Shown piece after piece: positions 1 through 64,000 of a stretch of 64,000 nt of DNA; position 1 is the first letter of the stretch, and the number at the start of each line of letters is the position of its first letter. Source of the stretch: an uncultured bacterium. Lineage in GTDB: Bacteria > Edwardsbacteria > AC1 > EtOH8. Below the pieces are notes generated by a model that worked only from the letters and a program-made list of their open reading frames with translations, was not told the DNA's origin and made no database searches. The stretch covers positions 744,001 through 808,000 of the forward strand of contig CALMGM010000005.1 in NCBI GenBank assembly GCA_937863685.1. The letters are read 5' to 3'. Both the position numbers and the translations under genes were made by a program.

Positions 1-26
1 GCCCCGCCTTCCATGGCGGGGCTTTT
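1..26 (+). terminator. Rho-independent terminator of an upstream gene
   Basis: An 8-bp GC-rich stem (1-8 with 15-22), a 6-base loop and four T residues. It sits before tyrS and would end a plus-strand gene lying outside the window. Its GCCCCGCC stem resembles the terminator at 2045. Confidence 0.75.
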
Positions 27-92
27 CATTTGCATTTGGCCGATAAAAGTGGTATCCTTAACATCGTTCAAAAATCAAAGGATTTTCAAATT

Positions 93-1310
93 ATGTCTGT
101 TTTTGATGTCTTAAAAGAACGCGGCTTCATCCAGCAGATGACCCATGAAGATGAGATCCGCCAGCTTCTGGAGAAGGAAAAGGTCACCTTCTACATCGGT
201 TTCGACCCCACCGCCGACAGCCTGACCGTCGGTCATTTTTTACAACTGATGGTGATGGGCCATATGCAGCGGCATGGCCACCGGCCCATTGCCCTGCTGG
301 GCGGCGGCACCACCATGGTGGGCGACCCCAGCGGCAAAAGCGATATGCGTAAGATGCTGGGCAAGGAGGACATCGCCCGCAACGCCGAATGTTTCAAGAA
401 GCAGATGGAGAAGTTCATAGACTTTTCCGACGGCAAGGCCGTCATGGCCAACAACGCCGATTGGTTGCTGAGTTTGAATTACGTGGATTTTTTGCGGGAG
501 ATCGGCTCCCATTTCTCGGTCAACCGGATGCTGCAGGCCGAGTGTTTTAAGACCAGGATGGAGAGCGGCCTGACCTTCATGGAATTCAATTACATGGTGA
601 TGCAGGGCTACGATTTCCTCGAATTGTTCCGCAGATTCAACTGCACCCTGCAGCTAGGCGGGGATGACCAGTGGTCCAACATCATCGCCGGGGTGGAACT
701 GGTGCGCAAGATCGAAGCCAAACCGGTTTTGGGAATGACCTTCACTCTGCTGACCACCAGCGACGGCAAGAAGATGGGCAAGACCGAAAAAGGCGCCGTC
801 TGGCTGGACCCCCAAAAGACCCCGCCCTACGATTTCTACCAGTACTGGCGCAATGTAGCCGATAGCGAGGTCAAAAGATGCCTGGCTCTGCTGACCTTTT
901 TGCCCATGACCGAGGTCAACCGTCTGGGGAATCTGAAGGACCAGGAGATAAACCAAGCCAAGAAGATTTTGGCCTTCGAGATGACCAAAATGATCCATGG
1001 GGAAGAGGAGGCCCAAAAGGCCCAGAAGGCCGCCGAGACCCTTTTCGAGGGCGGGGCCGATCTGCAGGATGTTCCCACTTCGCCCATCGGCCAGGGTCTA
1101 CTGGGCCAAGGCATCATCGAAGTCCTTTTTGCCTGTCAGATCATACCCACTAAAAGCGAGGGGCGCCGGCTTATCGCCCAGGGCGGACTGTATGTCAACT
1201 CTGCCAAAGTGGAAAGCATTGACCTGAAGGTCACCGCTGAGCTGTTCAAGGACGGGATGATGATGATCCGAAAAGGAAAGAAAGGATATCACAAGGTGGT
1301 CATTAAATGA
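93..1310 (+). CDS. tyrS: Tyrosyl-tRNA synthetase
   Basis: Charges tRNA-Tyr with tyrosine in the cytoplasm. The 405-residue product has a class I catalytic core: the HIGH-type motif reads GHFL near residues 47-50 and the KMSKS loop reads KKMGKT near 226-231. The tyrosine pocket motif [12 protein letters not shown] is present, and an S4 RNA-binding domain occupies the last 65 or so residues. Length is normal for bacterial TyrRS. The frame is open from position 30, but the ATG at 93 is preferred because AAAGGA lies about 10 bases upstream and the protein then begins MSVFDVL, the usual position relative to the core. It overlaps the next gene by four bases (ATGA), so the two are probably cotranscribed and translationally coupled. 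Confidence 0.96.
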
Positions 1311-2056
1311 ATCAGACCAAGGCCAGGTTAAACAAATTTCTTTCCATGTGCGGCGCGGCTTCCCGCCGCAAGGCCGACGAGATGATTTCCCGCGGCCAGG
1401 TGCGGGTCAACGGCAAAGTGGCCGACCAGCTGGGCACGGTGATAGACATCTACAACGATATCGTTACCGTCGGCGGGAAAGATATCCGCCTGCCGCAGCG
1501 TTCCAGCTATTTTTTATTAAACAAACCGGCCGGTTATCTTTGTTCCAAGGGCGACCCCGAGGGAAGAAAGACCATTTATGACCTGCTTCCTCAGAATATG
1601 CAAAAACTTAAGTATGTGGGCCGGCTTGACAAGGACACCGAAGGGCTGTTGCTGCTGACCGACGACGGCGACATGATAGAATATCTGACCCATCCCCGCA
1701 ACCAGTTGGCCCGCACCTATCATGCTCTGGTCCGATGGATCCTGCGCGACAGCGACATCGAGCCGCTGAGAAAAGGGGTTGAATATCTGGGGGAATCCTA
1801 CAATCCCGCCCAGGTAAAAATACTGTCTATCGACCGGCCGAAGAACAACACCCTGCTGGAGATAACCATCCGGGAAGGCAAGAAACGGGAAGTACGGATG
1901 ATGCTTCGTTCGCTCAATCTGCATGTGGATAATCTGAAAAGGATATCCTTTGGGCCCTTAAAACTGGATAATACCCCGCCCGGTCAATACCGGTCATGCA
2001 AACCCAATGAATTGGAAAGACTGAGAAAGATATCCAACATAAAAGCCCCGCTCTAA
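1307..2056 (+). CDS. RluB/RsuA-family rRNA pseudouridine synthase
   Basis: Predicted to convert a uridine in rRNA to pseudouridine. An N-terminal S4 domain (about residues 5-60, starting [17 protein letters not shown]) precedes the RsuA/RluB catalytic domain. The catalytic motif [13 protein letters not shown] holds the active Asp near residue 108. At 249 residues it matches RluB-type enzymes. Whether it modifies 23S (RluB, RluE/F) or 16S rRNA (RsuA) cannot be decided from sequence alone. Its start overlaps the tyrS stop (ATGA) and a strong terminator overlaps its own stop, so tyrS and this gene form a closed two-gene unit. Confidence 0.92.
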
Positions 2057-2069
2057 AGCGGGGCTTTTT
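2045..2069 (+). terminator. Terminator after the pseudouridine synthase gene
   Basis: An 8-bp stem (2045-2052 with 2057-2064), a 4-base loop and five T residues. The stem overlaps the TAA stop codon at 2054-2056. An A-run before the stem makes it potentially bidirectional, so it may also serve the convergent minus-strand gene ending at 2089. Confidence 0.85.
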
Positions 2070-2088
2070 GTATGCCTTTATCTCGGAC

Positions 2089-3930
2089 CTATTTTACACT
2101 CTTGGCCGCCAGTTCATACCAATCTCCGCTGTATTTCATGATTTTAATCGGACCGGATATCCCGGCTTTGTCTGCTTCCCGGGCAAACTCAAAGTAAGCT
2201 TCCCCGCCGTCCCCGCCGTGCATGGGGAATACGGCCCGGGGTTTCAGTTTATCCATCGCGTAGAATGACCCCATGCGCACCGCCACCACGTCCCCGAAGT
2301 TGCATCCCGTTACCGGCATGAACATGATATCCACCGGACGGCCCAGTCCGACCATGAAATCGATTTCCTCTTTGTAGGGTTCGGAAAAATCTCTCTTGCG
2401 GTTGGCATGATCGCCCGGATGGCAGATGGTCACTCCGTCAACCGTCACCAAAAACCCCTGTCCGCTGTCATTGGATTCTATGGCCGTGATCGTTGCTTCG
2501 TTTATGACAGTATCGCGATGAAGTGCTAACTTATTGTAACCTTCGCGATCACGAGGTTCAAATCCAATTACGTAAGAAATATTGGGAATATCCTGGCGGA
2601 AATCAAAGATTGCCGGTGTATAATGGTCGCCGTGCACATGAGAGGCAAAAATGATGACATTCTGATTCTTTATCTCGCTGGGAACAATTGCTCCGTTGGA
2701 TATGCTGGTATTATCCGACTGTCTGCGGCGAGGCACGTAATCGAATATCAGGAAATGTTTACTGGTACGTACCGCCCAGCCGCTATGAGAAAGGTAATGG
2801 ACCACAGCCTGGCCTTCTTTTAAATTCTTCTTCAGGATGCTCCCGCCGTCCCTGCCCGCCTGTTTTGCGGAAGCGATTCCTCCCCTGGCTTTCAAAAGCT
2901 GTTCGCAGGAACCTTGACCGTAACAATTGGCATAATCCAAAGCAGTCATACCCTTGGCATCTTTGGCATTCAGGTCTGCTCCATTATCAAGCAACATGGT
3001 GACGATATCCTGATAGCCTTTTATGACCGCATACTGGAGCAAATTGCGTTTGCTGGTTGAATCCACCCATTTGACATCAGCGCCGGATTTAATAAGAAGA
3101 TCCGTAAGCTCGGCAAATCCCCCTGATGCTGCCATGAACAAAGGCACTTGGCCGGCGGCAGAAGCGTTGACATCGGCGCCTCTGGCTATCAGCGCCTTGG
3201 CGCCGACAAGATTTCCCGCCATGCAGGCATTGTGAAGCGGGGTTCTGTCATCGATGGATCTCTGGTCGACCGGAACGCCGTGGTCCGCCAAAAGATCGAT
3301 CATGTCCCCGCCGCCATCCCAGGCGACGTTATGCATCAGTGTCCAATTGGCCGGCAGCTGGCTGTGGGGATGGATCTTGGTGGATGCGCCTAGTTTGATC
3401 AGCAATTTAACCGCTTCCGGCTGCCGGCGATCCAAAGCCAGTGAGACCACCGTATTTCCCACCCGGCTTAAGGTATCGTTGATATCCGCTCCCCGGGAAA
3501 CCAGGAATTCGATCATGGGTAACCGTCCCAGGGCTGCGGCATAATACAACGGAGTTTCATTGTCCTTTTCCCGGGCGTTAAGATCGGTTTTTTGGGATAA
3601 CAGATATTGGGCCACCTCAACGTGGCCGTTCCATGCGGCAAAATGCAGGGGTGTCAATTGATAGCTGGTGTCCCGCTGGCCGACAGGGGTGCCTGCTTTA
3701 AGCAAATACTTGACGATATCCAATTTCCCTTCAAAACAGGCCGTATGCAATGCTGTCCGACCGCGATCATTGGGAATTACTAGGATTGTTTTATCCTTTG
3801 AAACCATCTTTTTTACGACGGCCAGATCGCCGGCCCGTATTGCAGCATGAATATCTGTTTCGATTGCCATGGCCGTCGTTGCGGTCTGCAGTATCAGCAG
3901 CCCCAGCAGAAAGAAAATAGCTTTTCTCAT
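2089..3930 (-). CDS. Secreted ankyrin-repeat protein with C-terminal metallo-beta-lactamase-fold domain
   Basis: A two-part exported protein of 613 residues. A signal peptide (MRKAIFFLLGLLILQTATTA) is followed by roughly nine or ten ankyrin repeats (about residues 25-360), recognisable from repeated TPLHxAAxxG and LLxxGADVN patterns. The C-terminal 240 or so residues look like a UlaG/YycJ-type metallo-beta-lactamase fold, with the metal motif HVHGDHY and later HPGDHA and a late histidine (FPMHGG). The substrate is unknown; the ankyrin part suggests protein binding. The frame is open to 4005, but ATG 3930 has TAGGAG 7 bases upstream and begins the signal peptide. A purely structural (non-hydrolase) role is possible because not every metal ligand can be checked by eye. 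Confidence 0.85.
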   Translation of the reverse strand: MRKAIFFLLGLLILQTATTAMAIETDIHAAIRAGDLAVVKKMVSKDKTILVIPNDRGRTALHTACFEGKLDIVKYLLKAGTPVGQRDTSYQLTPLHFAAWNGHVEVAQYLLSQKTDLNAREKDNETPLYYAAALGRLPMIEFLVSRGADINDTLSRVGNTVVSLALDRRQPEAVKLLIKLGASTKIHPHSQLPANWTLMHNVAWDGGGDMIDLLADHGVPVDQRSIDDRTPLHNACMAGNLVGAKALIARGADVNASAAGQVPLFMAASGGFAELTDLLIKSGADVKWVDSTSKRNLLQYAVIKGYQDIVTMLLDNGADLNAKDAKGMTALDYANCYGQGSCEQLLKARGGIASAKQAGRDGGSILKKNLKEGQAVVHYLSHSGWAVRTSKHFLIFDYVPRRRQSDNTSISNGAIVPSEIKNQNVIIFASHVHGDHYTPAIFDFRQDIPNISYVIGFEPRDREGYNKLALHRDTVINEATITAIESNDSGQGFLVTVDGVTICHPGDHANRKRDFSEPYKEEIDFMVGLGRPVDIMFMPVTGCNFGDVVAVRMGSFYAMDKLKPRAVFPMHGGDGGEAYFEFAREADKAGISGPIKIMKYSGDWYELAAKSVK

Positions 3931-4035
3931 TTCCCATCTCCTAATGATTTTAAATGATTTATGGGAGGAGTTCTTCAATCCTCTATTATGATTCTGGATT
4001 TTCAAATCCTCTGGGCAATTGCCCTGGATTTTTCG

Positions 4036-5349
4036 CTAATTTTTGGTGGTAACCGAAACTCCATCGCACAACAACGGGGGCACCCAGGCCCCGCCGAACG
4101 ACGGATACAGGGTATCGCCCAGTTCCACCACATTGGTCAGCGTTTCGTATATATTTCCGGCCACCATGGCATCTTTGACTTGGCCCACTATCTCGCCATT
4201 CTCCACATATAAGCCCGGACTGACCCCTACCGAAAAATCCCCGTTGGGGATATTTCCGCTATGTGCTCCCAGCGCCCCCTCGACGATGATACCCCGATCC
4301 ATCATTGAGATCAGCTTGGCCAATGTAGCGCTTCCGGACTTGATGAATAGGTGCGCCGGGAACGGTCCCGGCTTGGTGGTGATGGGATCTCCACCCCAGG
4401 GGCCGCTCCGGTAGCCGTGACCGGTGGAGGCGACTCCCAGTTTTTTGGCGTACTTAAGGTCGTAGTAGAAGCTCTTCAGCACACCCTGATCGATCAGCGT
4501 CAGTTGTTTGCAAAACACACCCTCGTCGTCAAAGGCCCGGGCCAGAGGATAGTTGTCGTTCAGTGGATCGTCTGTGATGGTCAGCTTTGGGCTGAATATC
4601 CTTTGTCCCATCTTGTCGGCGATAGGAGAAATATTCTCGTAAATGCTGCGGCCGCTGAGGCCGCTGGTGATCCGCCACAGCAGGGTGATCATACTGTCGG
4701 GCATGAACAATACCTTCATCCTGCCGCCTTTTGGTTCGACCGTCTTCCGCCCTTTCCCAAACAGGCTGGACATTTCATTGATCAGGACATCCGGCATCCG
4801 GTCGAACCGCTTGCTTTGGTGAATCCGGCCTATCCCGCTACCCGAACCGGGGAAGATGATGCTGCCGTAGGTTCCAGCAATAGAGCTCTGCCGGTTGACG
4901 TCCGTGCCTTTACTGTTTAGTATTCGCAGCGAATCCCGGTCGGCAAAGGCCACCGCCATTATCTCGCCTGTTGTCTTGGATTCGACGACCCCGCAGATCC
5001 GTTTAGCTTCTTCTACCAGCTCACTGCTGGTTATCGTCTTGCTGGTCGGATCATAAGTGTCAATTTTTTTGATGCCCGTGGTGGCCGGCAGTTCATAAGG
5101 GGCCTCCACTCCGCCCTCCAGCGAGCGCAGGGCGTTGTTCAAAAGCTCCTGGCGGTCGATCAGATTCCGGGTGTAGGCAAAACCCAGCCTGCCGTCCTTG
5201 ATTATGCGTAGAGAAACACCAGACAGAAAATTGGTTTCTATATTATATAGCTTGGCATCCTGAAAGGATACCGAATTAGAGATATTGTCGGCTGAGTAAA
5301 CCTCGGCTTGGTCAGCAGCCTTCTTGGCCATGTCTAAAAGCTTTTCCAT
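4036..5349 (-). CDS. pmbA: PmbA/TldE metalloprotease-family subunit
   Basis: Inactive-type partner of the TldD/TldE protease, which in other bacteria matures microcin B17 and degrades CcdA. The 437-residue protein has the PmbA/TldE fold signature in its C-terminal half and lacks the HExxxH zinc motif of TldD, as expected for the E subunit. It starts inside the tldD stop (TAATG overlap), with GGAGG just upstream inside tldD, so it is translated from the same mRNA and the heterodimer would be made in balance. It ends with a TAG stop. Confidence 0.93.
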   Translation of the reverse strand: MEKLLDMAKKAADQAEVYSADNISNSVSFQDAKLYNIETNFLSGVSLRIIKDGRLGFAYTRNLIDRQELLNNALRSLEGGVEAPYELPATTGIKKIDTYDPTSKTITSSELVEEAKRICGVVESKTTGEIMAVAFADRDSLRILNSKGTDVNRQSSIAGTYGSIIFPGSGSGIGRIHQSKRFDRMPDVLINEMSSLFGKGRKTVEPKGGRMKVLFMPDSMITLLWRITSGLSGRSIYENISPIADKMGQRIFSPKLTITDDPLNDNYPLARAFDDEGVFCKQLTLIDQGVLKSFYYDLKYAKKLGVASTGHGYRSGPWGGDPITTKPGPFPAHLFIKSGSATLAKLISMMDRGIIVEGALGAHSGNIPNGDFSVGVSPGLYVENGEIVGQVKDAMVAGNIYETLTNVVELGDTLYPSFGGAWVPPLLCDGVSVTTKN

Positions 5350-6713
5350 TAGATGCCTCCCACTACCAGGTTATCGATGATGATGTGCGGGCCGCCATTG
5401 CAGGAACGGATGTTGGTTTGTCCTTTGCCGCAGCCGCCGGTTTTGGATAGTTCCAGATCGTTGCCCACCGCCTTGATGTCCATCAGGGTTTGGTAAAGGT
5501 TTCCGGATATATTGATATCCCGGACCATCCTGTCGGCTCTGCCGTTCTTGACCTCGTATCCGTAATTGGCCCCGAAAGTAAAATTCTCCCCGGCAGTCTG
5601 GCCGCCCTTGGCGTCCAGCAGGTATAACCCATCGCCGGTTATCTGGAGCAAGTCGTTGAAGCTATTTTCTCCCGGCTCTATGTAAGTGGTGCCCATTCGG
5701 ACGATGGGAGCATAGCGGTAATCCTCGGCCACGCAATGTCCGCTGAACGGTTCATCGAATTCGACCGCGGTTCTCCGGGAATGCAGCCTGCCGACCAACA
5801 CCCCTTCCTTGATTAACTGGATCGGGCGTACCGGAACTCCTTCGTCGTCGTATTTATAGAAACCCAGCTGTCCGGGCCGGGTGGCATCGTCGATGATGTT
5901 GAGGATCCCGCTTCCCAGCCGGTTCCCCAGCTTCATTCTCTGTCTCATGGCCGGTAAAGTCTCAATTATATCAGCTTCAGAGAAGTGCCCAAAGGCTTCG
6001 TGAGCAAAAACACCGGCCAAGCTGGGGTTGATGATACATCGATAGACCCCGCTTTTTACCGGTTGGGCCTGCAACAGATCCAATACCAGTTTTGTTTGTT
6101 TCTCAAAATGCTGCTCTTGGCCCCGAATGGAACCAAAACCGTCGCTGCCACCGATTCCCACCCTGATATTCTGGGTCAGATGGCCTTCCTTGGCGGTGAT
6201 CAATCCCCGAATGCTGGTGGTGATAAGGTCCTCTTGGATCCGACTGCCCTCGCTGTTCAGGTAATACTTCCTTCGGTGGACCTCGCTGTATCCGATGGCG
6301 GTATTCACCACTTTCGCCTGGGCCAGCGGAATGTCGTTATATTTTTTCACCAGCTCCATTTTTTCGGCCATGGAAACCTGCCTTGGGTCCTCGCCCAATT
6401 TCGGGGAAAATGTATCTTGAACGGCTTCGGTCTTGGCCAGCCGTATCGGCTTCGCCGTATTCTTAGCAAAAAGCGTGGCGTTCTCTAAAGCAGACTTGAT
6501 TGCCGTCCCGGCCTCGGCTTGTTTGGTAAAAGCCACCGAAGCCATGCCCCCCTTGTTGAGAGCCCGGACCACATAGCCGTCGGTGGCATTGGCCGATAGG
6601 GCTGTCAATTCCTTGCCGCTGAAACTGATGGCGGTCTCTTGCATCACTTCGTAGCGGATATCTGCAAAATCACCTCCTGAACCAGACAGTATTTTTTCTA
6701 GAACCTCGAACAT
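5349..6713 (-). CDS. tldD: TldD metalloprotease catalytic subunit
   Basis: Zinc protease subunit of the TldD/TldE complex (cytoplasmic). The 454-residue protein carries HEAFGH at about 238-243 followed by SEAD, the HExxxH metal site of the family, and a Cys-Gly-Gly-rich C-terminal region (SKTGGCGKGQ) seen in TldD proteins. AGGAG stands 6 bases before the ATG. It is the first gene of a minus-strand tldD-pmbA pair. The natural substrate here is unknown; family members act on unstructured peptides threaded into the heterodimer. Confidence 0.94.
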   Translation of the reverse strand: MFEVLEKILSGSGGDFADIRYEVMQETAISFSGKELTALSANATDGYVVRALNKGGMASVAFTKQAEAGTAIKSALENATLFAKNTAKPIRLAKTEAVQDTFSPKLGEDPRQVSMAEKMELVKKYNDIPLAQAKVVNTAIGYSEVHRRKYYLNSEGSRIQEDLITTSIRGLITAKEGHLTQNIRVGIGGSDGFGSIRGQEQHFEKQTKLVLDLLQAQPVKSGVYRCIINPSLAGVFAHEAFGHFSEADIIETLPAMRQRMKLGNRLGSGILNIIDDATRPGQLGFYKYDDEGVPVRPIQLIKEGVLVGRLHSRRTAVEFDEPFSGHCVAEDYRYAPIVRMGTTYIEPGENSFNDLLQITGDGLYLLDAKGGQTAGENFTFGANYGYEVKNGRADRMVRDINISGNLYQTLMDIKAVGNDLELSKTGGCGKGQTNIRSCNGGPHIIIDNLVVGGI

Positions 6714-6744
6714 CAGATCTCCTACAAAAATATTAAATAATCTT

Positions 6745-7632
6745 TCATTTGGTATATTTCACCTTTGGCCGATTTGCTGTAGATTGCACCCGAAGCTTAT
6801 CGAATTTTGTTGCCCTGGTCATATCAACCTCTGGCATGTAGCGGGACACTAGCGACAGAACTTCGTTTTGCAGTCGATCCAATTCGGCCAGCGCTTTATC
6901 TGGAGAGCACTCATACATACGTTTGATCCTGGGCCAAAGATTGGACGGACAGAATTTCATTTTATTTGAGCGATACTCTATCCACCTGGGCTCCCCGGCC
7001 CAGAAATACAGCCCGTTCAGCGCAGCCAGAATGTTGATCAACTTTTTTAGCGTAAAGGACATTGCATCATATACAAAAAACAATTCCCCGCGCTCGACCC
7101 CCTGGTTTGCCAGGCACCCCTTCCAAAAAAATCCCAGGTTCTGTTCAATGATCTTTTTGGCCAAAAGCCTCGGATATCTAGGAATGGCGGCTTTAAGGGA
7201 ACGATATTGGGTTTCCCCCATCAACGGCATGGCATCCATGAATCCGCCGATAGAATTGATTATCGGAGGTTTTACATTACAATCCTTCGTCACTTCCTTG
7301 ATCTCCTTTTGCAAGGAAGCCCCGGTAGCATGCCCTATTTCAACGATCAGGCCATTCAGGGTATATATCTCCAGTATTGCTTGTTCTTCCGGCAGGTCAA
7401 GCAAAGTGATCATTTGACAGCCCAGCTTTTCCAATGGGTGGCTTTTGATCCAATTGACATCCAGCTTTTTCCAATACAGAACCACATCCATGTCCGAATA
7501 TTCGTCAGCCAAACCACGGGCCGGAGATCCGCCCAAAAGGGCCATTTCCAGTCCCGGTCTGGCTGAATACGGCTTGATGAGTTCTTTGGCCAGTTCGCGG
7601 CGCCACAAGGAAGCTTTGGTGGGTTTTCTCAT
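6745..7632 (-). CDS. Nucleotidyltransferase-domain protein
   Basis: A 295-residue protein of the pol-beta nucleotidyltransferase fold. The N-terminal motif LLGGSPARGLADEYSDMDVV (around residues 33-52) supplies the GGS...DxD metal and nucleotide site. The rest is helical with no second recognised domain. The family includes aminoglycoside adenylyltransferases and kanamycin-type enzymes, but the target cannot be inferred. ATG 7632 is chosen over the in-frame GTG six bases upstream because AAAGG lies 5 bases before it. It stands between tldD and a DUF5916 barrel gene, both on the minus strand, with no sign of functional linkage. Confidence 0.8.
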   Translation of the reverse strand: MRKPTKASLWRRELAKELIKPYSARPGLEMALLGGSPARGLADEYSDMDVVLYWKKLDVNWIKSHPLEKLGCQMITLLDLPEEQAILEIYTLNGLIVEIGHATGASLQKEIKEVTKDCNVKPPIINSIGGFMDAMPLMGETQYRSLKAAIPRYPRLLAKKIIEQNLGFFWKGCLANQGVERGELFFVYDAMSFTLKKLINILAALNGLYFWAGEPRWIEYRSNKMKFCPSNLWPRIKRMYECSPDKALAELDRLQNEVLSLVSRYMPEVDMTRATKFDKLRVQSTANRPKVKYTK

Positions 7633-7694
7633 AAGCACCTTTTGTTTTGTTGATAAAAATAATGGTCAAATCCCTTAAAGCTATTCTGATTTGC

Positions 7695-9896
7695 TTAAAA
7701 ATAAAGAAGATATTTAGCTTTGATAGCACCGATGGCATATTTTTGGGTCATTGTCCCCTCAGGATTGGAAGCATAATCCAGGGAATTGTAATCGTTTAAA
7801 GCCACATACAGCCAGCTTTTGGGTGAGAAATTCCAGGAGTATAGCAGTCCAAAACGGTCGGTCTGTAGCCGGGTCTTTTCCGGCTCGCTCCCGGGGGTGG
7901 CCGCCACCATTTCGTTGAATAACGAAAGGTTCATTTTTGCGGTTATGCGGTAATCTACCCGCGGCCGGAAGATCGGGGTCATGGCCTCGATCTTTTTATC
8001 CGGATTCCATTCGATCCATAACATAGATGTAAGTGTGGTGCTCAACGGTGAAATTATGGAATAGCTGAAGGTGAACCAGTTCGACCCCTGGTATGCAAGG
8101 TAATTTCTGGCGTAATTGTAACTGTAATTGTATTCGCACCCTCCATTGATATTATTTCCCATCAATAATCCCCAGAAATTGAAACTTGCATCGCGCATAA
8201 AGTAGCTGACACACATTATTCTGCCGGTAGAATCGTAAACCATCTCATGATTTCTTCCGAAATTCATCTCTAGGTTTGCCCCCCAGTTATTCCTCCAGTT
8301 TGGATTGACGGAAAAATAACCGGCTGTCGACCATTCGGGACAACCCGGCTCCCGAACTCGGGCGATGCCCGGCGCAATATATAAACTCCTCATCGATCCC
8401 TGTTTGAACGTCCAGAACGGACCTCCGATGAACAAGGCCCTTTGTCTTCCGGCCCAGGGCACATACCCGATACCCTCAACGGAGAATGAATCATCCACCG
8501 CCTCGTACGCCGACATGATCAAGTATTTGTCTATGAAGCCCCGGAAGCCGGTGCTCACCGCCAGGCCTCGTTTGCTCGAATCATCGCTGTAAGCTCCCTG
8601 CATTATCAACTGGCTTGGACCCTTTCTCAAAGAGGCATCCAGTCCCACTGCATAGTTATAATCATCGCTGTTGGCCGACATTCCGCTGAACAAGACTCCT
8701 ATATCGGAATTGTTGAGCACCCTCCGGCTCGCCCTTAAAACTCCGAATTTCCGTTCCGGTTCTGTCTGTGGTATTCCCCAATAAGAGTAATCATATTTTT
8801 CAGTGTACGCTGCCAGGGCGCCAAAGTTCCAGTCTTCTGTCTTATGGGTCGTCTTCAGCCCTCCGATTATCGGCACTGCTCCGCCGTCAATGGACCTGCC
8901 AACGCGCCGGGAATAAAATATATTCAGCGGCTGAAAGAATCCGCTCCCCTGGAATTCGGAGAACCGGAAGATCTCCCGGCCCTCAACGAAGAACGGACGC
9001 TGTTCTTCAAGATAGGTGGGATATCGCGAAAGATTGACCGAATACGGGTCGGATTCTATCTGGGCAAAATCGGGATAGGCCGTGGCATTGATGCTGGTCT
9101 GCGGGGTCAGGTCCCATTTGGCGGTCAGGCTTCCCTTGACCTTCCTGGCGGTCGTCTTTCCCCGAAAATCCTCGTAGCGCAGGAACCCTTCGGGATAAAG
9201 CTCAAAATAATACCCGGAGGATTGGGGATTGATATTCTTGAGCGTTCCCCAAAGTGAGACCAGGTCCTCGTCTTTTTGAGTGACCTCGGTCCAATAGTCG
9301 TCTTCCCGGTTGGTTGCCAAATGACGGGCAAACTGTACGCCCCATTCATCAAGACCTTTTTTATAACGCAGGGTCTTGAACGGGATCTTCATCTCTACTT
9401 CCATTTTATCGGGATACATTTTTACAGCGTTATACCAGACCCCCTCCCAGGTAAGGTCCTGACTTCGACCATCATCCATGATCAATGCGTCCCAAAATAA
9501 TCCGCTGCCATAGACTAGAAAATAGTAACCGTTGGTCTTGCTGCCAAAGGGATCTATCTTAAAAACCACATAATCCTCATCCTTGGTGAAACAGGCTATC
9601 GGAGGATTTATGACGGAATGGCACCTGAAAGCAACATATATATTTTCTTCATCTTGGAGAAGATAAACTACGGTTCGCTCGGTCGGGGCGGTCTTCTCAT
9701 ACGGCGTATGCTGAATGAAATCGGTGGCCGAATCGGCTGACAGCCAAAGATCTTCGATGATGCCGTCAATCTTCGGGGCGATCTCCGTTTGCCGGATATC
9801 AACGCTCTTTTGAGATATGCTTTCCTCTTTCTGGGCCCAAATTGGGGTAAATGAAATTAATAAGAAGAAAGACAGTATAAAAATGTATTTTTTCAT
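7695..9896 (-). CDS. Outer-membrane DUF5916-type protein with N-terminal CBM9-like domain
   Basis: A 733-residue exported protein. The signal peptide ends near IWAQ. A carbohydrate-binding family 9-like beta-sandwich follows (about residues 35-190; motif PKIDGIIEDLWLSA, typical of this group). The remaining 500 or so residues are rich in aromatic beta-strands and end in a strand-like tail (KAKYLLYF), as in the DUF5916 barrels of Bacteroidetes and related phyla. Ligand unknown. A run of G residues (GGGGGG) 3-4 bases before the ATG is its only possible ribosome site. The 134-bp AT-rich stretch upstream (9897-10030) probably contains its promoter. Confidence 0.85.
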   Translation of the reverse strand: MKKYIFILSFFLLISFTPIWAQKEESISQKSVDIRQTEIAPKIDGIIEDLWLSADSATDFIQHTPYEKTAPTERTVVYLLQDEENIYVAFRCHSVINPPIACFTKDEDYVVFKIDPFGSKTNGYYFLVYGSGLFWDALIMDDGRSQDLTWEGVWYNAVKMYPDKMEVEMKIPFKTLRYKKGLDEWGVQFARHLATNREDDYWTEVTQKDEDLVSLWGTLKNINPQSSGYYFELYPEGFLRYEDFRGKTTARKVKGSLTAKWDLTPQTSINATAYPDFAQIESDPYSVNLSRYPTYLEEQRPFFVEGREIFRFSEFQGSGFFQPLNIFYSRRVGRSIDGGAVPIIGGLKTTHKTEDWNFGALAAYTEKYDYSYWGIPQTEPERKFGVLRASRRVLNNSDIGVLFSGMSANSDDYNYAVGLDASLRKGPSQLIMQGAYSDDSSKRGLAVSTGFRGFIDKYLIMSAYEAVDDSFSVEGIGYVPWAGRQRALFIGGPFWTFKQGSMRSLYIAPGIARVREPGCPEWSTAGYFSVNPNWRNNWGANLEMNFGRNHEMVYDSTGRIMCVSYFMRDASFNFWGLLMGNNINGGCEYNYSYNYARNYLAYQGSNWFTFSYSIISPLSTTLTSMLWIEWNPDKKIEAMTPIFRPRVDYRITAKMNLSLFNEMVAATPGSEPEKTRLQTDRFGLLYSWNFSPKSWLYVALNDYNSLDYASNPEGTMTQKYAIGAIKAKYLLYF

Positions 9897-10030
9897 GATC
9901 CCCCCGTATAGTAATGTTTTCGTTTATGCCTATAATACTTAACATTAATCAATAATGTTTCATCTAAATGATAAAAACACCAATTATTCCTTGTTTACAT
10001 AATACTTGGTCAAATCTTTTTTCTATCATT

Positions 10031-11269
10031 TCATTTTTCTAGATATATTTGCATAAAATCGAAATTAAAAGTAAGACGATATGATCTGAAAAACCCGTGA
10101 GAAATGATTCCCCCGAGTAAAAATCCAAATCGGTTTTCAAAACCTGGCGGAAGCGCCCCGAATAGCCCGCGGACATTCTTTTCTTCGATATTTCCCAAAG
10201 TCAAACGATCTACCACAAAAGGACGAACCTGCACTGCTCCTCCGCCCCCCATGCCCTCTTTGGCTTCGCCCAGCTTGATTCCGGCCGTTTTAATGGTAGC
10301 CTCGGTTGCAGTGAAGCCCCCTCCGGCCAGTCCGGTATCTATGAAAAAAAGCTGGGGCTGGCCGCTGTTGACTGTCCCCCAAGCCACCATTATATGATCC
10401 CCGGCCATCCAAAACGGCAAACCATCACCGGAAGTTGATGTACTGATTTTGGAAAGATTCCGGCGGGCCAGTACCAATTTTCCTCCCGGATAGTCAAAGG
10501 TAAAGTTAAAATGATTCAAAAAACAGGTCCCAACCACGCCGCGTATCGGCTGTTGAAACATTTGTGCTGCCCGGGAAGAACCCTGGCTTATATTGATGGG
10601 AACATTTCGGATGTTAAACGAACCGGCTTTGACGCAATCGAGCATTCCATGATAGATAGCAGCGGTTTTTCCGCCAGCGAAAGTAGCGGTCTGGGTTCCC
10701 AGGATTTTTATTCCAAGTTCCTTTGCCAATTCTTCATCAATGCTCAGCTCCCATCCGCCAGTATCGATCAGGAACATCACTTCTCTTCCGTTTACTGAAA
10801 GCATAATCAAAGGCAGGGGGTCGGTCTGAACAAACGGAATATCGGTGCTCGCATCCGTTCCTTCGATTAAGTAAGGCTTATTGTCTTTGAACGTCTTCAA
10901 TTTATCAGCTTTAGCCCCCTGGCCGGCTTCGGCAAAAAGCGGCGCCGCTTCGGCAAAACGATCTTGACGGTAATAATTTTCTGCCAGCAAACCCAAAGCT
11001 TCGTCATGAATAGAGCTATCGGCCAGAGCTTCCTTTAAATGTGCTTCAGCCTGGCTAAACCGATTGGCATAAAGCGCAATACGCCCCAACATAAGGCTAG
11101 CTCGAATATTTCTCGAATCCTTTTTCATTATCCTGTTATAATGTGCCTCAGCTTCGGAGAATAACCCTTGATAAAATAGAGTGTCTGCTTTCTCCATTAT
11201 ATTTTCGGCCTGTCCCTTGTTGGCCAAACCAACCATGGTTGCCATAAATACGAGGATACTATATTTCAT
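10031..11269 (-). CDS. Secreted TPR protein with two retropepsin-like aspartic protease domains
   Basis: A 412-residue exported protein. A signal peptide (about 1-21) is followed by TPR-like helical repeats (about 25-120), then two aspartyl-protease-like halves. The first DTG lies at 169-171 (FLIDTGGWELSID) and the second at 311-313 (FFIDTGLAGGG). Two DTG motifs in one chain fit a pepsin-like pseudo-dimer built from retropepsin folds. GGGG lies 6 bases before the start. The C-terminus ends in a hydrophobic strand. Substrates are unknown; it is followed on the opposite flank by an S41 protease gene in the same direction, so a periplasmic proteolysis cluster is possible. Confidence 0.83.
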   Translation of the reverse strand: MKYSILVFMATMVGLANKGQAENIMEKADTLFYQGLFSEAEAHYNRIMKKDSRNIRASLMLGRIALYANRFSQAEAHLKEALADSSIHDEALGLLAENYYRQDRFAEAAPLFAEAGQGAKADKLKTFKDNKPYLIEGTDASTDIPFVQTDPLPLIMLSVNGREVMFLIDTGGWELSIDEELAKELGIKILGTQTATFAGGKTAAIYHGMLDCVKAGSFNIRNVPINISQGSSRAAQMFQQPIRGVVGTCFLNHFNFTFDYPGGKLVLARRNLSKISTSTSGDGLPFWMAGDHIMVAWGTVNSGQPQLFFIDTGLAGGGFTATEATIKTAGIKLGEAKEGMGGGGAVQVRPFVVDRLTLGNIEEKNVRGLFGALPPGFENRFGFLLGGIISHGFFRSYRLTFNFDFMQIYLEK

Positions 11270-11328
11270 GCCAACCCCATTTATTTTAATTTTGCATTGA
11301 AGTGATTCTATTACACAACCATTGCTCG

Positions 11329-12648
11329 CTATTGCCGCAGACAGCGAACAGTATCGCCTGGCGCGCGGATCAGGTCAAATCCGGATACCGTTCCGGTATT
11401 ATCAACCTTGAACAGCACCTGCCCGCCCACCTCGTCAACCACGAAACATTTTTCCGACAGGGGAAGCAGCTTCCATTTTGGACCTTGCTCGCGTCGGTAG
11501 TAGAGCTGGCCTTCCTCGTGGCTGATGGTCCGGATGCCGTAACTCCCGGCATATCGCCGTTGCAGGTTTTCCGGTACTTTGACGGCAGCAAATTCGGCTT
11601 GTTTAACAGCCATGATGCCGGATAGTTCCTGTATCTCGCCAGGGTCGACGGCAGACTTGAGAAGAGTATCCAGGGCCATTAAATATGCGACATCGAGGGC
11701 GCTGTCGGCCGACACCTTGACGTGCGGCTGGACTCCGGTTCCCTCCCAGTTACTTTTCGATACCGGATTGATAGCCCGCCCGATCGATATCTTAAGTATG
11801 AAAAGGTCGTTAAGAATCTTGAAGTCGACCGGATGAGCGCCGCCGCCGGTGGCCTGGCCTACGATAGTGGCCCGCTTCAATTCCCGCAGGTTGTTGGAGA
11901 ACTCCTCTGCCCCTGAGAAAGTATAATTACTGGTCAGAATGTAGACCGGCACTTTGGCTAAACGCGGTCCTGGCACCCAGGGAAGTATCCAATACTGCTG
12001 GGTAAGGTTGGTGGGCCGATTATACAGGTCGTTCAAGTGGGCCTCGCCTTCGAACAGGTAGGTGCTAATAAGCTGGATCATCTCGGGATGGCCTCCGCCG
12101 TTTCGGCGCAGATCGAAAATGACAGCCTGGGCGTTGGCCAGAAAATTCATGGCCGACACCGCAGCGGCCCCGGCCCCTGGCAGCAATGGGTTATCGAACA
12201 TTCTGAAATCGATGTAGCCGATGTTCCCTGGAAGCAGTTCGACCTTGCGGAATCCGAAATTATCCCGCTGGTGAGCCCTGATGATCTCGGGGAGGCTCTC
12301 TCCATATATGGTGTCGCAACGCATTTGGGCAATCCGTTGCGGACCGTATATTACCGCCAAGTGACGGTCCTTGGTTACCGACCGCAGGTCGTTGGTAAGC
12401 CGGGCGGCGAAATCCTCCGGACTTGATAATCGATCGTAAGCGCCGGACTTTATATTCTTCCGTAGCAATGCCGACATGGCCAGGGCCTTGTCGGGAAAGA
12501 CATAGTTATCTGCCAGCAGTTTGGAAACCGAGTCGACCACCGATTTTCTGAGGCCCTTATCCATAGCTATCTGTGTTGCCGGTTGGGCCGGGGTCAGCGC
12601 CGGGAACATCAAAGCGACCAAAATGGGAAAAAATACTTTTCGTATCAT
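11329..12648 (-). CDS. S41-family (C-terminal processing type) peptidase
   Basis: A periplasmic serine protease of 439 residues with a signal peptide (MIRKVFFPILVALMFPALTPA). The N-terminal helical part resembles the tail-specific protease/IRBP core, and the catalytic segment is VYILTSNYTFSGAEEF followed by GQATGGGAHP, giving the Ser of the Ser-Lys type S41 active site. There is no obvious PDZ domain, as in interphotoreceptor-retinoid-binding-like S41 members. The C-terminal 100 residues form a separate beta-rich domain. AAGGAG sits 8 bases before the ATG. Confidence 0.88.
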   Translation of the reverse strand: MIRKVFFPILVALMFPALTPAQPATQIAMDKGLRKSVVDSVSKLLADNYVFPDKALAMSALLRKNIKSGAYDRLSSPEDFAARLTNDLRSVTKDRHLAVIYGPQRIAQMRCDTIYGESLPEIIRAHQRDNFGFRKVELLPGNIGYIDFRMFDNPLLPGAGAAAVSAMNFLANAQAVIFDLRRNGGGHPEMIQLISTYLFEGEAHLNDLYNRPTNLTQQYWILPWVPGPRLAKVPVYILTSNYTFSGAEEFSNNLRELKRATIVGQATGGGAHPVDFKILNDLFILKISIGRAINPVSKSNWEGTGVQPHVKVSADSALDVAYLMALDTLLKSAVDPGEIQELSGIMAVKQAEFAAVKVPENLQRRYAGSYGIRTISHEEGQLYYRREQGPKWKLLPLSEKCFVVDEVGGQVLFKVDNTGTVSGFDLIRAPGDTVRCLRQ

Positions 12649-12671
12649 GTCTGTTACTCCTTCGATTGTAA

Positions 12672-13625
12672 TTATTTTAGGCTGAGGGTCAATACGATTG
12701 TTGGCCGTTGGTAGTCGCCGCTATGATCATTTTCTGAATATTTGAAGCCCAGACTGCGGTATAGCCGGTTAGCCGAGTCCAATCTGGGATTTGTCCGGAC
12801 CAGTAGTATTTTTGCCTTTAGAACCTTAGATTCTTTGATCGCGGCCAAGACCAATTTTTTACCCACCATTCTTCCCCGGAATTCCGGGGCTACCGCCAAT
12901 TTGGCCAGCTCAAATCTGCCTTTTCCTTTATTTATAAGCGCCACGGTACCAATTACTTTTGCGCCAATGATAGCGAATAATATTTTTCCTCCGGGCTTGA
13001 TGATATTGGCCTCAGGGTGCAACAACATGCTTTCATCAGTCGGCTCAACGGTGAAGTATTCCTCCAGCCACTGCTTGTTCAACTGATAAAAGGATTCTTT
13101 ATATTTTGTTTTGAATTCAACGATATCGATCTCCTTATACTGGTGGCTTTTTATTTTCTCCACCACCCGTTGATGCATGCTTTTATCTTCCAGGGCATCC
13201 TCTATCTGACCGATTATTTGCAGAAAATTACAGTCCAGTTCGCTCAGCAATTCGGAGGTGCTTGTTTCAATAACCTTCCACAAAGGCCTTATAGAAGTCA
13301 TCAGCGACCGGCCTTTTTCGGTTAAGGATATAAGCCTTTTCCGCTTGTCCTTTGGGTCGCTCATCGAATCCACCAGCTCCGCCCTGGCCATTTCGGCCGC
13401 CAGTTGGTTGACCGCCGGATAAGTAATGCCCACTTCCCGAGCCAGTTCAGTAACCGACATCGCCTGTTGCCGGGATAGTTGATAGAAGATCAGGAACCAC
13501 TTGGGTTCAAAATCAAGCCCCTGCTCTTTATATACCCTCCCCACGTCGTGCATCAGGCTTTCACCCAATCGTTTAATGCGGCTGGCAGCAGCCAGCTCTC
13601 CCAGTTTTTTTATCAATTCGGTCAT
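12672..13625 (-). CDS. MarR-family regulator fused to a GNAT acetyltransferase domain
   Basis: A 317-residue fusion. Residues about 1-150 form a MarR winged helix (SVTELAREVGITYPAVNQLAAEM is the recognition region; the DPKDKRKR wing follows). Residues about 165-317 form a GNAT domain with the acetyl-CoA loop in the segment VAPEFRGRMVGKKL. Such fusions are known in several phyla; effector and acetyl acceptor are unknown. The frame is open to 13736 but ATG 13625 has GGAG 8 bases upstream and begins the MarR helix. A perfect inverted repeat at 13656-13667 in its leader could be an autoregulatory operator. Confidence 0.88.
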   Translation of the reverse strand: MTELIKKLGELAAASRIKRLGESLMHDVGRVYKEQGLDFEPKWFLIFYQLSRQQAMSVTELAREVGITYPAVNQLAAEMARAELVDSMSDPKDKRKRLISLTEKGRSLMTSIRPLWKVIETSTSELLSELDCNFLQIIGQIEDALEDKSMHQRVVEKIKSHQYKEIDIVEFKTKYKESFYQLNKQWLEEYFTVEPTDESMLLHPEANIIKPGGKILFAIIGAKVIGTVALINKGKGRFELAKLAVAPEFRGRMVGKKLVLAAIKESKVLKAKILLVRTNPRLDSANRLYRSLGFKYSENDHSGDYQRPTIVLTLSLK

Positions 13626-13655
13626 GGTGAATCTCCATATTATGTAATAAAATAA

Positions 13656-13667
13656 GTAAGGACTTAC
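13656..13667. promoter_or_regulatory. Candidate MarR operator (inverted repeat)
   Basis: GTAAG-GA-CTTAC, a perfect 5-bp inverted repeat 30 bases upstream of the MarR-GNAT start, in an AT-rich leader where the promoter must lie. Autoregulation by MarR proteins from such sites is common; the assignment here is inference. Confidence 0.4.
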
Positions 13668-13707
13668 ATAAGCATACAAAATAAATCCCCTTTTGTCAAG
13701 AGGGAAA

Positions 13708-14436
13708 TTAGAATCTTTTATATGTCGGATCCCCAAAATTCAAATAAATCCTCAAATGTTGCCTATATTCCGATATCGAGAACCAACCGTCCTTTCCGTC
13801 TTCGGCCATGGCTTTTTCCAGATGAAATTGCTGGGCCGGCATAAAACCGTAACCCATCAGATAGCGGCAATCCCCCTTACCATCCTGACAAACATCCATT
13901 ACCACCGAAACATGCCCCACTCCGCCGCCCTTGTTTTGTACCAGCATGTCCCCTGGTTGCAGATCGGAAACATCAATAGACCGGCATCCCTTCTTCAACG
14001 AATATGAATTTGCGGTGGCCATGGCCCATTTTAAAAAACCCTTGAAATTATTGCCACTATTCCGGTAATAGCGAGGCCTTCCATTATAGTCGTAAAGGCA
14101 GAGCTGGTTAAGGTGGCCGCTCTGTTTATAAAACTCCGCCCAGAACCTGAAGCACCAATCGGCACACTGCTCTATGTCCTGACGGAACAACATCGGCATA
14201 TCAATCACAGCCAAAACGCTATAAAAAGGAAAACTAACCGGCTCACCATCGTATCCCAATATAATATTATCATCTTTTAGCGGAAGTCTCTGGATCCAGG
14301 CGGAATAAGAACTCTCGGCATATTCCACACGCTTATATCCGGAAGGAACCGGCAAGTCTTTTATGGTTTTCGCTTGGCAGATTGCAAACAAAATAAACAA
14401 CGCGACAATTATAATCGGGTATTTTAAACTTTTCAT
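13708..14436 (-). CDS. DUF4846-family secreted protein
   Basis: A 242-residue exported protein with an N-terminal signal anchor (KSLKYPIIIVALFILFAICQA). Family features of DUF4846 are visible: a PSGYKRV segment, an SxxAWIQRLPLK segment, a YDG motif and QCADWCFRFWAEF, where family members have a conserved cysteine and an acid pair. The C-terminal part contains GDMLVQNKGGGVGHVSVVMDV, resembling papain/NlpC-like hydrolase loops with a histidine. The biochemical role is not known. The ribosome site is weak (GAGCA). Confidence 0.75.
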   Translation of the reverse strand: MKSLKYPIIIVALFILFAICQAKTIKDLPVPSGYKRVEYAESSYSAWIQRLPLKDDNIILGYDGEPVSFPFYSVLAVIDMPMLFRQDIEQCADWCFRFWAEFYKQSGHLNQLCLYDYNGRPRYYRNSGNNFKGFLKWAMATANSYSLKKGCRSIDVSDLQPGDMLVQNKGGGVGHVSVVMDVCQDGKGDCRYLMGYGFMPAQQFHLEKAMAEDGKDGWFSISEYRQHLRIYLNFGDPTYKRF

Positions 14437-14461
14437 AAATTGCTCATTTCAATAAATCAAA

Positions 14462-14491
14462 GGCGAAGACCATTTGGTCTTCGCCTTTTTT
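14462..14491 (-). terminator. Terminator between ilvE and the DUF4846 gene
   Basis: A perfect 10-bp stem (14462-14471 with 14476-14485) and a 4-base loop. It follows the minus-strand ilvE stop. T-rich sequence is stronger on the plus side (six T) than on the minus side (CTTTGATTT), so it may be bidirectional. Confidence 0.7.
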
Positions 14492-14501
14492 ATTAAATGC
14501 A

Positions 14502-15572
14502 TTACTGCACTTTATAAACCCAGCCGTATTTATCCTCTTTTTCTCCGTATTGTATCCCGGTCAGGGTGTCAAAGAATTTTTTAGCCCAAGGTCCGGTCTC
14601 CTGCGAGATAACATATTCCTTATCTTTATAACTGATCCGGCCTACCGGACTGATCACCGCCGCAGTGCCGGCACCAAAAGCCTCGCTGATTTTTTTATTC
14701 TCGATGCCCTCCACCAATTCGTCAATCGATATCTGCCTTTCCTCGGGAACGATTCCCAGGTCTTCGGCTATTTGAAGCACCGATTTGCGGGTGATGCCCT
14801 GCAGGATGCTTCCCGAAAGTTTTGGGGTAACCAGCTTGTTATCAATTATGAAGAAAATATTCATGGCACCAACTTCTTCGACGTACTTGTGCTCCACGGC
14901 ATCCAGCCACAGCACCTGGCTGCACCCTTTGTCCTTGGCAATTTTAGAAGCCAGCAACGTACCGGCATAATTCCCCCCGGTCTTGGCCTCGCCGGTGCCG
15001 CCTTGGGCGGCCCTGGTGTAATTATCGCTGACCCACAATCCAACCGGGTTGAAACCCTCCTGAAAATACGGTCCTACCGGAGAAAGTATGATGAAAAAAA
15101 GGTACCTGTCGGCTGGTTTTACCCCCAAAGCAGCCTCTGTGCTGATGACCGCTGGACGGATATATAATGAGGCCCCCACGGCCTTGGGGATCCATCGTTC
15201 CTCCAGTTTCAGCAATTCGCACTCCGCTTGTAAATAACTCTCCTCCGGGATCTCTGGCATGCACATCCTTTTTAAAGAGTGGCTCATGCGTCGGGCATTT
15301 TCCAGAGGCCGGAAAAGCAATATTTCGTTTCCGGAAGATTTGTAAGCTTTCTGCCCCTCGAAGACCTCCTGACTGTAATGAAGAACATTGGCGGCCGGGT
15401 CAAGCATCAGCGGCTGATAGGGTTTTATCTCGGCATTATGCCAGCCCTTATCGGCAGTATGTTCCATGGTGAACATGTAATCGGTGAAATTTCTACCGAA
15501 AACCAGCTTGAGAGGATCCTGAAATAACGGTTTTAATTTATCGCCATCCAGAAGCGTCCTTTTAATATCCAT
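14502..15572 (-). CDS. ilvE: Branched-chain amino acid aminotransferase
   Basis: PLP enzyme of fold type IV that transaminates Val, Leu and Ile with 2-oxoglutarate. The 356-residue product matches the longer BCAT class: FEGQKAYK, KTGGNYAGTLLASKIA, the QVLWLDAVEHKYVEEVGAMNIFF block and the ITRKSVLQ phosphate-binding segment are all visible. The first in-frame ATG is at 15623, but ATG 15572 is preferred, with a GGGGGTAGG ribosome site 5-10 bases upstream. It stands alone on the minus strand between two hairpins, not in an ilv operon. Confidence 0.95.
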   Translation of the reverse strand: MDIKRTLLDGDKLKPLFQDPLKLVFGRNFTDYMFTMEHTADKGWHNAEIKPYQPLMLDPAANVLHYSQEVFEGQKAYKSSGNEILLFRPLENARRMSHSLKRMCMPEIPEESYLQAECELLKLEERWIPKAVGASLYIRPAVISTEAALGVKPADRYLFFIILSPVGPYFQEGFNPVGLWVSDNYTRAAQGGTGEAKTGGNYAGTLLASKIAKDKGCSQVLWLDAVEHKYVEEVGAMNIFFIIDNKLVTPKLSGSILQGITRKSVLQIAEDLGIVPEERQISIDELVEGIENKKISEAFGAGTAAVISPVGRISYKDKEYVISQETGPWAKKFFDTLTGIQYGEKEDKYGWVYKVQ

Positions 15573-15667
15573 TAGCCTACCCCCATTTAATATATGCATT
15601 TCATCAATATTATAGATTACCAAATGCTGATAAATATTTCAAGTAAAATATTCTCAACCCAATGAAA

Positions 15668-15695
15668 ACGGTTGTTGCCATTTGCCAACAACCGT
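15668..15695 (-). terminator. Terminator of the LiaF-like gene
   Basis: A perfect 10-bp stem (15668-15677 with 15686-15695) followed on the minus strand by TTTTC, located after the stop of the 15738-16274 gene and before ilvE. Confidence 0.7.
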
Positions 15696-15737
15696 AAATG
15701 CTACCTGCCCATGAGCAGGCCTGATATAAAAACAAAC

Positions 15738-16274
15738 CTATTGTTTTTCCGCAAACTCCATGCCGCCAAACATCACTGAAGCATGGATCAATAGATGTTT
15801 TTCAGCACTTTTGTAATTCTCTGTTTTATAGGTATACTGCCCGAAGGCTACCACACTACCATCCGGAAGATGGGCCCCGCCGAAGGCCGAGTTGGCTATG
15901 ATCTTGGTGGGCAGAGCCGGGTTTATTTTTATCACCGACTTGCCGAAAACAGTGTTGACATCCACCCTAACATTCTGATCCTTAAGTTCGATGCCTGAAA
16001 GATCGATCTTGCCCTTGCCAAAGACCACATCGTACTTATCCGAGATCGTGATGACTTCAATGGTCTTTTCCCCGAATACCGTCGATTTCTTGCTTTTATT
16101 CCAAAATGAGAGCCCAGTAAGCATTTGAATGCCTAGGTAGATCAGGAAAAGAGCAAATATGGTCCTGAAGATGGGTATCTTTATCCCGAATACCACATTG
16201 ATTATCACGCCCAAACCTATCAGGATAAGCACTACACCCCAAAAGGCGCTGGTAAAAATAAAACCCATTCTCAT
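15738..16274 (-). CDS. LiaF-like membrane protein (cell-wall-active response domain)
   Basis: A 178-residue protein with two N-terminal membrane helices (about 5-28 and 33-52) and a beta-helical C-terminal domain of the LiaF/YvqF type (KKSTVFGEKTI, DVVFGKGKIDLSGI, NTVFGKSVIKI, NSAFGGAHLPDG), with repeated xVFGxxxI units. In Firmicutes LiaF restrains the LiaRS two-component system; no LiaRS genes are adjacent here, so its role is unclear. AAGGAGG lies 5 bases before the ATG. Confidence 0.8.
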   Translation of the reverse strand: MRMGFIFTSAFWGVVLILIGLGVIINVVFGIKIPIFRTIFALFLIYLGIQMLTGLSFWNKSKKSTVFGEKTIEVITISDKYDVVFGKGKIDLSGIELKDQNVRVDVNTVFGKSVIKINPALPTKIIANSAFGGAHLPDGSVVAFGQYTYKTENYKSAEKHLLIHASVMFGGMEFAEKQ

Positions 16275-16481
16275 AACTTCCTCCTTATATTCAATAGATT
16301 ATTTTTTTGATATACTGCAACCCTACGGGGATTGTAAATCCCTCGATGAAAAAAGTCAACGATAAAAGTATTTCAGGGACAGTACCCCAAGCTTATCAAA
16401 CGCGCAATAACAATAAACTATATATACATAGCCATGAATAGGATTTGTTCCGGTGCTTTTGGGTCTCTGTTTGGTGGAGGG

Positions 16482-16497
16482 TGTTTCACGTGAAACA
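16482..16497. promoter_or_regulatory. parS: parS centromere site 1
   Basis: TGTTTCACGTGAAACA, a perfect 16-bp palindrome identical to the widely conserved bacterial parS consensus bound by ParB. It lies in a 332-bp gene-free stretch (16275-16606). parA and parB of the window are at 35.1-38.0 kb. Confidence 0.93.
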
Positions 16498-16500
16498 ATG

Positions 16501-16530
16501 GCTCCCCTGCGATCAAAATCGCAGGGGAGC
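16501..16530. repeat. Perfect hairpin between the two parS sites
   Basis: A 13-bp perfect inverted repeat (16501-16513 with 16518-16530) with a 4-base loop, 3 bases after parS site 1. There is no T-run on either side, which argues against a plain terminator. No gene ends into it from the plus side. Confidence 0.8.
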
Positions 16531-16561
16531 CGAACGGCAATAATTTGTATTCTCTGCAGAC

Positions 16562-16577
16562 TGTTTCACGTGAAACG
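16562..16577. promoter_or_regulatory. parS: parS centromere site 2
   Basis: TGTTTCACGTGAAACG, matching 15 of 16 consensus positions and keeping the full GTTTCACGTGAAAC palindrome. It is centred 80 bp from site 1 with the hairpin in between, and 29 bp from the stop of the small MshEN-like gene. Confidence 0.92.
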
Positions 16578-16606
16578 TTCTGCTTCATAAGGGATTGTAT
16601 TTATTT

Positions 16607-16798
16607 TTACTCCATGTTTTGCTTCTTAATGGCATACGCCAGTTGTTGTCGGTTAATGCACCCCATCTCAACCAGACACTCTCCGATCTTTTTTGAAGAA
16701 TCGTTGATTTGTCTATACCTGGCTCGAATTATATGTTCCACCGAAATAAAACCATGGGTCATCATTATTTCTCCCAGCAGTTTTTTGTTTTTTCTCAT
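16607..16798 (-). CDS. Mini MshEN-domain protein (possible c-di-GMP receptor)
   Basis: A 63-residue protein made almost entirely of two copies of the 24-residue MshEN pattern (xxGxxxxxxGxxxxxxxxxAxxxQ): LLGEIMM...YRQ, a 5-residue spacer, then KIGECLV...KKQ. This is the layout of the MshEN domain that binds c-di-GMP at the N-terminus of GspE/PilB ATPases, here without any ATPase. The first-position arginine of the classic motif is replaced (L and K), so ligand binding is uncertain. GAGGG lies about 9 bases before the ATG. It starts 15 bp after the stop of the barrel gene upstream on the same strand, so they are probably cotranscribed. Confidence 0.72.
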   Translation of the reverse strand: MRKNKKLLGEIMMTHGFISVEHIIRARYRQINDSSKKIGECLVEMGCINRQQLAYAIKKQNME

Positions 16799-16813
16799 TG
16801 TGCTTGCCCTCGC

Positions 16814-17926
16814 TTAAAAATTATAATTTACCCCGGCAAAGATCAGCAATTTTTTATAATTGTAGAGTTCGTCGTTGGATTTATTATTGTAATAACAAGC
16901 CCCGGCATTAAAACCGACATCGCTTGCAATATCTGATAGCGGGATGTCGTATTCTATCCCAAAGTTATTTTCTTTGTCCCGCCTGATAATGTCTAGATTC
17001 TGCCTGGTCAAGATGCTGGCATTATCCGTTGCCGGAAGGCTGAAGGCATTAAGCATGGTGTAGTTTCGGTTGATAAAATTGCCCCAAACAATCATCTTTC
17101 CAGCTGGTTCAAGCTTAAAAGTTATTTTTATCTCTATCCGGTTGCCGAAATAGTCAAAATATTCGTTTACCTCGTTCAGTAGTGTGTCTGGCATATAATA
17201 TGTTGTGGTGGTTGTAACCGTGTTTTTTAAATATGAGTATTCCATAGCCAGGCCTATGTTGGATCCTATCCCGTGTGACAGACGACACCCCGGTGAAAGG
17301 TTTGTGATATTTATTGGTACCTGGCTATCAATCGACAGTGGTGTAAAGTCATATTTTTTATATCCCGCCAATATAGTAAGCCCTGTTTGTAGGGGAAGAA
17401 AGAAGCCTACTGATCCGTTTACTATGGATTGATCGAAGTCATATTTGGGCAGGTTCTGATATTGATATTTTCCCAAAGCTCCGTTTATTTTTAACAGAAC
17501 TGGTTGGGCAAGATATATTTTTGTCTCACCGATAATTTTGAAATTATTGGTATCATAGGCTGAACGATCCGCAGCGTTCAATTGAAAACCGTAAGCGCCA
17601 CCTAAACCAACAAAACCATCTTTTCCCAAACCCCGCCATAGGATCATTTTCAGCAAATGGTCGTTTTGATTGATGCCTAGATAGCTAAGGTAGGCGCTAT
17701 AGCTACCGGAATAGTCGGCCCCTAGAAATATTCCGGCTAATTTCAAGTCAATATCCGTAGTGAGATCCATAAACGCAGTGCCGACCATGCTGCCTCCGCC
17801 GTATGAATCATTATAGGCATTACTATCATATTCGCCGTCCAATCCTATACTCCCTTTAAATTGGGCAAATATACTTCCCGATAAAAGAATCATAATCCCG
17901 GTTATATATAATTTTATATTTCTCAT
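16814..17926 (-). CDS. Outer-membrane beta-barrel protein, unknown function
   Basis: A 370-residue exported protein: signal peptide ending SGSIFAQ, then alternating amphipathic strands throughout and a terminal aromatic strand (LLIFAGVNYNF), as expected of an outer-membrane barrel. No specific family recognised. GGAAGGGGG lies just before the ATG. It is followed closely by the mini MshEN gene in the same direction. Confidence 0.75.
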   Translation of the reverse strand: MRNIKLYITGIMILLSGSIFAQFKGSIGLDGEYDSNAYNDSYGGGSMVGTAFMDLTTDIDLKLAGIFLGADYSGSYSAYLSYLGINQNDHLLKMILWRGLGKDGFVGLGGAYGFQLNAADRSAYDTNNFKIIGETKIYLAQPVLLKINGALGKYQYQNLPKYDFDQSIVNGSVGFFLPLQTGLTILAGYKKYDFTPLSIDSQVPINITNLSPGCRLSHGIGSNIGLAMEYSYLKNTVTTTTTYYMPDTLLNEVNEYFDYFGNRIEIKITFKLEPAGKMIVWGNFINRNYTMLNAFSLPATDNASILTRQNLDIIRRDKENNFGIEYDIPLSDIASDVGFNAGACYYNNKSNDELYNYKKLLIFAGVNYNF

Positions 17927-17963
17927 TATCCCCCTTCCCTTACATAATGCCGCAACGATAGAA

Positions 17964-17992
17964 AAGCGCAGGCAACATATTTACCTGCGCTT
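17964..17992 (-). terminator. Terminator of the low-complexity secreted protein gene
   Basis: A 9-bp stem (17964-17972 with 17984-17992) followed on the minus strand by TTTTC, downstream of the 18009-18521 gene. Confidence 0.65.
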
Positions 17993-18008
17993 CATTATCA
18001 ATAGTGTC

Positions 18009-18521
18009 TTATCTGCCCCGGCCCGTGGTTGTGCCGCTTCCTTTTTTACCGTTGGCTCCACCCTTTGGAGTCATGTCCTCATCTTTTCCGTCCTTGTTCT
18101 GAGTGCGTGTGCGTGTTCTGGTTTGTTCCTTGGTCTGGGTGGAGTCGCAGATGCCATCACCGTCCTCGTCCCGATATCTGGTCTGTGTCATCTCGCCTTG
18201 GCCTTTATCGCCTTCTTCGGTACGAGTTTTAATCTTTTGGTCTTCGCCTTTATTCTGGGTGCGAACTTTGTTTTGTTCCTTTATCTTGGCAGAATCTCCC
18301 TCCGCCAATTTCTTTTCCGCCCTGATTCTGGTCTGGGTCATGTCTCCCTGTCCTTTTTGACCATCTTCGGTACGAACCCTCAATTGGGTCTCCTCTCCCT
18401 GATTTTTGGTTTTGATCTCATTTTTCACTTTCAGGCTGTCGCCCTCCTCGGCCAGAGCCAAAGTGGTCAAGATCAGAGTAAATGTCAAGACCGGCAGCAA
18501 AAGCATGATGGCTTTTTTCAT
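18009..18521 (-). CDS. Secreted, charged, repeat-containing protein
   Basis: A 170-residue protein with a clear signal peptide (MKKAIMLLLPVLTFTLILTTLALA) and a mature part of low complexity, dominated by K, E, Q, T, R, D and G. A unit of about 50 residues is duplicated: each copy has KNEIKTKNQGE- or QNKVRTQNKGE-like, then RTEDGQKGQGDMTQTRIR- or RTEEGDKGQGEMTQTRYR-like sequence. A single DEDGDGICD loop resembles the calcium-binding thrombospondin type 3 repeat. The tail is Gly/Lys-rich (GGANGKKGSGTTTGRGR). Function unknown. AAGGAGG stands 8 bases before the ATG. Its leader and that of mnmG diverge from the AT-rich segment 18522-18739. Confidence 0.75.
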   Translation of the reverse strand: MKKAIMLLLPVLTFTLILTTLALAEEGDSLKVKNEIKTKNQGEETQLRVRTEDGQKGQGDMTQTRIRAEKKLAEGDSAKIKEQNKVRTQNKGEDQKIKTRTEEGDKGQGEMTQTRYRDEDGDGICDSTQTKEQTRTRTRTQNKDGKDEDMTPKGGANGKKGSGTTTGRGR

Positions 18522-18632
18522 TTTATGAACCTCCTTATAAATTGCTGTTTGATAGTTCGTTCCTGTTTTGTTATATTACATTAGAGTTGTCCATTATTAA
18601 TTAGGTTCCCAAGCATAATTATAACATTAATA

Positions 18633-18661
18633 TTGATATTAGACAATCAATATGTTATCAT
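18633..18661 (+). promoter_or_regulatory. Putative sigma-70 promoter of mnmG
   Basis: TTGATA (18633-18638), a 17-bp spacer and TATCAT (18656-18661), about 80 bases upstream of the mnmG ATG. This 218-bp intergenic stretch contains no DnaA box that I could find. Confidence 0.5.
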
Positions 18662-18739
18662 GGTTTGGGTGCAGGCGAGATATTTTTTGATTATTTCTAA
18701 CAAATTGCAATTCAATGCCTTATAAATATTATTTTTTCT

Positions 18740-20665
18740 ATGAACAAAACATTTGATATTATAATCATTGGCGGCGGCCATGCCGGTATAGAGGCATCTG
18801 TAGTTTGTACCGGCATGGGACTGAATACTGCTCTATTCAGCATCAACCTAGACCGTACCGGCTGGATGTCTTGCAACCCGTCCATCGGCGGACTGGCTAA
18901 AAGCCAACTGGTAAAGGAGATTGATGCTCTGGGCGGCGCCATGGCCCGGCTGGCCGATTTGTCGGGGATACAGTTCCGGATGCTGAACAAAGGCAAGGGG
19001 CCGGCGGTCTGGTCTCTCCGGGCTCAATGTGACCGCCAGTTATATTCGACTGAAGCCAAGCGTCTTCTGGAAAATCTGCCGAATCTGGAATTACGGCAGG
19101 CCCTGGTTGATGATATTATATTAGAAGAGCGGTTCGGTAAAAAGCATGTGACCGGCGTGCGGACCGAAAGCGGACAGGAATTTTTTGCCAAGGCCGTGAT
19201 CGTGGCCACCGGTACTTTTCTTAACGGTCTAATCCACATCGGAGACCGGTCTTTTCCGGCCGGCCGGGCCGGGGAATTCCCGGCTCAAAAATTATCAATT
19301 TCTCTTAAAATATCCGGGCTGGAAATGGGCCGGCTTAAGACCGGAACACCGGCCAGGGTTAATTCTCAAAGCGTGGATTTTTCGGCAATATCCGAACAGC
19401 CCGGCGACTCCGACCCGCTTCCTTTCTCTCAGCAGACCGATCTTTATGCGGTCATCAATCCGCGCACAAATCAGAAAAGAAGGATCTGGCCAACGCTTCC
19501 CCAGCTTCCCTGCTACCTTACCTACACCAATCCGGCAACCCACCAGATCATCCGGGATAATCTTTCACGCTCGGCTCTTTATTCCGGCCGGATAACAGGC
19601 ATCGGCCCCAGATATTGCCCCTCTATCGAGGACAAGGTGGTTCGTTTCTCCGAGCGTGAGGGACATCAGGTTTTTATCGAGCCTGAGGGTCTCAATACCA
19701 ACGAGCTTTATCTCAACGGCATCTCCTCATCACTGCCCGAAGAGGTCCAGGAGGAGATGATCCATTCCATAAAAGGCCTGGAGAATGCTAAAATAACCCG
19801 GCCGGGCTACGCCATAGAATATGATTTTGTTTTTCCCACACAATTGTTTTCCACCCTTGAGACCAAACAGATATCCGGGCTGTACCTCGCCGGGCAAATC
19901 AACGGCACTTCGGGATATGAGGAGGCCGCGGCCCAAGGGCTGATGGCCGGTGTCAATGCCGCTCAAAAGATTTTGGGAAACGATCCCTTCATTCTGCGAA
20001 GGGACCAGGCTTATATCGGTGTTTTGATAGATGACCTGGTCACCAAGGGAACAGAGGAACCATACCGGATGTTCACCTCCCGGGCTGAGTACCGGCTGTT
20101 GCTGCGCCAGGACAACGCCGATCAGAGGCTGCTGTCTTACGGCTATGGCCTGGGCCTTATCGCCGAGGATAGATGGGCCGATTTCCAAAGAACCCAAAGC
20201 CGGGTGGAGGCCGAGGTTCAGCGCCTTCGCTTGGAAAAAGCCCTGCCGTCGGATGCCAATGATATCCTCAAAAGTCTGGGAACCTCGCCCATTAGCCAGC
20301 CAGTCAGTCTGGCTGAATTATTGAAACGCCCCGAGGTAACCTATGATGATCTATTGCCACTGGACCAGTATCGTCCCGACTACGACCGGACGGTCTTTGA
20401 AAAGGTGGAGCTGGAGCTTAAATATGGCGGATATGCCAAACGCCAGCAGGAAGAGGCCTTGAAGATGAGAGGGCTGGAAAACACGGTGCTTTCAAACGAA
20501 TTTGATTACACTTTGGTCTATGGCCTTTCCAACGAAGCCCGCCAGAAACTGCAGAAGCTTAAACCTCTCAGCCTGGGGCAAGCATCAAGGATTTCCGGTG
20601 TTTCACCGGCCGATATTGGCATGCTGATGATCCATCTGAAAAAAACAAAAAAGGTCTACGGTTAA
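18740..20665 (+). CDS. mnmG: tRNA uridine-5-carboxymethylaminomethyl modification enzyme MnmG (GidA)
   Basis: FAD enzyme that, with MnmE, installs cmnm5U at the wobble position of certain tRNAs. The 641-residue protein has the Rossmann FAD motif [13 protein letters not shown] at residues 7-19, GidA signatures [20 protein letters not shown] and [15 protein letters not shown], the second motif [19 protein letters not shown], and the helical C-terminal MnmE/tRNA-binding domain. Full length. No Shine-Dalgarno sequence is visible before the ATG; the leader is AT-rich. mnmG is classically near the chromosomal origin, in line with the rest of the window. Confidence 0.97.
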
Positions 20666-20672
20666 TTTAATC

Positions 20673-20701
20673 TTGATATCTTTTATATTTTCCTGTAATA
20701 T
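20673..20701 (+). promoter_or_regulatory. Putative sigma-70 promoter of the OmpA-FecR gene
   Basis: TTGATA (20673-20678), 17-bp spacer, TAATAT (20696-20701), 40 bases before the ATG at 20741, which also has AGGAGG 8 bases upstream. Confidence 0.5.
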
Positions 20702-20740
20702 AGGTATATTCGTTTAAGTAATAATTAGGAGGCTTCTATT

Positions 20741-22708
20741 ATGAAAAAAATATTCGTGTCGGCGCTAATTCTGCTTTTTTTCTGCCAAGCTCAGGGCCAG
20801 ATTATCAAATTTGAATTCTCCAGCATTCAGTTCCGCACAGGAAGGGCCGGTATAGATCCCAGAACCTACCCGGCTTTGGATTCTCTGGCGACGTTCTTAA
20901 AGAATTCCGGGGTCAAGATAGAAATTGCTGGGCACACCGATAATGTCGGCGGCTCCAGGGCCAACCAGCGTCTTTCTCAGCAGCGGGCCGAGGCCGTCAG
21001 GCGGTATCTGATATCCCGCCATCGCATTCCGGCCTCCTTATTGATTGCCAAAGGTTACGGAGATCTATTCCCGCTGGTTCCCAATCTGACCGCCGAATAC
21101 CGGGCCAAAAACCGCCGGGTGGAGATCACCATTCTTTCCAAGATCAGAACGGCCCGACTGTCATATATCCAGGGAAGTGTTTTCACCCGCAAGCAGGGTG
21201 TCAGCAGCTGGCAACCGGCGATACTGAATCAGGTGCTCACCATTCAGGACGAGGTGGTGACCGATTCCTTTAGCCGGGCCGAGATCACCTTTGACAATGG
21301 CACCAAGACCAAGGTGCTTCCAAGGTCTGACATTGTAATCATTAAACAGGCCTGGGACGAAAAGGAGGGAACCGGAGATACCGAGCTTAAACTTATAATG
21401 GGGCGCACCCTTTCCAAAGTGGCAAAGTTGAGAAACACTACGGAACGCTTTTCGGTGGCTACCCCCACTGCAGTAGCCGGCATCCGAGGCACGGAATTCA
21501 TTGTGGAACAAAGACCAGACAAAACAGCATTGCTTTCGGTCTGGGAAAACAATGTATCCTGGCAGGGGCAATTAGCTGGTTCCCTGGAAACGGATGTTCC
21601 CTCGGGCAAGGGGTGTCGTTGCCGCTACGGACAACAGCCGGAACCCCAGGTGGATCTACCAGCCCCGCCGTTCCCCAAATCACCAGCGGCCAATGATACT
21701 TTCTTTTATAACCCGGACCGGACCCGTCCCATTACTTACCGTTGGAGCAGTCCGGCTGATATTAAGGCTCACCTCCTGGTCTGGCAAGATGTTGATCAGA
21801 ACGAGGTCCTGGCTGACGCTGTTGTGTTGACCGACAGCTTTATAATGACCCCGCCCAAGACCGATAAAGTTTACTGGTCCCTGACGGCGATAGATTCTAT
21901 TGGATTTGAGGGGCAGCCCTGGCCCAGCCGGGTGCTTAACCTGTCTCGCAAACTTGATAATCCCAAGTTGGATATATTAAGCCCCAAACCGGAACAAAAG
22001 ATCAACAGCAACATGGCCATGGTTACCGGGCTTACTGATTCTAGGGCGGTAATAACCGTTAACGGCCAGACGGCCATCACCACACCGGACGGAAGTTTTG
22101 CCCAGCAGGTAAAGCTGACTCCGGGGATAAACAACCTCATGATCACCTCCATCGACCGGGCTGGAAATACCACCTCGGCAGCTTTCGGCGTGGTGTCATC
22201 GCCACTCAAGCGTTATGAATTGCAGCCGTTCGGAGCCGGCATAAAGCTGCTGGGAGGCGATTATGACGACAGCGACATCGGATTCATGGGCGGCCTGAAG
22301 GCGAGTTTTGCCATCAGCGATCATTACACCATTGGAATCATGGGAGCCATTGCCCAGATCGGAGCCACCAATGTCGGAACACCCGCTCCCGGTTATTTGA
22401 CCGACCTCGTCATAGCCGGAACCTGGGGAAAATATACCTTTGTTCCCGGAGCAGTGATCACCCCATACATGATGGCCGAAGCCGGAGCAATAATGTGGAA
22501 AAACCAATATTACGACGCCACCCTTTATGAATCCAACAGCCCGTTCCTGGCGGTAGGCCCCGGTGTGCGCTTTATTTTGAATCCCCTCATCAGCCTGCAG
22601 GCGGAGGGGAAGGGCGGGTTCATGGCCAACCGCGATCCCAATTCCGGCCCGCTGGATGCCAATAATCTGTTTCTCTCCGGCTCCCTGGGCATTGGCGTTG
22701 GTTTTTAA
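20741..22708 (+). CDS. OmpA-like / FecR / C-terminal beta-barrel envelope protein
   Basis: A 655-residue exported protein with an unusual domain order. After the signal peptide comes an OmpA C-terminal peptidoglycan-binding domain (about 23-130; GHTDNVGGSRANQRLSQQRAEAV). A FecR domain follows (about 140-270; DGxxTKVLPRSD-like strand and the VAGIRGTEFIVE signature). Then come Ig/Fn3-like segments (about 300-490; a VTGLTDSRAVITVNG glucodextranase-B-like motif) and a C-terminal eight-strand-like barrel ending GSLGIGVGF. OmpA-like domains usually follow a barrel; here one precedes it. It may link peptidoglycan to the outer membrane. Bidirectional terminator downstream. Confidence 0.85.
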   Translation: MKKIFVSALILLFFCQAQGQIIKFEFSSIQFRTGRAGIDPRTYPALDSLATFLKNSGVKIEIAGHTDNVGGSRANQRLSQQRAEAVRRYLISRHRIPASLLIAKGYGDLFPLVPNLTAEYRAKNRRVEITILSKIRTARLSYIQGSVFTRKQGVSSWQPAILNQVLTIQDEVVTDSFSRAEITFDNGTKTKVLPRSDIVIIKQAWDEKEGTGDTELKLIMGRTLSKVAKLRNTTERFSVATPTAVAGIRGTEFIVEQRPDKTALLSVWENNVSWQGQLAGSLETDVPSGKGCRCRYGQQPEPQVDLPAPPFPKSPAANDTFFYNPDRTRPITYRWSSPADIKAHLLVWQDVDQNEVLADAVVLTDSFIMTPPKTDKVYWSLTAIDSIGFEGQPWPSRVLNLSRKLDNPKLDILSPKPEQKINSNMAMVTGLTDSRAVITVNGQTAITTPDGSFAQQVKLTPGINNLMITSIDRAGNTTSAAFGVVSSPLKRYELQPFGAGIKLLGGDYDDSDIGFMGGLKASFAISDHYTIGIMGAIAQIGATNVGTPAPGYLTDLVIAGTWGKYTFVPGAVITPYMMAEAGAIMWKNQYYDATLYESNSPFLAVGPGVRFILNPLISLQAEGKGGFMANRDPNSGPLDANNLFLSGSLGIGVGF

Positions 22709-22735
22709 AATAACCTCCCGGTGTCAACAATGATT

Positions 22736-22763
22736 AAAGGGCCTTCCTCAGGAAGGCCCTTTT
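22736..22763. terminator. Bidirectional terminator between convergent genes
   Basis: A perfect 13-bp stem (22736-22748 with 22750-22762) with A and T runs on both sides, between the plus gene ending 22708 and the minus gene ending 22775. Confidence 0.85.
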
Positions 22764-22774
22764 AAATAATAACA

Positions 22775-23461
22775 TCAAACATTTGGATCGTTCAGTGTCT
22801 TCTTTCGGTACCGGAGCCATCCGGTCAGTAACCCCAGGAAGTAGAGCAGCAGGGCCAGAAAGGAAGAGAGCACGATCAGCAGGTATTTATCCCTAGGGTT
22901 GGTTTGCCCGGTGTTGTTATCATAACCCTTTTCCTTGACGGTCACATATATCAAGGCCTGGGTGCTGTCCTGCTGGGCAGAGCTCCTTAGCTGGCTCTCT
23001 AGGGATTCTATCTGTTGGGTCAGCAGTTTGACAATCTCCGCTTCCGGTTTTTCTGAGGCGATCACTCTCTCCAGATATTTTCTGAAGACATCTATCTTCT
23101 GCCGGAGATTCTCCGGATCGTAATAATTTTGATACTCGCTGTAGCTTTTGGATTGGACATCGCCCAGTTCGGAGAAAGATCCCATAAGCGTCAAGGCTTT
23201 CTCCTTGGTGATCTGAAGGTTCAAGTTAATGGAACGCTTTTGGGTCTGATTATTGGCATATTCGTTGAAGTTCTTGACCACGGGATTGAATTCGGCATTG
23301 ATCCTGTCGATCTTTTGGGCAATACCCTTCATGTTCCCGACCTCTATGACGATGTTACCGTTCCCCGCGCCTCCGGCCGGACCAATCCTGGCGGCAACAC
23401 TTTCGGCGGCAGCCATTCCCCATATCAGCAAAGCAAACAAGCATAAAATATTCTTTGCCAT
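22775..23461 (-). CDS. DUF4349-like membrane-anchored protein
   Basis: A 228-residue protein: signal peptide, a helical coiled-coil-like middle (about 55-165) and a C-terminal membrane helix (LLIVLSSFLALLLYFLGLLTGW) with a basic tail. The pattern of a LNLQITKEKALTLMGSFSELGDVQSKS strand-helix unit, long paired helices and an IYVTVKEK strand before the anchor resembles DUF4349 proteins. The usual function of that family is unknown. AAGGAG lies 7 bases before the ATG. Confidence 0.65.
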   Translation of the reverse strand: MAKNILCLFALLIWGMAAAESVAARIGPAGGAGNGNIVIEVGNMKGIAQKIDRINAEFNPVVKNFNEYANNQTQKRSINLNLQITKEKALTLMGSFSELGDVQSKSYSEYQNYYDPENLRQKIDVFRKYLERVIASEKPEAEIVKLLTQQIESLESQLRSSAQQDSTQALIYVTVKEKGYDNNTGQTNPRDKYLLIVLSSFLALLLYFLGLLTGWLRYRKKTLNDPNV

Positions 23462-23553
23462 TTTTTCTCTCCTTAAAATATTTTGTGCTCCAGATATAAG
23501 ACATCATATATACCAGTATAATACCGGAGATATTCCCGGTCAAGATAATAATT

Positions 23554-24423
23554 TTAGGTTTCGGCCAGCACTACGCCTCCGATCAGGGTCAATCCGCCGA
23601 CGACCAGCCCGGCGGTTAGTTTTTCCCCCAAAAGCAATATACTCGACAGCACCGTTACCAATGGAATCAGGTAGATCACCACCCCCAGCCGGGCGGCCTC
23701 GGTGTGTTTTAAGGCCCATGACCAAACCAGAAAGCCGAATATGGTGCACGCCAAGGTCAGGAAGGCCAGCGCCGCCCAAGCTGTTGCCGGCAATAGCAAC
23801 ATGTTTTTGGGCAGGAAGAAAACCAGCGGCAGGCTGCCCCATAATATGGCCGACATGGTGACCAGATTGGAGTCCTCCCGGCCCACCAAAGGCTTTCCCA
23901 CGATGGTGTATATCGCCCAGGATAAGGGAGCCCCTAAAGTGATCAGCACTCCCCACAGATAGTTGAAGTTGATGGGGTCGTTGGTCCCCCAACGCACCAC
24001 CGCAAACAGGCCGCCGAAGGAAACGATTATCCCTAACAGTTTTCTGGCGGTGATTTTTTCCCGCAAGGCCAGCTTGGAGGCGATCAGGGTGAAGATGGGA
24101 GAGAGGCCGACCATCAGGCTGGCGGTTCCGGCTGCTATTTTGGTCTCGCCGAAGTTGAGGGCCAGGTTATATCCCAGGACGCCGGTAATTCCGTATAGCG
24201 AGATACCCCGCCACTCTTTGCCCCAGACCGTCAGCATCCTTTTGGGGCCATAGAAGACCAGCATTACTGCCAAGACTATCGCCCCCGCCGGAACATACCG
24301 CAGAGCGGTAAGTCCCATGGCCGAAAACTTCTGAACCTCCAGAAGATACTTGATGGCCACAAAAGCAATACCCCAGGAGAGCACCACCAAAAGCATCAAG
24401 AAAAGCAGTAATATTTTTTTCAT
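23554..24423 (-). CDS. EamA/DMT-superfamily transporter (copy 1)
   Basis: A 289-residue inner-membrane protein with ten predicted helices arranged as two EamA repeats. Typical elements are visible: LSWGIAFVAIKYLLE in the first helix, GVLGYNLALNFGETKIAAGTASLMVGLSPIF in the first repeat and a second-repeat counterpart ending PLVTVLSSILLLGEKLTAGLVVGG. Substrate unknown (drug/metabolite exporter superfamily). It lies 12 bp after the second EamA gene in the same direction; the two are likely cotranscribed. Confidence 0.9.
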   Translation of the reverse strand: MKKILLLFLMLLVVLSWGIAFVAIKYLLEVQKFSAMGLTALRYVPAGAIVLAVMLVFYGPKRMLTVWGKEWRGISLYGITGVLGYNLALNFGETKIAAGTASLMVGLSPIFTLIASKLALREKITARKLLGIIVSFGGLFAVVRWGTNDPINFNYLWGVLITLGAPLSWAIYTIVGKPLVGREDSNLVTMSAILWGSLPLVFFLPKNMLLLPATAWAALAFLTLACTIFGFLVWSWALKHTEAARLGVVIYLIPLVTVLSSILLLGEKLTAGLVVGGLTLIGGVVLAET

Positions 24424-24435
24424 ATATTTCCCGGA

Positions 24436-25287
24436 TTATTTTCCCAGTTCGGCGGTGAGCGTTCCCGCCAGAATCATGCCCGCCCCCAGCCATCCGGCCA
24501 TCGGCAGCCTCTCGCCGAAAAGCACAAAGGCAAAACCGGCCGCAAACAGGGGCTCCATGGTATAGATGATGGCGGCCCTGGTGGCGGTGGTCCTTCTCTG
24601 CCAGTAGAACTGGATGACCAGCGCCCCGGCGGTGGCCAGCAGGCTGGTGACGGCCAGGTCCAGCGGGAGGCTTTGTGACCATTGCCAATGCGGTTTTTCC
24701 AAAAGACCGACGAAGATGGTCGAAAGAACAATGGTGGTTAATATTTGGACCATGATCATGTCCAGAGGCTGGTGTTTTTGGGTGAACTTCTGCACTAGCA
24801 CCACCTCCACTGCAAAGCTGACGGCGCAGAGGACGGTCAGCAAGTCTCCCTTGTTGAAACCGCCGGTCTCGGGACGGGAGAGGAAGTACAACCCCGCGGC
24901 AGCCAGGATCACCCCCAGTATCTGCCAACCATCACTTTTGGTTTTCAACATCACTATCGAGAGAGAGGGCACCATTATCACACACATTCCGGTGATAAAT
25001 GCCGATCGAGTGGCGGTGGTGTGAACTAACCCCGCAGTCTGGAAGGCAAATCCGGCGAATAAAAATATCCCTATCAGCATTCCATCACGCCAGCCCTCCC
25101 GGGAAAGTTTTTTCAAACCCTTATAGCAGAACGGCAGCAGCACCAGCCCGGCCAGCAGAAACCGCACCCCCAAAAAGATCAAGGGGGAGGTGTACAGCAT
25201 GGCATCCTTGACCGCCACAAAGGTGACGCCCCAAAAGAAGGTTGCCAGAAGCAGCCACATATCGGCTTTTAGGTGCTGGTCTTGCAT
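24436..25287 (-). CDS. EamA/DMT-superfamily transporter (copy 2)
   Basis: A 283-residue ten-helix transporter with two EamA repeats (LLLATFFWGVTFVAVKDAML; TMEPLFAAGFAFVLFGERLPMAGWLGAG). It is the upstream member of a tandem pair with 23554-24423 but the two differ clearly in sequence, so the duplication is old or they were recruited separately. No good Shine-Dalgarno is seen; TATAAT stands about 9 bases before the ATG, so the mRNA may have a very short leader. Confidence 0.9.
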   Translation of the reverse strand: MQDQHLKADMWLLLATFFWGVTFVAVKDAMLYTSPLIFLGVRFLLAGLVLLPFCYKGLKKLSREGWRDGMLIGIFLFAGFAFQTAGLVHTTATRSAFITGMCVIMVPSLSIVMLKTKSDGWQILGVILAAAGLYFLSRPETGGFNKGDLLTVLCAVSFAVEVVLVQKFTQKHQPLDMIMVQILTTIVLSTIFVGLLEKPHWQWSQSLPLDLAVTSLLATAGALVIQFYWQRRTTATRAAIIYTMEPLFAAGFAFVLFGERLPMAGWLGAGMILAGTLTAELGK

Positions 25288-25335
25288 AGCATGGCAATTA
25301 TACCATAAAAGGCTGGGTTAAAAGCAAATTTTAAA

Positions 25336-25406
25336 GGGTGCATGGCCAAAACATGCACCCCGAGATAAAACATCACAACCCTTTGCGGCTTAATTAATCA
25401 AGCCGC
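25336..25406 (-). terminator. Two hairpins downstream of the zinc-ribbon-like gene
   Basis: Read on the minus strand, a 7-bp hairpin (25385-25391 with 25400-25406) is followed by a perfect 9-bp hairpin (25336-25344 with 25352-25360) and then CTTTAAAATTTG. They lie between the stop of the 25437-26042 gene and the EamA start; the second is the better terminator. Confidence 0.6.
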
Positions 25407-25436
25407 GACGAAAGCAATTTTATCTGTTCCGATCGT

Positions 25437-26042
25437 TTACATCGCATACTGAACTTTATTTATGAATCCTTTATTTCGCATTATCCTTTGTGTCTTCTCC
25501 AATCGTTGTTTAATATTCCCAACCATATTTGTCATGTAATCAATTTTTGAATCCCGCACGTTCAATTTTTTAAGGACATAATCCATATTCTGGTAATTGA
25601 AATAATCCTTAAGGTAATCGGCCATATTGCTGCTTGTGGCCATCCTGTCGAAGAGTTTGTAACCTGGCTCCCGCTTTCCTTGACTGGTCAGACGATTCCA
25701 GATCTCCCGTTTGGTTTTTCCTTTATAGCAATACAGCGTCCACTGCTCGAGATACATCTCATGGGCCAGTGCTAAAATACTCTTTTGGGCCTTGTGCAGT
25801 TGGGCTTCCAAAATAACCATATCGCTGAAGATATTTCTCGGCACCCAGAAATATGCCTCGGCGGGGCCATTTTCGGTTTCCTTTAAAAAATTGTCCAACT
25901 GGTAGCCCTGTTTGCAGCGATTGCAGCTCATCTCCCAGTACTCTTCAAACAGTCCGTTGCGGTCATGAAATTTTTTTACGGTGAAAAAGCTCTGGCCGCA
26001 GGGACATTGGTGTTTCTGTTCAGATATACTGTTGTTATACAT
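25437..26042 (-). CDS. Hypothetical protein with N-terminal zinc-ribbon-like cysteines
   Basis: A 201-residue protein of no recognised family. The N-terminus has CPCGQSFF and, 26 residues later, CNRCKQGY, a plausible four-cysteine zinc ribbon. The rest is predicted helical and basic, with a coiled-coil-like end (MTNMVGNIKQRLEKTQRIMRNK). The sequence KGKTKREIWNRLTSQGKREPGYKLFDRM resembles a helix-turn-helix arrangement. A nucleic-acid-binding role is a guess. AAAGG lies 6 bases before the ATG. It is flanked by AT-rich DNA on the upstream side (26043-26407). Confidence 0.65.
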   Translation of the reverse strand: MYNNSISEQKHQCPCGQSFFTVKKFHDRNGLFEEYWEMSCNRCKQGYQLDNFLKETENGPAEAYFWVPRNIFSDMVILEAQLHKAQKSILALAHEMYLEQWTLYCYKGKTKREIWNRLTSQGKREPGYKLFDRMATSSNMADYLKDYFNYQNMDYVLKKLNVRDSKIDYMTNMVGNIKQRLEKTQRIMRNKGFINKVQYAM

Positions 26043-26407
26043 TTTTAGCCTTTCAAATTTTTATCTTTATTGCTATATAATGAATATCGTTGAATATATG
26101 AATATTTCATGCCATTATTTATGCAAATTATTGTAATATATAACTCGTTGGATTATAAAGCTTAATAACTATATTTTTTATTAAGGTTAAGACCGTCAAT
26201 AAAAAATAAATGAGATGCTAATAAACGTTAGCATCTCATTTAACATGCTCAACATATGTTCTTTTATATCATTATGTTATGATATATAATTTCTGATACT
26301 TATTTATATCACCTATAACATTTTTTTGCAAATAAATTTTATAAAGTCATGCTAAACAGCTTTATACAAACATGTCATTGGTTTACAAATGTATATTATA
26401 AGGGTTG
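26043..26407. other. AT-rich intergenic stretch
   Basis: 365 bp of very AT-rich DNA between the sigma-54 activator gene and the unknown gene downstream. It holds the terminator at 26208-26241 and probably the promoter of the downstream gene. No ORF with a ribosome site was seen. Confidence 0.7.
26208..26241 (-). terminator. Terminator of the sigma-54 activator gene
   Basis: A perfect 14-bp stem (26208-26221 with 26228-26241), 6-base loop, followed on the minus strand by TTTATTTTTTATTG. A textbook intrinsic terminator, though 170 bp past the stop codon. Confidence 0.8.
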
Positions 26408-28444
26408 TTATATTACTGTTATCTCAATTTTTGGACAGTATTTAAATGTGTACTCAATTGAGGGTAGTGCTTTATTTAAGAATTGACAGGCCCCCTGAAG
26501 AATCATTGAAAAAGCAACCTGATATTTACCTGATTGTTTTATCGTGCAACTAAAATCATCAACAATAACGGTTTCGCCTGGTTCAATTGTTTTAGGAAGA
26601 ATAACATTAAAGCTATCTATTACCTTCATTTTATCGGCTTCAATCCATTCTATTTGTACATAATACTGTCCGGCATGTTTAGCGGTTGGTCGATGGCTTT
26701 TACATATGGACAGCCAGGGATTACGGCCAGTATTAGTCACTTTTAACCTAATATGAATCTTGCTGCCGGCTTTTACTGTGGTGGGTGTTACCTCCAATAT
26801 TTCGATCTCAGCCTTGTTGCCCCTGGCCATTCGTTTGGGGAATCTTTTAGCCAGCTTGGAATTTGGGTGAGAAATATTAAGGCCCTTTACCTTCTTAGTA
26901 AGTCCCATCCGTGAAATTCCCAGGTTCTTGGCCGTTGCTGTTATGTTATAACCGTTGTTTTGTAGAGCGCTAACAACCAACATTCTTTCATGCATCCGCA
27001 CCATCTCCTTGAGGTTCCCTACCCGCAGCTCCATTTCCCCGCACATCATATCACCCGGCAGTAGATCCTCATTGATCATCTCTTCCGGATCATGTGCCAA
27101 GGCATATTGAATCGCCTTCTCCAGCTCCCGCACATTGCCCGGCCAGCGATAGTTGATCATCACTGCCTGGGCACGGGGAGAGAACCTGTAACTCCTGCCG
27201 TGCCCGTATTTCCTAAGGAACAACTCTACCAGATCGTTAAAATACTTCATTCTCTCCCGTAGTGGAGGCAGATGGAGAACTGCACCTTTCAGACGATAGT
27301 ACAAGTCCTCCCGGAATTGTCCCTTATCAACCATATCCTTGAGATTGCGGTTGGTGCAGGCTATCACCCGTACATTTACCGCCTTTGGCCGGCGGGCTCC
27401 TATCCGCATCACCAGCTGATCATTCAGTATTCTCAGCAATTTGGGCTGCATGGCCAGAGGAAGTTCGGATATCTCATCCAGCATGATGGTTCCGCCATCA
27501 GCCAGTTCGAACTTGCCGGCCCTGCCATCGCTTTTGGCCCCGGTAAAACTGCCAGGTTCATAGCCGAAAAGCTCCGATTCCACCAGGTGTTCCGGCAGAG
27601 CCGTACAGTCGATCACCACAAAGGGGCATTTGGAGCGGGACGAAGAGTAATGTACCGCACGGGCCATCACCTCTTTGCCGGTCCCGCTTTCGCCGGTGAT
27701 CATAAAAGACAAATCGCTGTTGGCCAAGACCATGGCCTGCTTCCGAAGTTCGGGGCCGATGCCCACTACGGCATCCAGATCGGTGGTGGTCAGGGCCTCC
27801 TGGCGGATGAATCGCAGGGTCTCCCGCCTCTCCTCCTCCAGGCATAGGATGATCTTATCGCTCTGTTGGTAGGTGCTGACCAGCAAGTGAACCTCGTTGT
27901 CGCCTTTTCTGAACAGTACCTCTTTCTTGTAGGCCGGGGTCTTCCAGAAATCGGGCGGTAAAAATTCCCCCAAGTTATCCATGGACCACAACTTGACCGA
28001 GCCGGCATGCAAGCCCACCCCCAGCGTTACCTTGGCCGCGCTGTTCAGGTAGAGCACCAGGCCTCTGTTGTCCAGCAGCACCACGCCCTCGCTCATGTTG
28101 TCCATGATGAAGAAGCGGAACTCGTCCTCGATCTGTGACCGCTCCTGTTCCAAGCTTAGAACCGTGCCCCGGGCCAAGGGCTGGGTACTGGCCAGAAACT
28201 GGGTCCTTTCGCCATCTCGCGTGATCATCACGTCTGTCAATTGAAGCGATTTTTTCCAAAAACCCGGAGGGTACAACTCTCCCAGTTCTTCCAATCGTGG
28301 CCAGGGGGGGGCTTCGGCCAACGACAGCATTTTCCTTCCGGCCCGATTGCAGTACAGGATGGTCCCTGTTTCATCGAGATGAATAACCCCGCTGTTAAGC
28401 ATGTCAAGGATGGTCTGATGGTTTTGTTCCATAATAAATGTCAT
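26408..28444 (-). CDS. Sigma-54-dependent activator: PAS-PAS-AAA+-Fis HTH plus C-terminal beta-sandwich
   Basis: A 678-residue bacterial enhancer-binding protein. Two PAS domains (about 10-100 and 110-205) sense an unknown signal. The AAA+ domain (about 220-450) has Walker A GESGTGKE at 251-258, the sigma-54 contact loop as GSFTGA at 298-303 (GAFTGA in most members), Walker B GTIMLDE near 318 and the WPGNVRELEKA sensor region. A Fis-type HTH follows (485-525, NGYNITATAKNLGISRMGL). Unusually, about 130 further residues form a beta-sandwich like CARDB/Ig-type domains (EVTPTTVKAGSKIHIRLKVTNTG). ATG 28444 and ATG 28432 are both possible starts; neither has a strong ribosome site. No obvious -24/-12 target was found nearby. 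Confidence 0.92.
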   Translation of the reverse strand: MTFIMEQNHQTILDMLNSGVIHLDETGTILYCNRAGRKMLSLAEAPPWPRLEELGELYPPGFWKKSLQLTDVMITRDGERTQFLASTQPLARGTVLSLEQERSQIEDEFRFFIMDNMSEGVVLLDNRGLVLYLNSAAKVTLGVGLHAGSVKLWSMDNLGEFLPPDFWKTPAYKKEVLFRKGDNEVHLLVSTYQQSDKIILCLEEERRETLRFIRQEALTTTDLDAVVGIGPELRKQAMVLANSDLSFMITGESGTGKEVMARAVHYSSSRSKCPFVVIDCTALPEHLVESELFGYEPGSFTGAKSDGRAGKFELADGGTIMLDEISELPLAMQPKLLRILNDQLVMRIGARRPKAVNVRVIACTNRNLKDMVDKGQFREDLYYRLKGAVLHLPPLRERMKYFNDLVELFLRKYGHGRSYRFSPRAQAVMINYRWPGNVRELEKAIQYALAHDPEEMINEDLLPGDMMCGEMELRVGNLKEMVRMHERMLVVSALQNNGYNITATAKNLGISRMGLTKKVKGLNISHPNSKLAKRFPKRMARGNKAEIEILEVTPTTVKAGSKIHIRLKVTNTGRNPWLSICKSHRPTAKHAGQYYVQIEWIEADKMKVIDSFNVILPKTIEPGETVIVDDFSCTIKQSGKYQVAFSMILQGACQFLNKALPSIEYTFKYCPKIEITVI

Positions 28445-28478
28445 CTATAAATAATTGCGCTATTTTATCATAATAAAG

Positions 28479-28508
28479 GGATTGAATACAATGCCTTGTA
28501 TTCAATCC
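28479..28508. terminator. Perfect hairpin upstream of the sigma-54 activator gene
   Basis: A perfect 13-bp stem (28479-28491 with 28496-28508) and 4-base loop. On the minus strand it follows the vWA gene and is followed by CTTTATTAT, so it may be that operon's terminator. An operator role for the activator gene 35 bp downstream is also possible. Confidence 0.55.
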
Positions 28509-28593
28509 GTCGCCATTATGGGCTTTATTTCACCTGGCCCGCCGGTTGCAGAACGTTCGGTCTAGCTTGACCGTTACGGTAAAGAAAATGTAA

Positions 28594-29637
28594 CTATACC
28601 GCCAAACCCCGTTCCCTTTCCGAATTCATTTTATTTCCCATCATACCCTCGATACCGTTCAATATCTGCCGGATCTCGCCCCTGGTGGGCGGATAGTAAC
28701 GGTCGGCCGTGCTGAGATTGGGATCCCGGAACAGTTTGATCAGTTTGCCCCGGCTCTCCCGAGCGATAGTGGTTGACAGCTTCTCGCCCGGCATGTATTT
28801 GGATTCTTCCTGATTGCGGAAGGAGGGATTTATCATCAGCAGGGACAGGGCATGCTTGCGATAGAGGGAGGCCGCCCTGACGGTCTCCCGGTAAGCCGGC
28901 TCATCGAAGATGTCGGGGCAATGAACGGTCAGGGGCTCGGGATAGCCGTCGCTGAGCAGGATGACCAGATTGGTGGAGCCGGGCTTGCGGAACTTCTCCA
29001 GCCGCACCATGGCCAGGGCTTTTAACAGCCCGTCGGCCAGCGGGCTTTCTCCCTGAACCTTGAGGCTCATCAATCCCTTGGTAACCACCCGGTAATTATG
29101 CGTGGGATGGTTGAGTATCTTGGCCTGCATGCCCTGCAAGGAGATCAGCCCGATGCGGTCCTGATGCAGCTTGAAATAACCGGTCAGGGAATCCAGAATC
29201 TCGGCGAAGATTTTGATGAAGGGGAAGGTGGAACGGCTGACGTCCACCAAAAGCACCAGGGTCATGCTCTGGCGCTCCAGCTTCTCCCAGCCCACAAAGT
29301 CGCCGGGCCCGATGCTGAATTCCTTCCGTGACAGAGAATATTTCCCGCCGATCAGAGAGCTGACCACCGTCTGCAGCGGTGCCAGGGTGTTCTCCCCGGC
29401 CCGGAAGCGGACGGCCTTGATGTTGCGTCCGGACCGGTCGCTGATGACCGATTTACGCTTCTTGCTGCCGCGCACGGTTCTTGATTTTAGGCGACTTATT
29501 TTATTAAGGAATTTGAAGAAGGCTTTTTTTAGCTGGCTGAAGGTGCCGGGAGGCTCCTGGAACAAAACCGGGGCCGCTTTGTCCTGGGTTTGGGAGCGAA
29601 GAAGGATGACCGGTCTTTTCTTTTTTCTAAACGGCAA
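28594..29637 (-). CDS. vWA-domain protein, ChlD/CobT-like chelatase subunit (probably made by frameshift fusion)
   Basis: At least 347 residues. A Lys/Arg-rich linker (about 1-75) leads to a von Willebrand A domain with the MIDAS motif DVSRS at 132-136 and a later SPLADGL segment supplying the threonine-loop position. This is the layout of the C-terminal half of magnesium/cobalt chelatase medium subunits (ChlD, CobT). The frame has no ATG before the vWA core; the only near-terminal start is TTG 29637 without a clear ribosome site. The frame stays open upstream across the end of the ATPase gene, so a -1 shift at the A9 run (29683-29691) would give a fused protein of about 734 residues with about 16 extra linker residues. 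Confidence 0.82.
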   Translation of the reverse strand: MPFRKKKRPVILLRSQTQDKAAPVLFQEPPGTFSQLKKAFFKFLNKISRLKSRTVRGSKKRKSVISDRSGRNIKAVRFRAGENTLAPLQTVVSSLIGGKYSLSRKEFSIGPGDFVGWEKLERQSMTLVLLVDVSRSTFPFIKIFAEILDSLTGYFKLHQDRIGLISLQGMQAKILNHPTHNYRVVTKGLMSLKVQGESPLADGLLKALAMVRLEKFRKPGSTNLVILLSDGYPEPLTVHCPDIFDEPAYRETVRAASLYRKHALSLLMINPSFRNQEESKYMPGEKLSTTIARESRGKLIKLFRDPNLSTADRYYPPTRGEIRQILNGIEGMMGNKMNSERERGLAV

Positions 29638-29669
29638 TATCTTTTTGGAAAAATCCAGAATTTTTTCAG

Positions 29670-30797
29670 CTATGGATTGCCGTTTTTTTTTATACTTTGT
29701 TGATCGGAGGGGGCAACGGCGGCAACTTCGATCTTCTGCTTGACCATTGTTTTTTGGAGCGGTTCCCTATCCCTGGGCAGGTTTTTATTGAAATTATCCA
29801 TTATTTCATCGGGGGTTGGCGGCTCCAGCAGTCCGCCGTCCCGGGTGCGGTGTATCAATGTCAGCTCGGAGGCCAGCAGGATATCGCTGGAAATAACATC
29901 GCTGCACCCGTTAAGGGCGGCCAGGGTCATGGCGGTTTTGATTATCACGATATCGGGCCGCTGGCCGTCCACCTTGAGAGCAGCGCAGGAGGCGGCCACC
30001 GAATCTATCAGCTCCGGAGAGACCGTCACCCGGGGCAGAAGCTCCCTGGCGGAGAGTATCTGTTTTCCTGTCTCCGCCTCCTGTCCGGCAAACTTTTCAT
30101 GAAAAGCGTCCCGGTCGTTCTCGAACAGCAGATTGTTCTGCACCACCTGGGAGCGGACGGCTGGATCCCTAATGGTCTCTATCTTTACGCACAGCGGAAA
30201 ACGGTCTAGGATCTGCGGCCGCAGATCACCCTCCTCGGGATTCATGGTTCCCACCAGCACAAAATCCGCCGGATGCGAAACCGAGATGCCCTCGCGCTCG
30301 ATGGTATTCCAGTGGGTGGAGGCGGCATCCAGGATGTCGTCCACCAGATGGTCCGGCAGGAGGTTGACCTCGTCCACGTAGAGGATGTTGCCGTTGGCCT
30401 GGCCCAGAATACCCGGCAGGATCACCTTCTGGCCGGTCTTTAAGAGCTTTTCGATGTCGATGCTTCCGATCAGCCGGTCCTCGGTGCAGCTAAGGGGAAG
30501 GTTGATTATCCTCATCTTCCGGGTGACAGCCGGATGGTCCGGCCTTTCGCGGCACAGCGAACAGAAATCCTGGGGCTTTGCCGGATGGCAGTTGAATATA
30601 CATCCGTCAACCGCTTTGCCCTCCGGCAGGATGGATTCCACCGAATGAACGATGGTGCTCTTGCCGGTACCCTTGGGTCCGCTGATCAGCAGTCCGCCTA
30701 TCCTGGGATTGACGATGTTGGCCAGATAGGCATATTTCAGCTTATCCTGACCCAGGATGGCGGAGAAAAGGAAACGTCTGTTTTGGGAGATATTCAT
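29670..30797 (-). CDS. ChlI/BchI-like AAA+ ATPase (chelatase small-subunit type)
   Basis: A 375-residue AAA+ protein similar to the ATPase module of Mg/Co chelatases. It begins FLFSAILGQDKLKYAYLANIVNPRIGG, has Walker A GPKGTGKS at 40-47 and Walker B GNILYVDEVNLL, plus a GTMNPEEGDLRPQILDRF sensor segment diagnostic for ChlI/BchI. A CxxxC...CxxC cluster (C66, C70, C79, C82) is present as in many ChlI relatives and could bind zinc. The metal and tetrapyrrole cannot be told from sequence; no CobN/ChlH large subunit is in the window. It follows a Dabb gene by 5 bp. Confidence 0.9.
   Translation of the reverse strand: MNISQNRRFLFSAILGQDKLKYAYLANIVNPRIGGLLISGPKGTGKSTIVHSVESILPEGKAVDGCIFNCHPAKPQDFCSLCRERPDHPAVTRKMRIINLPLSCTEDRLIGSIDIEKLLKTGQKVILPGILGQANGNILYVDEVNLLPDHLVDDILDAASTHWNTIEREGISVSHPADFVLVGTMNPEEGDLRPQILDRFPLCVKIETIRDPAVRSQVVQNNLLFENDRDAFHEKFAGQEAETGKQILSARELLPRVTVSPELIDSVAASCAALKVDGQRPDIVIIKTAMTLAALNGCSDVISSDILLASELTLIHRTRDGGLLEPPTPDEIMDNFNKNLPRDREPLQKTMVKQKIEVAAVAPSDQQSIKKNGNP
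29683..29691 (-). other. A9 slippery run: candidate -1 frameshift or transcriptional slippage site
   Basis: On the minus strand the ATPase gene reads ATA AAA AAA AAC GGC AAT CCA TAG. Slipping back one base on the nine A residues changes the reading to AAA CGG CAA TCC ATA GCT, which runs open into the vWA frame. The zero-frame stop (29670-29672) follows within 4 codons. No upstream Shine-Dalgarno-like stimulator was seen. A homopolymer sequencing error would look the same. Confidence 0.6.
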
Positions 30798-30802
30798 ATC
30801 CT

Positions 30803-31108
30803 TTATACCTTATAATCTACCACCACCCGCTGATGACGCACCTTTCCCAAAAACCCCACGGCCTTAAGGTGCTCGGGATGCTTTTGGTAGACATCCAACC
30901 CGGTCTGGTCGTCAAATTCCGAATATAATGCCAGATCATAGGCCGCATCGGAGGGGTTGATGTTATGCCCGATCTCCAAAAAGCGCACAGTGTCGATCTT
31001 GTCCTTGAGTCCGGCCAGCATCTGGGCGGCTAGCTTCAGGTTCTCCTGTTTGCCCCGGCCGTCGGCATGATCCTTGAATGTCCACAGCACGATATGTTTT
31101 ATCATCAT
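30803..31108 (-). CDS. Stress-responsive alpha/beta-barrel (Dabb) domain protein
   Basis: A 101-residue single-domain protein of the dimeric ferredoxin-like Dabb fold: MMIKHIVLWTFKD at the start, a helix, then FLEIGHNINPSDAAYDLALYSEFDD and YQKHPEHLKAVGFL. Role unknown in bacteria; the fold also hosts small-ligand and haem-chemistry enzymes, which is of interest beside a chelatase-like ATPase. The frame is open to 31159, but the tandem ATGs at 31108/31105 follow AAGGA by 5-8 bases. Likely first gene of the Dabb-ATPase-vWA operon. Confidence 0.85.
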   Translation of the reverse strand: MMIKHIVLWTFKDHADGRGKQENLKLAAQMLAGLKDKIDTVRFLEIGHNINPSDAAYDLALYSEFDDQTGLDVYQKHPEHLKAVGFLGKVRHQRVVVDYKV

Positions 31109-31219
31109 ATTATTCCTTGATTTCAGAATAAGGATACAACTTGACGGTGATAAAATCAAGAAAATTTATTGTTAATTTATTGATAAAGTTTGGTATAATG
31201 AAACGGGGGTTTACTTTAG

Positions 31220-31304
31220 GTCATTCTGAAAACGATGGCTTGCCCACCCCTTGAAGAATCCGAGATCCTTCATTAGATAAGCATTCGGTTTATTTCAGGA
31301 TGAC
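31220..31304. repeat. Palindromic intergenic repeat 1 (REP/MITE-like)
   Basis: An 85-bp element bounded by imperfect inverted ends, GTCATTCTGAAA (31220-31231) and TTTCAGGATGAC (31293-31304), with an internal GAAGAATCC...GATCCTTC palindrome. This form is common among small palindromic repeats scattered in many bacterial and metagenomic genomes. A TATAAT at 31194-31199 just upstream may be the -10 of a plus-strand promoter for rsmG. Confidence 0.6.
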
Positions 31305-31342
31305 GAAAAGCAATGATATACGTCCTGTGGGAATAGAATATA

Positions 31343-31413
31343 GTCGCATTTCCCAGACGTCCCAGGCAAATAGATTGCTTCGCCAGAAAAGTTTTTGGTC
31401 GTCTCGCAATGAC
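31343..31413. repeat. Palindromic intergenic repeat 2 (GCAATGAC type)
   Basis: About 70 bp with the ends GTCGCATT and CTCGCAATGAC and inner ATTGCTTCGCCAG plus AGACG/CGTCT arms. It resembles the widespread repeat with ATTGCTTCG and CTCGCAATGAC motifs. It sits directly upstream of rsmG and supplies false in-frame start codons (31409, 31415). Confidence 0.5.
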
Positions 31414-31477
31414 TATGAAAAACCCACACCGTGCAAATCCGGATGATCTGTGCCATCCGTGTGCCATTAACAGGAGA

Positions 31478-32149
31478 ATGATTATTAACAATCCTGAATT
31501 TCAAAAGACGCACCAGGTCGTCCAGGCCTTGGGGGTAGCATTGAGCCAGGAGCAGATAGAAAAGTTGTTCCAGTTTCGGGCCCTGGTGCAGGAGTGGAAC
31601 GCCAAAGTAAACCTGATCTCGCGGCGGGACATTGACAATCTGTTTGCCAATCATCTCCTGGACTCTCTGACTGCCCTGCCGGCATTGGCGGCGGAGCCCT
31701 CGGCCGAAGTGATGGATCTGGGCCCGGGCGGAGGTTTCCCCGGCATACCGCTGAAGATCTGCCTGCCGGAGATTAAACTGACCTGCCTGGAGGCCACCCA
31801 GAAGAAGGCCCGCTTTCTGGAGCTGGCTGCCGCCGAGCTGAAGTTGTCCGACGTTGTGGTGATCGCCCAGCATTCCCAGGCGGTCCAAAAGGATAAAAGC
31901 CTTTTGAACCGTTATGATTTCGTCACCGCCCGGGCGGTGGCGGAACTCAAGGAGCTGGTGAAGATATCCTTTCCGTTCCTGAAGGTGGGAGGAAAACTGC
32001 TGGCCTACAAATCCAGCAAGGCCGGCCAGGAGATCGAGGCGGCCGGAGAGATCATCCACAAACTGGGGGGAACGATCGAAGGTGAACTGCGCCAGGAGCA
32101 GGGGTCAAGCAACAAGGACAGAAAAATAATTATAATAAGGAAAGAATAA
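31478..32149 (+). CDS. rsmG: 16S rRNA (guanine527-N7)-methyltransferase RsmG (GidB)
   Basis: SAM-dependent enzyme that methylates G527 of 16S rRNA. The 223-residue protein has the GidB signatures NLISRRDIDNLFANHLLDSL, the SAM-binding loop VMDLGPGGGFPGIPLKI and DFVTARAVAELKELV. The frame is open to 31409, but the upstream part is repeat-derived sequence; ATG 31478 begins the conserved N-terminus. AGGAG is unusually close to it (one base gap), so initiation may be weak. rsmG is a classical origin-region gene but here is 12.7 kb from mnmG. Confidence 0.95.
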   Translation: MIINNPEFQKTHQVVQALGVALSQEQIEKLFQFRALVQEWNAKVNLISRRDIDNLFANHLLDSLTALPALAAEPSAEVMDLGPGGGFPGIPLKICLPEIKLTCLEATQKKARFLELAAAELKLSDVVVIAQHSQAVQKDKSLLNRYDFVTARAVAELKELVKISFPFLKVGGKLLAYKSSKAGQEIEAAGEIIHKLGGTIEGELRQEQGSSNKDRKIIIIRKE

Positions 32150-32176
32150 AAACCCATTTAAAAACACAAGGGCCTT

Positions 32177-32887
32177 ATGAAAAAATCTTTTTTTATATCC
32201 TTGCTGTTAGCGTTGCCTGCTTCATCTCTGTTGGCGCAGAATACGGTCAGCGGAATCGCCGCTGATATCCCCATATTGATGCACCGATCAATTTCAAATC
32301 CCGGCGCGTTCCCTCTGCCTGGGCGACGGAGCATCGTTATGTACGAATACGTTGATAAAAATATCAGTTGGTCATTTGGGTGGGGCGGGGGGCTTGAAAC
32401 CGAGTTTGGCTGGCAAAAACATTATTCATCGCCTGAGTATTCATTCACCATAAGATGGAAAACACCCTTCAGGGGTGCCCTGCGAAACGGAACTTTTATT
32501 GAATACAAAAATCGCACATTGAACGAAAGCCGTTCTAATAAGCTTACCGTAGGTTATTTGTTCAATAAAAACCAAAATCTTTATTTTACCCCAACGATAT
32601 CTCTGGGCGGGAGCGTGGTCATAACCCCTGCAATTGAGGCCGGCTGGACGCCGTTAAGCCATCTGGCTATTTGTTTGGGAACTGGATACACTTTTACCAA
32701 TAGTTCTCGAAAGCTTTGGGAATCTACCTTGGGTTTAAAATTGCGAATCTGGAAAGGAATTTTTCACCAATGGAAAATAACCAGCACTTATGAATCTCAA
32801 ACGTATTATGATGAAAGCACAGACAGAGAATGGGATAATTATAGAATTAATATTAAACAATACCAATACCTGGGCATAATGTTCTGA
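32177..32887 (+). CDS. Exported beta-barrel-like protein, unknown function
   Basis: 236 residues: signal peptide (KKSFFISLLLALPASSLLAQ), then amphipathic beta-strands with aromatic girdles and a terminal strand YQYLGIMF ending in Phe, as in outer-membrane barrels. No family recognised. AAGGG lies 5-6 bases before the ATG. Its TGA overlaps the ATG of the HAD gene (TGATG), so they are coupled. Confidence 0.7.
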   Translation: MKKSFFISLLLALPASSLLAQNTVSGIAADIPILMHRSISNPGAFPLPGRRSIVMYEYVDKNISWSFGWGGGLETEFGWQKHYSSPEYSFTIRWKTPFRGALRNGTFIEYKNRTLNESRSNKLTVGYLFNKNQNLYFTPTISLGGSVVITPAIEAGWTPLSHLAICLGTGYTFTNSSRKLWESTLGLKLRIWKGIFHQWKITSTYESQTYYDESTDREWDNYRINIKQYQYLGIMF

Positions 32888-33573
32888 TGAAATACACCCA
32901 TCTGGTCCTTTTTGACATCGACGGCACCCTGGTGCAGTGCGGGCCCACTCCCAAAAGGGTCTTTAAGCAGGCCCTGCTAGATGTTTTCGGCACTGCCGGC
33001 CCGATAGACGGCTGGATATTCGACGGCAAGACCGACCCCATGATCGTCCGGGAATTGATGGCCGAAGCGGGAGTGCCATGCAATGATGAATTGGTGAAAA
33101 AGGCCCTTGATATTTATGCCCAAGGAATAAAGAGAGAGCTCCCCCGGGAGGCAAATAAAAAGATCTATCCCGGGGTCATCAATTTATTGGAGGAGCTGGC
33201 CAAGTAGCCGGTTCTATTGGGCCTGCTGACCGGCAACATACAAAAGGGTGCCCGGGCAAAACTGGAGTCGCTGGACCTGTGGAGATATTTTTCCTTCGGA
33301 GCCTTTGCCGATGATTCCTCCGTCCGCAAAGAACTGGCCGATATTGCGGTGCAGAGAGCTTATGAAATGACCGGGCAGAAATTCTCGGGGAAGCAGATCG
33401 TCATCATCGGCGACACCGAGCATGACATAAAATGCGGCCGGCACCTGGGAGCCAAAACTATTGGGGTGGGAACGGCCCGAAGCACTGCCAAAGACCTGCT
33501 GGCCCACGGAGCGGATCATGCTTTTGACGACATGTTCAATCATGATCAGATTCTTCGGGCAATATTGGAATAA
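32887..33573 (+). pseudogene. HAD-family phosphatase with an in-frame amber codon
   Basis: One continuous reading frame of 229 codons encodes a phosphoglycolate-phosphatase-like HAD hydrolase: motif I FDIDGT at about 9-14, motif II LLTGN, the motif III lysine region RKELADIAVQRA and motif IV GDTEHDI. It is cut by a single TAG at 33205-33207, exactly before motif II (ELAK-stop-PVLLGLLTGN). All motifs on both sides are intact, so the lesion is recent, a sequencing error, or read through. Other genes in the window (pmbA, for example) end normally with TAG, which argues against genome-wide amber recoding. Confidence 0.8.
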
Positions 33574-33590
33574 TTATTTACAAATAAAAA

Positions 33591-33613
33591 GCCCCGGCAA
33601 AAGCCGGGGCTTT
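33591..33613. terminator. Bidirectional terminator between convergent genes
   Basis: A perfect 8-bp GC stem (33591-33598 with 33603-33610), AAAA loop, flanked by A5 and TTT. It separates the HAD gene from the minus-strand barrel gene ending at 33628. Confidence 0.85.
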
Positions 33614-33627
33614 AATAATAAACCTAT

Positions 33628-34248
33628 TTAGAAAACTGAATAACCAACCAGTAGCTGTATATTAGAGTTCCTAATATCCAAATCAGCTAAATCTGAAGAA
33701 TATATGGACTTCAAGCCCATGGAGTAGCGGGCTTCGAACGAAATCTTTATTGGGGTTTGAATTCCGGCACCAATAGTAAGACCGATTTCTACGTCCGCAA
33801 GGCCATCTCCATTAGTTCTTGTATTCGTGATGCCATCAATGGTCTCCTCGTATTTAGTGCCAATCTTTGTGGCAAAATAAGGGCCAGCCAGCACATAGGG
33901 CTTAACTATCGCGCCATAAGATAATTTTGCCAACACAGGTGTTTCCATATAATTGATGCGCAACGTTCCTTCATGCGTAGTGCCAAAAAAATCGTAAGAA
34001 ATTTTAAAACCTTTTTGGGAAAACAGAATTTCAGGCTGAACAGAGATGTTGGGTAGAAGACCTATTGAAACATAGGCACCTGCCGCAATTCCCTTATTGC
34101 TTTCGACATTGTTCATGTAAACACCAACATCAGCTCCGGTTACTTTTGGAATGTTTAGTCCGCCCTTCAGCCCAAACGATGCTGTTTGAGCAAAACACAA
34201 ACCAGAGAACGATGCCAGTATCAATATTGCCAAGATGCGTTTTCCCAT
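33628..34248 (-). CDS. Porin-family outer-membrane beta-barrel protein (paralogue A)
   Basis: A 206-residue protein of the small eight-strand barrel group (OMP_b-brl_2 type). Signal peptide ILAILILASFSGLCFAQ, then SFGLKGGLNIPKVTG at the mature N-terminus, QPEILFSQKGFK in the middle and the closing strand IQLLVGYSVF. Start ATG 34248 follows AGGAG by 6 bases. It is clearly paralogous to the next gene (34316-34894), which shares the SFGLKGGxN, QPEILFSQKG, ARYxMGL and LxVGYxxF segments. Confidence 0.85.
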   Translation of the reverse strand: MGKRILAILILASFSGLCFAQTASFGLKGGLNIPKVTGADVGVYMNNVESNKGIAAGAYVSIGLLPNISVQPEILFSQKGFKISYDFFGTTHEGTLRINYMETPVLAKLSYGAIVKPYVLAGPYFATKIGTKYEETIDGITNTRTNGDGLADVEIGLTIGAGIQTPIKISFEARYSMGLKSIYSSDLADLDIRNSNIQLLVGYSVF

Positions 34249-34277
34249 GGTTAACTCCTGGTTATGGATTATTAAAA

Positions 34278-34298
34278 GCCCCGGCATTAAGCCGGGGC
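34278..34298 (-). terminator. Terminator between the two barrel paralogues
   Basis: 8-bp stem (34278-34285 with 34291-34298), followed on the minus strand by TTTT. The stem is identical to that of the terminator at 33591, suggesting duplication together with the genes. Confidence 0.8.
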
Positions 34299-34315
34299 TT
34301 AAACATTTATTATTT

Positions 34316-34894
34316 TTAGAAAATGGCGTAGCCTACCATCAAGGATATCGCCGAATTTTTGACATCATATATACCACTATCATCTATACTGGTCAATCCC
34401 ATAGTATAGCGGGCATCTAAGATCAATTTTACCGGGGTTTTTACGTCCATGCCGAAAACCAATCCCAAATCCGTGCTTTTTAGTCCATCCTTGATGTCAA
34501 AGCCTTCTACATCGGCACTCATCAGCATCCCCAATGACGGCCCGACATATATGCTGGGAACAACTATCTTGCCCAAAGGAAATTTAAATAGCACCGGAAT
34601 TTCGAGATAGTTATGGTTCTCGTCTATTGAAAGACCAAATACTTCGTAGGTGGCACCTTTTTGAGAAAAAAGTATTTCCGGTTGGATATTAAGAAAAACC
34701 ATATCTACCGTCGTAAACGCTCCGGCCACAAAGCCGGTTTTCATGCTGTTGGTGCCCGCATCAGAACCGGTAAGCTTGGCCATATTGATTCCACCTTTGA
34801 GCCCAAAGGACACCCCCTGCGCAGAGCAGTACTGGGGAAGACCGAAAACCAGGGCCGTGACCAGAACCAACATGACAATGGCTGTCTTTCTCAT
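34316..34894 (-). CDS. Porin-family outer-membrane beta-barrel protein (paralogue B)
   Basis: A 192-residue barrel protein with signal peptide (TAIVMLVLVTALVFGLPQYCSAQ) and the same strand signatures as its downstream neighbour. ATG 34894 is chosen because AGGA lies about 6 bases before it and the signal peptide begins there. Ligand unknown. Confidence 0.85.
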   Translation of the reverse strand: MRKTAIVMLVLVTALVFGLPQYCSAQGVSFGLKGGINMAKLTGSDAGTNSMKTGFVAGAFTTVDMVFLNIQPEILFSQKGATYEVFGLSIDENHNYLEIPVLFKFPLGKIVVPSIYVGPSLGMLMSADVEGFDIKDGLKSTDLGLVFGMDVKTPVKLILDARYTMGLTSIDDSGIYDVKNSAISLMVGYAIF

Positions 34895-35023
34895 GATCTT
34901 TCCTTTCTTATTATTAGATACTGGGCTTTCGCTTGGATATATGCTATAATAATTGCGGTCATAAGTCAATACTTTATTTGAGGTTTAACGATTTTTTGAA
35001 GCCTTGGGACTTTTCGGTTTCCC

Positions 35024-35053
35024 TTGACAAAGGCCGGCAGGCTATATTATCAT
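35024..35053 (+). promoter_or_regulatory. Putative promoter of the parA gene cluster
   Basis: TTGACA (35024-35029) followed by TATCAT at 35048-35053 (18-bp spacer; an alternative TATTAT lies at 35045). It is about 60 bases upstream of the parA ATG. Confidence 0.5.
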
Positions 35054-35111
35054 ATCAGTTTGCCAACCAACTTATCGGCACACCCAATCAGGCTATTTTA
35101 GGAGCGTTTCA

Positions 35112-35882
35112 ATGTCGCGCATCATCGCTTTGGTCAACCAGAAAGGCGGCGTGGGAAAGACCACCTCGTCCATAAACCTGGCGGCCTCGCTGGCCGTACT
35201 GGAGAAGCCCACCCTGTTGGTGGACATCGATCCCCAGGCCAACGCCACCAGCGGACTGGGCATAGATAAAAGCTCGGTGGAGACCGGCATCTACGATGTG
35301 CTGTTGAACGAGGTGCCTTTAGGCGACATAATAATGCAGACCCAGCTGGACAAGCTGCATCTGGCGCCGTCCCAGATAGACCTGGCCGGGGCCGAGGTGG
35401 AGATGGTGGGAATGGAAGGCCGGGAGAATCTTTTAAAGCCCCATCTGGAGGGCCTGCGTGACAGGTACAAATATATCCTGATCGACTGCCCGCCCTCGCT
35501 GGGACTGCTGACCATCAACGCTTTGACCGCGGCCGACTCGGTGCTGATACCCATCCAGGCCGAATATTATGCCCTGGAGGGCCTGGGCCAGCTGCTTAAC
35601 ACCATCGACCTGGTCAAGAACGGCCTCAATCCGGAGCTGGATATCGAGGGCATCCTGTTGACAATGTTCGATTCCCGCCTGAACCTGGCCCAGCAGGTGG
35701 CCGGAGAGATAAAAAAACACTTCCCGGAAAAGGTCTACGAGAACGTCATCGCCCGCAGCGTCCGGATAGCCGAGGCCCCGTCCCACGGCAAGCCGATCAT
35801 ATTATATGACATCAACTCCAACGGCGCCCAGAGCTACCTGGCCTTGGCCAAAGAGGTGGCCGCCCGGAGAGGCGCCAAATAA
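35112..35882 (+). CDS. parA: Chromosome partitioning ATPase ParA (Soj)
   Basis: Walker-type ATPase that moves or positions ParB-parS complexes during chromosome segregation. The 256-residue protein starts with the deviant Walker A KGGVGKTTSSINLA (residues 10-23), has the switch DIDPQANAT and Walker B-like YILIDCPPSLGLLT. The short N-terminus fits chromosomal (type Ib/Soj) rather than plasmid type Ia ParA. AGGAG lies 7 bases before the ATG. parB follows after two unrelated small genes. Confidence 0.95.
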   Translation: MSRIIALVNQKGGVGKTTSSINLAASLAVLEKPTLLVDIDPQANATSGLGIDKSSVETGIYDVLLNEVPLGDIIMQTQLDKLHLAPSQIDLAGAEVEMVGMEGRENLLKPHLEGLRDRYKYILIDCPPSLGLLTINALTAADSVLIPIQAEYYALEGLGQLLNTIDLVKNGLNPELDIEGILLTMFDSRLNLAQQVAGEIKKHFPEKVYENVIARSVRIAEAPSHGKPIILYDINSNGAQSYLALAKEVAARRGAK

Positions 35883-35906
35883 ATCATTTTCAGTAAGAGA
35901 GTCAAG

Positions 35907-36542
35907 ATGAAAAATAGGTCCTTTTCCGGCCTGCATTTAATGGCCGCAATAGCGGTCCTGGCCGTCATCATCCCGGGCTGCGCCACATTGACCCAGATGG
36001 CCGGAGCGCTGTCCAATCTGCAGCGCTTAAAGTTCAAGGTGGCCGGGGTTTCCAGCTTCACGGTGTCGGGTATCGCCATTGCCGGCAAGCAGAAGCTGGG
36101 AGATTTCACCCTGCTGGACGGGATCAACCTGATGGCGGCCTACCGCAACAAGAAACTGCCGGCCGGGTTCACCCTCAACATCGAGGCCATAAATCCCAAC
36201 GACGGCACCGGCGGCTCGCCCCAGACCAGCTCCACCCTGACCAGCTTCGAATGGCGGCTGCTGATAGACGACAAGCCCACCGTCTCCGGCAATATCGCGC
36301 AACCTATCGAGATCCCCGGTACCGGCCAGTCGGCAATCATCCCGCTGCAGATAAGCCTGGACCTGGTGGAATTCTTCGGGGAGAAGGGCTACAACGACCT
36401 GCTGAACCTGGCCCTGGCGTTGGGCGGAGCCCAGAGCGATATCAGCCGGATGGCCATTGATGCCCAGCCAAGGGTAAGCACCCCGCTGGGCGAGATCACC
36501 TACCCTGGCCGGATCACCATAATTTCCAAGGAATACAGATAA
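35907..36542 (+). CDS. LEA14-like lipoprotein
   Basis: A 211-residue protein with a lipobox (LAVIIPGC, Cys near residue 25) directing it to the membrane. The mature part contains LEA14/water-stress-hypersensitive-like features: FTVSGIAIAGKQKLGDFTLLDG, INLMAAYRNKKLPAGFTLNIEAINPND and a late PLGEITYPGRITI strand. Function unknown; the family is a seven-strand fibronectin-like sandwich. It sits between parA and parB in the same direction with short gaps. Confidence 0.75.
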   Translation: MKNRSFSGLHLMAAIAVLAVIIPGCATLTQMAGALSNLQRLKFKVAGVSSFTVSGIAIAGKQKLGDFTLLDGINLMAAYRNKKLPAGFTLNIEAINPNDGTGGSPQTSSTLTSFEWRLLIDDKPTVSGNIAQPIEIPGTGQSAIIPLQISLDLVEFFGEKGYNDLLNLALALGGAQSDISRMAIDAQPRVSTPLGEITYPGRITIISKEYR

Positions 36543-36559
36543 CAGATAAAGGAGCATCA

Positions 36560-37123
36560 ATGAACGTCAAGGGAACCGCGCTGGCGGTGCTGCCGATCTT
36601 CATCGAAAGTAAATTCGGCAAAGAGGGAATTGCCAAATGGCTGGAATCGCTGAATTCCAAGGCGGCGGAGCTTTACAAAGATGCCAACAGCGTCAAGATC
36701 AACCAGTGGTACCCTTTAAAAGATAGCTACCTGGAGCCGACTGCGGCCATGTGCGAGCTTTTTTATGATAACGATCACAAGGGTGCCTGGGAGGTGGGAA
36801 GGTTCAGCGCCGATTATGCCCTGAAGGGGGTTTACAAGGCCTTTGTCAAGATGACCTCGGTCGGTTTTTTCATCAAACGGGCCAGCCTGCTGATGACCAC
36901 ATATTATCAGCCCAGCGCCATGGAGCTTAAATCGTCCACCTTCAATCAGGCAGTGCTTCATATGACCAAATTCCCCGAGGCCCACAGCCTGATAGAATCG
37001 CGCATCGGCGGGTGGATCCAGCGCTCATTGGAGATCCACGGCTGCAAAGAGGTTACGGTGGAGATAACCCGATCCCTGACCAATGGCGATCCCTACACCG
37101 AGATGATATTGAAATGGAAATAA
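36560..37123 (+). CDS. Hypothetical protein between parA and parB (haem-NO-binding/V4R-like?)
   Basis: 187 residues, soluble, with no signal peptide. Mixed alpha/beta composition with VKGTALAVLPIFIESKFGKEGI at the start and a C-terminal VTVEITRSLTNGDPYTEMILKWK strand pair. This reminds me of the DUF2378/haem-NO-binding-like and V4R group, but the match is weak. AAGGAG lies 7 bases before the ATG. Expected to be coexpressed with the partition genes. Confidence 0.6.
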   Translation: MNVKGTALAVLPIFIESKFGKEGIAKWLESLNSKAAELYKDANSVKINQWYPLKDSYLEPTAAMCELFYDNDHKGAWEVGRFSADYALKGVYKAFVKMTSVGFFIKRASLLMTTYYQPSAMELKSSTFNQAVLHMTKFPEAHSLIESRIGGWIQRSLEIHGCKEVTVEITRSLTNGDPYTEMILKWK

Positions 37124-37151
37124 TCCCTTACATCAGAATATTGGAGACCCC

Positions 37152-38033
37152 ATGACCGCACAGAAAAGAGGCCTGGGAAAGGGCCTGTCGGCCCTGATCC
37201 CGGCCAAAAAGACCCCGGCTGCTCCGGTAATCTCTCACCCCGAAGGGATCGAACGCTTCCTGAAAATATCCGAGATCAAACCCAACCGCTTTCAGCCACG
37301 CCGCTCTTTCCGGGAGGCCGAGCTGGCCGAACTGATGGACTCCATCAAGGAGAAGGGGGTCATCGAGCCGGTGATCGTCCGCCGCAGCGGAGCCGGGTAC
37401 GAGTTGATCGCCGGGGAACGCCGCTTCAGAGCCTGTCAAAAAATTGGCATGGAGAAGATCCCGGCCATCATCCGCCAGGCCACCGACCAGGAGGCCCTGG
37501 AGATTGCGCTTATCGAGAACATCCAGCGGCAGAATCTAAACCCCATCGAAGAATCCAGGGGTTACGAGCGGCTGGCCAGGGAATTCAGCCTGACCCAGGA
37601 GGCTTTGGCCAAAAAAGTCGGAAAAGAGCGTTCTACAGTGGCCAACAGTCTCCGTTTATTGGCCCTGCCGGAAGAGATCCAAAAAATGCTGGAGGATGAT
37701 AAATTGACCGCCGGGCACGCCCGGGCCCTGCTGATGGTAAGCGATAAACGGAAACAACTGGCCCTGGCCCAATCGATAATCTCAAAAGACTTGTCGGTGA
37801 GGGAGGCCGAAGCCCTGGCCAAAGGAGGGCCGGTAAAGATCCCGGTGGCTATAACAAAAACGCCCAGGCAATTGGACCAGCACCTAACCAATATCCAGAA
37901 CGAGATACAACGGGCCTTCGGCACCAGGGTGCGGATAGTGCCCCATGGCAAGAACAAGGGGAAGATCGAGGTGGAATATTATTCGGCCAATGATTTTGAG
38001 AGGATCCTGCAGAAGCTCAATATCAAGCTATAA
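37152..38033 (+). CDS. parB: Chromosome partitioning protein ParB (Spo0J)
   Basis: CTP-dependent clamp that loads on parS. The 293-residue protein begins with the typical KRGLGKGLSALIP, has the nuclease-fold N-domain with the CTP-binding GERRFRA box near residues 90-97 and the ENIQRQNLNPIEESRGYERL segment. The HTH region (LTQEALAKKVGKERSTVANSLRLL) precedes a C-terminal dimerisation domain. Full length. The two parS sites at 16.5 kb match its expected target. Confidence 0.96.
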   Translation: MTAQKRGLGKGLSALIPAKKTPAAPVISHPEGIERFLKISEIKPNRFQPRRSFREAELAELMDSIKEKGVIEPVIVRRSGAGYELIAGERRFRACQKIGMEKIPAIIRQATDQEALEIALIENIQRQNLNPIEESRGYERLAREFSLTQEALAKKVGKERSTVANSLRLLALPEEIQKMLEDDKLTAGHARALLMVSDKRKQLALAQSIISKDLSVREAEALAKGGPVKIPVAITKTPRQLDQHLTNIQNEIQRAFGTRVRIVPHGKNKGKIEVEYYSANDFERILQKLNIKL

Positions 38034-38040
38034 AATTTAA

Positions 38041-38068
38041 GGCACGGCAAGGGACCGTGCCATATTTT
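38041..38068 (+). terminator. Terminator after parB
   Basis: 7-bp stem (38041-38047 with 38055-38061) followed by ATATTTTTA, directly after the parB stop. Confidence 0.7.
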
Positions 38069-38085
38069 TATCCAAAGGAGAGTAT

Positions 38086-40557
38086 ATGGTGGGATTGATC
38101 GTATTGTTAGCTTTGGCAATAATCGCCCTTCCGGTGGTAGCCATAGTGGTCAGTATCAGGACCCATAGGATCATCAGGCCTCAAATATCGGACATGCGGT
38201 CGGATCTGGCCAGGATCAAATCCGCCGTGGAGGAGATAAGGAAGGCCATCCGTTCGCAGGACGTCACAGATCAACCCGCCACGGTTCCACTGGAATCGTT
38301 AGCGCCAACGGATGCTGCTGTTGAAACCAAAGCGCCCTCGTCGGCTCCCGTCTTCTCGGAAAAAGAAATACCCCCTGCCGGAGTTTTGGCTGCAACAGAA
38401 AAAACCGGGGCTTCGGCTTCGCTAATCCCTTCTTCGCCAGCCACGCCAATGCCCGGAAAATCCCCTTCGCCGAAATCGCACACCTTAGAGAACATCGAGG
38501 GCGCCATAGCCAAGATCTGGAACTGGTTGATAGTGGGGGAGGAGTACCGCAATCCCAAGGTTTCCATGGAATTCGCCGTGGCCAGCACCTGGTTGCTGAG
38601 GGTGGGGATTGTGGCCCTGGTGGTCTGCGTGGGGTATTTCCTCCGCTGGTCCATCGACAAGGGCCTGCTTGGCCCGGCCGGAAGGGTGGCCCTTTCGGTC
38701 CTGGCTGGGCTGGTTATGTTGGTGGCCGGGGTCAGTAATGTCGGCAAAAAGTACCATTTGCTGGGCCAGGGTTTTTTGGGCGGTGGCCTAGCCTGTCTCT
38801 ATTTTGCCATGTATGCCGCCGGGCCGATGTATGCATTGGTGCCGACGGCTGTTGCTTTTGGGTTGATGTGCTTGGTAACGATCACTGCCGGGGTCCTGGC
38901 TGTCAAGACAAAATCCCAACTGGTGGCTGTTTTGGGCATCATCGGGGGTTATGCCACTCCGGTGATGCTGCGGACAAACCAGCCCAACCTGCCGGTGCTG
39001 TACCTTTACCTGCTGCTGCTGGGGCTGGGGGTGCTGGGGATAGCCCACCGCCAGCAGTGGCGTCCGCTCAACTATCTGGCCTTTCTGTTCAGCTGGGGGA
39101 TATTTTTTGGTAGCCTTGGTAACTACCGGCCCGAGGATCATTTTACCATAGCCATAGTGTTCCTCTCCCTGCTGTTCGTGCTGCAGTCGGCCATCGTGTA
39201 TTTTTACAATCTGGTCCGTAGAAAACAGTCGACAGCATTGGAAGTTATTCATCTGCTGCTGAACGGGCTGTTGTTCGCCTCCATTTCATACCACCTTATC
39301 ATGGAAGCCTGGGGCCGCCCCTGGCCAGCGGTAATGTGTGTGGCCCTGGCTGTGTTCTATGTGGCGCACATCACCGTCTTTCTTCGGAACCGGATCAATG
39401 ACCGGCCGTTGCTAATAGCCTTGCTGGGACTGGCGGGATTTTTTACGGCGCTGGCCATACCGATCATAACCGAACGGGAATCGATGACCATCTGCTGGTC
39501 GCTGCTGGCGTTTTTCTTTTTATGGGCCGGCCAGAAACTGCAGAGCAACGTCCTTAAGGCCATGTCCTCGATCCTGTATCTGCTGGTAATCGGACGGCTT
39601 TATTTTCTTGATATCCCCCGAATTTTCTCAAATCTCAATTGGATGACCCGGCCGTCGTCTCTCTATTGGAAAAGCTTTTTCGGCAGGTTCTGGACATTCG
39701 GCATCACCATCGTGTCATTCTTCGCTTCGGCCATACTGTACCGGCGCAAACCGGAAGGAACATATCCTGCCGGCTCCGGAATCGATATCAAGCCCATGGG
39801 CCATGATGGCGTCATGGGCCATGCGGCCTTCTGGATTGGGGTGGCGGCCGTTTTCACCGTTGCTTATCTGGAACTGGCCCAGATGTTCAGCTACTTGCCG
39901 CCTTTCCGAACGCCGGTCCTCACCTGTCTATGGGCGCTGCTGGGCCTATACCTTTTGCGATATTTTCTGGCGGAACATAAATCGGTTTACCGAACCTTTG
40001 CCATTTGCATTCTAATCGTAACAGTTATTAAACTTTTGTTTATCGATGTCCCCGGATGGCACTATGGGACGATTGCGATGGCATCCGGCGGCCAACTGAC
40101 CGGCATGCTTGTCCGGACGCTCGACTGGGGGGCGGTGCTGGTCATGTTCTACCTGTTTGCCCTATCCTTTCGCGGGAGCAAGGGGCCGGCAAATCTTTAT
40201 TCCATATTCAAGGTGGCCGGCACGGCCCTGCTGTTCCTGTATGCCAGTTTCGAGACCGACTTCTTTTTCCACTGGCAATTGCAGGATTTCCGCACCGGCT
40301 CGATATCAGTGCTGTGGGCGCTTTTCGCCATCAGCTTCATCGCTATCGGCATCAGGAACGCCGGAAAGGGCTGGCGCTATGCCGGATTGATCCTTTTCGT
40401 GGTGGTGGTGGGAAAGGTGTTTCTCTCGGATCTGGCCGGCATGGCGACCATTTACCGTGTTTTGGCCTTCATGCTGGTGGGGCTGCTCCTCATCGCCGGA
40501 GCCTTCGCCTACATCAAGGCCAGCAGGAATTTCACCGTCAAAGAGGCCAAACAATGA
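38086..40557 (+). CDS. DUF2339 multi-pass membrane protein
   Basis: An 823-residue integral membrane protein: an N-terminal helix, a Pro/Ala/Ser-rich linker (about 60-130), then some two dozen hydrophobic helices. DUF2339 features include SMEFAVASTWLLRVGIVALVVCVGYFLRWSIDKGLLGPAGRVALS and YHLLGQGFLGGGLACLYFAMYAA. The function of the family is not established; it is often paired with a DUF3999 gene as here. AAGGAG stands 6 bases before the ATG. Confidence 0.88.
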   Translation: MVGLIVLLALAIIALPVVAIVVSIRTHRIIRPQISDMRSDLARIKSAVEEIRKAIRSQDVTDQPATVPLESLAPTDAAVETKAPSSAPVFSEKEIPPAGVLAATEKTGASASLIPSSPATPMPGKSPSPKSHTLENIEGAIAKIWNWLIVGEEYRNPKVSMEFAVASTWLLRVGIVALVVCVGYFLRWSIDKGLLGPAGRVALSVLAGLVMLVAGVSNVGKKYHLLGQGFLGGGLACLYFAMYAAGPMYALVPTAVAFGLMCLVTITAGVLAVKTKSQLVAVLGIIGGYATPVMLRTNQPNLPVLYLYLLLLGLGVLGIAHRQQWRPLNYLAFLFSWGIFFGSLGNYRPEDHFTIAIVFLSLLFVLQSAIVYFYNLVRRKQSTALEVIHLLLNGLLFASISYHLIMEAWGRPWPAVMCVALAVFYVAHITVFLRNRINDRPLLIALLGLAGFFTALAIPIITERESMTICWSLLAFFFLWAGQKLQSNVLKAMSSILYLLVIGRLYFLDIPRIFSNLNWMTRPSSLYWKSFFGRFWTFGITIVSFFASAILYRRKPEGTYPAGSGIDIKPMGHDGVMGHAAFWIGVAAVFTVAYLELAQMFSYLPPFRTPVLTCLWALLGLYLLRYFLAEHKSVYRTFAICILIVTVIKLLFIDVPGWHYGTIAMASGGQLTGMLVRTLDWGAVLVMFYLFALSFRGSKGPANLYSIFKVAGTALLFLYASFETDFFFHWQLQDFRTGSISVLWALFAISFIAIGIRNAGKGWRYAGLILFVVVVGKVFLSDLAGMATIYRVLAFMLVGLLLIAGAFAYIKASRNFTVKEAKQ

Positions 40558-41927
40558 AAATATTAACAGCAATAATCCTGCTCTGCGCCTGCGCAGTATG
40601 TCAAAGCTCCGTCAATCCGAATGATTTCAGATACCGCAAAGAGCTTGCCGTCCTGGACAGCCTGCAATCTGATATCGGCGTCTTTAGGCTCGACAACGAC
40701 ATCTACCGCACCACCAAAGACGACCTTACGGACATCCGCTTGGCCGGGCGAGACTACCGCGAGGTGCCTTATCTCATCCGGCTGGCCACCCGTACCGATA
40801 CGGTGACAGTCCGTTATCCGATCGGGCTGAAGACCATCGAGTTCAAGGAAGTGCCTGACAACAGCATCACTATCATACTAAGCCGGAAAGAGACCGATTC
40901 GATCCCGGACGAACTGGAGATCCGGACGCCTAATGTCAATTTCGAAAAAAGCATCTCTGTGTACGGCAGCGACGACCGGGCGGCGTGGCAGGCCCTGGCT
41001 GTCAGCCATCCCATATTCGACTATTCGCGGTACATCGACGTTCGCAATACCACTGTTGCCCTTAAAGGTACGGCCTTCTCTTATTACAAGGTGGTTATCG
41101 GAAACGCGACCGAGGTAAAACGATCGCCCTTCAGCCAGATCGTTACCGAGGCCGGAACCCGGCCAGGTGTGCGTTACGAATCGTTCCTGCAGAACAGCGA
41201 ACCGTTTCGCATTGAGCAGGCAGCGTTTTTCGGGGTCAAATCCGAGGTCCGGTCTGCCAATCCGCTGCAGGTTGCCTATCCCCTTCCGGTGACGTCTTCG
41301 GCTTCCGACACGGTGAAAAAGGAGACTTTGATCTATTGCCGGTCCGACCGGCAGCCCATCAATGAGATTTGCCTGGCAATCGCCAGCCGGATATTCCGGC
41401 GGCAGGTTCTGGTGGAGGGCACGGACGATACATCCAAGACCGCAGACTGGACCAAATTGGCCACAGGCATCGTTCAACGGCTGACGATAGGAGCCTTTCA
41501 CCGGGAGAACCTGAGCCTCCCGATTAATGGATGGCAACGATATCCGCGGTACCGACTAAGGATCGCCAATGAGGACAATCCTCCCCTCGAGGTGACCGGG
41601 GTCACGGCCCTGGGCGGAATCCACCAGATATATTTTTTCCGTAATCGGGCCGAAACGCTGATGGTGTATTATGGCGGGGAGGATGTCAAACCGCCGCGGT
41701 ATGACGTGGCGGCCATGCTGGCCGACATCCCCCGGGTTGAAGGCGCCCAGTGGCGTCTGGGAGCGCAGATGCCGACAGATAAAAAGGGGCCGACCCGTTA
41801 CGGGATGTGGCTTAGTCCCAAAAACATCCTGATATTTTCACTAGTGGTTATGGTTGGCGTGCTGGCCCTGGTGCTGTTTCTGACAGTAAAAAAGGTCGAA
41901 CAAAGCGCCGAACAGAAAAATGAATAA
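40554..41927 (+). CDS. DUF3999-family periplasmic protein with C-terminal membrane anchor
   Basis: A 457-residue protein: signal peptide (MKILTAIILLCACAVCQ), an early YRKELAVLDSLQSDIGVFRLDNDIYR segment, beta-rich lectin-like middle domains and a C-terminal helix (NILIFSLVVMVGVLALVLFLTV) with a charged cytoplasmic tail. It overlaps the DUF2339 stop by four bases (ATGA), so the two are coupled and likely act together in the inner membrane/periplasm. The frame is open further upstream inside DUF2339, but that part is out-of-frame coding shadow. Confidence 0.85.
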   Translation: MKILTAIILLCACAVCQSSVNPNDFRYRKELAVLDSLQSDIGVFRLDNDIYRTTKDDLTDIRLAGRDYREVPYLIRLATRTDTVTVRYPIGLKTIEFKEVPDNSITIILSRKETDSIPDELEIRTPNVNFEKSISVYGSDDRAAWQALAVSHPIFDYSRYIDVRNTTVALKGTAFSYYKVVIGNATEVKRSPFSQIVTEAGTRPGVRYESFLQNSEPFRIEQAAFFGVKSEVRSANPLQVAYPLPVTSSASDTVKKETLIYCRSDRQPINEICLAIASRIFRRQVLVEGTDDTSKTADWTKLATGIVQRLTIGAFHRENLSLPINGWQRYPRYRLRIANEDNPPLEVTGVTALGGIHQIYFFRNRAETLMVYYGGEDVKPPRYDVAAMLADIPRVEGAQWRLGAQMPTDKKGPTRYGMWLSPKNILIFSLVVMVGVLALVLFLTVKKVEQSAEQKNE

Positions 41928-42012
41928 TGGTTCCCGTGATCCAGAAATATGAACCAGGGATTTCATGGAGAGGTTGAAGATCTAAGTATAAAAAACAACG
42001 CAATATAAATTT

Positions 42013-42858
42013 ATGGTTTATTTCAAATTATTATTTTATATTATATTCATAATTGTTATTGCTTTAATAGCAATTAGAATTTATAAGAAGAAAGAGAAAT
42101 TAGAGCTGAAGGGTTTTTATTTAGCTTTAATAGCTTTAATAATTTCAATAGTCCCTTTTGTCGAAACCGTTTTTGACCTTATACCACATAAACCTCTTGA
42201 TATTATTAGTGTAACCCCTGTTTGTATTTATAAAGAGTTTAAAGGAGTTAAGTTAAAACCACAACCTTATGAAATTGGTTGCTACTTGATAGCAGAAATA
42301 AAAAACCAGAGCAAGGATAGTTATATTTCTTCCTTTCAAATAAGTGGCAACCTTCGTGTAAAAGAAACCGATTGTCTTATTTTGCTTATCGATACTGAAA
42401 AAAATTATGATAGCATTGTAGAAAAAATTCCTTATTATAGTATTGCATGGAGTACTTGGCCTTATAAAAACAGTTTTCCAATTAAACTCGAAGCAAATAG
42501 TAGACAATATGTAATATTTACATTGTGGGATCCAATATTAAATGGACAGCGTGATTATGGCTGGTCTGTACCTGTAGAAGATTATTTTGGCTATAAAAAG
42601 GGCGATATATCCCCAAAAAGAGTTAATGCTAAATCGTCAGCACAAGATTTTCTTGAAATAACCGGATGGTATAACATACAAGGTATTAATAAAAATTTAA
42701 TAGATAAAGAAATAAACTTTATCATAACCGTTAATGGTACCCCAGAAAAATTTGATATGAATTTATTGAAAGCACCTGTGGTTTTATCTATTGAAGACTG
42801 GGAAAATAAACCGTTAGAAAAAATATTATTATGCGAAGATAGGTTAATTAAGCAATGA
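42013..42858 (+). CDS. AT-rich orphan membrane protein
   Basis: 281 residues. Two N-terminal membrane helices (about 3-22 and 37-56) precede a soluble domain of beta-type ([36 protein letters not shown]). The gene is strikingly AT-rich compared with both neighbours and uses AAA, ATA and TTA codons heavily, which suggests recent acquisition. There is no clear ribosome site. Its last bases overlap the adenosine-specific kinase start (ATGA). No family recognised. Confidence 0.65.
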
Positions 42859-43337
42859 AAATAGATGCCGTAACTATCAAAAAGCCCGACGATGTCAACT
42901 TCATCCTGGGGCAGTCGCATTTCATTAAGACAGTGGAGGACCTTTACGAGATACTGGTCTCCTCTGTCCCCGGGATAAAATTCGGTCTGGCCTTCTGCGA
43001 GGCCTCCGGCGCCTGTCTGATAAGATCCGAGGGAACGGATAAAGAGATGGTCGAGCTGGCGTGTGAGAACGCTAAGAATATCGGATCCGGTCACAGCTTC
43101 ATTATTTTTTTAAAGGACGCCTATCCCATCAACGTCCTCAACGCGGTAAAGAACTGCCCGGAGGTCTGCCGCATCTTCTGCGCCACCGCCAATCCCTGCC
43201 AGGTGATCATTGCCGAAAGCGAGCAGGGGCGGGGCATAATGGGGGTGATAGACGGTTTTGCTCCCAAAGGTGTGGAGGATGACGATGGCATAAAGTGGAG
43301 AAAAGACCTTTTACGCAAAATCGGGTATAAACGATAG
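42855..43337 (+). CDS. Adenosine-specific kinase family protein
   Basis: A 160-residue protein of the adenosine-specific kinase family, known structurally from archaea and also found in bacteria: [65 protein letters not shown] and the NPCQVIIAE...[10 protein letters not shown] block are all conserved. The physiological role is uncertain. Start overlaps the stop of the AT-rich orphan; the GC content returns to the window norm here. Confidence 0.9.
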
Positions 43338-43369
43338 TTGAATAATTTGAACTTAAAGGAGTTAAAAAT

Positions 43370-45133
43370 ATGAATAATTTATTTAAATTTGTTTTTTGGG
43401 CCGGTGCGACGCTTGGCCTTTTCGTTTCATCCATCAACGCCCAACCGCCTATATCCGGCCGCCTGGCATCGGCATTAGAAAACACCAAGGCCGATACATC
43501 GCTGGTGGTATTGGTATTCTTTTACGACAAGGGGCTTTTTACCAAGGACGAATTAAAAAGTGCTTTGGATCGGCGCGGGCGGCAATTCTCCCCTCGGGCT
43601 CTCAAGCGCAGGGCTAAAATGGGCCGGCAAGAGATGAGCTTTGAAGACCTTCCGGTACATGCCGATTACATCGATCAAATCGCGGACCTGGGCGCAAAAC
43701 ATAGACAGTCATTGAACTGGTTCAATGCCGCCAGCTTCGAGATGACCGAATCCCAGGTTAGGCTCTGCCAAAACCTAAGCTTTGTAAAAAACATCGATCG
43801 GCTTCCGGCCCACAGTAAAAGGGTCCTGCCGGAATTTGAAAATGCCGACTTAAAGACGCCGGATACCGGAAGCCCCAAGGCCCATCTGCTGAACTACGGC
43901 CCGTCATTCACCCAGGACAGCCTGATCAACGCCGTGGTCTGCCACGATTCAGGCTACTCCGGCAGCGGGGTGCTGGTGGCCATGCTCGACAACGGGTTCC
44001 GCAAAGGCCATCAGGCTTTTGACTCGATACTGGTTGGCGGCCGCTTGGTGGATGAATGGGACTTCTGCACCGACCTGCCTTTGGTCGACAGCGCATCCCA
44101 CGGCACCGGCACCTGGTCGGCGGCCGGCGGCTACGTTCCCGGGAAGCTGATCGGCCCGGCATATAAAGCTTCGTGGGCCATCTATCACACCGAGGACAAT
44201 TATCAGGAGATGCCGGTGGAAGAGGACTACTGGGCGGCCGCCCTGCAGCGGGCCGATTCCATAGGAGCCGAGGTGGTCTCCAGTTCGCTGGCTTACAGAG
44301 ATTTCGACTCGTCCCAATATTCATATTCATACCAAGACCTGGACGGCAACACCGCCATTTCTTCCCTGGCCGCCCGCCATGCCGCATCATTGGGCATCAT
44401 CGTCTGCAATGCCATGGCCAACTCTGGCCCGTCTCTGGGAAGCCTTGCCGCCCCGGCCGATGCCGATTCCATCCTCTCGGTGGGCAATGTGGATTCTTTC
44501 GGGATCATCAACCCCTCCAGCTCCCGCGGGCCGACCTACGACGGAAGGCCGAAGCCGGAGGTCTGCGCCCAGGGAACCAACATTTACTGGGCGAGCTGGA
44601 GCACCGTCAGCAGCTATACCCATTACGCCACCGGCACCTCCTGCGCCACGCCGTTGGTGGCCGGGGCCTGCGCCCTGATCCTTGAGGCCCACCCAGACTG
44701 GACTCCGCTGCAGGTGCGAGAGGCCCTGATGATGACAGCCAGCAAGAGTATCAACCCCGACAGTACAACTTACGGCTGGGGGATAATCGATACCTGGGCG
44801 GCCATGCATTATTCGCCCAGCGGGACTACCGTAAAAAAGCCGGTGCCAACCGTCGGGCCAGGACTGGCGCTTTCCTGCCGGCCGAATCCGGCGCGGACAG
44901 AAGCTTTGATCAATTTCACTATGCCGAAGGCAGGCCGGGCAAAGATGTCTGTCTATGATATAATCGGTCGGCTGGTTTACCAAACAGCGACAATCTATGC
45001 AGCACCGGGGATAAATCATTTCTCCTGGAACGGTTATGACCGCTCCGGTCTACCATTAGGTAATGGGGTTTATTTTTGCCTGGTAACCGGCGGGAATCAA
45101 ACCGGATTAATAAAAGTCACTTTTATCCGCTGA
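43370..45133 (+). CDS. Secreted subtilisin-like (S8) serine protease with C-terminal sorting-like domain
   Basis: A 587-residue exported protease. Signal peptide, then a propeptide-like region (about 25-170), then the S8 catalytic domain with Asp in VLVAMLDNGF, His in SHGTGTWS, Asn in AMANSG and Ser in GTSCATPLVAG. The last 90 residues form a beta-sandwich like type IX secretion sorting or FlgD-Ig domains (CRPNPARTEALINFTMP, SVYDIIGRLV, SWNGYDRSGLPLGNGVYF, GLIKVTFIR). Whether this organism has a type IX system is not visible here. AAAGGAG lies 8 bases before the ATG. Confidence 0.93.
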   Translation: MNNLFKFVFWAGATLGLFVSSINAQPPISGRLASALENTKADTSLVVLVFFYDKGLFTKDELKSALDRRGRQFSPRALKRRAKMGRQEMSFEDLPVHADYIDQIADLGAKHRQSLNWFNAASFEMTESQVRLCQNLSFVKNIDRLPAHSKRVLPEFENADLKTPDTGSPKAHLLNYGPSFTQDSLINAVVCHDSGYSGSGVLVAMLDNGFRKGHQAFDSILVGGRLVDEWDFCTDLPLVDSASHGTGTWSAAGGYVPGKLIGPAYKASWAIYHTEDNYQEMPVEEDYWAAALQRADSIGAEVVSSSLAYRDFDSSQYSYSYQDLDGNTAISSLAARHAASLGIIVCNAMANSGPSLGSLAAPADADSILSVGNVDSFGIINPSSSRGPTYDGRPKPEVCAQGTNIYWASWSTVSSYTHYATGTSCATPLVAGACALILEAHPDWTPLQVREALMMTASKSINPDSTTYGWGIIDTWAAMHYSPSGTTVKKPVPTVGPGLALSCRPNPARTEALINFTMPKAGRAKMSVYDIIGRLVYQTATIYAAPGINHFSWNGYDRSGLPLGNGVYFCLVTGGNQTGLIKVTFIR

Positions 45134-45181
45134 ACCGACTTTGTTGCCGGCACATACTTTAACTCGTTAAGGGGATCAACT

Positions 45182-47635
45182 TTGCTTATCAAAGATTTTA
45201 AAAAAGCCGCCCTGATCTACCGGAGCCGGGAGATATCCTACGCCCAGACCATCTCCCTGGTGGACCGTTTCTCTTCCTGCTATCAGCTGAACAAAGGAGA
45301 CCGGGCGGCGGTCTTTTCAGAGAACCGCCCGGAGTGGATCTATTCTTATTTTTCGATATGGAAGAACAGCGGCATCTCGGTGCCCATCGATTACCTGGCT
45401 CCGGCCGATGAAGTGACCTATATTCTGAACGACTGCCTGCCGTCTGTGGTTTTTTGCTCGCACAAGACGAAAGAAGTTCTGACAGCAGCTGTCAAAGACT
45501 TAAAAGGAAATTACCGCCCGGAGATACTGGTCTTCGAGGAGCTTGCCCTGCCGGAGAATGCGCCAAACAAAATGGTCCCCGTGCCGGACAAGCATGAGAC
45601 CGCCACCATCATCTACACCTCCGGCACCACCGGCAGCCCCAAGGGGGTGATGCTGACCCATGACAATATCATGGCCAATATCGAGGATGTGGTGGACCAC
45701 ACCAAAATATTCACCAAAGAAGACAAACTGCTGGCCATTCTACCGTTCCATCACATCTTCCCGCTGATGGGAACCATCATGGCCACCCTGTATTGCGGCG
45801 CCACCCTGGTGATACTGGAAAAGATCTCCTCCGAGGAGATCCTGGGCGCCCTGAAGCAATACGGCATTACCATCATCATCGGGGTTCCCCGGCTGTACCG
45901 GCTGTTCCATAAGGGGCTGATCGACAAGGTCAACGCCAGCCCGGCCGCCAAGGCCTTGCTGAAGCTTTCCCGCAGCCTGCATTCATTGGCCTTGGGACGC
46001 CTGATCTTCAAAAAAGCCCAGCAGGCCTTCGGGGGGCACATCAAATACTTCATCTCCGGCGGGGCCAAGCTGGATGAAAGGGTGGGCGGCGACCTTTACG
46101 CCATGGGCTTCGAGGTGCTGGAGGGCTTCGGGATGACCGAGGCCGCCCCGATGATCACCTTCACCAAGCCCGGCCGGGTGAAGATCGGCTCGCCCGGCAC
46201 CCCTACCAGCCAGACCGAGGTCAAAATAGTCGACGGCGAGGTGCTGGCCCGGGGCCGCAATATAATGAAGGGCTATTACAACAAGCTGGAGGACACCGCC
46301 GCCATCTTAAGGGACGGCTGGCTGCACACCGGGGACCAGGGCTACCTGGACCAGAAGAACCGGCTGTTCATCACCGGGCGCAAGAAGGAGATCATCGTCC
46401 TGTCCAGCGGCAAGAACATCAACCCCGAGGAGATCGAGAACCGCATCCTGTCGCTCTCCCCGCTGATAAAGGAGATAGGTGTCTATCCCCGGGAGGAGAA
46501 GCTGGGGGCGGTGATCCACCCCGACTTCCTGGCGGTCAAGAAACAGCAGGTGGTCAACTTGCGGGAGACCATCAAGTGGCTGGTGCTGGACAAGTTCAAC
46601 CTGACGGTGCCCGGCTACAAGAAGATCCATCACTTCACCCTGGTCAACGACGAGCTGCCCAAGACCCGGCTGGGGAAACTGAAAAGATTCCTGCTGCCCC
46701 AGATGGACGCCAGGACCGCCGAGACCCACCGGCTGAGGCCCGATCCCGACACCCAGGAGTACCGGGCTTTGAAGGCCTATCTGGAAAAGGCCCTGGATCA
46801 GAAAATCTACCCCGACCAGCATCTGGAGTACGACCTGGGGCTGGACTCTCTGGGCAAGATCGAGCTGGACCTGTTCCTGGAGAAGAACTACGGGATCAGG
46901 CTGGAGGACCAGGAGTCGGTGGCCCACCACACGGTGGAGGCCTTGAGCCGCCTGATAGCCGAGCAAAAGAAGGCCGGCAGCCAAGAGATATCGGATTGGC
47001 ACAGCACCTTGCAGGAGAAGGCTGAGTTTACCATGCCCAAAAGCCGCTTCATGCAGTGTTCTGTCAAATTACTCACTGCGCCACTGTTCCGACTTTATTT
47101 TCAACTAACCGGACAGGGACAGCAAAACCTGCCGCCGGGGCCGTTCATACTGGCTCCAAACCACCAGAGCTTTCTTGATGGGATATTTTTATCCATCCTG
47201 CTGCCTAATCGGATCTTAAAGGACACCTTTTTCCTGGCCGCCGGAAAACACATCAAGACGCCCATCAACCGATTCTACGCCAGCCACAGCAACCTGCTGG
47301 TGATGGACATCAACCGGGACCTTAAGAGCACCCTGCAGCAGGCGGCGGCGGCCATCCGGCAGGGCAAGAACCTGGCCATCTTCCCCGAGGGGGCCCGCAG
47401 CCGGGACGGCCATCTTTCGGAGTTCAAGAAGACCTTCGCCATACTGAGCAAGGAACTGCAGGTGCCGGTGGTGCCGGTGGCCATCTCCGGGGCCTATGCC
47501 TCGGTCCCCATCGGACGCAAACTTCCCAAGCCCGGCAAGGTGTCTTTAAAATTCCTCCCGGCCATTTACCCGGAACAGATGGACTACGACCAGATCACCA
47601 GCCAGACCAAACAAGCTATTGCGGAGAATATTTGA
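45182..47635 (+). CDS. Acyl-activating enzyme - acyl carrier - PlsC acyltransferase fusion
   Basis: An 817-residue three-part enzyme. An AMP-forming acyl synthetase (about 1-510) has the P-loop YTSGTTGSPKGVMLTHDN near 145-162 and TGDQGYLDQKNRLFITGRKKEII. A carrier-protein-like domain (about 530-600) has DLGLDSLGKIEL, with Ser as the candidate phosphopantetheine site. A PlsC-type acyltransferase (about 630-817) has NHQSFLDG and FPEGARSRDG. It probably activates a fatty acid and passes it to a lysophospholipid, like Aas but with an internal carrier. TTG 45182 is the start (AAGGGG 7 bases before); no ATG precedes the conserved region. Confidence 0.92.
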   Translation: MLIKDFKKAALIYRSREISYAQTISLVDRFSSCYQLNKGDRAAVFSENRPEWIYSYFSIWKNSGISVPIDYLAPADEVTYILNDCLPSVVFCSHKTKEVLTAAVKDLKGNYRPEILVFEELALPENAPNKMVPVPDKHETATIIYTSGTTGSPKGVMLTHDNIMANIEDVVDHTKIFTKEDKLLAILPFHHIFPLMGTIMATLYCGATLVILEKISSEEILGALKQYGITIIIGVPRLYRLFHKGLIDKVNASPAAKALLKLSRSLHSLALGRLIFKKAQQAFGGHIKYFISGGAKLDERVGGDLYAMGFEVLEGFGMTEAAPMITFTKPGRVKIGSPGTPTSQTEVKIVDGEVLARGRNIMKGYYNKLEDTAAILRDGWLHTGDQGYLDQKNRLFITGRKKEIIVLSSGKNINPEEIENRILSLSPLIKEIGVYPREEKLGAVIHPDFLAVKKQQVVNLRETIKWLVLDKFNLTVPGYKKIHHFTLVNDELPKTRLGKLKRFLLPQMDARTAETHRLRPDPDTQEYRALKAYLEKALDQKIYPDQHLEYDLGLDSLGKIELDLFLEKNYGIRLEDQESVAHHTVEALSRLIAEQKKAGSQEISDWHSTLQEKAEFTMPKSRFMQCSVKLLTAPLFRLYFQLTGQGQQNLPPGPFILAPNHQSFLDGIFLSILLPNRILKDTFFLAAGKHIKTPINRFYASHSNLLVMDINRDLKSTLQQAAAAIRQGKNLAIFPEGARSRDGHLSEFKKTFAILSKELQVPVVPVAISGAYASVPIGRKLPKPGKVSLKFLPAIYPEQMDYDQITSQTKQAIAENI

Positions 47636-47662
47636 AGATATCATTTATTATTAAATACAACC

Positions 47663-48190
47663 ATGAAAATATTTTTTAAGTTCGGGGTTTCTGGGATTAT
47701 ATTTACTCTCTTACTGTTTACGCCCGGGGCATTGTTTTCACAAGAGTATAATCAATTTACCTCGGATTCAATTACTTATCAGGTCCGTGACGAAAGGCCT
47801 TTCGGTCTCAGCTTAAATTTATTGGGCCCTTCGATACTTGCCTCGCTTTCCGGCAACTATTATATTACGCCAAAAACAAAATTCGAGGGCGGAGCTGGTC
47901 TGCTCGGCTGTTATGCCGGGCTTGATTATCACTTTCGGCCGAACGGATTTCACGATTATTGGTCACACTATCTGGGCGCAAAATATTCTTTTATTCCCAA
48001 TATTGGAATTGGGGGATCACCACAAGAAAAATATTTTCACGGATTATATGTGCCGGTGGGATTGCAGTATTTAAATAAGAATGGTTTTGGGTGGGCCGGC
48101 GAGATTGCTTATACATATTCAAGTAAGCATGTACAGGGCTTTTGGTTTTGTTTGAAATTTTTCCATCAATACAACCGGCTTCCTGAATAA
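47663..48190 (+). CDS. Exported hypothetical protein, probably a small barrel
   Basis: 175 residues: signal peptide (IFFKFGVSGIIFTLLLFTPGALFSQ) then alternating strands rich in Tyr, Phe and Gly (GLSLNLLGPSILASLSGNYYI; GLYVPVGLQYLNKNGFGWAGEIAYTY). No family recognised. It follows the acyltransferase fusion by 27 bp and has no clear ribosome site. Confidence 0.65.
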   Translation: MKIFFKFGVSGIIFTLLLFTPGALFSQEYNQFTSDSITYQVRDERPFGLSLNLLGPSILASLSGNYYITPKTKFEGGAGLLGCYAGLDYHFRPNGFHDYWSHYLGAKYSFIPNIGIGGSPQEKYFHGLYVPVGLQYLNKNGFGWAGEIAYTYSSKHVQGFWFCLKFFHQYNRLPE

Positions 48191-48218
48191 TTTTACATAA
48201 ACTATTATTCGTTATCTT

Positions 48219-50903
48219 ATGCCCCTCTACAACCAAACCATAGAACAGTCCCTGGCCGAGCTGGGCTCCAATCATTACTCCGGCCTTTCGGAGCAGCAGG
48301 CCGCCCAACGCCTGGCCCAGTATGGCCCCAACAAACTGGCCGAAGGGAAGCGGACCGGGCCGCTGAAGATATTCTTCGACCAGTTCAAGAATATCATGGT
48401 GCTGGTACTGCTGATCGCGGCGGTGATCTCCGGGCTGACCCACGACCTGACCGATTCCTTCGTCATTCTGGCCATCGCCCTAATCAATGCCGTCATCGGC
48501 TTCCTCCAGGAATACCGGGCCGACCAGGCCATGGCCGCCCTGAAAAAACTTTCCCAGCTGCTGGCCAAGGTGGTAAGGGCCGGGAAGGTGCTGGAGATCC
48601 CCTCGGAGGATCTGGTGCCTGGAGATATCATATTGATCGAGGCCGGCTCCCGCATCCCGGCCGACGCAAGGATTATAGAGGCGGCCTCTTTGAAGATCGA
48701 GGAGTCCTCCCTGACCGGGGAATCCCTGCCGGTGGAGAAATCATTTCTCCCGATAGAAAACGAAGTTCCCCTGGCCGACCAGAACAATATGGCCTTTTTG
48801 GGCACCATCTGCGTCTACGGCCGGGGAAGGGCGGTGGTGGCCGCCACCGGGATGAACACCGAGCTTGGCAGGATCGCCCGGTCCATCCAGACCCTCCGGC
48901 AGGGCCAGACCCCGCTGCAGAAAAGACTGGCCGGGCTGGCCCGGATCCTGGCCCTGGCCACGGTGGTCCTGTGCGCCGTGATCTTCCTGGCCGGCTGGCT
49001 GCACGGCATTCCGGTCTCGGTGATGCTGCTGACCGCCATCTCCCTGGCGGTGGCGGCCATCCCGGAGAGCCTGCCGGCGGTGATAACCATCGTCCTGTCC
49101 TTCGGCGTGCAGAAGATGGTCAAAAAGAACGCCCTGGTCAAAAAACTGCCGGCGGTGGAGACCCTGGGCTCGGTGTCGGTGATCTGCTCGGACAAGACCG
49201 GCACCCTGACCCAGAACCAGATGACGGTCAAAAAGGTATTCTGCAACGGCATTATTTACGACATCGAGGGCAGCGGTTATCAGCCGTTGGGAAATATCTT
49301 ATCCTCGGACGGGAAACAACCTGCAGGCGATCCTCTGTTCCAGAAATTACTGAACGCCGCCTGTCTGTGCAATGATGCCACCCTGTTTCAGGAGAAGGCC
49401 GACGGCTCCGATGCCTGGAAAATAACCGGCGACCCCACCGAGGGGGCCCTGCTGACCCTGGCCGCCAAGGCCGGACTGTGGCGCGACGCTCTAGAGAAGG
49501 ATCTGCCCCGGGCGGGCGAACTGCCCTTCGATTCCGAACGCAAGATGATGACCACCATCCATCGCATGGACGATGGACGTTATATCTGTTATGTCAAGGG
49601 CGCGTTGGATAATCTGGAGCGAATATGCCTGGACTTTCCCGCAAAGGCCACCGAGATCAATAAATCCCTGGCCGACGGCGGGCACCGGGTGCTGGCCCTG
49701 GCCTATAAGATCATCGACCACCTGCCGGGGAAGCCCCGGATAGATGAGATCGAGAATGGACTGACCTTCCTGGGGCTGGCGGCCATGATCGACCCGCCCC
49801 GGGAGGAGGTCCGGGCCGCGGTGGAGCAGTGCCGCAGCGCCGGCATCCGGCCGGTGATGATCACCGGCGACCACCCGGCCACCGCCCTGGCCATCGCCCG
49901 GGAGCTGGGGATATTTTCTCCGGGCGATCTGCACCTGACCGGAATGGAGCTTAAGGCGCTGAGCGTGGAGGAACTGGCGGAGCAGATCGAGAGAATATCC
50001 CTCTTCGCCCGGGTCTCGCCGGAGGACAAGATCAAGATCGTCCAGGCCCTGCAGAGCAAGGGGCGGATAGTGGCCATGACCGGCGACGGGGTCAACGACG
50101 CCCCGGCCTTAAGGGGGGCCGACATCGGCATCGCCATGGGCATCACCGGGACCGACGTCTCCAAGGAAGCCTCGGACGTGGTGCTGCTGGATGACAACTT
50201 CGCCACCATCGTCTCGGCGGTGGCCGAGGGCCGAAGGATATACGACAACATCCGCAAGTTCGTGCGCTACATGCTGGGCACCAACCTGGGCGAGGTGCTG
50301 ACCATGTTCGGCGGCATCATGCTGAACCTGCCGCTGCCATTGCTGCCGATCCAGATATTGTGGATCAACCTGGTGACCGACTCCCTGCCGGCCCTGGCCC
50401 TCAGCAACGAGCCGCCGGAGGCCGACATCATGAAGCGATCGCCGCGGCTCCCGGCCGAGAGCCTTTTCGCCCGGGGACTGTGGGCCCAGGTGCTTTTCTC
50501 GGGCCTGCTGATGGCGGCCGGCTGCCTGCTGATGTTCCATTGGGCCATCGGCCAGCATCTGGAGATGGGGCAGACCAGGGAGGCCGCCGAAAGGCTGGCC
50601 CGGACCATGGTCTTCATGACCATGTCCTTCTATCAGTTGTTCAACGCCCTGGCCATCCGCTCCGACAAAAGGTCGTTCTTCGCCCTGGCTCCCTCGGGAA
50701 ATTGGTATCTCTACGGTGCGGTGCTAATCACCGCCATGCTGCAGCTGGGCGCTGTCTATCTGCCGGTCCTGCAACCGGTGTTCAAGACCGCCCCGGTCGG
50801 CGGGCTGGATCTTCTGGCCTGCATAATCGTCTCCTCCTCAATCCTGGCCGCGGTGGAGCTGGAGAAACTTATCCGTAAATATATTTTTCGCCGGACCTCT
50901 TGA
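48219..50903 (+). CDS. Calcium-transporting P-type ATPase (PMCA/SERCA-like)
   Basis: An 894-residue P2-type ATPase. The actuator loop TGES is at 166-169, the phosphorylation site CSDKTGTLTQ has Asp325, and MITGDHPATA and TGDGVNDAP follow. Ten membrane helices are predicted. Calcium-site residues look intact: PESLP at 282-286 in M4 (PEGLP in SERCA), NLGE in M5 and INLVTDSLPALALS in M6. It would export Ca2+ (or Mn2+). No Shine-Dalgarno is visible before the ATG. The promoter of the next genes overlaps its stop codon. Confidence 0.94.
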   Translation: MPLYNQTIEQSLAELGSNHYSGLSEQQAAQRLAQYGPNKLAEGKRTGPLKIFFDQFKNIMVLVLLIAAVISGLTHDLTDSFVILAIALINAVIGFLQEYRADQAMAALKKLSQLLAKVVRAGKVLEIPSEDLVPGDIILIEAGSRIPADARIIEAASLKIEESSLTGESLPVEKSFLPIENEVPLADQNNMAFLGTICVYGRGRAVVAATGMNTELGRIARSIQTLRQGQTPLQKRLAGLARILALATVVLCAVIFLAGWLHGIPVSVMLLTAISLAVAAIPESLPAVITIVLSFGVQKMVKKNALVKKLPAVETLGSVSVICSDKTGTLTQNQMTVKKVFCNGIIYDIEGSGYQPLGNILSSDGKQPAGDPLFQKLLNAACLCNDATLFQEKADGSDAWKITGDPTEGALLTLAAKAGLWRDALEKDLPRAGELPFDSERKMMTTIHRMDDGRYICYVKGALDNLERICLDFPAKATEINKSLADGGHRVLALAYKIIDHLPGKPRIDEIENGLTFLGLAAMIDPPREEVRAAVEQCRSAGIRPVMITGDHPATALAIARELGIFSPGDLHLTGMELKALSVEELAEQIERISLFARVSPEDKIKIVQALQSKGRIVAMTGDGVNDAPALRGADIGIAMGITGTDVSKEASDVVLLDDNFATIVSAVAEGRRIYDNIRKFVRYMLGTNLGEVLTMFGGIMLNLPLPLLPIQILWINLVTDSLPALALSNEPPEADIMKRSPRLPAESLFARGLWAQVLFSGLLMAAGCLLMFHWAIGQHLEMGQTREAAERLARTMVFMTMSFYQLFNALAIRSDKRSFFALAPSGNWYLYGAVLITAMLQLGAVYLPVLQPVFKTAPVGGLDLLACIIVSSSILAAVELEKLIRKYIFRRTS

Positions 50904-50928
50904 CAAAAACTCTTTTCGGGCGTAGAAT
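50900..50928 (+). promoter_or_regulatory. Near-consensus sigma-70 promoter overlapping the Ca2+-ATPase stop
   Basis: TTGACA (50900-50905), exactly 17 bp, then TAGAAT (50923-50928). The -35 box overlaps the ATPase TGA. It would start transcription near 50935, just before a strong ribosome site and the small ORF at 50952. Confidence 0.75.
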
Positions 50929-50951
50929 AAAAACTGTAAGGAGGACAGTCT

Positions 50952-51110
50952 ATGCCCGGCTGTATCTTTATGCACACCTGCATGTTCCCGGAAAACGGAC
51001 CGGATGCCCCCCGTTGCAATACGGCCCCGGAGATCATAATGGATAAAGCCGCCTGCCAGCAGGCGGCTTTATATGTTCCTGCCAAAATGCCGCGGGGGTT
51101 CCCTTCATGA
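50952..51110 (+). CDS. Short Cys-containing ORF upstream of GNAT (leader peptide?)
   Basis: 52 codons (MPGCIFMHTCMFPENGPDA...RGFPS), with Cys at 4, 10, 22 and 35. TAAGGAGG sits about 8 bases before the ATG and a near-consensus promoter is just upstream. Its TGA overlaps the GNAT ATG (ATGA). A terminator-like hairpin lies inside it (51043-51072). It may be a true small protein, a translational coupler or an attenuation leader. No homologue recognised. Confidence 0.55.
   Translation: MPGCIFMHTCMFPENGPDAPRCNTAPEIIMDKAACQQAALYVPAKMPRGFPS
51043..51072 (+). terminator. Terminator-like hairpin inside the leader ORF
   Basis: A stem of up to 14 bp (51043-51056 with 51059-51072) with a 2-base loop and GCCGCCTGC core. 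The stem's own 3' arm ends in TTTAT and only AT follows, a weak T tract. It could end transcription from the ATPase gene or attenuate GNAT. Confidence 0.6.
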
Positions 51111-51667
51111 TACCAGTTCCTAAAAAAACCAAAGAGGACAGAAGCCGTCTCCGGCTGGCCGAGCCCTCCATGGAGCTGGAAGAGGCTTTCCGGGAATTGG
51201 CGGCTGATTACCGGGCGGGCGGTGAACAACGCTATACCGATCTGTATGATGTTCATGGCCTGGCCTTTGACCGCTATATCAAGGACCTGCAGCGGGAATG
51301 CCTGGAGCGGGACCTGTCGGACGGGCGGGTGCCCTGCAGCACCTTTTGGATGCTATCTGATGATGTTGTCATCTGCGGAATCAGCCGGCTGTGGCATTAC
51401 CTGAACCCGGAAATGGAGTTGGAGGGGGGCCACGTCCTGCTGGAGGTGCCGCCCTCGCTGCGCCGCCGGGGATATGGATCTATCCTTTTGGAATTGACAT
51501 TGGAACGGGCGGTGGAGCTGAAAATCACCAAGGCTCTGCTTACCTGCGACTGGGACAATTTCGGGGGCATCAGGGTCATCAAGAACAACGGCGGGATGCT
51601 GGAGAACACCATACTATCGACCAGGACCGGGAAAAAAGTGATGCGTTTTTGGATCGATCTTATATAA
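51107..51667 (+). CDS. GNAT-family N-acetyltransferase
   Basis: A 186-residue acetyltransferase. An N-terminal helical part (about 10-85) precedes the GNAT fold, with the strand GGHVLLEVPPSLRRRGYGSILLELTLERA containing the acetyl-CoA loop (RRRGYG) and the late LLTCDWDNFGGIRVIKNNGGMLE segment typical of the YjbC/ElaA-like branch. Acceptor unknown. It begins in an ATGA overlap with the short leader ORF, so it depends on that ORF's translation unless it has its own internal site. Confidence 0.88.
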   Translation: MIPVPKKTKEDRSRLRLAEPSMELEEAFRELAADYRAGGEQRYTDLYDVHGLAFDRYIKDLQRECLERDLSDGRVPCSTFWMLSDDVVICGISRLWHYLNPEMELEGGHVLLEVPPSLRRRGYGSILLELTLERAVELKITKALLTCDWDNFGGIRVIKNNGGMLENTILSTRTGKKVMRFWIDLI

Positions 51668-51695
51668 ACTCTCTGTAAATATCACCATTGTCTCT

Positions 51696-51724
51696 CCGGC
51701 AGCCAAAAGGCTTTCGGGTTTTTT
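51696..51724 (+). terminator. Terminator after GNAT
   Basis: Imperfect stem (about 51696-51704 with 51709-51718), AAAA loop, then a run of six T (51719-51724). Confidence 0.65.
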
Positions 51725-51747
51725 ATTTCAAAAAATGTTTTTTATCA

Positions 51748-51776
51748 TTGTATTCAACTTAAAAATGATATAAAAT
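51748..51776 (+). promoter_or_regulatory. Putative promoter of the flavodoxin/ferredoxin gene
   Basis: TTGTAT (51748-51753), 17 bp, TAAAAT (51771-51776), 47 bases before the ATG at 51823. Confidence 0.45.
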
Positions 51777-51822
51777 AAATATTTAACGGCCGGGTCTTTC
51801 ATCTCTTTTTGGGGAGGAACTG

Positions 51823-52674
51823 ATGCGGGTCTGCATCGTTTATTTTTCACAGACCGGGAACACCCAAAAGATAGCCCAGGCCATCCAGAAACAGATGGCC
51901 AAAGCGGCCGAAGATTGCACCCTGCTGCGCCTGGAGGAGGCCGACCCGGCCGTCTTCTCTAATTACGATCTGGTGGGGTTCGGGTTGCCGGCTTTTTATT
52001 TCAGGGAGCCCATTAATGTCACTCATTTCTTTAATGATCTGCCCGATCAAGACCCCGCCGGCCGGCCAAAACCATTCTTCTTTTTTGTCACCCACGGCGG
52101 CACCCCCGGCGATGTATATTCCCGGATCGACCGGCTGGCCGCCTCCCGGGGCCTGGAGACCTTGGGCTTTTTCCAATGTTTGGGGGTCGATACCTATCCG
52201 CCGTTCGCGGACAGAAAGCCTTTGACCGCCTACGGACATCCCGATCAAATCGACCTGTTGCAGGCCCAGACCTTTGCAATAGACATTATTCATAGGGCCG
52301 GAGCTTATCTTGATCGGGGCGAATTAAAAAAGCCCCAGATCCCCGGGAACTGGATCGCCAGGACCGTGGCCGGCTTTTTCAGCGAACAGAAAATACGCAT
52401 GCGGATGAGACAGCATCTGCTTCCGGCCAAAAACATTCTCCCGGAAAAATGCACCCAATGCGGCCTGTGTGTGGAGAACTGCCCCCAGGGCATCATCAGC
52501 TTGAATCCTTATCCGGTGATCGACGAATCCAGCTGCATCGCCTGCTACCACTGTCATCGGATCTGCCCGGCCGGAGCCATAGACTGCGACTGGAGGGTTT
52601 TTAAGCTAATGGCCGGCGAATATCTCCGCCCCAGAAGCAAAGAAACTTCCCCTGATCAGATTCATTACATTTAG
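51823..52674 (+). CDS. EFR1-type flavodoxin - 2[4Fe-4S] ferredoxin fusion
   Basis: A 283-residue redox protein. Residues 1-160 form a flavodoxin fold with the FMN phosphate loop FSQTGNTQKIAQAI and the FFVTHGGTPGD loop. The C-terminal part holds two 4Fe-4S motifs: CTQCGLCVENCPQG and CIACYHCHRICPAG. EFR1-family proteins of this type occur in anaerobes and probably shuttle electrons. This suggests an anaerobic or microaerobic lifestyle. GGGGAGG stands about 6 bases before the ATG. It precedes an M42 peptidase gene by 9 bp. Confidence 0.92.
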   Translation: MRVCIVYFSQTGNTQKIAQAIQKQMAKAAEDCTLLRLEEADPAVFSNYDLVGFGLPAFYFREPINVTHFFNDLPDQDPAGRPKPFFFFVTHGGTPGDVYSRIDRLAASRGLETLGFFQCLGVDTYPPFADRKPLTAYGHPDQIDLLQAQTFAIDIIHRAGAYLDRGELKKPQIPGNWIARTVAGFFSEQKIRMRMRQHLLPAKNILPEKCTQCGLCVENCPQGIISLNPYPVIDESSCIACYHCHRICPAGAIDCDWRVFKLMAGEYLRPRSKETSPDQIHYI

Positions 52675-52683
52675 GAGCATATA

Positions 52684-53811
52684 ATGCCCAGCAAAAAAAC
52701 ACCCCTTGGGAAAAATACTCCGGATCAGGCCGGCGAGAATGCCACCTTGAAGCTGATCGAACGCCTGTCCTCGGCCCCCGGGCCGTCGGGCTACGAGACC
52801 CGGGCCGCCTTCATCGCCGGGGAGGAGTTGGCCCCCTTTGCCACCAAGGTCAAGGTTGACAAGATGGGCAGCGTGGCGGCCTTCAAGAAGGGGCTGTCCC
52901 GGGACGGCAAAAAGATCCTGCTGGCCGCCCATCTGGACGAGATCGGCCTGTTGATCACCGGCATCGAGCCGGGTGGTTTTCTGCGCTTCACCCAGGTGGG
53001 CGGCTTCGACGCCCGGGTGCTGCTGGGACAGGAGGTGCTGCTGCATCCCGTCGGGCGGTACGGACCGGATACCAAGATCGCCCTGCCGGGGATCATCGGG
53101 GCCAAGCCCCCGCATTTCCAGACCCCGGAGGAATCGGGCCAGGTGATCCCCATGGAGGATCTGTATATCGACCTGGGGCTGGACGAGGCGGCTGCAAAAA
53201 CAAAGGTATCGATAGGCGACCTGGCCACCTTGCGGATGCCCCTAATCAATCTCAAGAACGACCGGGCGGCCGGAAAGGCCATGGACAACCGGGCCTGCAT
53301 CGCCATCATGGTCCAGGCTTTGGAGATACTCAGCAAATGCCACCATAGCTGGGATATTTATGCGGTGGCCACCGTTCAGGAGGAGGTCTCCGGCCTGGGG
53401 GCATTGACCTCTACCTTCGACATCCATCCCGATATCGGGATAGCCATCGATGTCACCCACGGCGACACGCCGGGGGTGTCCGACAACGACACCTTCGCCA
53501 TCGGCAAGGGGCCCACCATCACCGTCGGGCCCAACATCCATCCGGCCATTGCCGAAAAATTAAAGACGGTTGCCAAACGAGAGGAGATCCCCTTTCAGAT
53601 AGAGCCCTGCGCCGGCATCACCGGGACCGATGCGGTGGATATCCAGATATCCCAGGAAGGCATTCCCACCGGCCTGTTGGGCCTGCCCCTGCGCTACATG
53701 CACACCCCGGTGGAGACCCTGGCGGCGGTGGACGTGGAGCGCTCGGCCAGATTGCTGGCCCGCTTCATCCAGGATCTGGATGACATCAATCTGGAATGGA
53801 AAGACGACTAA
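52684..53811 (+). CDS. M42-family aminopeptidase (copy 1)
   Basis: A 375-residue TET-type (M42) metallopeptidase, cytoplasmic. The metal and catalytic segments are visible: LAAHLDEIGLLI, MDNRACIAIM, TVQEEVSGLGA and IDVTHGDTPG, with the late THxx-like histidine in RYMHTPVE. An N-terminal extension of about 20 residues (KKTPLGKNTPDQAGENATLK) distinguishes it from the two other copies. AGGAG lies 7 bases before the ATG. The integron-like cassette at 53.88 kb separates it from copy 2. Confidence 0.92.
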   Translation: MPSKKTPLGKNTPDQAGENATLKLIERLSSAPGPSGYETRAAFIAGEELAPFATKVKVDKMGSVAAFKKGLSRDGKKILLAAHLDEIGLLITGIEPGGFLRFTQVGGFDARVLLGQEVLLHPVGRYGPDTKIALPGIIGAKPPHFQTPEESGQVIPMEDLYIDLGLDEAAAKTKVSIGDLATLRMPLINLKNDRAAGKAMDNRACIAIMVQALEILSKCHHSWDIYAVATVQEEVSGLGALTSTFDIHPDIGIAIDVTHGDTPGVSDNDTFAIGKGPTITVGPNIHPAIAEKLKTVAKREEIPFQIEPCAGITGTDAVDIQISQEGIPTGLLGLPLRYMHTPVETLAAVDVERSARLLARFIQDLDDINLEWKDD

Positions 53812-53841
53812 AAGATATTCGGACAAACAATAATGACACAA

Positions 53842-53878
53842 TTGACTAAAATTATAGACAGCATAATTGCAATATAAT
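53842..53878 (+). promoter_or_regulatory. Possible promoter elements upstream of the cassette
   Basis: TATAAT at 53873-53878 lies 5 bases before the cassette boundary and would start transcription inside the cassette, giving a nearly leaderless message for the ORF at 53895. A TTGACT at 53842-53847 is too far (25 bp) for a normal spacer. Confidence 0.35.
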
Positions 53879-53883
53879 ACATG

Positions 53884-54297
53884 TTAGCGCACACATGAAA
53901 GAATCTCAATCTAGTTTCCACTACAGCTGGGAGGACTTACGGCCAATTCGGTCGTTAACAGTTGTCGTCTTGTCAGCTCAAGTGGTAGGCGCGTTGTTAT
54001 CTCTGTGGTTATGGAAATACCCAGACTGGTTCAAAAACCTTTGGGTAGGTGGTGCTACCGCAACCTTCCCTGGTTTTCTAATTGGACTGGTAGTACAAAA
54101 ATCTATTCAACCAAAAAACCTGAGTGAAAACCGAGCTATGGTAATACGTCTTGGTTTAGTAGCGTTGCTTTTATCGCTCATTGCTTTTTTCTTTCCACCT
54201 GTTAATGGCGCACGCTAACAGCCGGATCGTGCGCACGTCGGGAACAATGCGCCATCTTTCCTGATATTTTATTTCCCGGCGCCGCACATCCAGAACG
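53884..54297 (+). mobile_element. Integron-type gene cassette with attC (no integrase seen)
   Basis: About 414 bp from GTTAGCG (53883-53889) to the R' core GTTAG at 54297-54301. One ORF (53895-54218) fills it, starting 11 bases after the boundary and ending with a stop codon inside the R'' core, as in integron cassettes. R'' CGCTAAC (54213-54219) is the exact complement of GTTAGCG at the other boundary, which is what the closed cassette circle requires. There is no integrase gene or second attC in the window, so it fits a lone attC site (SALIN). Confidence 0.75.
53895..54218 (+). CDS. Cassette-borne hypothetical membrane protein
   Basis: 107 residues with three predicted membrane helices (about 20-40, 48-68 and 83-100) and a short polar N-terminus (MKESQSSFHYSWEDL). 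No family recognised. There is no ribosome site between the cassette boundary and the ATG; many integron cassettes lack one. The base composition differs from the M42 genes on either side. Confidence 0.7.
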   Translation: MKESQSSFHYSWEDLRPIRSLTVVVLSAQVVGALLSLWLWKYPDWFKNLWVGGATATFPGFLIGLVVQKSIQPKNLSENRAMVIRLGLVALLLSLIAFFFPPVNGAR

Positions 54298-54303
54298 TTA
54301 GAA
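54213..54303 (+). repeat. attC: attC recombination site
   Basis: An imperfect inverted repeat of about 90 bp. Paired parts: R'' CTAAC (54215-54219) with R' GTTAG (54297-54301); L'' GGATCGTGCG (54224-54233) with L' CGCACATCC (54283-54291), where one C is left unpaired as an extrahelical base; and an inner arm CGTCGGGAA (54236-54244) with TTCCCGGCG (54273-54281). The loop (about 28 nt) is in between. This is the standard attC architecture. Confidence 0.75.
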
Positions 54304-54342
54304 CAAACGAATTACTTATAACACTTTTATACGGAATAAAAA

Positions 54343-55383
54343 ATGATAGACCTTAAACTGATAGAACAATTGACCAACGCCTTCGGGGTCAGCGGATGCG
54401 AAGGAGATATCCGAAATATCGTTCGTAAAAACATCGAAAAGCATGTCGCCGAGATCCGGGTGGACGCCCTGGGAAATCTGATAGCCTATAAAAAAGCCAA
54501 GGGAGCAAAGCCGGGCGCCAAAAAAACAAAAGTGATGCTGGCCGCCCATATGGATGAAGTGGGATTGATGGTAACCTCCATCGATAAATCGGGTTTTCTG
54601 CAGTTCGACAAGGTGGGCGGGGTGGACAACCGGGTGCTGCTGGCCAAAAAGGTGCTGGTGGGCAAGGACAAGATCCCCGGAGTGATCGGCTCCAAGGCTA
54701 TCCATCTTATTGCCCGCAAAGGAGAACATAAAAAAGTCTCTCCTCACAGTGATCTCTCTATCGACATCGGGGCCAGCAGCCAGGAGGACGCCCAGAAGTT
54801 CGTCTCCCCTGGCGATTATGTGATGTTCGACACTAGGTTCGAGGACTGGGGAAGGATCCTCAAGGCCAAGGCCTTCGATGACCGGATCGGCTGCTATCTG
54901 ATGATCGAATTGTTGAAAGATAAATACCCCTTTGATATCTACGCCGCCTTCACCACCCAGGAGGAGGTCGGCCTGCGGGGCGGCCGGGTGGCGGCCTATA
55001 GGGACGAGCCGGATATGGCCTTCATCCTGGAGGGCACCGGGGCCGGGGACATGCCCCAGCCCAAGGAGAGGGACGAAAGCCTGGTGCCGGGACTGGGCCT
55101 GGGGCCGGTGGTCACCATCATGGACCGTTCGGTGTTCTGCGACCAGGGCCTGGTGAAACTGCTGACCGACACCGCCCGGGCCAATCGCATCCCCCATCAG
55201 ATCAAACGGCCCGGAATAGGCGGCACCGACGCCGGACGGATCCACCTGAGCAAGGGCGGAGTTCCATCGGTGGTGCTGGCCATCCCCTCGCGCTACATCC
55301 ATTCGCCGGTATGCCTGTCCAGCAAAAAGGACATCGAGAACGGCCTGCGGCTGATGAGGCTGGCCCTGAAGAAAATAAAATAA
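54343..55383 (+). CDS. M42-family aminopeptidase (copy 2)
   Basis: A 346-residue M42 peptidase with AAHMDEVGLMV, FDDRIGCYLMI, TTQEEVGLRGG and FILEGTGAGD, plus the histidine in RYIHSPV. The LLTDTARANRIPHQIKRPGIGGTDAG segment is typical of the family. The ribosome site is weak (GGAA). It starts 40 bases after the cassette end, so any shared transcript with copy 1 passes through the cassette. Confidence 0.92.
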   Translation: MIDLKLIEQLTNAFGVSGCEGDIRNIVRKNIEKHVAEIRVDALGNLIAYKKAKGAKPGAKKTKVMLAAHMDEVGLMVTSIDKSGFLQFDKVGGVDNRVLLAKKVLVGKDKIPGVIGSKAIHLIARKGEHKKVSPHSDLSIDIGASSQEDAQKFVSPGDYVMFDTRFEDWGRILKAKAFDDRIGCYLMIELLKDKYPFDIYAAFTTQEEVGLRGGRVAAYRDEPDMAFILEGTGAGDMPQPKERDESLVPGLGLGPVVTIMDRSVFCDQGLVKLLTDTARANRIPHQIKRPGIGGTDAGRIHLSKGGVPSVVLAIPSRYIHSPVCLSSKKDIENGLRLMRLALKKIK

Positions 55384-55387
55384 AAAA

Positions 55388-55406
55388 GAGCCCGGAGGCT
55401 CCCTTT
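55388..55406. terminator. Terminator between M42 copy 2 and the receiver gene
   Basis: 5-bp stem (55388-55392 with 55397-55401), CGGA loop. On the minus strand it is followed by TTTTTT (for the receiver gene); on the plus strand by CCTTT. Confidence 0.6.
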
Positions 55407-55441
55407 AAAAATTATTTTGGTTATAGAAGATCAGCGGCGGA

Positions 55442-55798
55442 TCACACCGCCACAGCTATCTGCTCCAAAAGCTTCTGGGTGTCAAAGGGCTTGGAGACCA
55501 CATCCACCACATTGAACTTGCCGGCCCGGGCCCGCAACTCCGGGCTGCCGAAAGCGGTGATAATGATCACCGGAAGCTCCGGCCATCGGTGCCGGACCTC
55601 GCACAGCACCTCGATGCCGTCCATGCCGGGCAGCATGTAGTCCAGCAGCAGCAGATCGGCCCGGCGTTTCCCCATCTGCTCCAAGCCGTCCGGGCCGTCG
55701 TAGGCCACCATGGCCTCATAACCTTCGGACTCCAGCAGAGTGGTCATCATCTCGCCTACTGCCGGCTCGTCATCAATGATCATTATTTTCTTGCTCAT
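55442..55798 (-). CDS. Stand-alone response regulator receiver protein
   Basis: A 118-residue CheY-like receiver with the acidic pair IIDDE, the phospho-acceptor Asp in LLLLDYMLPGMDG, the Thr in IIITAFG and the Lys in SKPFD. There is no output domain and no histidine kinase nearby, so the partner is unknown. It is the only minus-strand gene between 35 kb and the window end. Confidence 0.92.
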   Translation of the reverse strand: MSKKIMIIDDEPAVGEMMTTLLESEGYEAMVAYDGPDGLEQMGKRRADLLLLDYMLPGMDGIEVLCEVRHRWPELPVIIITAFGSPELRARAGKFNVVDVVSKPFDTQKLLEQIAVAV

Positions 55799-55965
55799 CC
55801 GTTCTCCAGGAATGATACTGTCGGGCCTGCCGCCCCTTAAGTGATGTACCAGTATATAACATTCAATTTTATAAAGTCAAGCTATTTCTGATCAACCGCC
55901 CATTGCCCATACCTTTTAGATACTTTATGCGATCACAGGGTTCCGGACTGGCCTTTATTTTATCA

Positions 55966-55994
55966 TTGACATGAAAGATAAAAAGCAATACTAT
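55966..55994 (+). promoter_or_regulatory. Putative promoter of M42 copy 3
   Basis: TTGACA (55966-55971), 17 bp, TACTAT (55989-55994), about 70 bases before the ATG at 56065. The intergenic stretch 55799-56064 holds nothing else I can identify. Confidence 0.5.
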
Positions 55995-56064
55995 TAAACT
56001 CTGCTATTCCGGCAGGAATGATATCAGTAAACCAATATAATCGTTTTACAAGGAATTATTTTAA

Positions 56065-57069
56065 ATGAAAGACGTTATCAAGCGGCTTACCGAAACTTAC
56101 GGCCCGTCCGGCAGCGAAGGCCGGATCCGGGAACAGATCAAAAAAGAGATCCGGGGCTTGGCTGACCAGGTTTCCACCGATGTGCTGGGCAATCTGATCG
56201 CAATCAAGAAGGGCAAGGGCTCCCGGGTAATGGTGGCGGCCCACATGGATGAGATCGGGTTTATCGTCACCCATATCGACCGGAACGGCTTTTTGCGCTT
56301 TTCCAACATTGGGGGCATCTATCCGTACAACATCATTGCCCAACGGGTGGTCTTCGAGAACGGCACCATCGGCACTATCAACGAAGAGCGTTCAGAAAAG
56401 CCGGTCGATATCAAGCGACTGGACCGGATGTACATTGACATCGGGGCCCGGGACCAGAAAGAGGCGGCATCCAAAGTGTCGGTGGGCGACGTGGCTGGGT
56501 TTCACCGGGCTTGTGAGTTCCTGGGAGACAGGGTTGTCGCAAAATCGTTGGACGACCGCATCGGCTGCGCCATCATGATAGAGACCATGAAACAGCTGAA
56601 GAAAAGCCCCAACCAGATATATTTTGTTTTCACCACTCAGGAGGAAGTGGGGCTGCGGGGAGCCACAACCGCTGCCTATGGTGTAGCCCCGGACCTGGGA
56701 ATAGCAGTAGACATCACCGGGGCTTTCGACACTCCCGAGGAAAAGCCCAAACTGCCTTCGGTGCTGGGCAAAGGAACAGCCATCAAGATCAAGGATGCAG
56801 GCATGCTGGCCCATCCACCGGTGAAAAAACTGTTGGTGGATACCGCCAAGGCCGGCAGAATCCCTTATCAGTTTGATATCCTGGAAGGCGGTTCTACCGA
56901 CGGAGCTGTGATCAACAAGACCAAATCCGGCATTCCCACCGGAGTATTGTCGGTGCCCACCAGGTATGCCCATTCGGCCTCGGAGATGGTGGACCTATCC
57001 GACGTAAAGGCCACGGTAGACCTGCTGGTCAAACTGCTTTCATCGAACCTTAACGCCAGGGGGTTCTAA
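56065..57069 (+). CDS. M42-family aminopeptidase (copy 3)
   Basis: A 334-residue M42 peptidase with VAAHMDEIGFIV, LDDRIGCAIMI, TTQEEVGLRGA and IAVDITGAFD, plus histidine in RYAHSASE. It aligns well with copy 2 (both begin near TxxxGxSGxEGxIR), so these two are probably the closer pair. AAGGA precedes the ATG by 10 bases. Confidence 0.92.
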   Translation: MKDVIKRLTETYGPSGSEGRIREQIKKEIRGLADQVSTDVLGNLIAIKKGKGSRVMVAAHMDEIGFIVTHIDRNGFLRFSNIGGIYPYNIIAQRVVFENGTIGTINEERSEKPVDIKRLDRMYIDIGARDQKEAASKVSVGDVAGFHRACEFLGDRVVAKSLDDRIGCAIMIETMKQLKKSPNQIYFVFTTQEEVGLRGATTAAYGVAPDLGIAVDITGAFDTPEEKPKLPSVLGKGTAIKIKDAGMLAHPPVKKLLVDTAKAGRIPYQFDILEGGSTDGAVINKTKSGIPTGVLSVPTRYAHSASEMVDLSDVKATVDLLVKLLSSNLNARGF

Positions 57070-57102
57070 GATAAAACCGTTCATTTTACAGGCAGCGGAC
57101 CG

Positions 57103-57894
57103 ATGAAGAAGCGGGAACGTTACGTATCATTTATAGTTGCGCCGCACCATAAGTCCGATCCGTGGCAAAAAGACATATCATACACCAGCCTGAAGCGTCT
57201 GGCTTATGTGCTGGCCGGGCTGCTTCTGGCAGCGGTATTGCTCATCTTCAATTACGGCCATATATACTGGCGGGCCAGTCAATATGAAGCGATGAAGAAC
57301 CGGGCCCGGGAGATCGAGCAGAAATTTACCCAGCTGCAACAGATCAAGAAGGAGCTTTCCGCCATTAGGGAGACCGAGGGTAAGCTGAAAAATATGCTGG
57401 GGGTCTCCAAGCAGCCGCCTTTGCTCACTATAAATGAGATCAATCGCAGCACTTCCTTCAACGCCAACACCGCCGCCGGAAATGCCACTCCAGAAAGCAC
57501 TGCCCGGGAAGCACCGGCACCGGTTGAAAGGACCACCCCCAGCATCATGCCGGTCAAAGGCTGGATATCAGCCAACATGTCGGTCAATCACAACGGGGTG
57601 GATATTGCGGCCCGCGAAGGCGATCCGGTGATGGCCGCAGCCGACGGCATGGTCACCTTTGCCGGCTGGGATAATTATTTCGGCCATCAGGTAATCATAG
57701 CCCACGGCCAGAAATTCAGCACCATGTACGGGCACAATGCCAAGCTATTGGTCAAAGAAAACCAGGCGGTCAGGCAGGGCCAGGTGATCGCCCTGGTCGG
57801 CTCCACCGGACAAAGCTCCGGCCCGCATCTGCATTACGAGGTCCGGACCAATGGCAGGCCGGTCGATCCCACCTACTACTGGATAAACCACTAA
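57103..57894 (+). CDS. Membrane-anchored M23 (LytM-type) peptidase
   Basis: A 263-residue envelope protein: a basic N-terminus, one membrane helix (about 33-50), a coiled coil (about 60-100; REIEQKFTQLQQIKKELSAIRETEGKL), a Pro/Thr-rich linker, then an M23 domain. Zinc ligands look intact: HNGVDIAAREGD, GHNAKLL and GPHLHYEVRTNG. Such proteins cut peptidoglycan cross-links or activate amidases at division. It is the last gene before the origin region. Confidence 0.9.
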   Translation: MKKRERYVSFIVAPHHKSDPWQKDISYTSLKRLAYVLAGLLLAAVLLIFNYGHIYWRASQYEAMKNRAREIEQKFTQLQQIKKELSAIRETEGKLKNMLGVSKQPPLLTINEINRSTSFNANTAAGNATPESTAREAPAPVERTTPSIMPVKGWISANMSVNHNGVDIAAREGDPVMAAADGMVTFAGWDNYFGHQVIIAHGQKFSTMYGHNAKLLVKENQAVRQGQVIALVGSTGQSSGPHLHYEVRTNGRPVDPTYYWINH

Positions 57895-58295
57895 ATCTTA
57901 TTTTAATATTTATCTTGACAACTGCGAGATAACCTGATATATTTAACAGGCTGACAAATATATTTGAATACCCTTTATGAAATCGCGGATATCTCCGTGG
58001 TTTCTTTTTGTTTTTTATGGCCCTCTTGTGGAAAAGTATGTGGATAACTTTGTCCCAGCGGTGTTTGGTATTAAGTCCTTGTTAAATAAAAAATTAGCCC
58101 CCTTGACAGCAGTGTGGATAAATAATAAAACCGCTTTGTGTATTGTTTGTTATAGGTTGCCACACAACAACTTATCTCGACACGTGTCCTGTGGATAAAT
58201 ATGTTAAGAACTTATGAATAGCATGGTTATTAGTATTATGAATACCATGTCTCACCAACCCTTAAAAACACTGCATTTCTAATTGTGGATATCGT
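57895..58295 (+). other. oriC: Putative chromosomal origin (oriC) upstream of dnaA
   Basis: 401 bp without a credible gene. Three perfect DnaA boxes TGTGGATAA lie at 58039-58047, 58113-58121 and 58190-58198, all in the same direction and 74-77 bp apart; near-matches lie at 58027-58035 (TGTGGAAAA) and 58284-58292 (TGTGGATAT). An AT-rich stretch with TAT-TAG-TAT-TAT triplets (58228-58239) follows the third box and sits inside a CATGGT/ACCATG inverted repeat (58222-58249); it is a candidate unwinding element. Box density and the adjoining dnaA-dnaN genes support an origin. Confidence 0.75.
57915..57943 (+). promoter_or_regulatory. Putative promoter of dnaA
   Basis: TTGACA (57915-57920), 17 bp, TATATT (57938-57943). 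The transcript would run through the DnaA boxes before dnaA, giving a leader of about 350 nt and the usual chance for DnaA autoregulation. Confidence 0.6.
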
Positions 58296-59636
58296 ATGAA
58301 CCAACAAATACAGGCACTATGGGCCCAGTCACAGGACAAGATCAAGGAAAGGATAGGCTCCCAGAGTTTTGACACCTGGATAAAGCCGCTGACCGCCCTG
58401 ACGGTGGGCGAGGACAGCCTGACCCTCAAAGTCCCCAACCATTTTTTTGTGGAGTGGCTGGGGCAACATTATCTTAATGTGATGAAAGAAGTGGTCTCCG
58501 ACATCTTTCATAAGCCGCTGTCGATAGTGCTGGTCCCCCCGGTCGGCGAAGCCCTGGCCGCCGCCCGCCAGAAACCAGAGCGAAGCGAATTTGTTCCCGC
58601 CCAGCTGACCAGCGATAGCGGTCTGAGAGAGAGATATATATTCGACACTTTCGTCATCGGTAAAAGCAACGAATTTGCCTATGCCACCGCTTTCGCTACC
58701 GCCCAGGATCCGGGAAAACAGTATAACCCGCTGTTCATCTACGGCGGGGTGGGACTAGGCAAGACCCACTTGATGCAGGCCATCGGACACTTCATCAAGC
58801 GCCGGAAGCCCAAAGCCAAGGTGTTATATATCCCGGCCGAAAATCTGATGAATGAGATGATCCACGCCATCCAGAACCGCAAGATGCTGGAATTCAAGAA
58901 TCGCTATCGTTCACTGGACATTCTGCTGCTGGATGACGTTCAGTTTCTGTCAGAAAAATCCGGCATTCAGGAAGAGATATTCCACACCTTCAATTCGCTG
59001 TACGATTCACGCAAGCAGATTGTTTTAACCTCCGACAGGCCGCCCAAGGATATCTCCCACCTGGAGGAACGTTTGGTATCCCGCTTCCAAAGTGGACTGG
59101 TAGCCGACATCCAAACCCCTGATCTGGAGACCCGGGCGGCCATTCTTAAAAAGAAGGCCGAACTGGACGGCCTGTCCATCCCCAACGATGTCATCTATTT
59201 CATCGCCGATTCAGTGAAATCAAACATCCGGGAGCTGGAGGGTTCTCTTATCCGGGTGGTAGCCTTCTCCTCGGTTTCGGACAAGGAATTAACGGTGGAT
59301 TTTGCCCGGGAGGTCCTGAAGAACATCATCTCTCAGAAAGCCAAGGTGGTCTCCATTGAGCTTATTCAGAAAACTGTGGCTAATTACTATTCCATTCCCG
59401 AGGAAGCCCTTAAATCCAAAAAGCGCATCAAAAAACTGGTGCTACCCAGACAACTGGCCATGTACCTAAGCCGGGAGTTGACCACAGCCTCGCTCAACGA
59501 TATTGGCAACCGCTTTGGCGGCAAAGATCACAGTACGGTGTTGCACGCCGTTTCCAAGATCAGAGAGCTGATAGCTTCCGGTGGGGAAATCGTTCCCCAG
59601 GCGGAGAGGATAACCGAGTTGATCAACGGTGGATAA
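58296..59636 (+). CDS. dnaA: Chromosomal replication initiator DnaA
   Basis: The 446-residue AAA+ initiator with all four regions. Domain I (about 1-85; LWAQSQDKIKERIGSQSFDTWIKPL), a short domain II, the AAA+ domain with Walker A GGVGLGKTH at 150-158, Walker B DILLLDDVQFL near 208-218 and sensor/box VII region SRFQSGLVADIQTPDLETR, and domain IV with the DnaA-box-binding signature DHSTVLHAVSKI. Full length. There is no strong Shine-Dalgarno sequence. Confidence 0.98.
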   Translation: MNQQIQALWAQSQDKIKERIGSQSFDTWIKPLTALTVGEDSLTLKVPNHFFVEWLGQHYLNVMKEVVSDIFHKPLSIVLVPPVGEALAAARQKPERSEFVPAQLTSDSGLRERYIFDTFVIGKSNEFAYATAFATAQDPGKQYNPLFIYGGVGLGKTHLMQAIGHFIKRRKPKAKVLYIPAENLMNEMIHAIQNRKMLEFKNRYRSLDILLLDDVQFLSEKSGIQEEIFHTFNSLYDSRKQIVLTSDRPPKDISHLEERLVSRFQSGLVADIQTPDLETRAAILKKKAELDGLSIPNDVIYFIADSVKSNIRELEGSLIRVVAFSSVSDKELTVDFAREVLKNIISQKAKVVSIELIQKTVANYYSIPEEALKSKKRIKKLVLPRQLAMYLSRELTTASLNDIGNRFGGKDHSTVLHAVSKIRELIASGGEIVPQAERITELINGG

Positions 59637-59879
59637 GATATTGACAGCGGAACAGGCTTTCCATTGGTAGTTGATGAATGTTAATAACACTGCAAGTTAT
59701 CATCTGCTTGTCAAGAACATATCCCCACCCGGACCGCCTCTTAATAATCACAACACCACCGTATTATAAAGTAACGTCCACAATATCAAGAATTACTATT
59801 GACTTTTAATATAATTTAGATATATCATATTATTAGTTTTAATAATAACGTAAAACAAGAAAATTGGAGCCTGGATCAA
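59637..59879. other. dnaA-dnaN intergenic region
   Basis: 243 bp, increasingly AT-rich towards dnaN (59770-59860). TTGACT at 59799-59804 and TATAAT at 59810-59815 occur but are too close to pair with each other. No perfect DnaA box seen. GGAG lies about 11 bases before the dnaN ATG. Confidence 0.55.
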
Positions 59880-60989
59880 ATGAAATTTTCCGTCAACCAG
59901 GAAAAACTTTTTGCCTGCCTGCAGAGCCTGATCGGTGTGGTGCCAACCAAGAGCACTTTTCCAGTTCTGACCAATATCCTGATAGAGGCCAATAATAATA
60001 AGCTTAAATTATCAGCCACAGACCTAGAGATAGCTGCGGTCACCCAGATAGCTGCCCAAACTGGTAGTAACGGCTCCATCACTGTTCCAGCCAAGCAGTT
60101 CTTCGAGATAATCAAACAGCTGCCGCCTTTGAACGTGGATCTGGAGGTTACTGGCAACAAGGTATCCATCAAGTGCGACCGAAGCCGCTTCAACATCATC
60201 GGTCTTCCCAAGGAGGATTTTCCCAAGATACCGGAGATCAGCAAGGATAAAAGCGTCAAACTTGGCAGCGGGATACTGCAGAACATTATCAAAAAGACAC
60301 TGTTCGCAGTGTCAACCGACAGTTCCCGTCCAGACCTGTGTGGGGTATTCCTGCAGATGAGCGGAGACAAACTGAAGGTGGTCACCACCGATGCCCACCG
60401 TTTGGCCATGCTGGAGACAATGATCCCGCCCATCTCCCAGAACAGCGAACTGCTGCTGTCACCCAAGGGACTTAACATAGTCAACCGGATGTTGCCGGGC
60501 TCCGATACCGAGATCACTTTGCGGTTTGACGACAGCTATTCCCAGTTCAGTTTTGATGACACCCAGGTATATGCCAGACATATCGAGGGCCCCTACCGTG
60601 ATTACGAGAAGGCTATTCCAAAAAACAATAAAAAGACCCTGACCGCCAACGTGGACCTGCTGACCGCGGCAGTGCGCCGGGTGGCCATTCTGTCCGACAC
60701 TTTCACCCACCAGATTAGGCTTTCCTTGAAGGCCGACAGTATAGAGCTGTCCAGCCAGACGGTGGACATCGGCGAAGCCAAGGAGACCATCGCCGCGGTG
60801 TTCAAGGGCGAGGAGATGGAGATCGGATACAACGCCAGCTACTTGCTTGACATCATCAAGAATATCGACTCCGAAGAGATGGTCTGTTATCTGAATACCT
60901 CGCTATCGGCCGCTCTGATAAACCCGGCCAAGCAGGCCGAGGACTATAGCCTGATGTATCTACTGATGCCAATCCGGCTTCCGGAATAG
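59880..60989 (+). CDS. dnaN: DNA polymerase III sliding clamp (beta subunit)
   Basis: A 369-residue processivity clamp. Three clamp domains of about 120 residues each are recognisable: MKFSVNQEKLFACLQSLIGVVPTKSTFPVLTNILIE at the start, PEDFPKIPE-like GLPKEDFPKIPEISKD in the middle, TDAHRLAM near the domain II groove and the C-terminal LLMPIRLPE (the canonical end is MPMRL). Full length. It follows dnaA, as in many bacteria. Confidence 0.97.
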   Translation: MKFSVNQEKLFACLQSLIGVVPTKSTFPVLTNILIEANNNKLKLSATDLEIAAVTQIAAQTGSNGSITVPAKQFFEIIKQLPPLNVDLEVTGNKVSIKCDRSRFNIIGLPKEDFPKIPEISKDKSVKLGSGILQNIIKKTLFAVSTDSSRPDLCGVFLQMSGDKLKVVTTDAHRLAMLETMIPPISQNSELLLSPKGLNIVNRMLPGSDTEITLRFDDSYSQFSFDDTQVYARHIEGPYRDYEKAIPKNNKKTLTANVDLLTAAVRRVAILSDTFTHQIRLSLKADSIELSSQTVDIGEAKETIAAVFKGEEMEIGYNASYLLDIIKNIDSEEMVCYLNTSLSAALINPAKQAEDYSLMYLLMPIRLPE

Positions 60990-61020
60990 AATACATAAAG
61001 AACAGTGATCCCAGAAAAAG

Positions 61021-61065
61021 GAAGTAAGCCTTTTGGCCGGGCGCCGGATAATTTACTTCCTTTTT
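61021..61065 (+). terminator. Terminator after dnaN
   Basis: Outer arms GAAGTAA (61021-61027) and TTACTTC (61053-61059) with a GC-rich inner hairpin between them, then CTTTTTT. It closes the dnaA-dnaN unit. Confidence 0.6.
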
Positions 61066-61097
61066 TCAATCTAAAATAATTCAACCACAGGTGAATA

Positions 61098-63356
61098 TTG
61101 GCTGCTGAGCAGAACATAAAGCCACAGGAGACCAGCCTCTACGAGGTGGTGGATTTGCTGTGGAGAAGAAAGACCCTGATAGTGGTCTGTCTGACCGGCA
61201 TTCTGCTGCCAATCATCATAGCCAATTTCACTCTGCCGCCGGTCTACGAGAGCCAGACCACCATTATCTTCGAGCAGAGCCGGGAGCCAATCGCGGCTTT
61301 CGATGTCTCCGACGCCTTCAGCCGCAAGAGCTATATCGTCAACCAGATAGAGGAGATCAAGGCTCGGACCCTGGCCGAGGAGGTGGCCGCCAAGCTGGAT
61401 CCCGGGACTGCCGCCGAGATCCTCAAAGATCAGGGCCGGGGACTGTCCCCTGATGGGCGCCGTCAGCTGCTGGCCCAGCGGATTAAAAAGGGCATCTCGG
61501 CCGAGCCCATCAGGGACTCCGACGTGATCCTGATAAAGTTCCAGGGCCCCACTCCGGCCAGCGCCGCCCGGACCGTCAACCTGGTGGCCGAGACCGTCAA
61601 GGACCGCAGCTCCCAGGTCAAAAGAGAGCAGGCCTCCTCCACCCGGAAATTTATCGAGGCCCAACTGCCAGCGGTGGAGGCCGGACTGGCCAAGGCCGAG
61701 GACGCCATCAAGGGCTTCAAGGCCCGCAACCAGGTGGTGTCATTGTCCGACGAAGCCCGGGAAGTGCTGGCCCGGATGACCGAGATAGACAAGATGTACG
61801 CCGGCACCTTCACCCAGAAGATGGCCCTGGAGAAGAAACTGGAGGCAATCTACTCCAAGCTGGAATACAAACCCGATTTCTCAGAGGGCAGCAGCAAAAT
61901 GACCTCCGGTGCGGTGGCCGACTCTCTGAGGAAAAGCCTTTTAGACCTCCAGATCGAGGCCACCCAGCTTTCCATCAAAGGCTATCTTCCGGAACACCCC
62001 CAGATACACAAGCTGAACAGGCAAATTGAGGCTACCAAGAACAAACTGGTGGAGGAACTGGCCAACATCAGCCGGGGGGGCCAGGCCAAGCCCATGCCGG
62101 AGATGTCCGACCTGCTGGCCCAGATCCCGCCCCTCCAGATAGAGTTGATCTCCCTGGAGGCCAGGGAGCTGGCCATCCGTGATTTCAGCACCGGCTACGA
62201 GAGAGACCTTTCCAAGCTGCCCTACAAGGAGCTGGAACTGACCCGCCTGCTGCGAGCCAAAGATGTCAACGAGAACATCTACAAGATGCTGCTGGAAAAA
62301 TACGAAGAGGCCAAGATCACCGAGGCCGGCAAGATCGGCAATGTCCGGGTGATCGATCCGGCCAAGGAGCCGCTTTCGCCCATCAAGCCACGCAAGGCCT
62401 TGAACCTGCTGATCGGACTGGTTGTCGGGCTGGTGCTGGGGGTGGGCCTGTCATTCTTCCTGGATTCCATGGACAATTCGGTCAAGACCGCCGAGGAGAT
62501 CGAGACCAACTTCGGGATACCGGTGCTGGGGCTGATACCCAGCATCCAGGCCGAGGGCCCCCGCAAGAAAAAGAAGAACGGCCGGGACGAGATATCTAAG
62601 ATCGCCTCTACATTGGTGACCAAATACACCCCCCGCTCGCCCATCTCCGAGGCCTACCGGGCCATCCGGACCAATATCCAGTTCTCCAAGATAGACGCCC
62701 CGCTGCGCTCCATCGTGGTGACCTCGGCCGCTCCGTCGGAGGGTAAGTCCACCACCGTGGCCAACCTGGCCTTCACCACCGCTCTGGCCGGGGCCAAGAC
62801 ACTGCTGATAGACGCCGACCTGCGGCGCCCGGTGGTCCACTCGCTTTTCGGGCTGGAGCGGGAACCGGGCATGACCAACATCCTGGCCGAGCGGCTGGCG
62901 CCGGAGAAAGTTATCAAGCCCTCCGGGGTGGACAACCTGGACATCCTGACCTGCGGGGCCATACCCCCCAACCCCTCGGAGTTGTTGGGCTCCCAGAGGA
63001 TGAAAGAGCTGGTCCAGCAATTGAAGGCCAAGTACGACCTGGTGCTGTTCGACAGCCCGCCGGTGATCACGGTCACCGACACCGCGGTGCTGTCCAACCA
63101 GGTGGAGGGGGTGGTGCTGGTGGTGCTTTCCCACGGCACCGACCGCCGGGCCCTGGCCCGGGCCAAGAGCCTGCTGAGCAACGTCAACGCCAACATCCTG
63201 GGATCGATCCTCAACAAGATAGACCTGACCGGGATCGGCTCCAGCTACGATTACTACTATCATTACCATTATTACTATTACAGCGACGACGGCCAGAAGG
63301 TCAAGCGCAAGGGAAGATTCTGGGACATACTGCGGCCGGGGGGCAAGCGGGGATAG
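61098..63356 (+). CDS. Wzz-type chain-length / tyrosine autokinase (BY-kinase) for polysaccharide export
   Basis: A 752-residue inner-membrane protein of the Wzc type. An N-terminal Wzz domain with helix 1 (about 25-46), a long periplasmic coiled-coil region (about 170-330), helix 2 (about 435-455; LIGLVVGLVLGVGLSFFLDSMDN), then the cytoplasmic kinase: Walker A SAAPSEGKSTT near 542-552, Walker A' LLIDADLRRP and Walker B LVLFDSPPV. The C-terminal tyrosine cluster (YDYYYHYHYYYYSDD, about 716-732) is the autophosphorylation tail. TTG 61098 is the start (AGGTG 6 bases upstream). It likely opens an exopolysaccharide or capsule gene cluster extending past the window. Confidence 0.93.
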   Translation: MAAEQNIKPQETSLYEVVDLLWRRKTLIVVCLTGILLPIIIANFTLPPVYESQTTIIFEQSREPIAAFDVSDAFSRKSYIVNQIEEIKARTLAEEVAAKLDPGTAAEILKDQGRGLSPDGRRQLLAQRIKKGISAEPIRDSDVILIKFQGPTPASAARTVNLVAETVKDRSSQVKREQASSTRKFIEAQLPAVEAGLAKAEDAIKGFKARNQVVSLSDEAREVLARMTEIDKMYAGTFTQKMALEKKLEAIYSKLEYKPDFSEGSSKMTSGAVADSLRKSLLDLQIEATQLSIKGYLPEHPQIHKLNRQIEATKNKLVEELANISRGGQAKPMPEMSDLLAQIPPLQIELISLEARELAIRDFSTGYERDLSKLPYKELELTRLLRAKDVNENIYKMLLEKYEEAKITEAGKIGNVRVIDPAKEPLSPIKPRKALNLLIGLVVGLVLGVGLSFFLDSMDNSVKTAEEIETNFGIPVLGLIPSIQAEGPRKKKKNGRDEISKIASTLVTKYTPRSPISEAYRAIRTNIQFSKIDAPLRSIVVTSAAPSEGKSTTVANLAFTTALAGAKTLLIDADLRRPVVHSLFGLEREPGMTNILAERLAPEKVIKPSGVDNLDILTCGAIPPNPSELLGSQRMKELVQQLKAKYDLVLFDSPPVITVTDTAVLSNQVEGVVLVVLSHGTDRRALARAKSLLSNVNANILGSILNKIDLTGIGSSYDYYYHYHYYYYSDDGQKVKRKGRFWDILRPGGKRG

Positions 63357-63490
63357 CGGCGGCCGGTCGAATCTCATTCCGTTTCTCTAGATATATTTTT
63401 CGACGCCCTCAGTGCAGGTTCTCCGCTGAAGCATGGGGAATGATCGAAATAACTTCGCAACAATCAGTTAAAAACATTATATAACAATAA

Positions 63491-64000
63491 ATGCCTGACA
63501 TCAAAACAGCGGTAGTGGGCTGCGGCCAGTGGGGCATCAACCAGGCCCGGACCTACGCCAACCTGCCCGGGGCTTCTTTGGCCTGGCTGGTGGACGCCAG
63601 CCCCAAAAATCTCCAGCGGGCAAAAAATTTCTCCGAGACCGCCAAAACAGCCGGGGACCTTAAAGAGGCGCTGCAGGATAAAGATCTCCAAGCGGTGGTG
63701 ATCGCCACCAATTCCGAATCGCACCACACCCTGGCCAAAATGTCTTTGGAGGCCGGCAAGCATGTGATGGTGGAGAAGCCCCTGGCCCTGAATGTCAGGG
63801 ATGCCGAGGAGCTGGTGAAGATCGCCAAAGACCAGGACCTGATATTGATGACCGGCCACCTTCTGCTGTACCATCCGGCGGTCAGGTATTTAAAGGAACT
63901 GGTAAAATCAGGCGAGCTGGGACAGATACTGTACCTGTACTCCACCCGGGTCAACCTGGGCGCCATCCGCAAGAACGAGAACGCTTTATGGAGCCTGGCT
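63491..64000 (+). CDS. Gfo/Idh/MocA-family oxidoreductase (5' part, runs off window)
   Basis: The first 170 codons of an NAD(P)-dependent sugar oxidoreductase. The Rossmann motif VGCGQWG (residues 9-15), the IATNSESHHTLAKMSLEAGKHV segment and the EKPLALN motif with its catalytic-region lysine are all present, and TGHLLLYHPAVRYLKEL continues the family pattern. No stop occurs before position 64000. Its place after a Wzc-like kinase fits nucleotide-sugar modification for a surface polysaccharide. Confidence 0.92.
   Translation, partial: MPDIKTAVVGCGQWGINQARTYANLPGASLAWLVDASPKNLQRAKNFSETAKTAGDLKEALQDKDLQAVVIATNSESHHTLAKMSLEAGKHVMVEKPLALNVRDAEELVKIAKDQDLILMTGHLLLYHPAVRYLKELVKSGELGQILYLYSTRVNLGAIRKNENALWSLA

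Follow-up and report, generated by a model that had tools for sequence, protein, structure and literature searches.

Introduction

In frameshifted magnesium/cobalt chelatase genes (fs-chlD), a single gene carries a ChlI-like ATPase and, behind it in the -1 frame, a vWA domain. The two parts meet at a poly-A slip site, and the zero frame ends shortly after it. Such genes have been discussed by Atkins et al. 2016 (PMC5009743) and, as far as it is cited in PMC9227772, by Antonov 2020. In E. coli, chelatase cassettes with 7, 9 and 11 A's gave 10, 40 and 63% frameshifting, respectively (Antonov et al. 2013, PMC3711429). Some fs-chlD genes occur in genomes that have neither the large subunit nor the pathways to chlorophyll and B12, and their function is stated as unknown. 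These orphans include the genes of Spirochaeta thermophila and Brevefilum fermentans, which are without ChlH and CobN (Kuznetsov et al. 2022, PMC9227772).

The dnaX gene also gives two AAA+ subunits with a common N-terminus, tau and gamma. Thermus thermophilus uses a run of 9 A's and RNA polymerase slippage, while E. coli uses a heptamer with a Shine-Dalgarno sequence (SD) and a hairpin, where slippage is ribosomal; the product pair is the same. However, dnaX encodes a clamp loader, and its long product lies in the continuous frame, whereas in the gene described here the short product does. In the MoxR-vWA pairs (RavA-ViaA, NorQ-NorD and CoxD-CoxE), an AAA+ ring and a MIDAS-containing vWA protein act on a client. 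These pairs are encoded by separate genes and their ATPase is of a different AAA+ subfamily; the ATPase described here is closest to ChlI.

Here, we analysed a gene of this type in a 64,000-nucleotide stretch of DNA from an uncultured bacterium, hereafter referred to as the window. Our main reading, which we hold with a probability of about three in four on the basis of sequence comparison, is that it is an orphan fs-chlD-type gene, which would give a short ATPase and an ATPase-vWA product by slippage and whose client would be neither CobN nor ChlH. It has the gene order, slip site and short zero-frame ending of fs-chlD, but the window organism is without the large subunit and tetrapyrrole genes, and no stimulatory structure was found at the junction. 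By description, it is like the orphan genes of S. thermophila and B. fermentans, which belong to different phyla. The original prediction had suggested a new variant using a homopolymer. This claim to novelty is not supported, because there are precedents for such a gene, for its homopolymer and for its orphan state, and magnesium-chelatase cassettes of 7A, 9A and 11A have already been measured (PMC3711429). The present analysis adds a new lineage, the absence of HemB, a well-supported clade that lacks CobN and, within that clade, a contrast of slip-site architectures.

Results

The gene is on the minus strand of the window, in a genome of 2.72 Mb in 14 contigs. The ATPase ORF, of the ChlI/BchI-type AAA+ class, runs from an ATG at 30797 to a TAG stop (29672-29670) and encodes 375 amino acids (41.2 kDa). 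The vWA frame is -1 relative to it and is open from 29766 to 28594, back through the ATPase stop, and there is no ATG ahead of the vWA fold. The slip site is a run of nine A's (29683-29691, minus strand; T9 on the plus strand), at which the zero-frame codons are AGT ATA AAA AAA AAC GGC AAT CCA TAG. After the run, the -1 frame continues for 362 amino acids (28594..29682, minus strand) that form a basic linker and the vWA domain. On paper, a slip of one base on A9 gives an ATPase-linker-vWA fusion of 734 amino acids (81.9 kDa), and a peptide spanning the junction would contain SIKKKRQSIAEK. When the run length was varied on paper, A8, A9, A11 and A12 led to the short product, of 375-377 amino acids, while A7 or A10 led to the fusion, of 733-734 amino acids. 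Re-reading of the window sequence thus bears out the original prediction in its coordinates, frames and lengths, in the open vWA frame without an ATG start, and in the fusion of about 734 residues.

The motifs of both parts are intact, as is required of the Mg and Co chelatases (ChlIDH and CobNST). In the ATPase, Walker A is GPKGTGKST (residues 40-48, 30654..30680, minus strand), most positions of which are invariant in 14 sequences, and the Walker B core LYVDE (residues 139-143, 30369..30383, minus strand) is conserved in the same comparison. Cysteines 66, 70, 79 and 82 are invariant in these 14 sequences. The MIDAS DxSxS motif of the vWA part is DVSRS (29230..29244, minus strand). Its residues D147, S149 and S151 are invariant across 14 vWA sequences, as is the later MIDAS aspartate, D245, in SDGYPEP; the MIDAS threonine position is occupied by serine in the window protein. 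The best NCBIfam matches of the ATPase part are TIGR02442, putative cobaltochelatase (1.6e-124), and TIGR02030 (6.1e-101), both scoring below the whole-protein cut-offs, and in the PDB it matches ChlI/BchI chains (2e-118 to 9e-102). The vWA part matches PF13519, VWA_2 (1.6e-8), and the vWA region of the 60 kDa subunit of Mg-chelatase, PDB-id 2x31 (2.5e-10).

The A9 at the slip site is the only run of at least nine A's or T's in the 64-kb window. The genome has 12 such runs, against about 61 predicted by a first-order Markov estimate extrapolated from the composition of the window, and they are therefore depleted. The chance that Lys-Lys-Asn is spelled AAA AAA AAC is about 0.1, given each gene's own codon usage. 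We also considered the other A9 runs of the genome as marks of further frameshift genes and rejected them; those examined in open frames lie in single intact ORFs or in doubtful frames. Three such runs (L043, L044 and L046) are inside apparently intact single ORFs.

The A9 is found unchanged, at the same place, in all three genus relatives, while several nearby 7-nt control runs are interrupted in some or all of them. With the window genome included, 4 of 4 genus genomes share the run, the -1 offset and an early stop in the zero frame. Two genomes of another genus of the family (G006 and G008) have GTAAAAAAAAACAAATAA at the corresponding place, and a third genus, g3 (G005), has A10. In total, A9 with the -1 frame is seen in six family genomes and A10 in a seventh, while the linkers around the run have otherwise diverged. 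Neither refuting outcome named in the original prediction was seen in the family: in no member does the length of the run join the two frames, and the vWA part is everywhere without a normal ATG. Among the remaining genomes of the family, G004 and G009 gave no match to the gene, and in G007 the ATPase portion of the copy is broken, close to the end of a contig. Comparison within the genus gave a dN/dS of 0.06-0.15 for the ATPase and of 0.06-0.08 for the vWA part. The programmed -1 frameshift of the original prediction is strongly supported by this conservation, and a conserved programmed frameshift is very likely.

Beyond the family, a strong ATPase match was found in 50 of the 386 genomes searched. 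No relatives of the gene were found in viral contigs. The frameshifted arrangement with A9 or A10 is seen in many further bacterial families. The frameshifted loci that were read fall into two groups, and the vWA frame is -1 in every one. The first group includes the window's own family, the family f31, a Cloacimonadota MAG (L032), G230, G131, G089 and G117; its run is A9 or A10, except in three f31 genomes (G039, G061 and G062), where it is A7. The second group is a second ATPase clade, of G109, G150, G246 and G286 (L147, L148, L149 and L150), with A9 or A10. The zero-frame stop comes 0-23 nt past the run in 20 of 20 loci. In a FastTree phylogeny of the ATPase domain, the first group, together with G148 and G284, forms a clade of 18 with a support of 0.997, in which the order of families is poorly supported. 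G148 and G284 (L140 and L139) have in-frame ATPase-vWA fusions without a long slip run, and one strong ATPase match each. Therefore, not every member of the clade makes a short product of its own.

Profile search for the large subunit, CobN/ChlH (PF02514), which the original prediction had proposed as a check, found none in the window genome or in 10 of 10 family genomes, of which several are 97-100% complete. It is likewise absent from G039, G061-G063, the Cloacimonadota genome, G230, G131, G089, G117, G148 and G284, so that the 18-member clade has no CobN in any genome checked. As a positive control, the same search recovered CobN in other genomes and in five named control genomes. HemB (PF00490) is absent from the 10 family genomes, four f31 genomes, G230, G089, G117, G148 and G284; it is present in G131. 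CbiC (PF02570) is absent from the 10 family genomes and the f31 genomes. These searches, too, gave matches in named control genomes. Of the second group, two genomes (G109 and G246) have CobN; the search did not find it in G150 or G286. In the window genome (G000), which gave one match at E <= 0.001, there is no separate gene for a small subunit.

The surroundings of the run differ among the loci. In each of the three A7 loci, the run is followed within a few bases by a stable hairpin (z -4.0 to -6.8 at 4-nt spacing), and in two of them an SD-like AGGAGG ends 10 nt before it. These loci belong to a single genus, which is in another phylum. Neither element is present in most of the 17 A9/A10 loci (median z -0.1); the exceptions are G063 (z -5.3) and G089 (z -2.8), which have A9 and a downstream fold. 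Of the three spacings at which fold z was computed, that of 4 nt served for a permutation test, in which the A7 and A9/A10 loci differ with p 0.003; this is effectively one evolutionary contrast, because all three A7 loci come from one genus. At the window junction there is no SD at proper spacing and no significant fold (z from about +0.9 to -1.2, depending on the stretch). A candidate hairpin there, CGGCAAT/ATTGCCG, was rejected: it does not reach significance, and the genus relatives do not form it. A near stop in the third frame would be expected under polymerase slippage. One is found at +14 nt in the window and near the run in the A9/A10 loci, the null for this comparison being vWA coding sequence, which is imperfect.

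Discussion

Based on these data, we propose the following mechanism. Most reading would end soon after the A9 and give an ATPase-only subunit of 375-377 amino acids. The vWA frame would be entered either by a fraction of transcripts, to which RNA polymerase adds an A, or by a fraction of ribosomes, through a -1 slip of tRNA-Lys on A AAA AAA or A AAA AAC, and the 734-amino-acid protein would result. Mixed AAA+ rings of both products are expected, because they share the same motif-intact AAA+ domain. By analogy with dnaX, which makes tau and gamma, the slip frequency would set the number of vWA arms per ring. The MIDAS of the vWA arm may dock a client protein, which the ring would remodel. This client is probably not CobN/ChlH, because the genome has neither the large chelatase subunit nor tetrapyrrole synthesis. 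Most likely, then, the gene encodes an orphan AAA+/vWA protein-remodelling machine in which slippage, possibly by RNA polymerase, would set the subunit ratio.

Other explanations of the gene differ in how well they fit. Homopolymers are error-prone and the genomes are draft assemblies, which would suit a sequencing or assembly error at the A9, or a recently broken gene. We reject this as scarcely credible, because many genomes, each assembled separately, show the -1 relation at a run of 9 or 10 A's, and dN/dS is low in both halves, the vWA part included. It is also very improbable that the vWA protein is made separately, by reinitiation or translational coupling from a non-ATG start just past the ATPase stop. 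A TTG at 29637 and a CTG at 29658 are available in the window, an ATG overlaps the TGA stop in G039, and a GTG lies 8 nt after the stop in G061 and G062. However, the TTG, which is the first ATG, GTG or TTG in the vWA frame, is missing from the other three genus genomes, and the first such codon after the ATPase stop in G006 and G008 is a GTG, 128 and 272 nt away, respectively. Moreover, the ATG of G039 is missing in G061 and G062, which have the same A7-hairpin signal, and separate translation would leave the conserved A9/A10 without explanation. A genuine tetrapyrrole metal chelatase, with the ATPase as small and the fusion as medium subunit, would have to work with an unrecognised large subunit or on salvaged tetrapyrroles. 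The TIGR02442 match, the Mg-chelatase subunits among the PDB relatives and the fs-chlD genes of the CobN-containing G109 and G246 speak for such a role. We nevertheless regard it as unlikely, as the scores fall below the NCBIfam cut-offs and CobN/ChlH, HemB and CbiC are found in 0 of 10 family genomes by searches in which CobN was recovered from controls. For the window genome, the word chelatase in the original prediction is therefore not supported.

Within the preferred reading of an orphan gene read by slippage, two routes to the fusion are to be weighed. In its homopolymer of 9 without stimulators, the window run resembles transcriptional slippage of the Thermus dnaX type, and we lean slightly towards this route over the ribosomal one. 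On its side are also the products predicted on paper for messages of other run lengths, of which A7 and A10 give the fusion. Ribosomal slippage is nearly as likely, because the run contains a slippery heptamer in A AAA AAA; both this heptamer and A AAA AAC lie in phase there, as in ribosomal -1 frameshifting of the dnaX type. That ribosomal -1 frameshifting acts alone here we rate at somewhat below an even chance. The dnaX-like layout of the A7 relatives and the pairing of A9 with a downstream fold in G063 and G089 are in its favour, while the window junction has neither stimulator. The presence of two tRNA-Lys has been discussed as something that might account for the polymerase slippage of Thermus dnaX (Atkins et al. 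2016, PMC5009743), and the window genome has tRNA-Lys for both AAA and AAG. Yet G039, with A7, has both anticodons too, and tRNA-Lys content was rejected as a discriminator.

A broader and more tentative suggestion, to which we give only about one-third credence, concerns the multi-phylum clade of chelatase-type ATPase-vWA genes. Its members might have no chelatase role and serve as a general remodeller whose vWA dose is set by slippage, switching between ribosomal (A7 with stimulators) and polymerase slippage (A9/A10) with the same two products. The clade provides many genomes in which a chelatase role is least likely, as nearly all those checked lack HemB as well. It also offers a natural comparison of the dnaX kind, in which related genes apparently arrive at the same product pair from A runs of different length, the short ones being accompanied by stimulators.

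The neighbouring genes were considered as a clue to the client, and this was not fruitful: EamA pairs recur in two genera only, and f31 has a SIR2-family gene, with nothing common across the phyla. In the window, a Dabb (stress-responsive A/B barrel) ORF (30803..31159, minus strand) ends 5 nt upstream of the ATPase start and is probably on the same transcript; this adjacency is kept in the genus. Two tandem EamA-family transporter genes (23554..25287, minus strand) have counterparts in the genus relatives and in G005, where they come directly after the vWA frame. Between them and the vWA frame, the window has a PAS/sigma-54 activator gene (678 amino acids) and a 201-amino-acid ORF without a Pfam match (25437-28444). 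This segment, at about 25437-28444, looks like an insertion in the window genome, because nothing separates the EamA genes from the vWA frame in the genus relatives L050-L052. In the three loci with A7 and a strong hairpin (L056, L133 and L134, of G039, G061 and G062), a SIR2-family gene, identified by a Pfam match in L056 and as BLAST homologues in L133 and L134, is located upstream of the frameshifted gene, and it is directly adjacent in L056 and L133.

Follow-up and report, generated by a model that had tools for sequence, protein, structure and literature searches.

Two adjacent M42 peptidase genes in a genome of Candidatus Edwardsbacteria are separated by a short stretch of DNA that a first-pass annotation read as an integron-style gene cassette with its own attC, with no integrase in view. 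Is this stretch a gene cassette, and if so, how did it come to lie between two peptidase genes in a genome with no detectable integron integrase? The window analyzed here is 64,000 nucleotides from a genome assembly (G000) of 2.72 Mb, which is 97.9% complete and in 14 contigs.

Both neighbors encode M42 family aminopeptidases on the forward strand: copy 1 upstream (52684–53811; Pfam PF05343, E 4.3e-79) and copy 2 downstream (54343–55383; PF05343, E 6.6e-88). Between them, the segment 53884–54297 (+ strand) is an integrated integron gene cassette of 414 bp, consisting of a 107-codon ORF and an attC; its limits are taken from the sequence and from the alignment with a relative described below. 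The 5’ boundary is GTTAGCG (53883–53889, + strand), with the crossover between 53883 (G) and 53884 (T). The attC (54213–54303, + strand), located by covariance models and by its fold, runs from R’’ (CGCTAAC, 54213–54219) through L’’ with its extrahelical base, a central stem, and L’ to R’ (GTTAGAA, 54297–54303). The L arms are GGAT(c)GTGCG and CGCAC ATCC, with one extrahelical base, and there is a second inner stem – the unpaired spacers, the R’’/R’ and L’’/L’ boxes, and the extrahelical base are all present. The R’ of the window departs from the consensus RYYYAAC/GTTRRRY, which counts against the explanation favored below.

All of the elements that the first-pass annotation had named (GTTAGCG, the ORF, R’’, the L arms and R’) were found where it had placed them. 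The ORF starts 11 nt after the G^T cut and stops within R’’ (the TAA in CGCTAAC), as it had also claimed, and the perfect 7-bp complementarity that it saw between R’’ and the 5’ boundary is in the sequence: CGCTAAC complements GTTAGCG at 7 of 7 bases, which gives a paired R box in the excised circle. When the cassette’s own R’ is restored, as in the circle form, the folding energy goes from −15.5 to −19.2 kcal/mol, with the R box paired 7/7.

The locus might instead be no cassette at all but a hairpin formed by chance next to an ordinary ORF, acquired or orphan, and two of the results are in keeping with this. The fold energy of the attC is unremarkable (z −1.1 for the bottom strand, −1.9 for the top strand), which counts against the favored explanation, and a simple scan for R and L boxes gives such scores by chance about twice per 64 kb (14 in six Markov shuffles of the window), though when the exact 5’ boundary was required as well, the window kept this site alone and the six shuffles had none. 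Fold energy was rejected as evidence for an attC, its z-scores being ordinary, as was the R/L-box finder used alone, which has too many chance matches at this score. Since neither was decisive, a covariance model (R1) was built from unrelated integrons – 14 attC sites from six unrelated genomes, next to integron integrases, with no Edwardsbacteria site in the training set. In this set, 95.6% of cells were paired, and the covariation score was 0.705, against 0.20 in shuffles.

Model R1 matched 54213–54303 over its full length with 21.7 bits (E 1.2e-4 in 10 kb, filters off); the runner-up had 8.7 bits. A second model (R2), trained on more sites that included the Edwardsbacteria attC of relatives but not the window site, gave 24.0 bits (E 0.0012 in 64 kb, filters off) and a runner-up of 10.8 bits. 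The covariance search that had been proposed as a check of this locus was thus positive with both models and well above background, and together with the PF05343 neighbors it supports a cassette with attC between two M42 peptidase genes. The site is weak beside good ones, as the attC of relatives score 28–50 bits. An Rfam scan of the region returned nothing relevant, its three matches all being far under their gathering scores. Covariance scores so far over background at exactly the predicted ends, the exact match of R’’ to the 5’ boundary, the flank breakpoints common to a relative, and attC at the same locus in other genomes all speak against a chance hairpin, which is very improbable.

The breakpoints come from the same M42 spacer in G001, a genome of the same genus. 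Here the left flank is the same up to the cut that follows ATATAATACATG, and the aligned right flank is nearly identical from TTAGAAC through ACGAATTA. The content of the G001 spacer differs from that of the window, with two short ORFs, or two different cassette-like units, and an attC of its own (31.5 bits). The conserved flanks common to the two genomes end exactly at both predicted cut points, so that window genome and G001 differ by a discrete insertion, with flanks continuous to both cuts and different DNA between them. The right flank of the window (54298–54342, + strand), which starts with TTAGAAC, is kept in G001 and partly in G009 (88% match), where a cassette with an attC of 50.9 bits lies directly before M42 copy 2.

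The M42 spacer of G002 holds an insert starting AAACAGTTAGGC with no recognizable attC. Those of G004, G006 and G007 are short and without insert, but they are unrelated to the flanks in the window, and because of this lack of homology they are not true empty sites. A true empty site, ATATAATACATGTTAGAAC, was seen in none of the relatives compared, which counts against the favored explanation. The comparison of close relatives that had been suggested thus gave flanks kept up to the cuts with other DNA between, in G001, but not the empty site itself. In two further genomes, a diverged repeat of the final ~35 bp of M42 copy 1 occurs in the M42 spacer, ahead of an M16-type peptidase gene (about 1050–1092 of locus L051 in G003, and about 985–1020 of locus L052 in G008), as if the inserted DNA had carried a gene end along. 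G003 also has two copies of a MITE-like element of ~150–190 bp with inverted ends (GAGACCTCTGC.. and ..GCAGAGGTCTC), one adjoining intI (L152, 12130–12275) and the other in the M42 spacer (L051, 336–535).

The ORF of the cassette (53895–54218, + strand) encodes a hydrophobic product of 107 aa, probably a small membrane protein. The cassette has a GC content of 46%, compared to 57–62% in the two M42 genes, and a GC3 of 0.39, compared to 0.74–0.81, which suggests a foreign origin. A homologue of the ORF is found on the plasmid RPME01 of Methylibium petroleiphilum, with 56% identity over 101 aa. The cassette ORF is therefore not an orphan, and because the plasmid homologue begins at the same methionine, the reading of the ORF as a real protein of foreign origin is supported. 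No attC was found around the Methylibium homologue, and a cassette array at that place was rejected. A search for the ORF in relatives, covering about 385 genomes, gave nothing apart from one marginal match (E 8e-4), and no homologues were found in viral contigs. The Pfam family ATP-synt_I scored under its curated cut-off and was not adopted; no other Pfam family passed a cut-off, and NCBIfam had no match. At the cassette junction there is a TATAAT, but a proper −35 was not found on this strand and no good promoter was recognized; the ORF probably either depends on an outside promoter or is silent.

No protein of the window genome scored over the TIGR02249 cut-off for integron integrases (265 bits). 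The best match, of 87.7 bits, is probably XerC/D; hits of this strength occur across relatives. There is no intI beside the cassette, and the locus is not a complete integron. Model R2, with filters off, found one attC in the 64-kb window, which is fewer than the two or more clustered sites of a CALIN; one attC with no intI nearby makes the locus a SALIN, with ~0.79 Mb scanned elsewhere in the genome by a search insensitive to sites this weak. At this genome-wide setting, R1 missed even the 31.5-bit attC of G001, and both models missed the attC of the window. The absence of further attC is therefore established only for strong sites in the scanned part of the genome, and the genome-wide search that the first-pass annotation had proposed found no intI over the cut-off but settled the question of more attC only to that extent.

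An intact integrase might be in the cell all the same, on missing DNA or on a plasmid, and the cassette might still be mobile. An assembly that is 97.9% complete and in 14 contigs could have a small gap, and the gene is intact in a congener. However, the best TIGR02249 match is comparable to hits found throughout the relatives and consistent with XerC/D, and the clpB locus, which has an integron in G003 and a remnant in G002, has none in the window genome, so that an integrase hidden in this way is improbable. Neither an integron nor a remnant was seen at that clpB locus, which was rejected as the site of a lost platform.

Within the scope of the search, the statement that there is no integrase is true of the window genome; it is not true of the relatives. 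G003, a congener, has a complete integron adjoining clpB, with an IntI of 326 aa (462 bits; cut-off 265), a Pc promoter (TTGACA-17-TATAAT), an attI (...CCCAATACATG^TTAGGC), and two attC of 30.5 and 28.5 bits. A second Pc-attI in this genome (contig G003:C52) lies downstream of a TPR gene, with no intI in the interval. The clpB locus of G002 has no intI but still carries Pc-attI together with an attC scoring 30.1 bits. In G009, the intI on one contig is frameshifted, an attI accompanied by an intI remnant adjoins sucC (G009:C13), and there are nine attC in all.

Several other features were seen in these genomes. Partial copies of the 3’ end of clpB are found past intI and again 6 kb further on (L152, about 12300–12420; G003:C70:20097–20690), so that the G003 integron is flanked by clpB tails. 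A second tyrosine recombinase of G003, a 434-aa frame at a contig end (L155, G003:C41, 241–1041), has matches of 139 and 101 bits to the integron integrase model, under the cut-off. In G009, a HicA/HicB-like gene pair lies between two attC (G009:C9; L325, 6146–6763), a typical toxin-antitoxin cassette.

The left boundary of the cassette resembles the attI of these relatives. An attI-like left half-site ending AATACATG^TT (53841–53885, + strand), either a decayed attI or an attI-like attG, was recognized by a weight matrix, a composition test, and a weak BLAST match, and its boundary 12-mer, AATACATGTTAG, also occurs in the attI of G003. With a weight matrix made from four attI of relatives, 21,484 GTT sites in ~0.85 Mb of the window genome were scored; the window boundary ranked first, with 25.0 bits compared to 15.0 for the next site (at length 30), and was also first at every other length tried. 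The likeness in the 27 nt before the GTT had p < 2.5e-6 relative to random sequence of the same AT-rich local composition, and p 8e-4 when the 7 nt nearest the core were left out. BLAST with the G003 Pc-attI gave a weak match at the window boundary, in register (E 0.77); a gapped, bias-corrected profile search for attI (nhmmer) did not report the boundary at E 10. Two points count against the favored explanation – the similarity extends over ~30–45 nt and does not include a Pc, and the orthologous flank in G001 is attI-like in its last 10 nt only (p 0.02). No remnant of Pc or intI was found in the 72-bp left spacer of the window.

This boundary might also have arisen by insertion off the platform, with IntI using an ordinary attG, a GTT site with no history as an attI, in which case the likeness would reflect the binding preference of IntI only. 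Cassettes are known to enter attG sites (Loot et al. 2024, cited in PMC12901181 and PMC12444791), and both the lack of Pc and intI remnants in the left spacer and the fact that the flanks of G001 and G003 have in common only the end of the attI-like stretch would fit it. On the other hand, the likeness reaches upstream of the 7 nt nearest the core, attI modules without an adjoining intI are known elsewhere in the family, and several genomes of the family have cassettes in the same spacer, in contrast to the many loci hit by attG insertions in E. coli experiments (PMC12444791). An ordinary attG insertion is thus possible rather than probable. The target may be either a decayed attI or an attG selected for its attI likeness, with the decayed attI slightly favored.

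Taken with the family’s integrons, the locus is very probably a cassette inserted by IntI on an attI-like target between the M42 genes, by the IntI of the lineage’s own chromosomal integron, and now stranded. An IntI-type integrase would have recombined the folded attC of the cassette with the double-stranded target between the M42 genes. That target would most likely have been a decayed attI platform without intI and cassette promoter, or otherwise an attG resembling the attI of the lineage. The integrase would have been the IntI of the Edwardsbacteria chromosomal integron, presumably an ortholog of the one still intact in G003, and the window genome would have lost its intI rather than never having had one. 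Because this genome is without a detectable integrase, the cassette would now be stranded unless an IntI arrives in trans, and it is probably immobile at present. The integrase is present in close relatives, which also have matching docking sites and, at the corresponding position, cassettes of other content, so that the locus can be read as the leftover of a once-working gene-capture system.

A more far-reaching and rather unlikely possibility is that a Pc-attI module has dispersed in Edwardsbacteria, with attI at clpB, sucC, the TPR gene and the M42 spacer all taking cassettes from one integrase in trans. If so, a single integron would be a multi-site, genome-wide cassette expression system, and the window would hold one of its docking sites after the loss of the integrase.

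Both attC elements that lack an integrase and insertions away from the platform have been described before (PMC9024848, PMC12444791, PMC12901181), and single-attC elements can be true positives according to the description of IntegronFinder 2.0 (PMC9024848). A SALIN, the IntegronFinder term for a one-site CALIN, has one attC and one cassette ORF with no intI nearby, as the window does. The lone attC (SALIN) mentioned in the first-pass annotation is correct to this extent, but it undersells the locus – the boundary is attI-like, relatives have an integron, and cassettes lie in the same M42 spacer in G001 and G009. Unlike a merely detached attC, the window cassette may sit on a relic platform, given a left boundary that resembles the attI of the lineage. 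The attG insertions of Loot et al. 2024, cited in PMC12901181 and PMC12444791, likewise place cassettes in chromosomal DNA away from intI, but the attG sites reported there are scattered and divergent from classical att, while the orthologous spacer considered here is occupied in several species and is attI-like. The sedentary chromosomal integrons of Xanthomonas, with their progressive loss of intI (PMC12444791), are similar in having a platform beside a core gene (ilvD there, clpB in Edwardsbacteria), an integrase that is lost or broken in some members, and attC elements at other loci. The integrons of Edwardsbacteria differ in belonging to another phylum, in having one or two cassettes per site, and in having attI copies at several loci.

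The Edwardsbacteria lineage and the recurrent attI-like docking site between the M42 genes appear to be new; a literature search returned no paper naming integrons together with Edwardsbacteria, which is not proof that none exists. Candidatus Edwardsbacteria would be added to the lineages with integrons, and because one complete and several decaying integrons are found in one family, it can be traced there in what order integrases are lost, platforms decay and cassettes become stranded. The attI-like boundary makes a further question testable – whether stranded cassettes lie mostly at random attG or on relics of attI. A single weak attC, of a kind usually lost at default thresholds, can be established through the comparison of relatives. 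Outside this family, G010 (59% complete; loci L235 and L237–L255) has 20 attC matches over many contigs. Within the window itself, a DnaA-like ORF (replication initiator) lies at 58296–59636, 4 kb downstream of the cassette, which places the cassette near the presumed replication origin.
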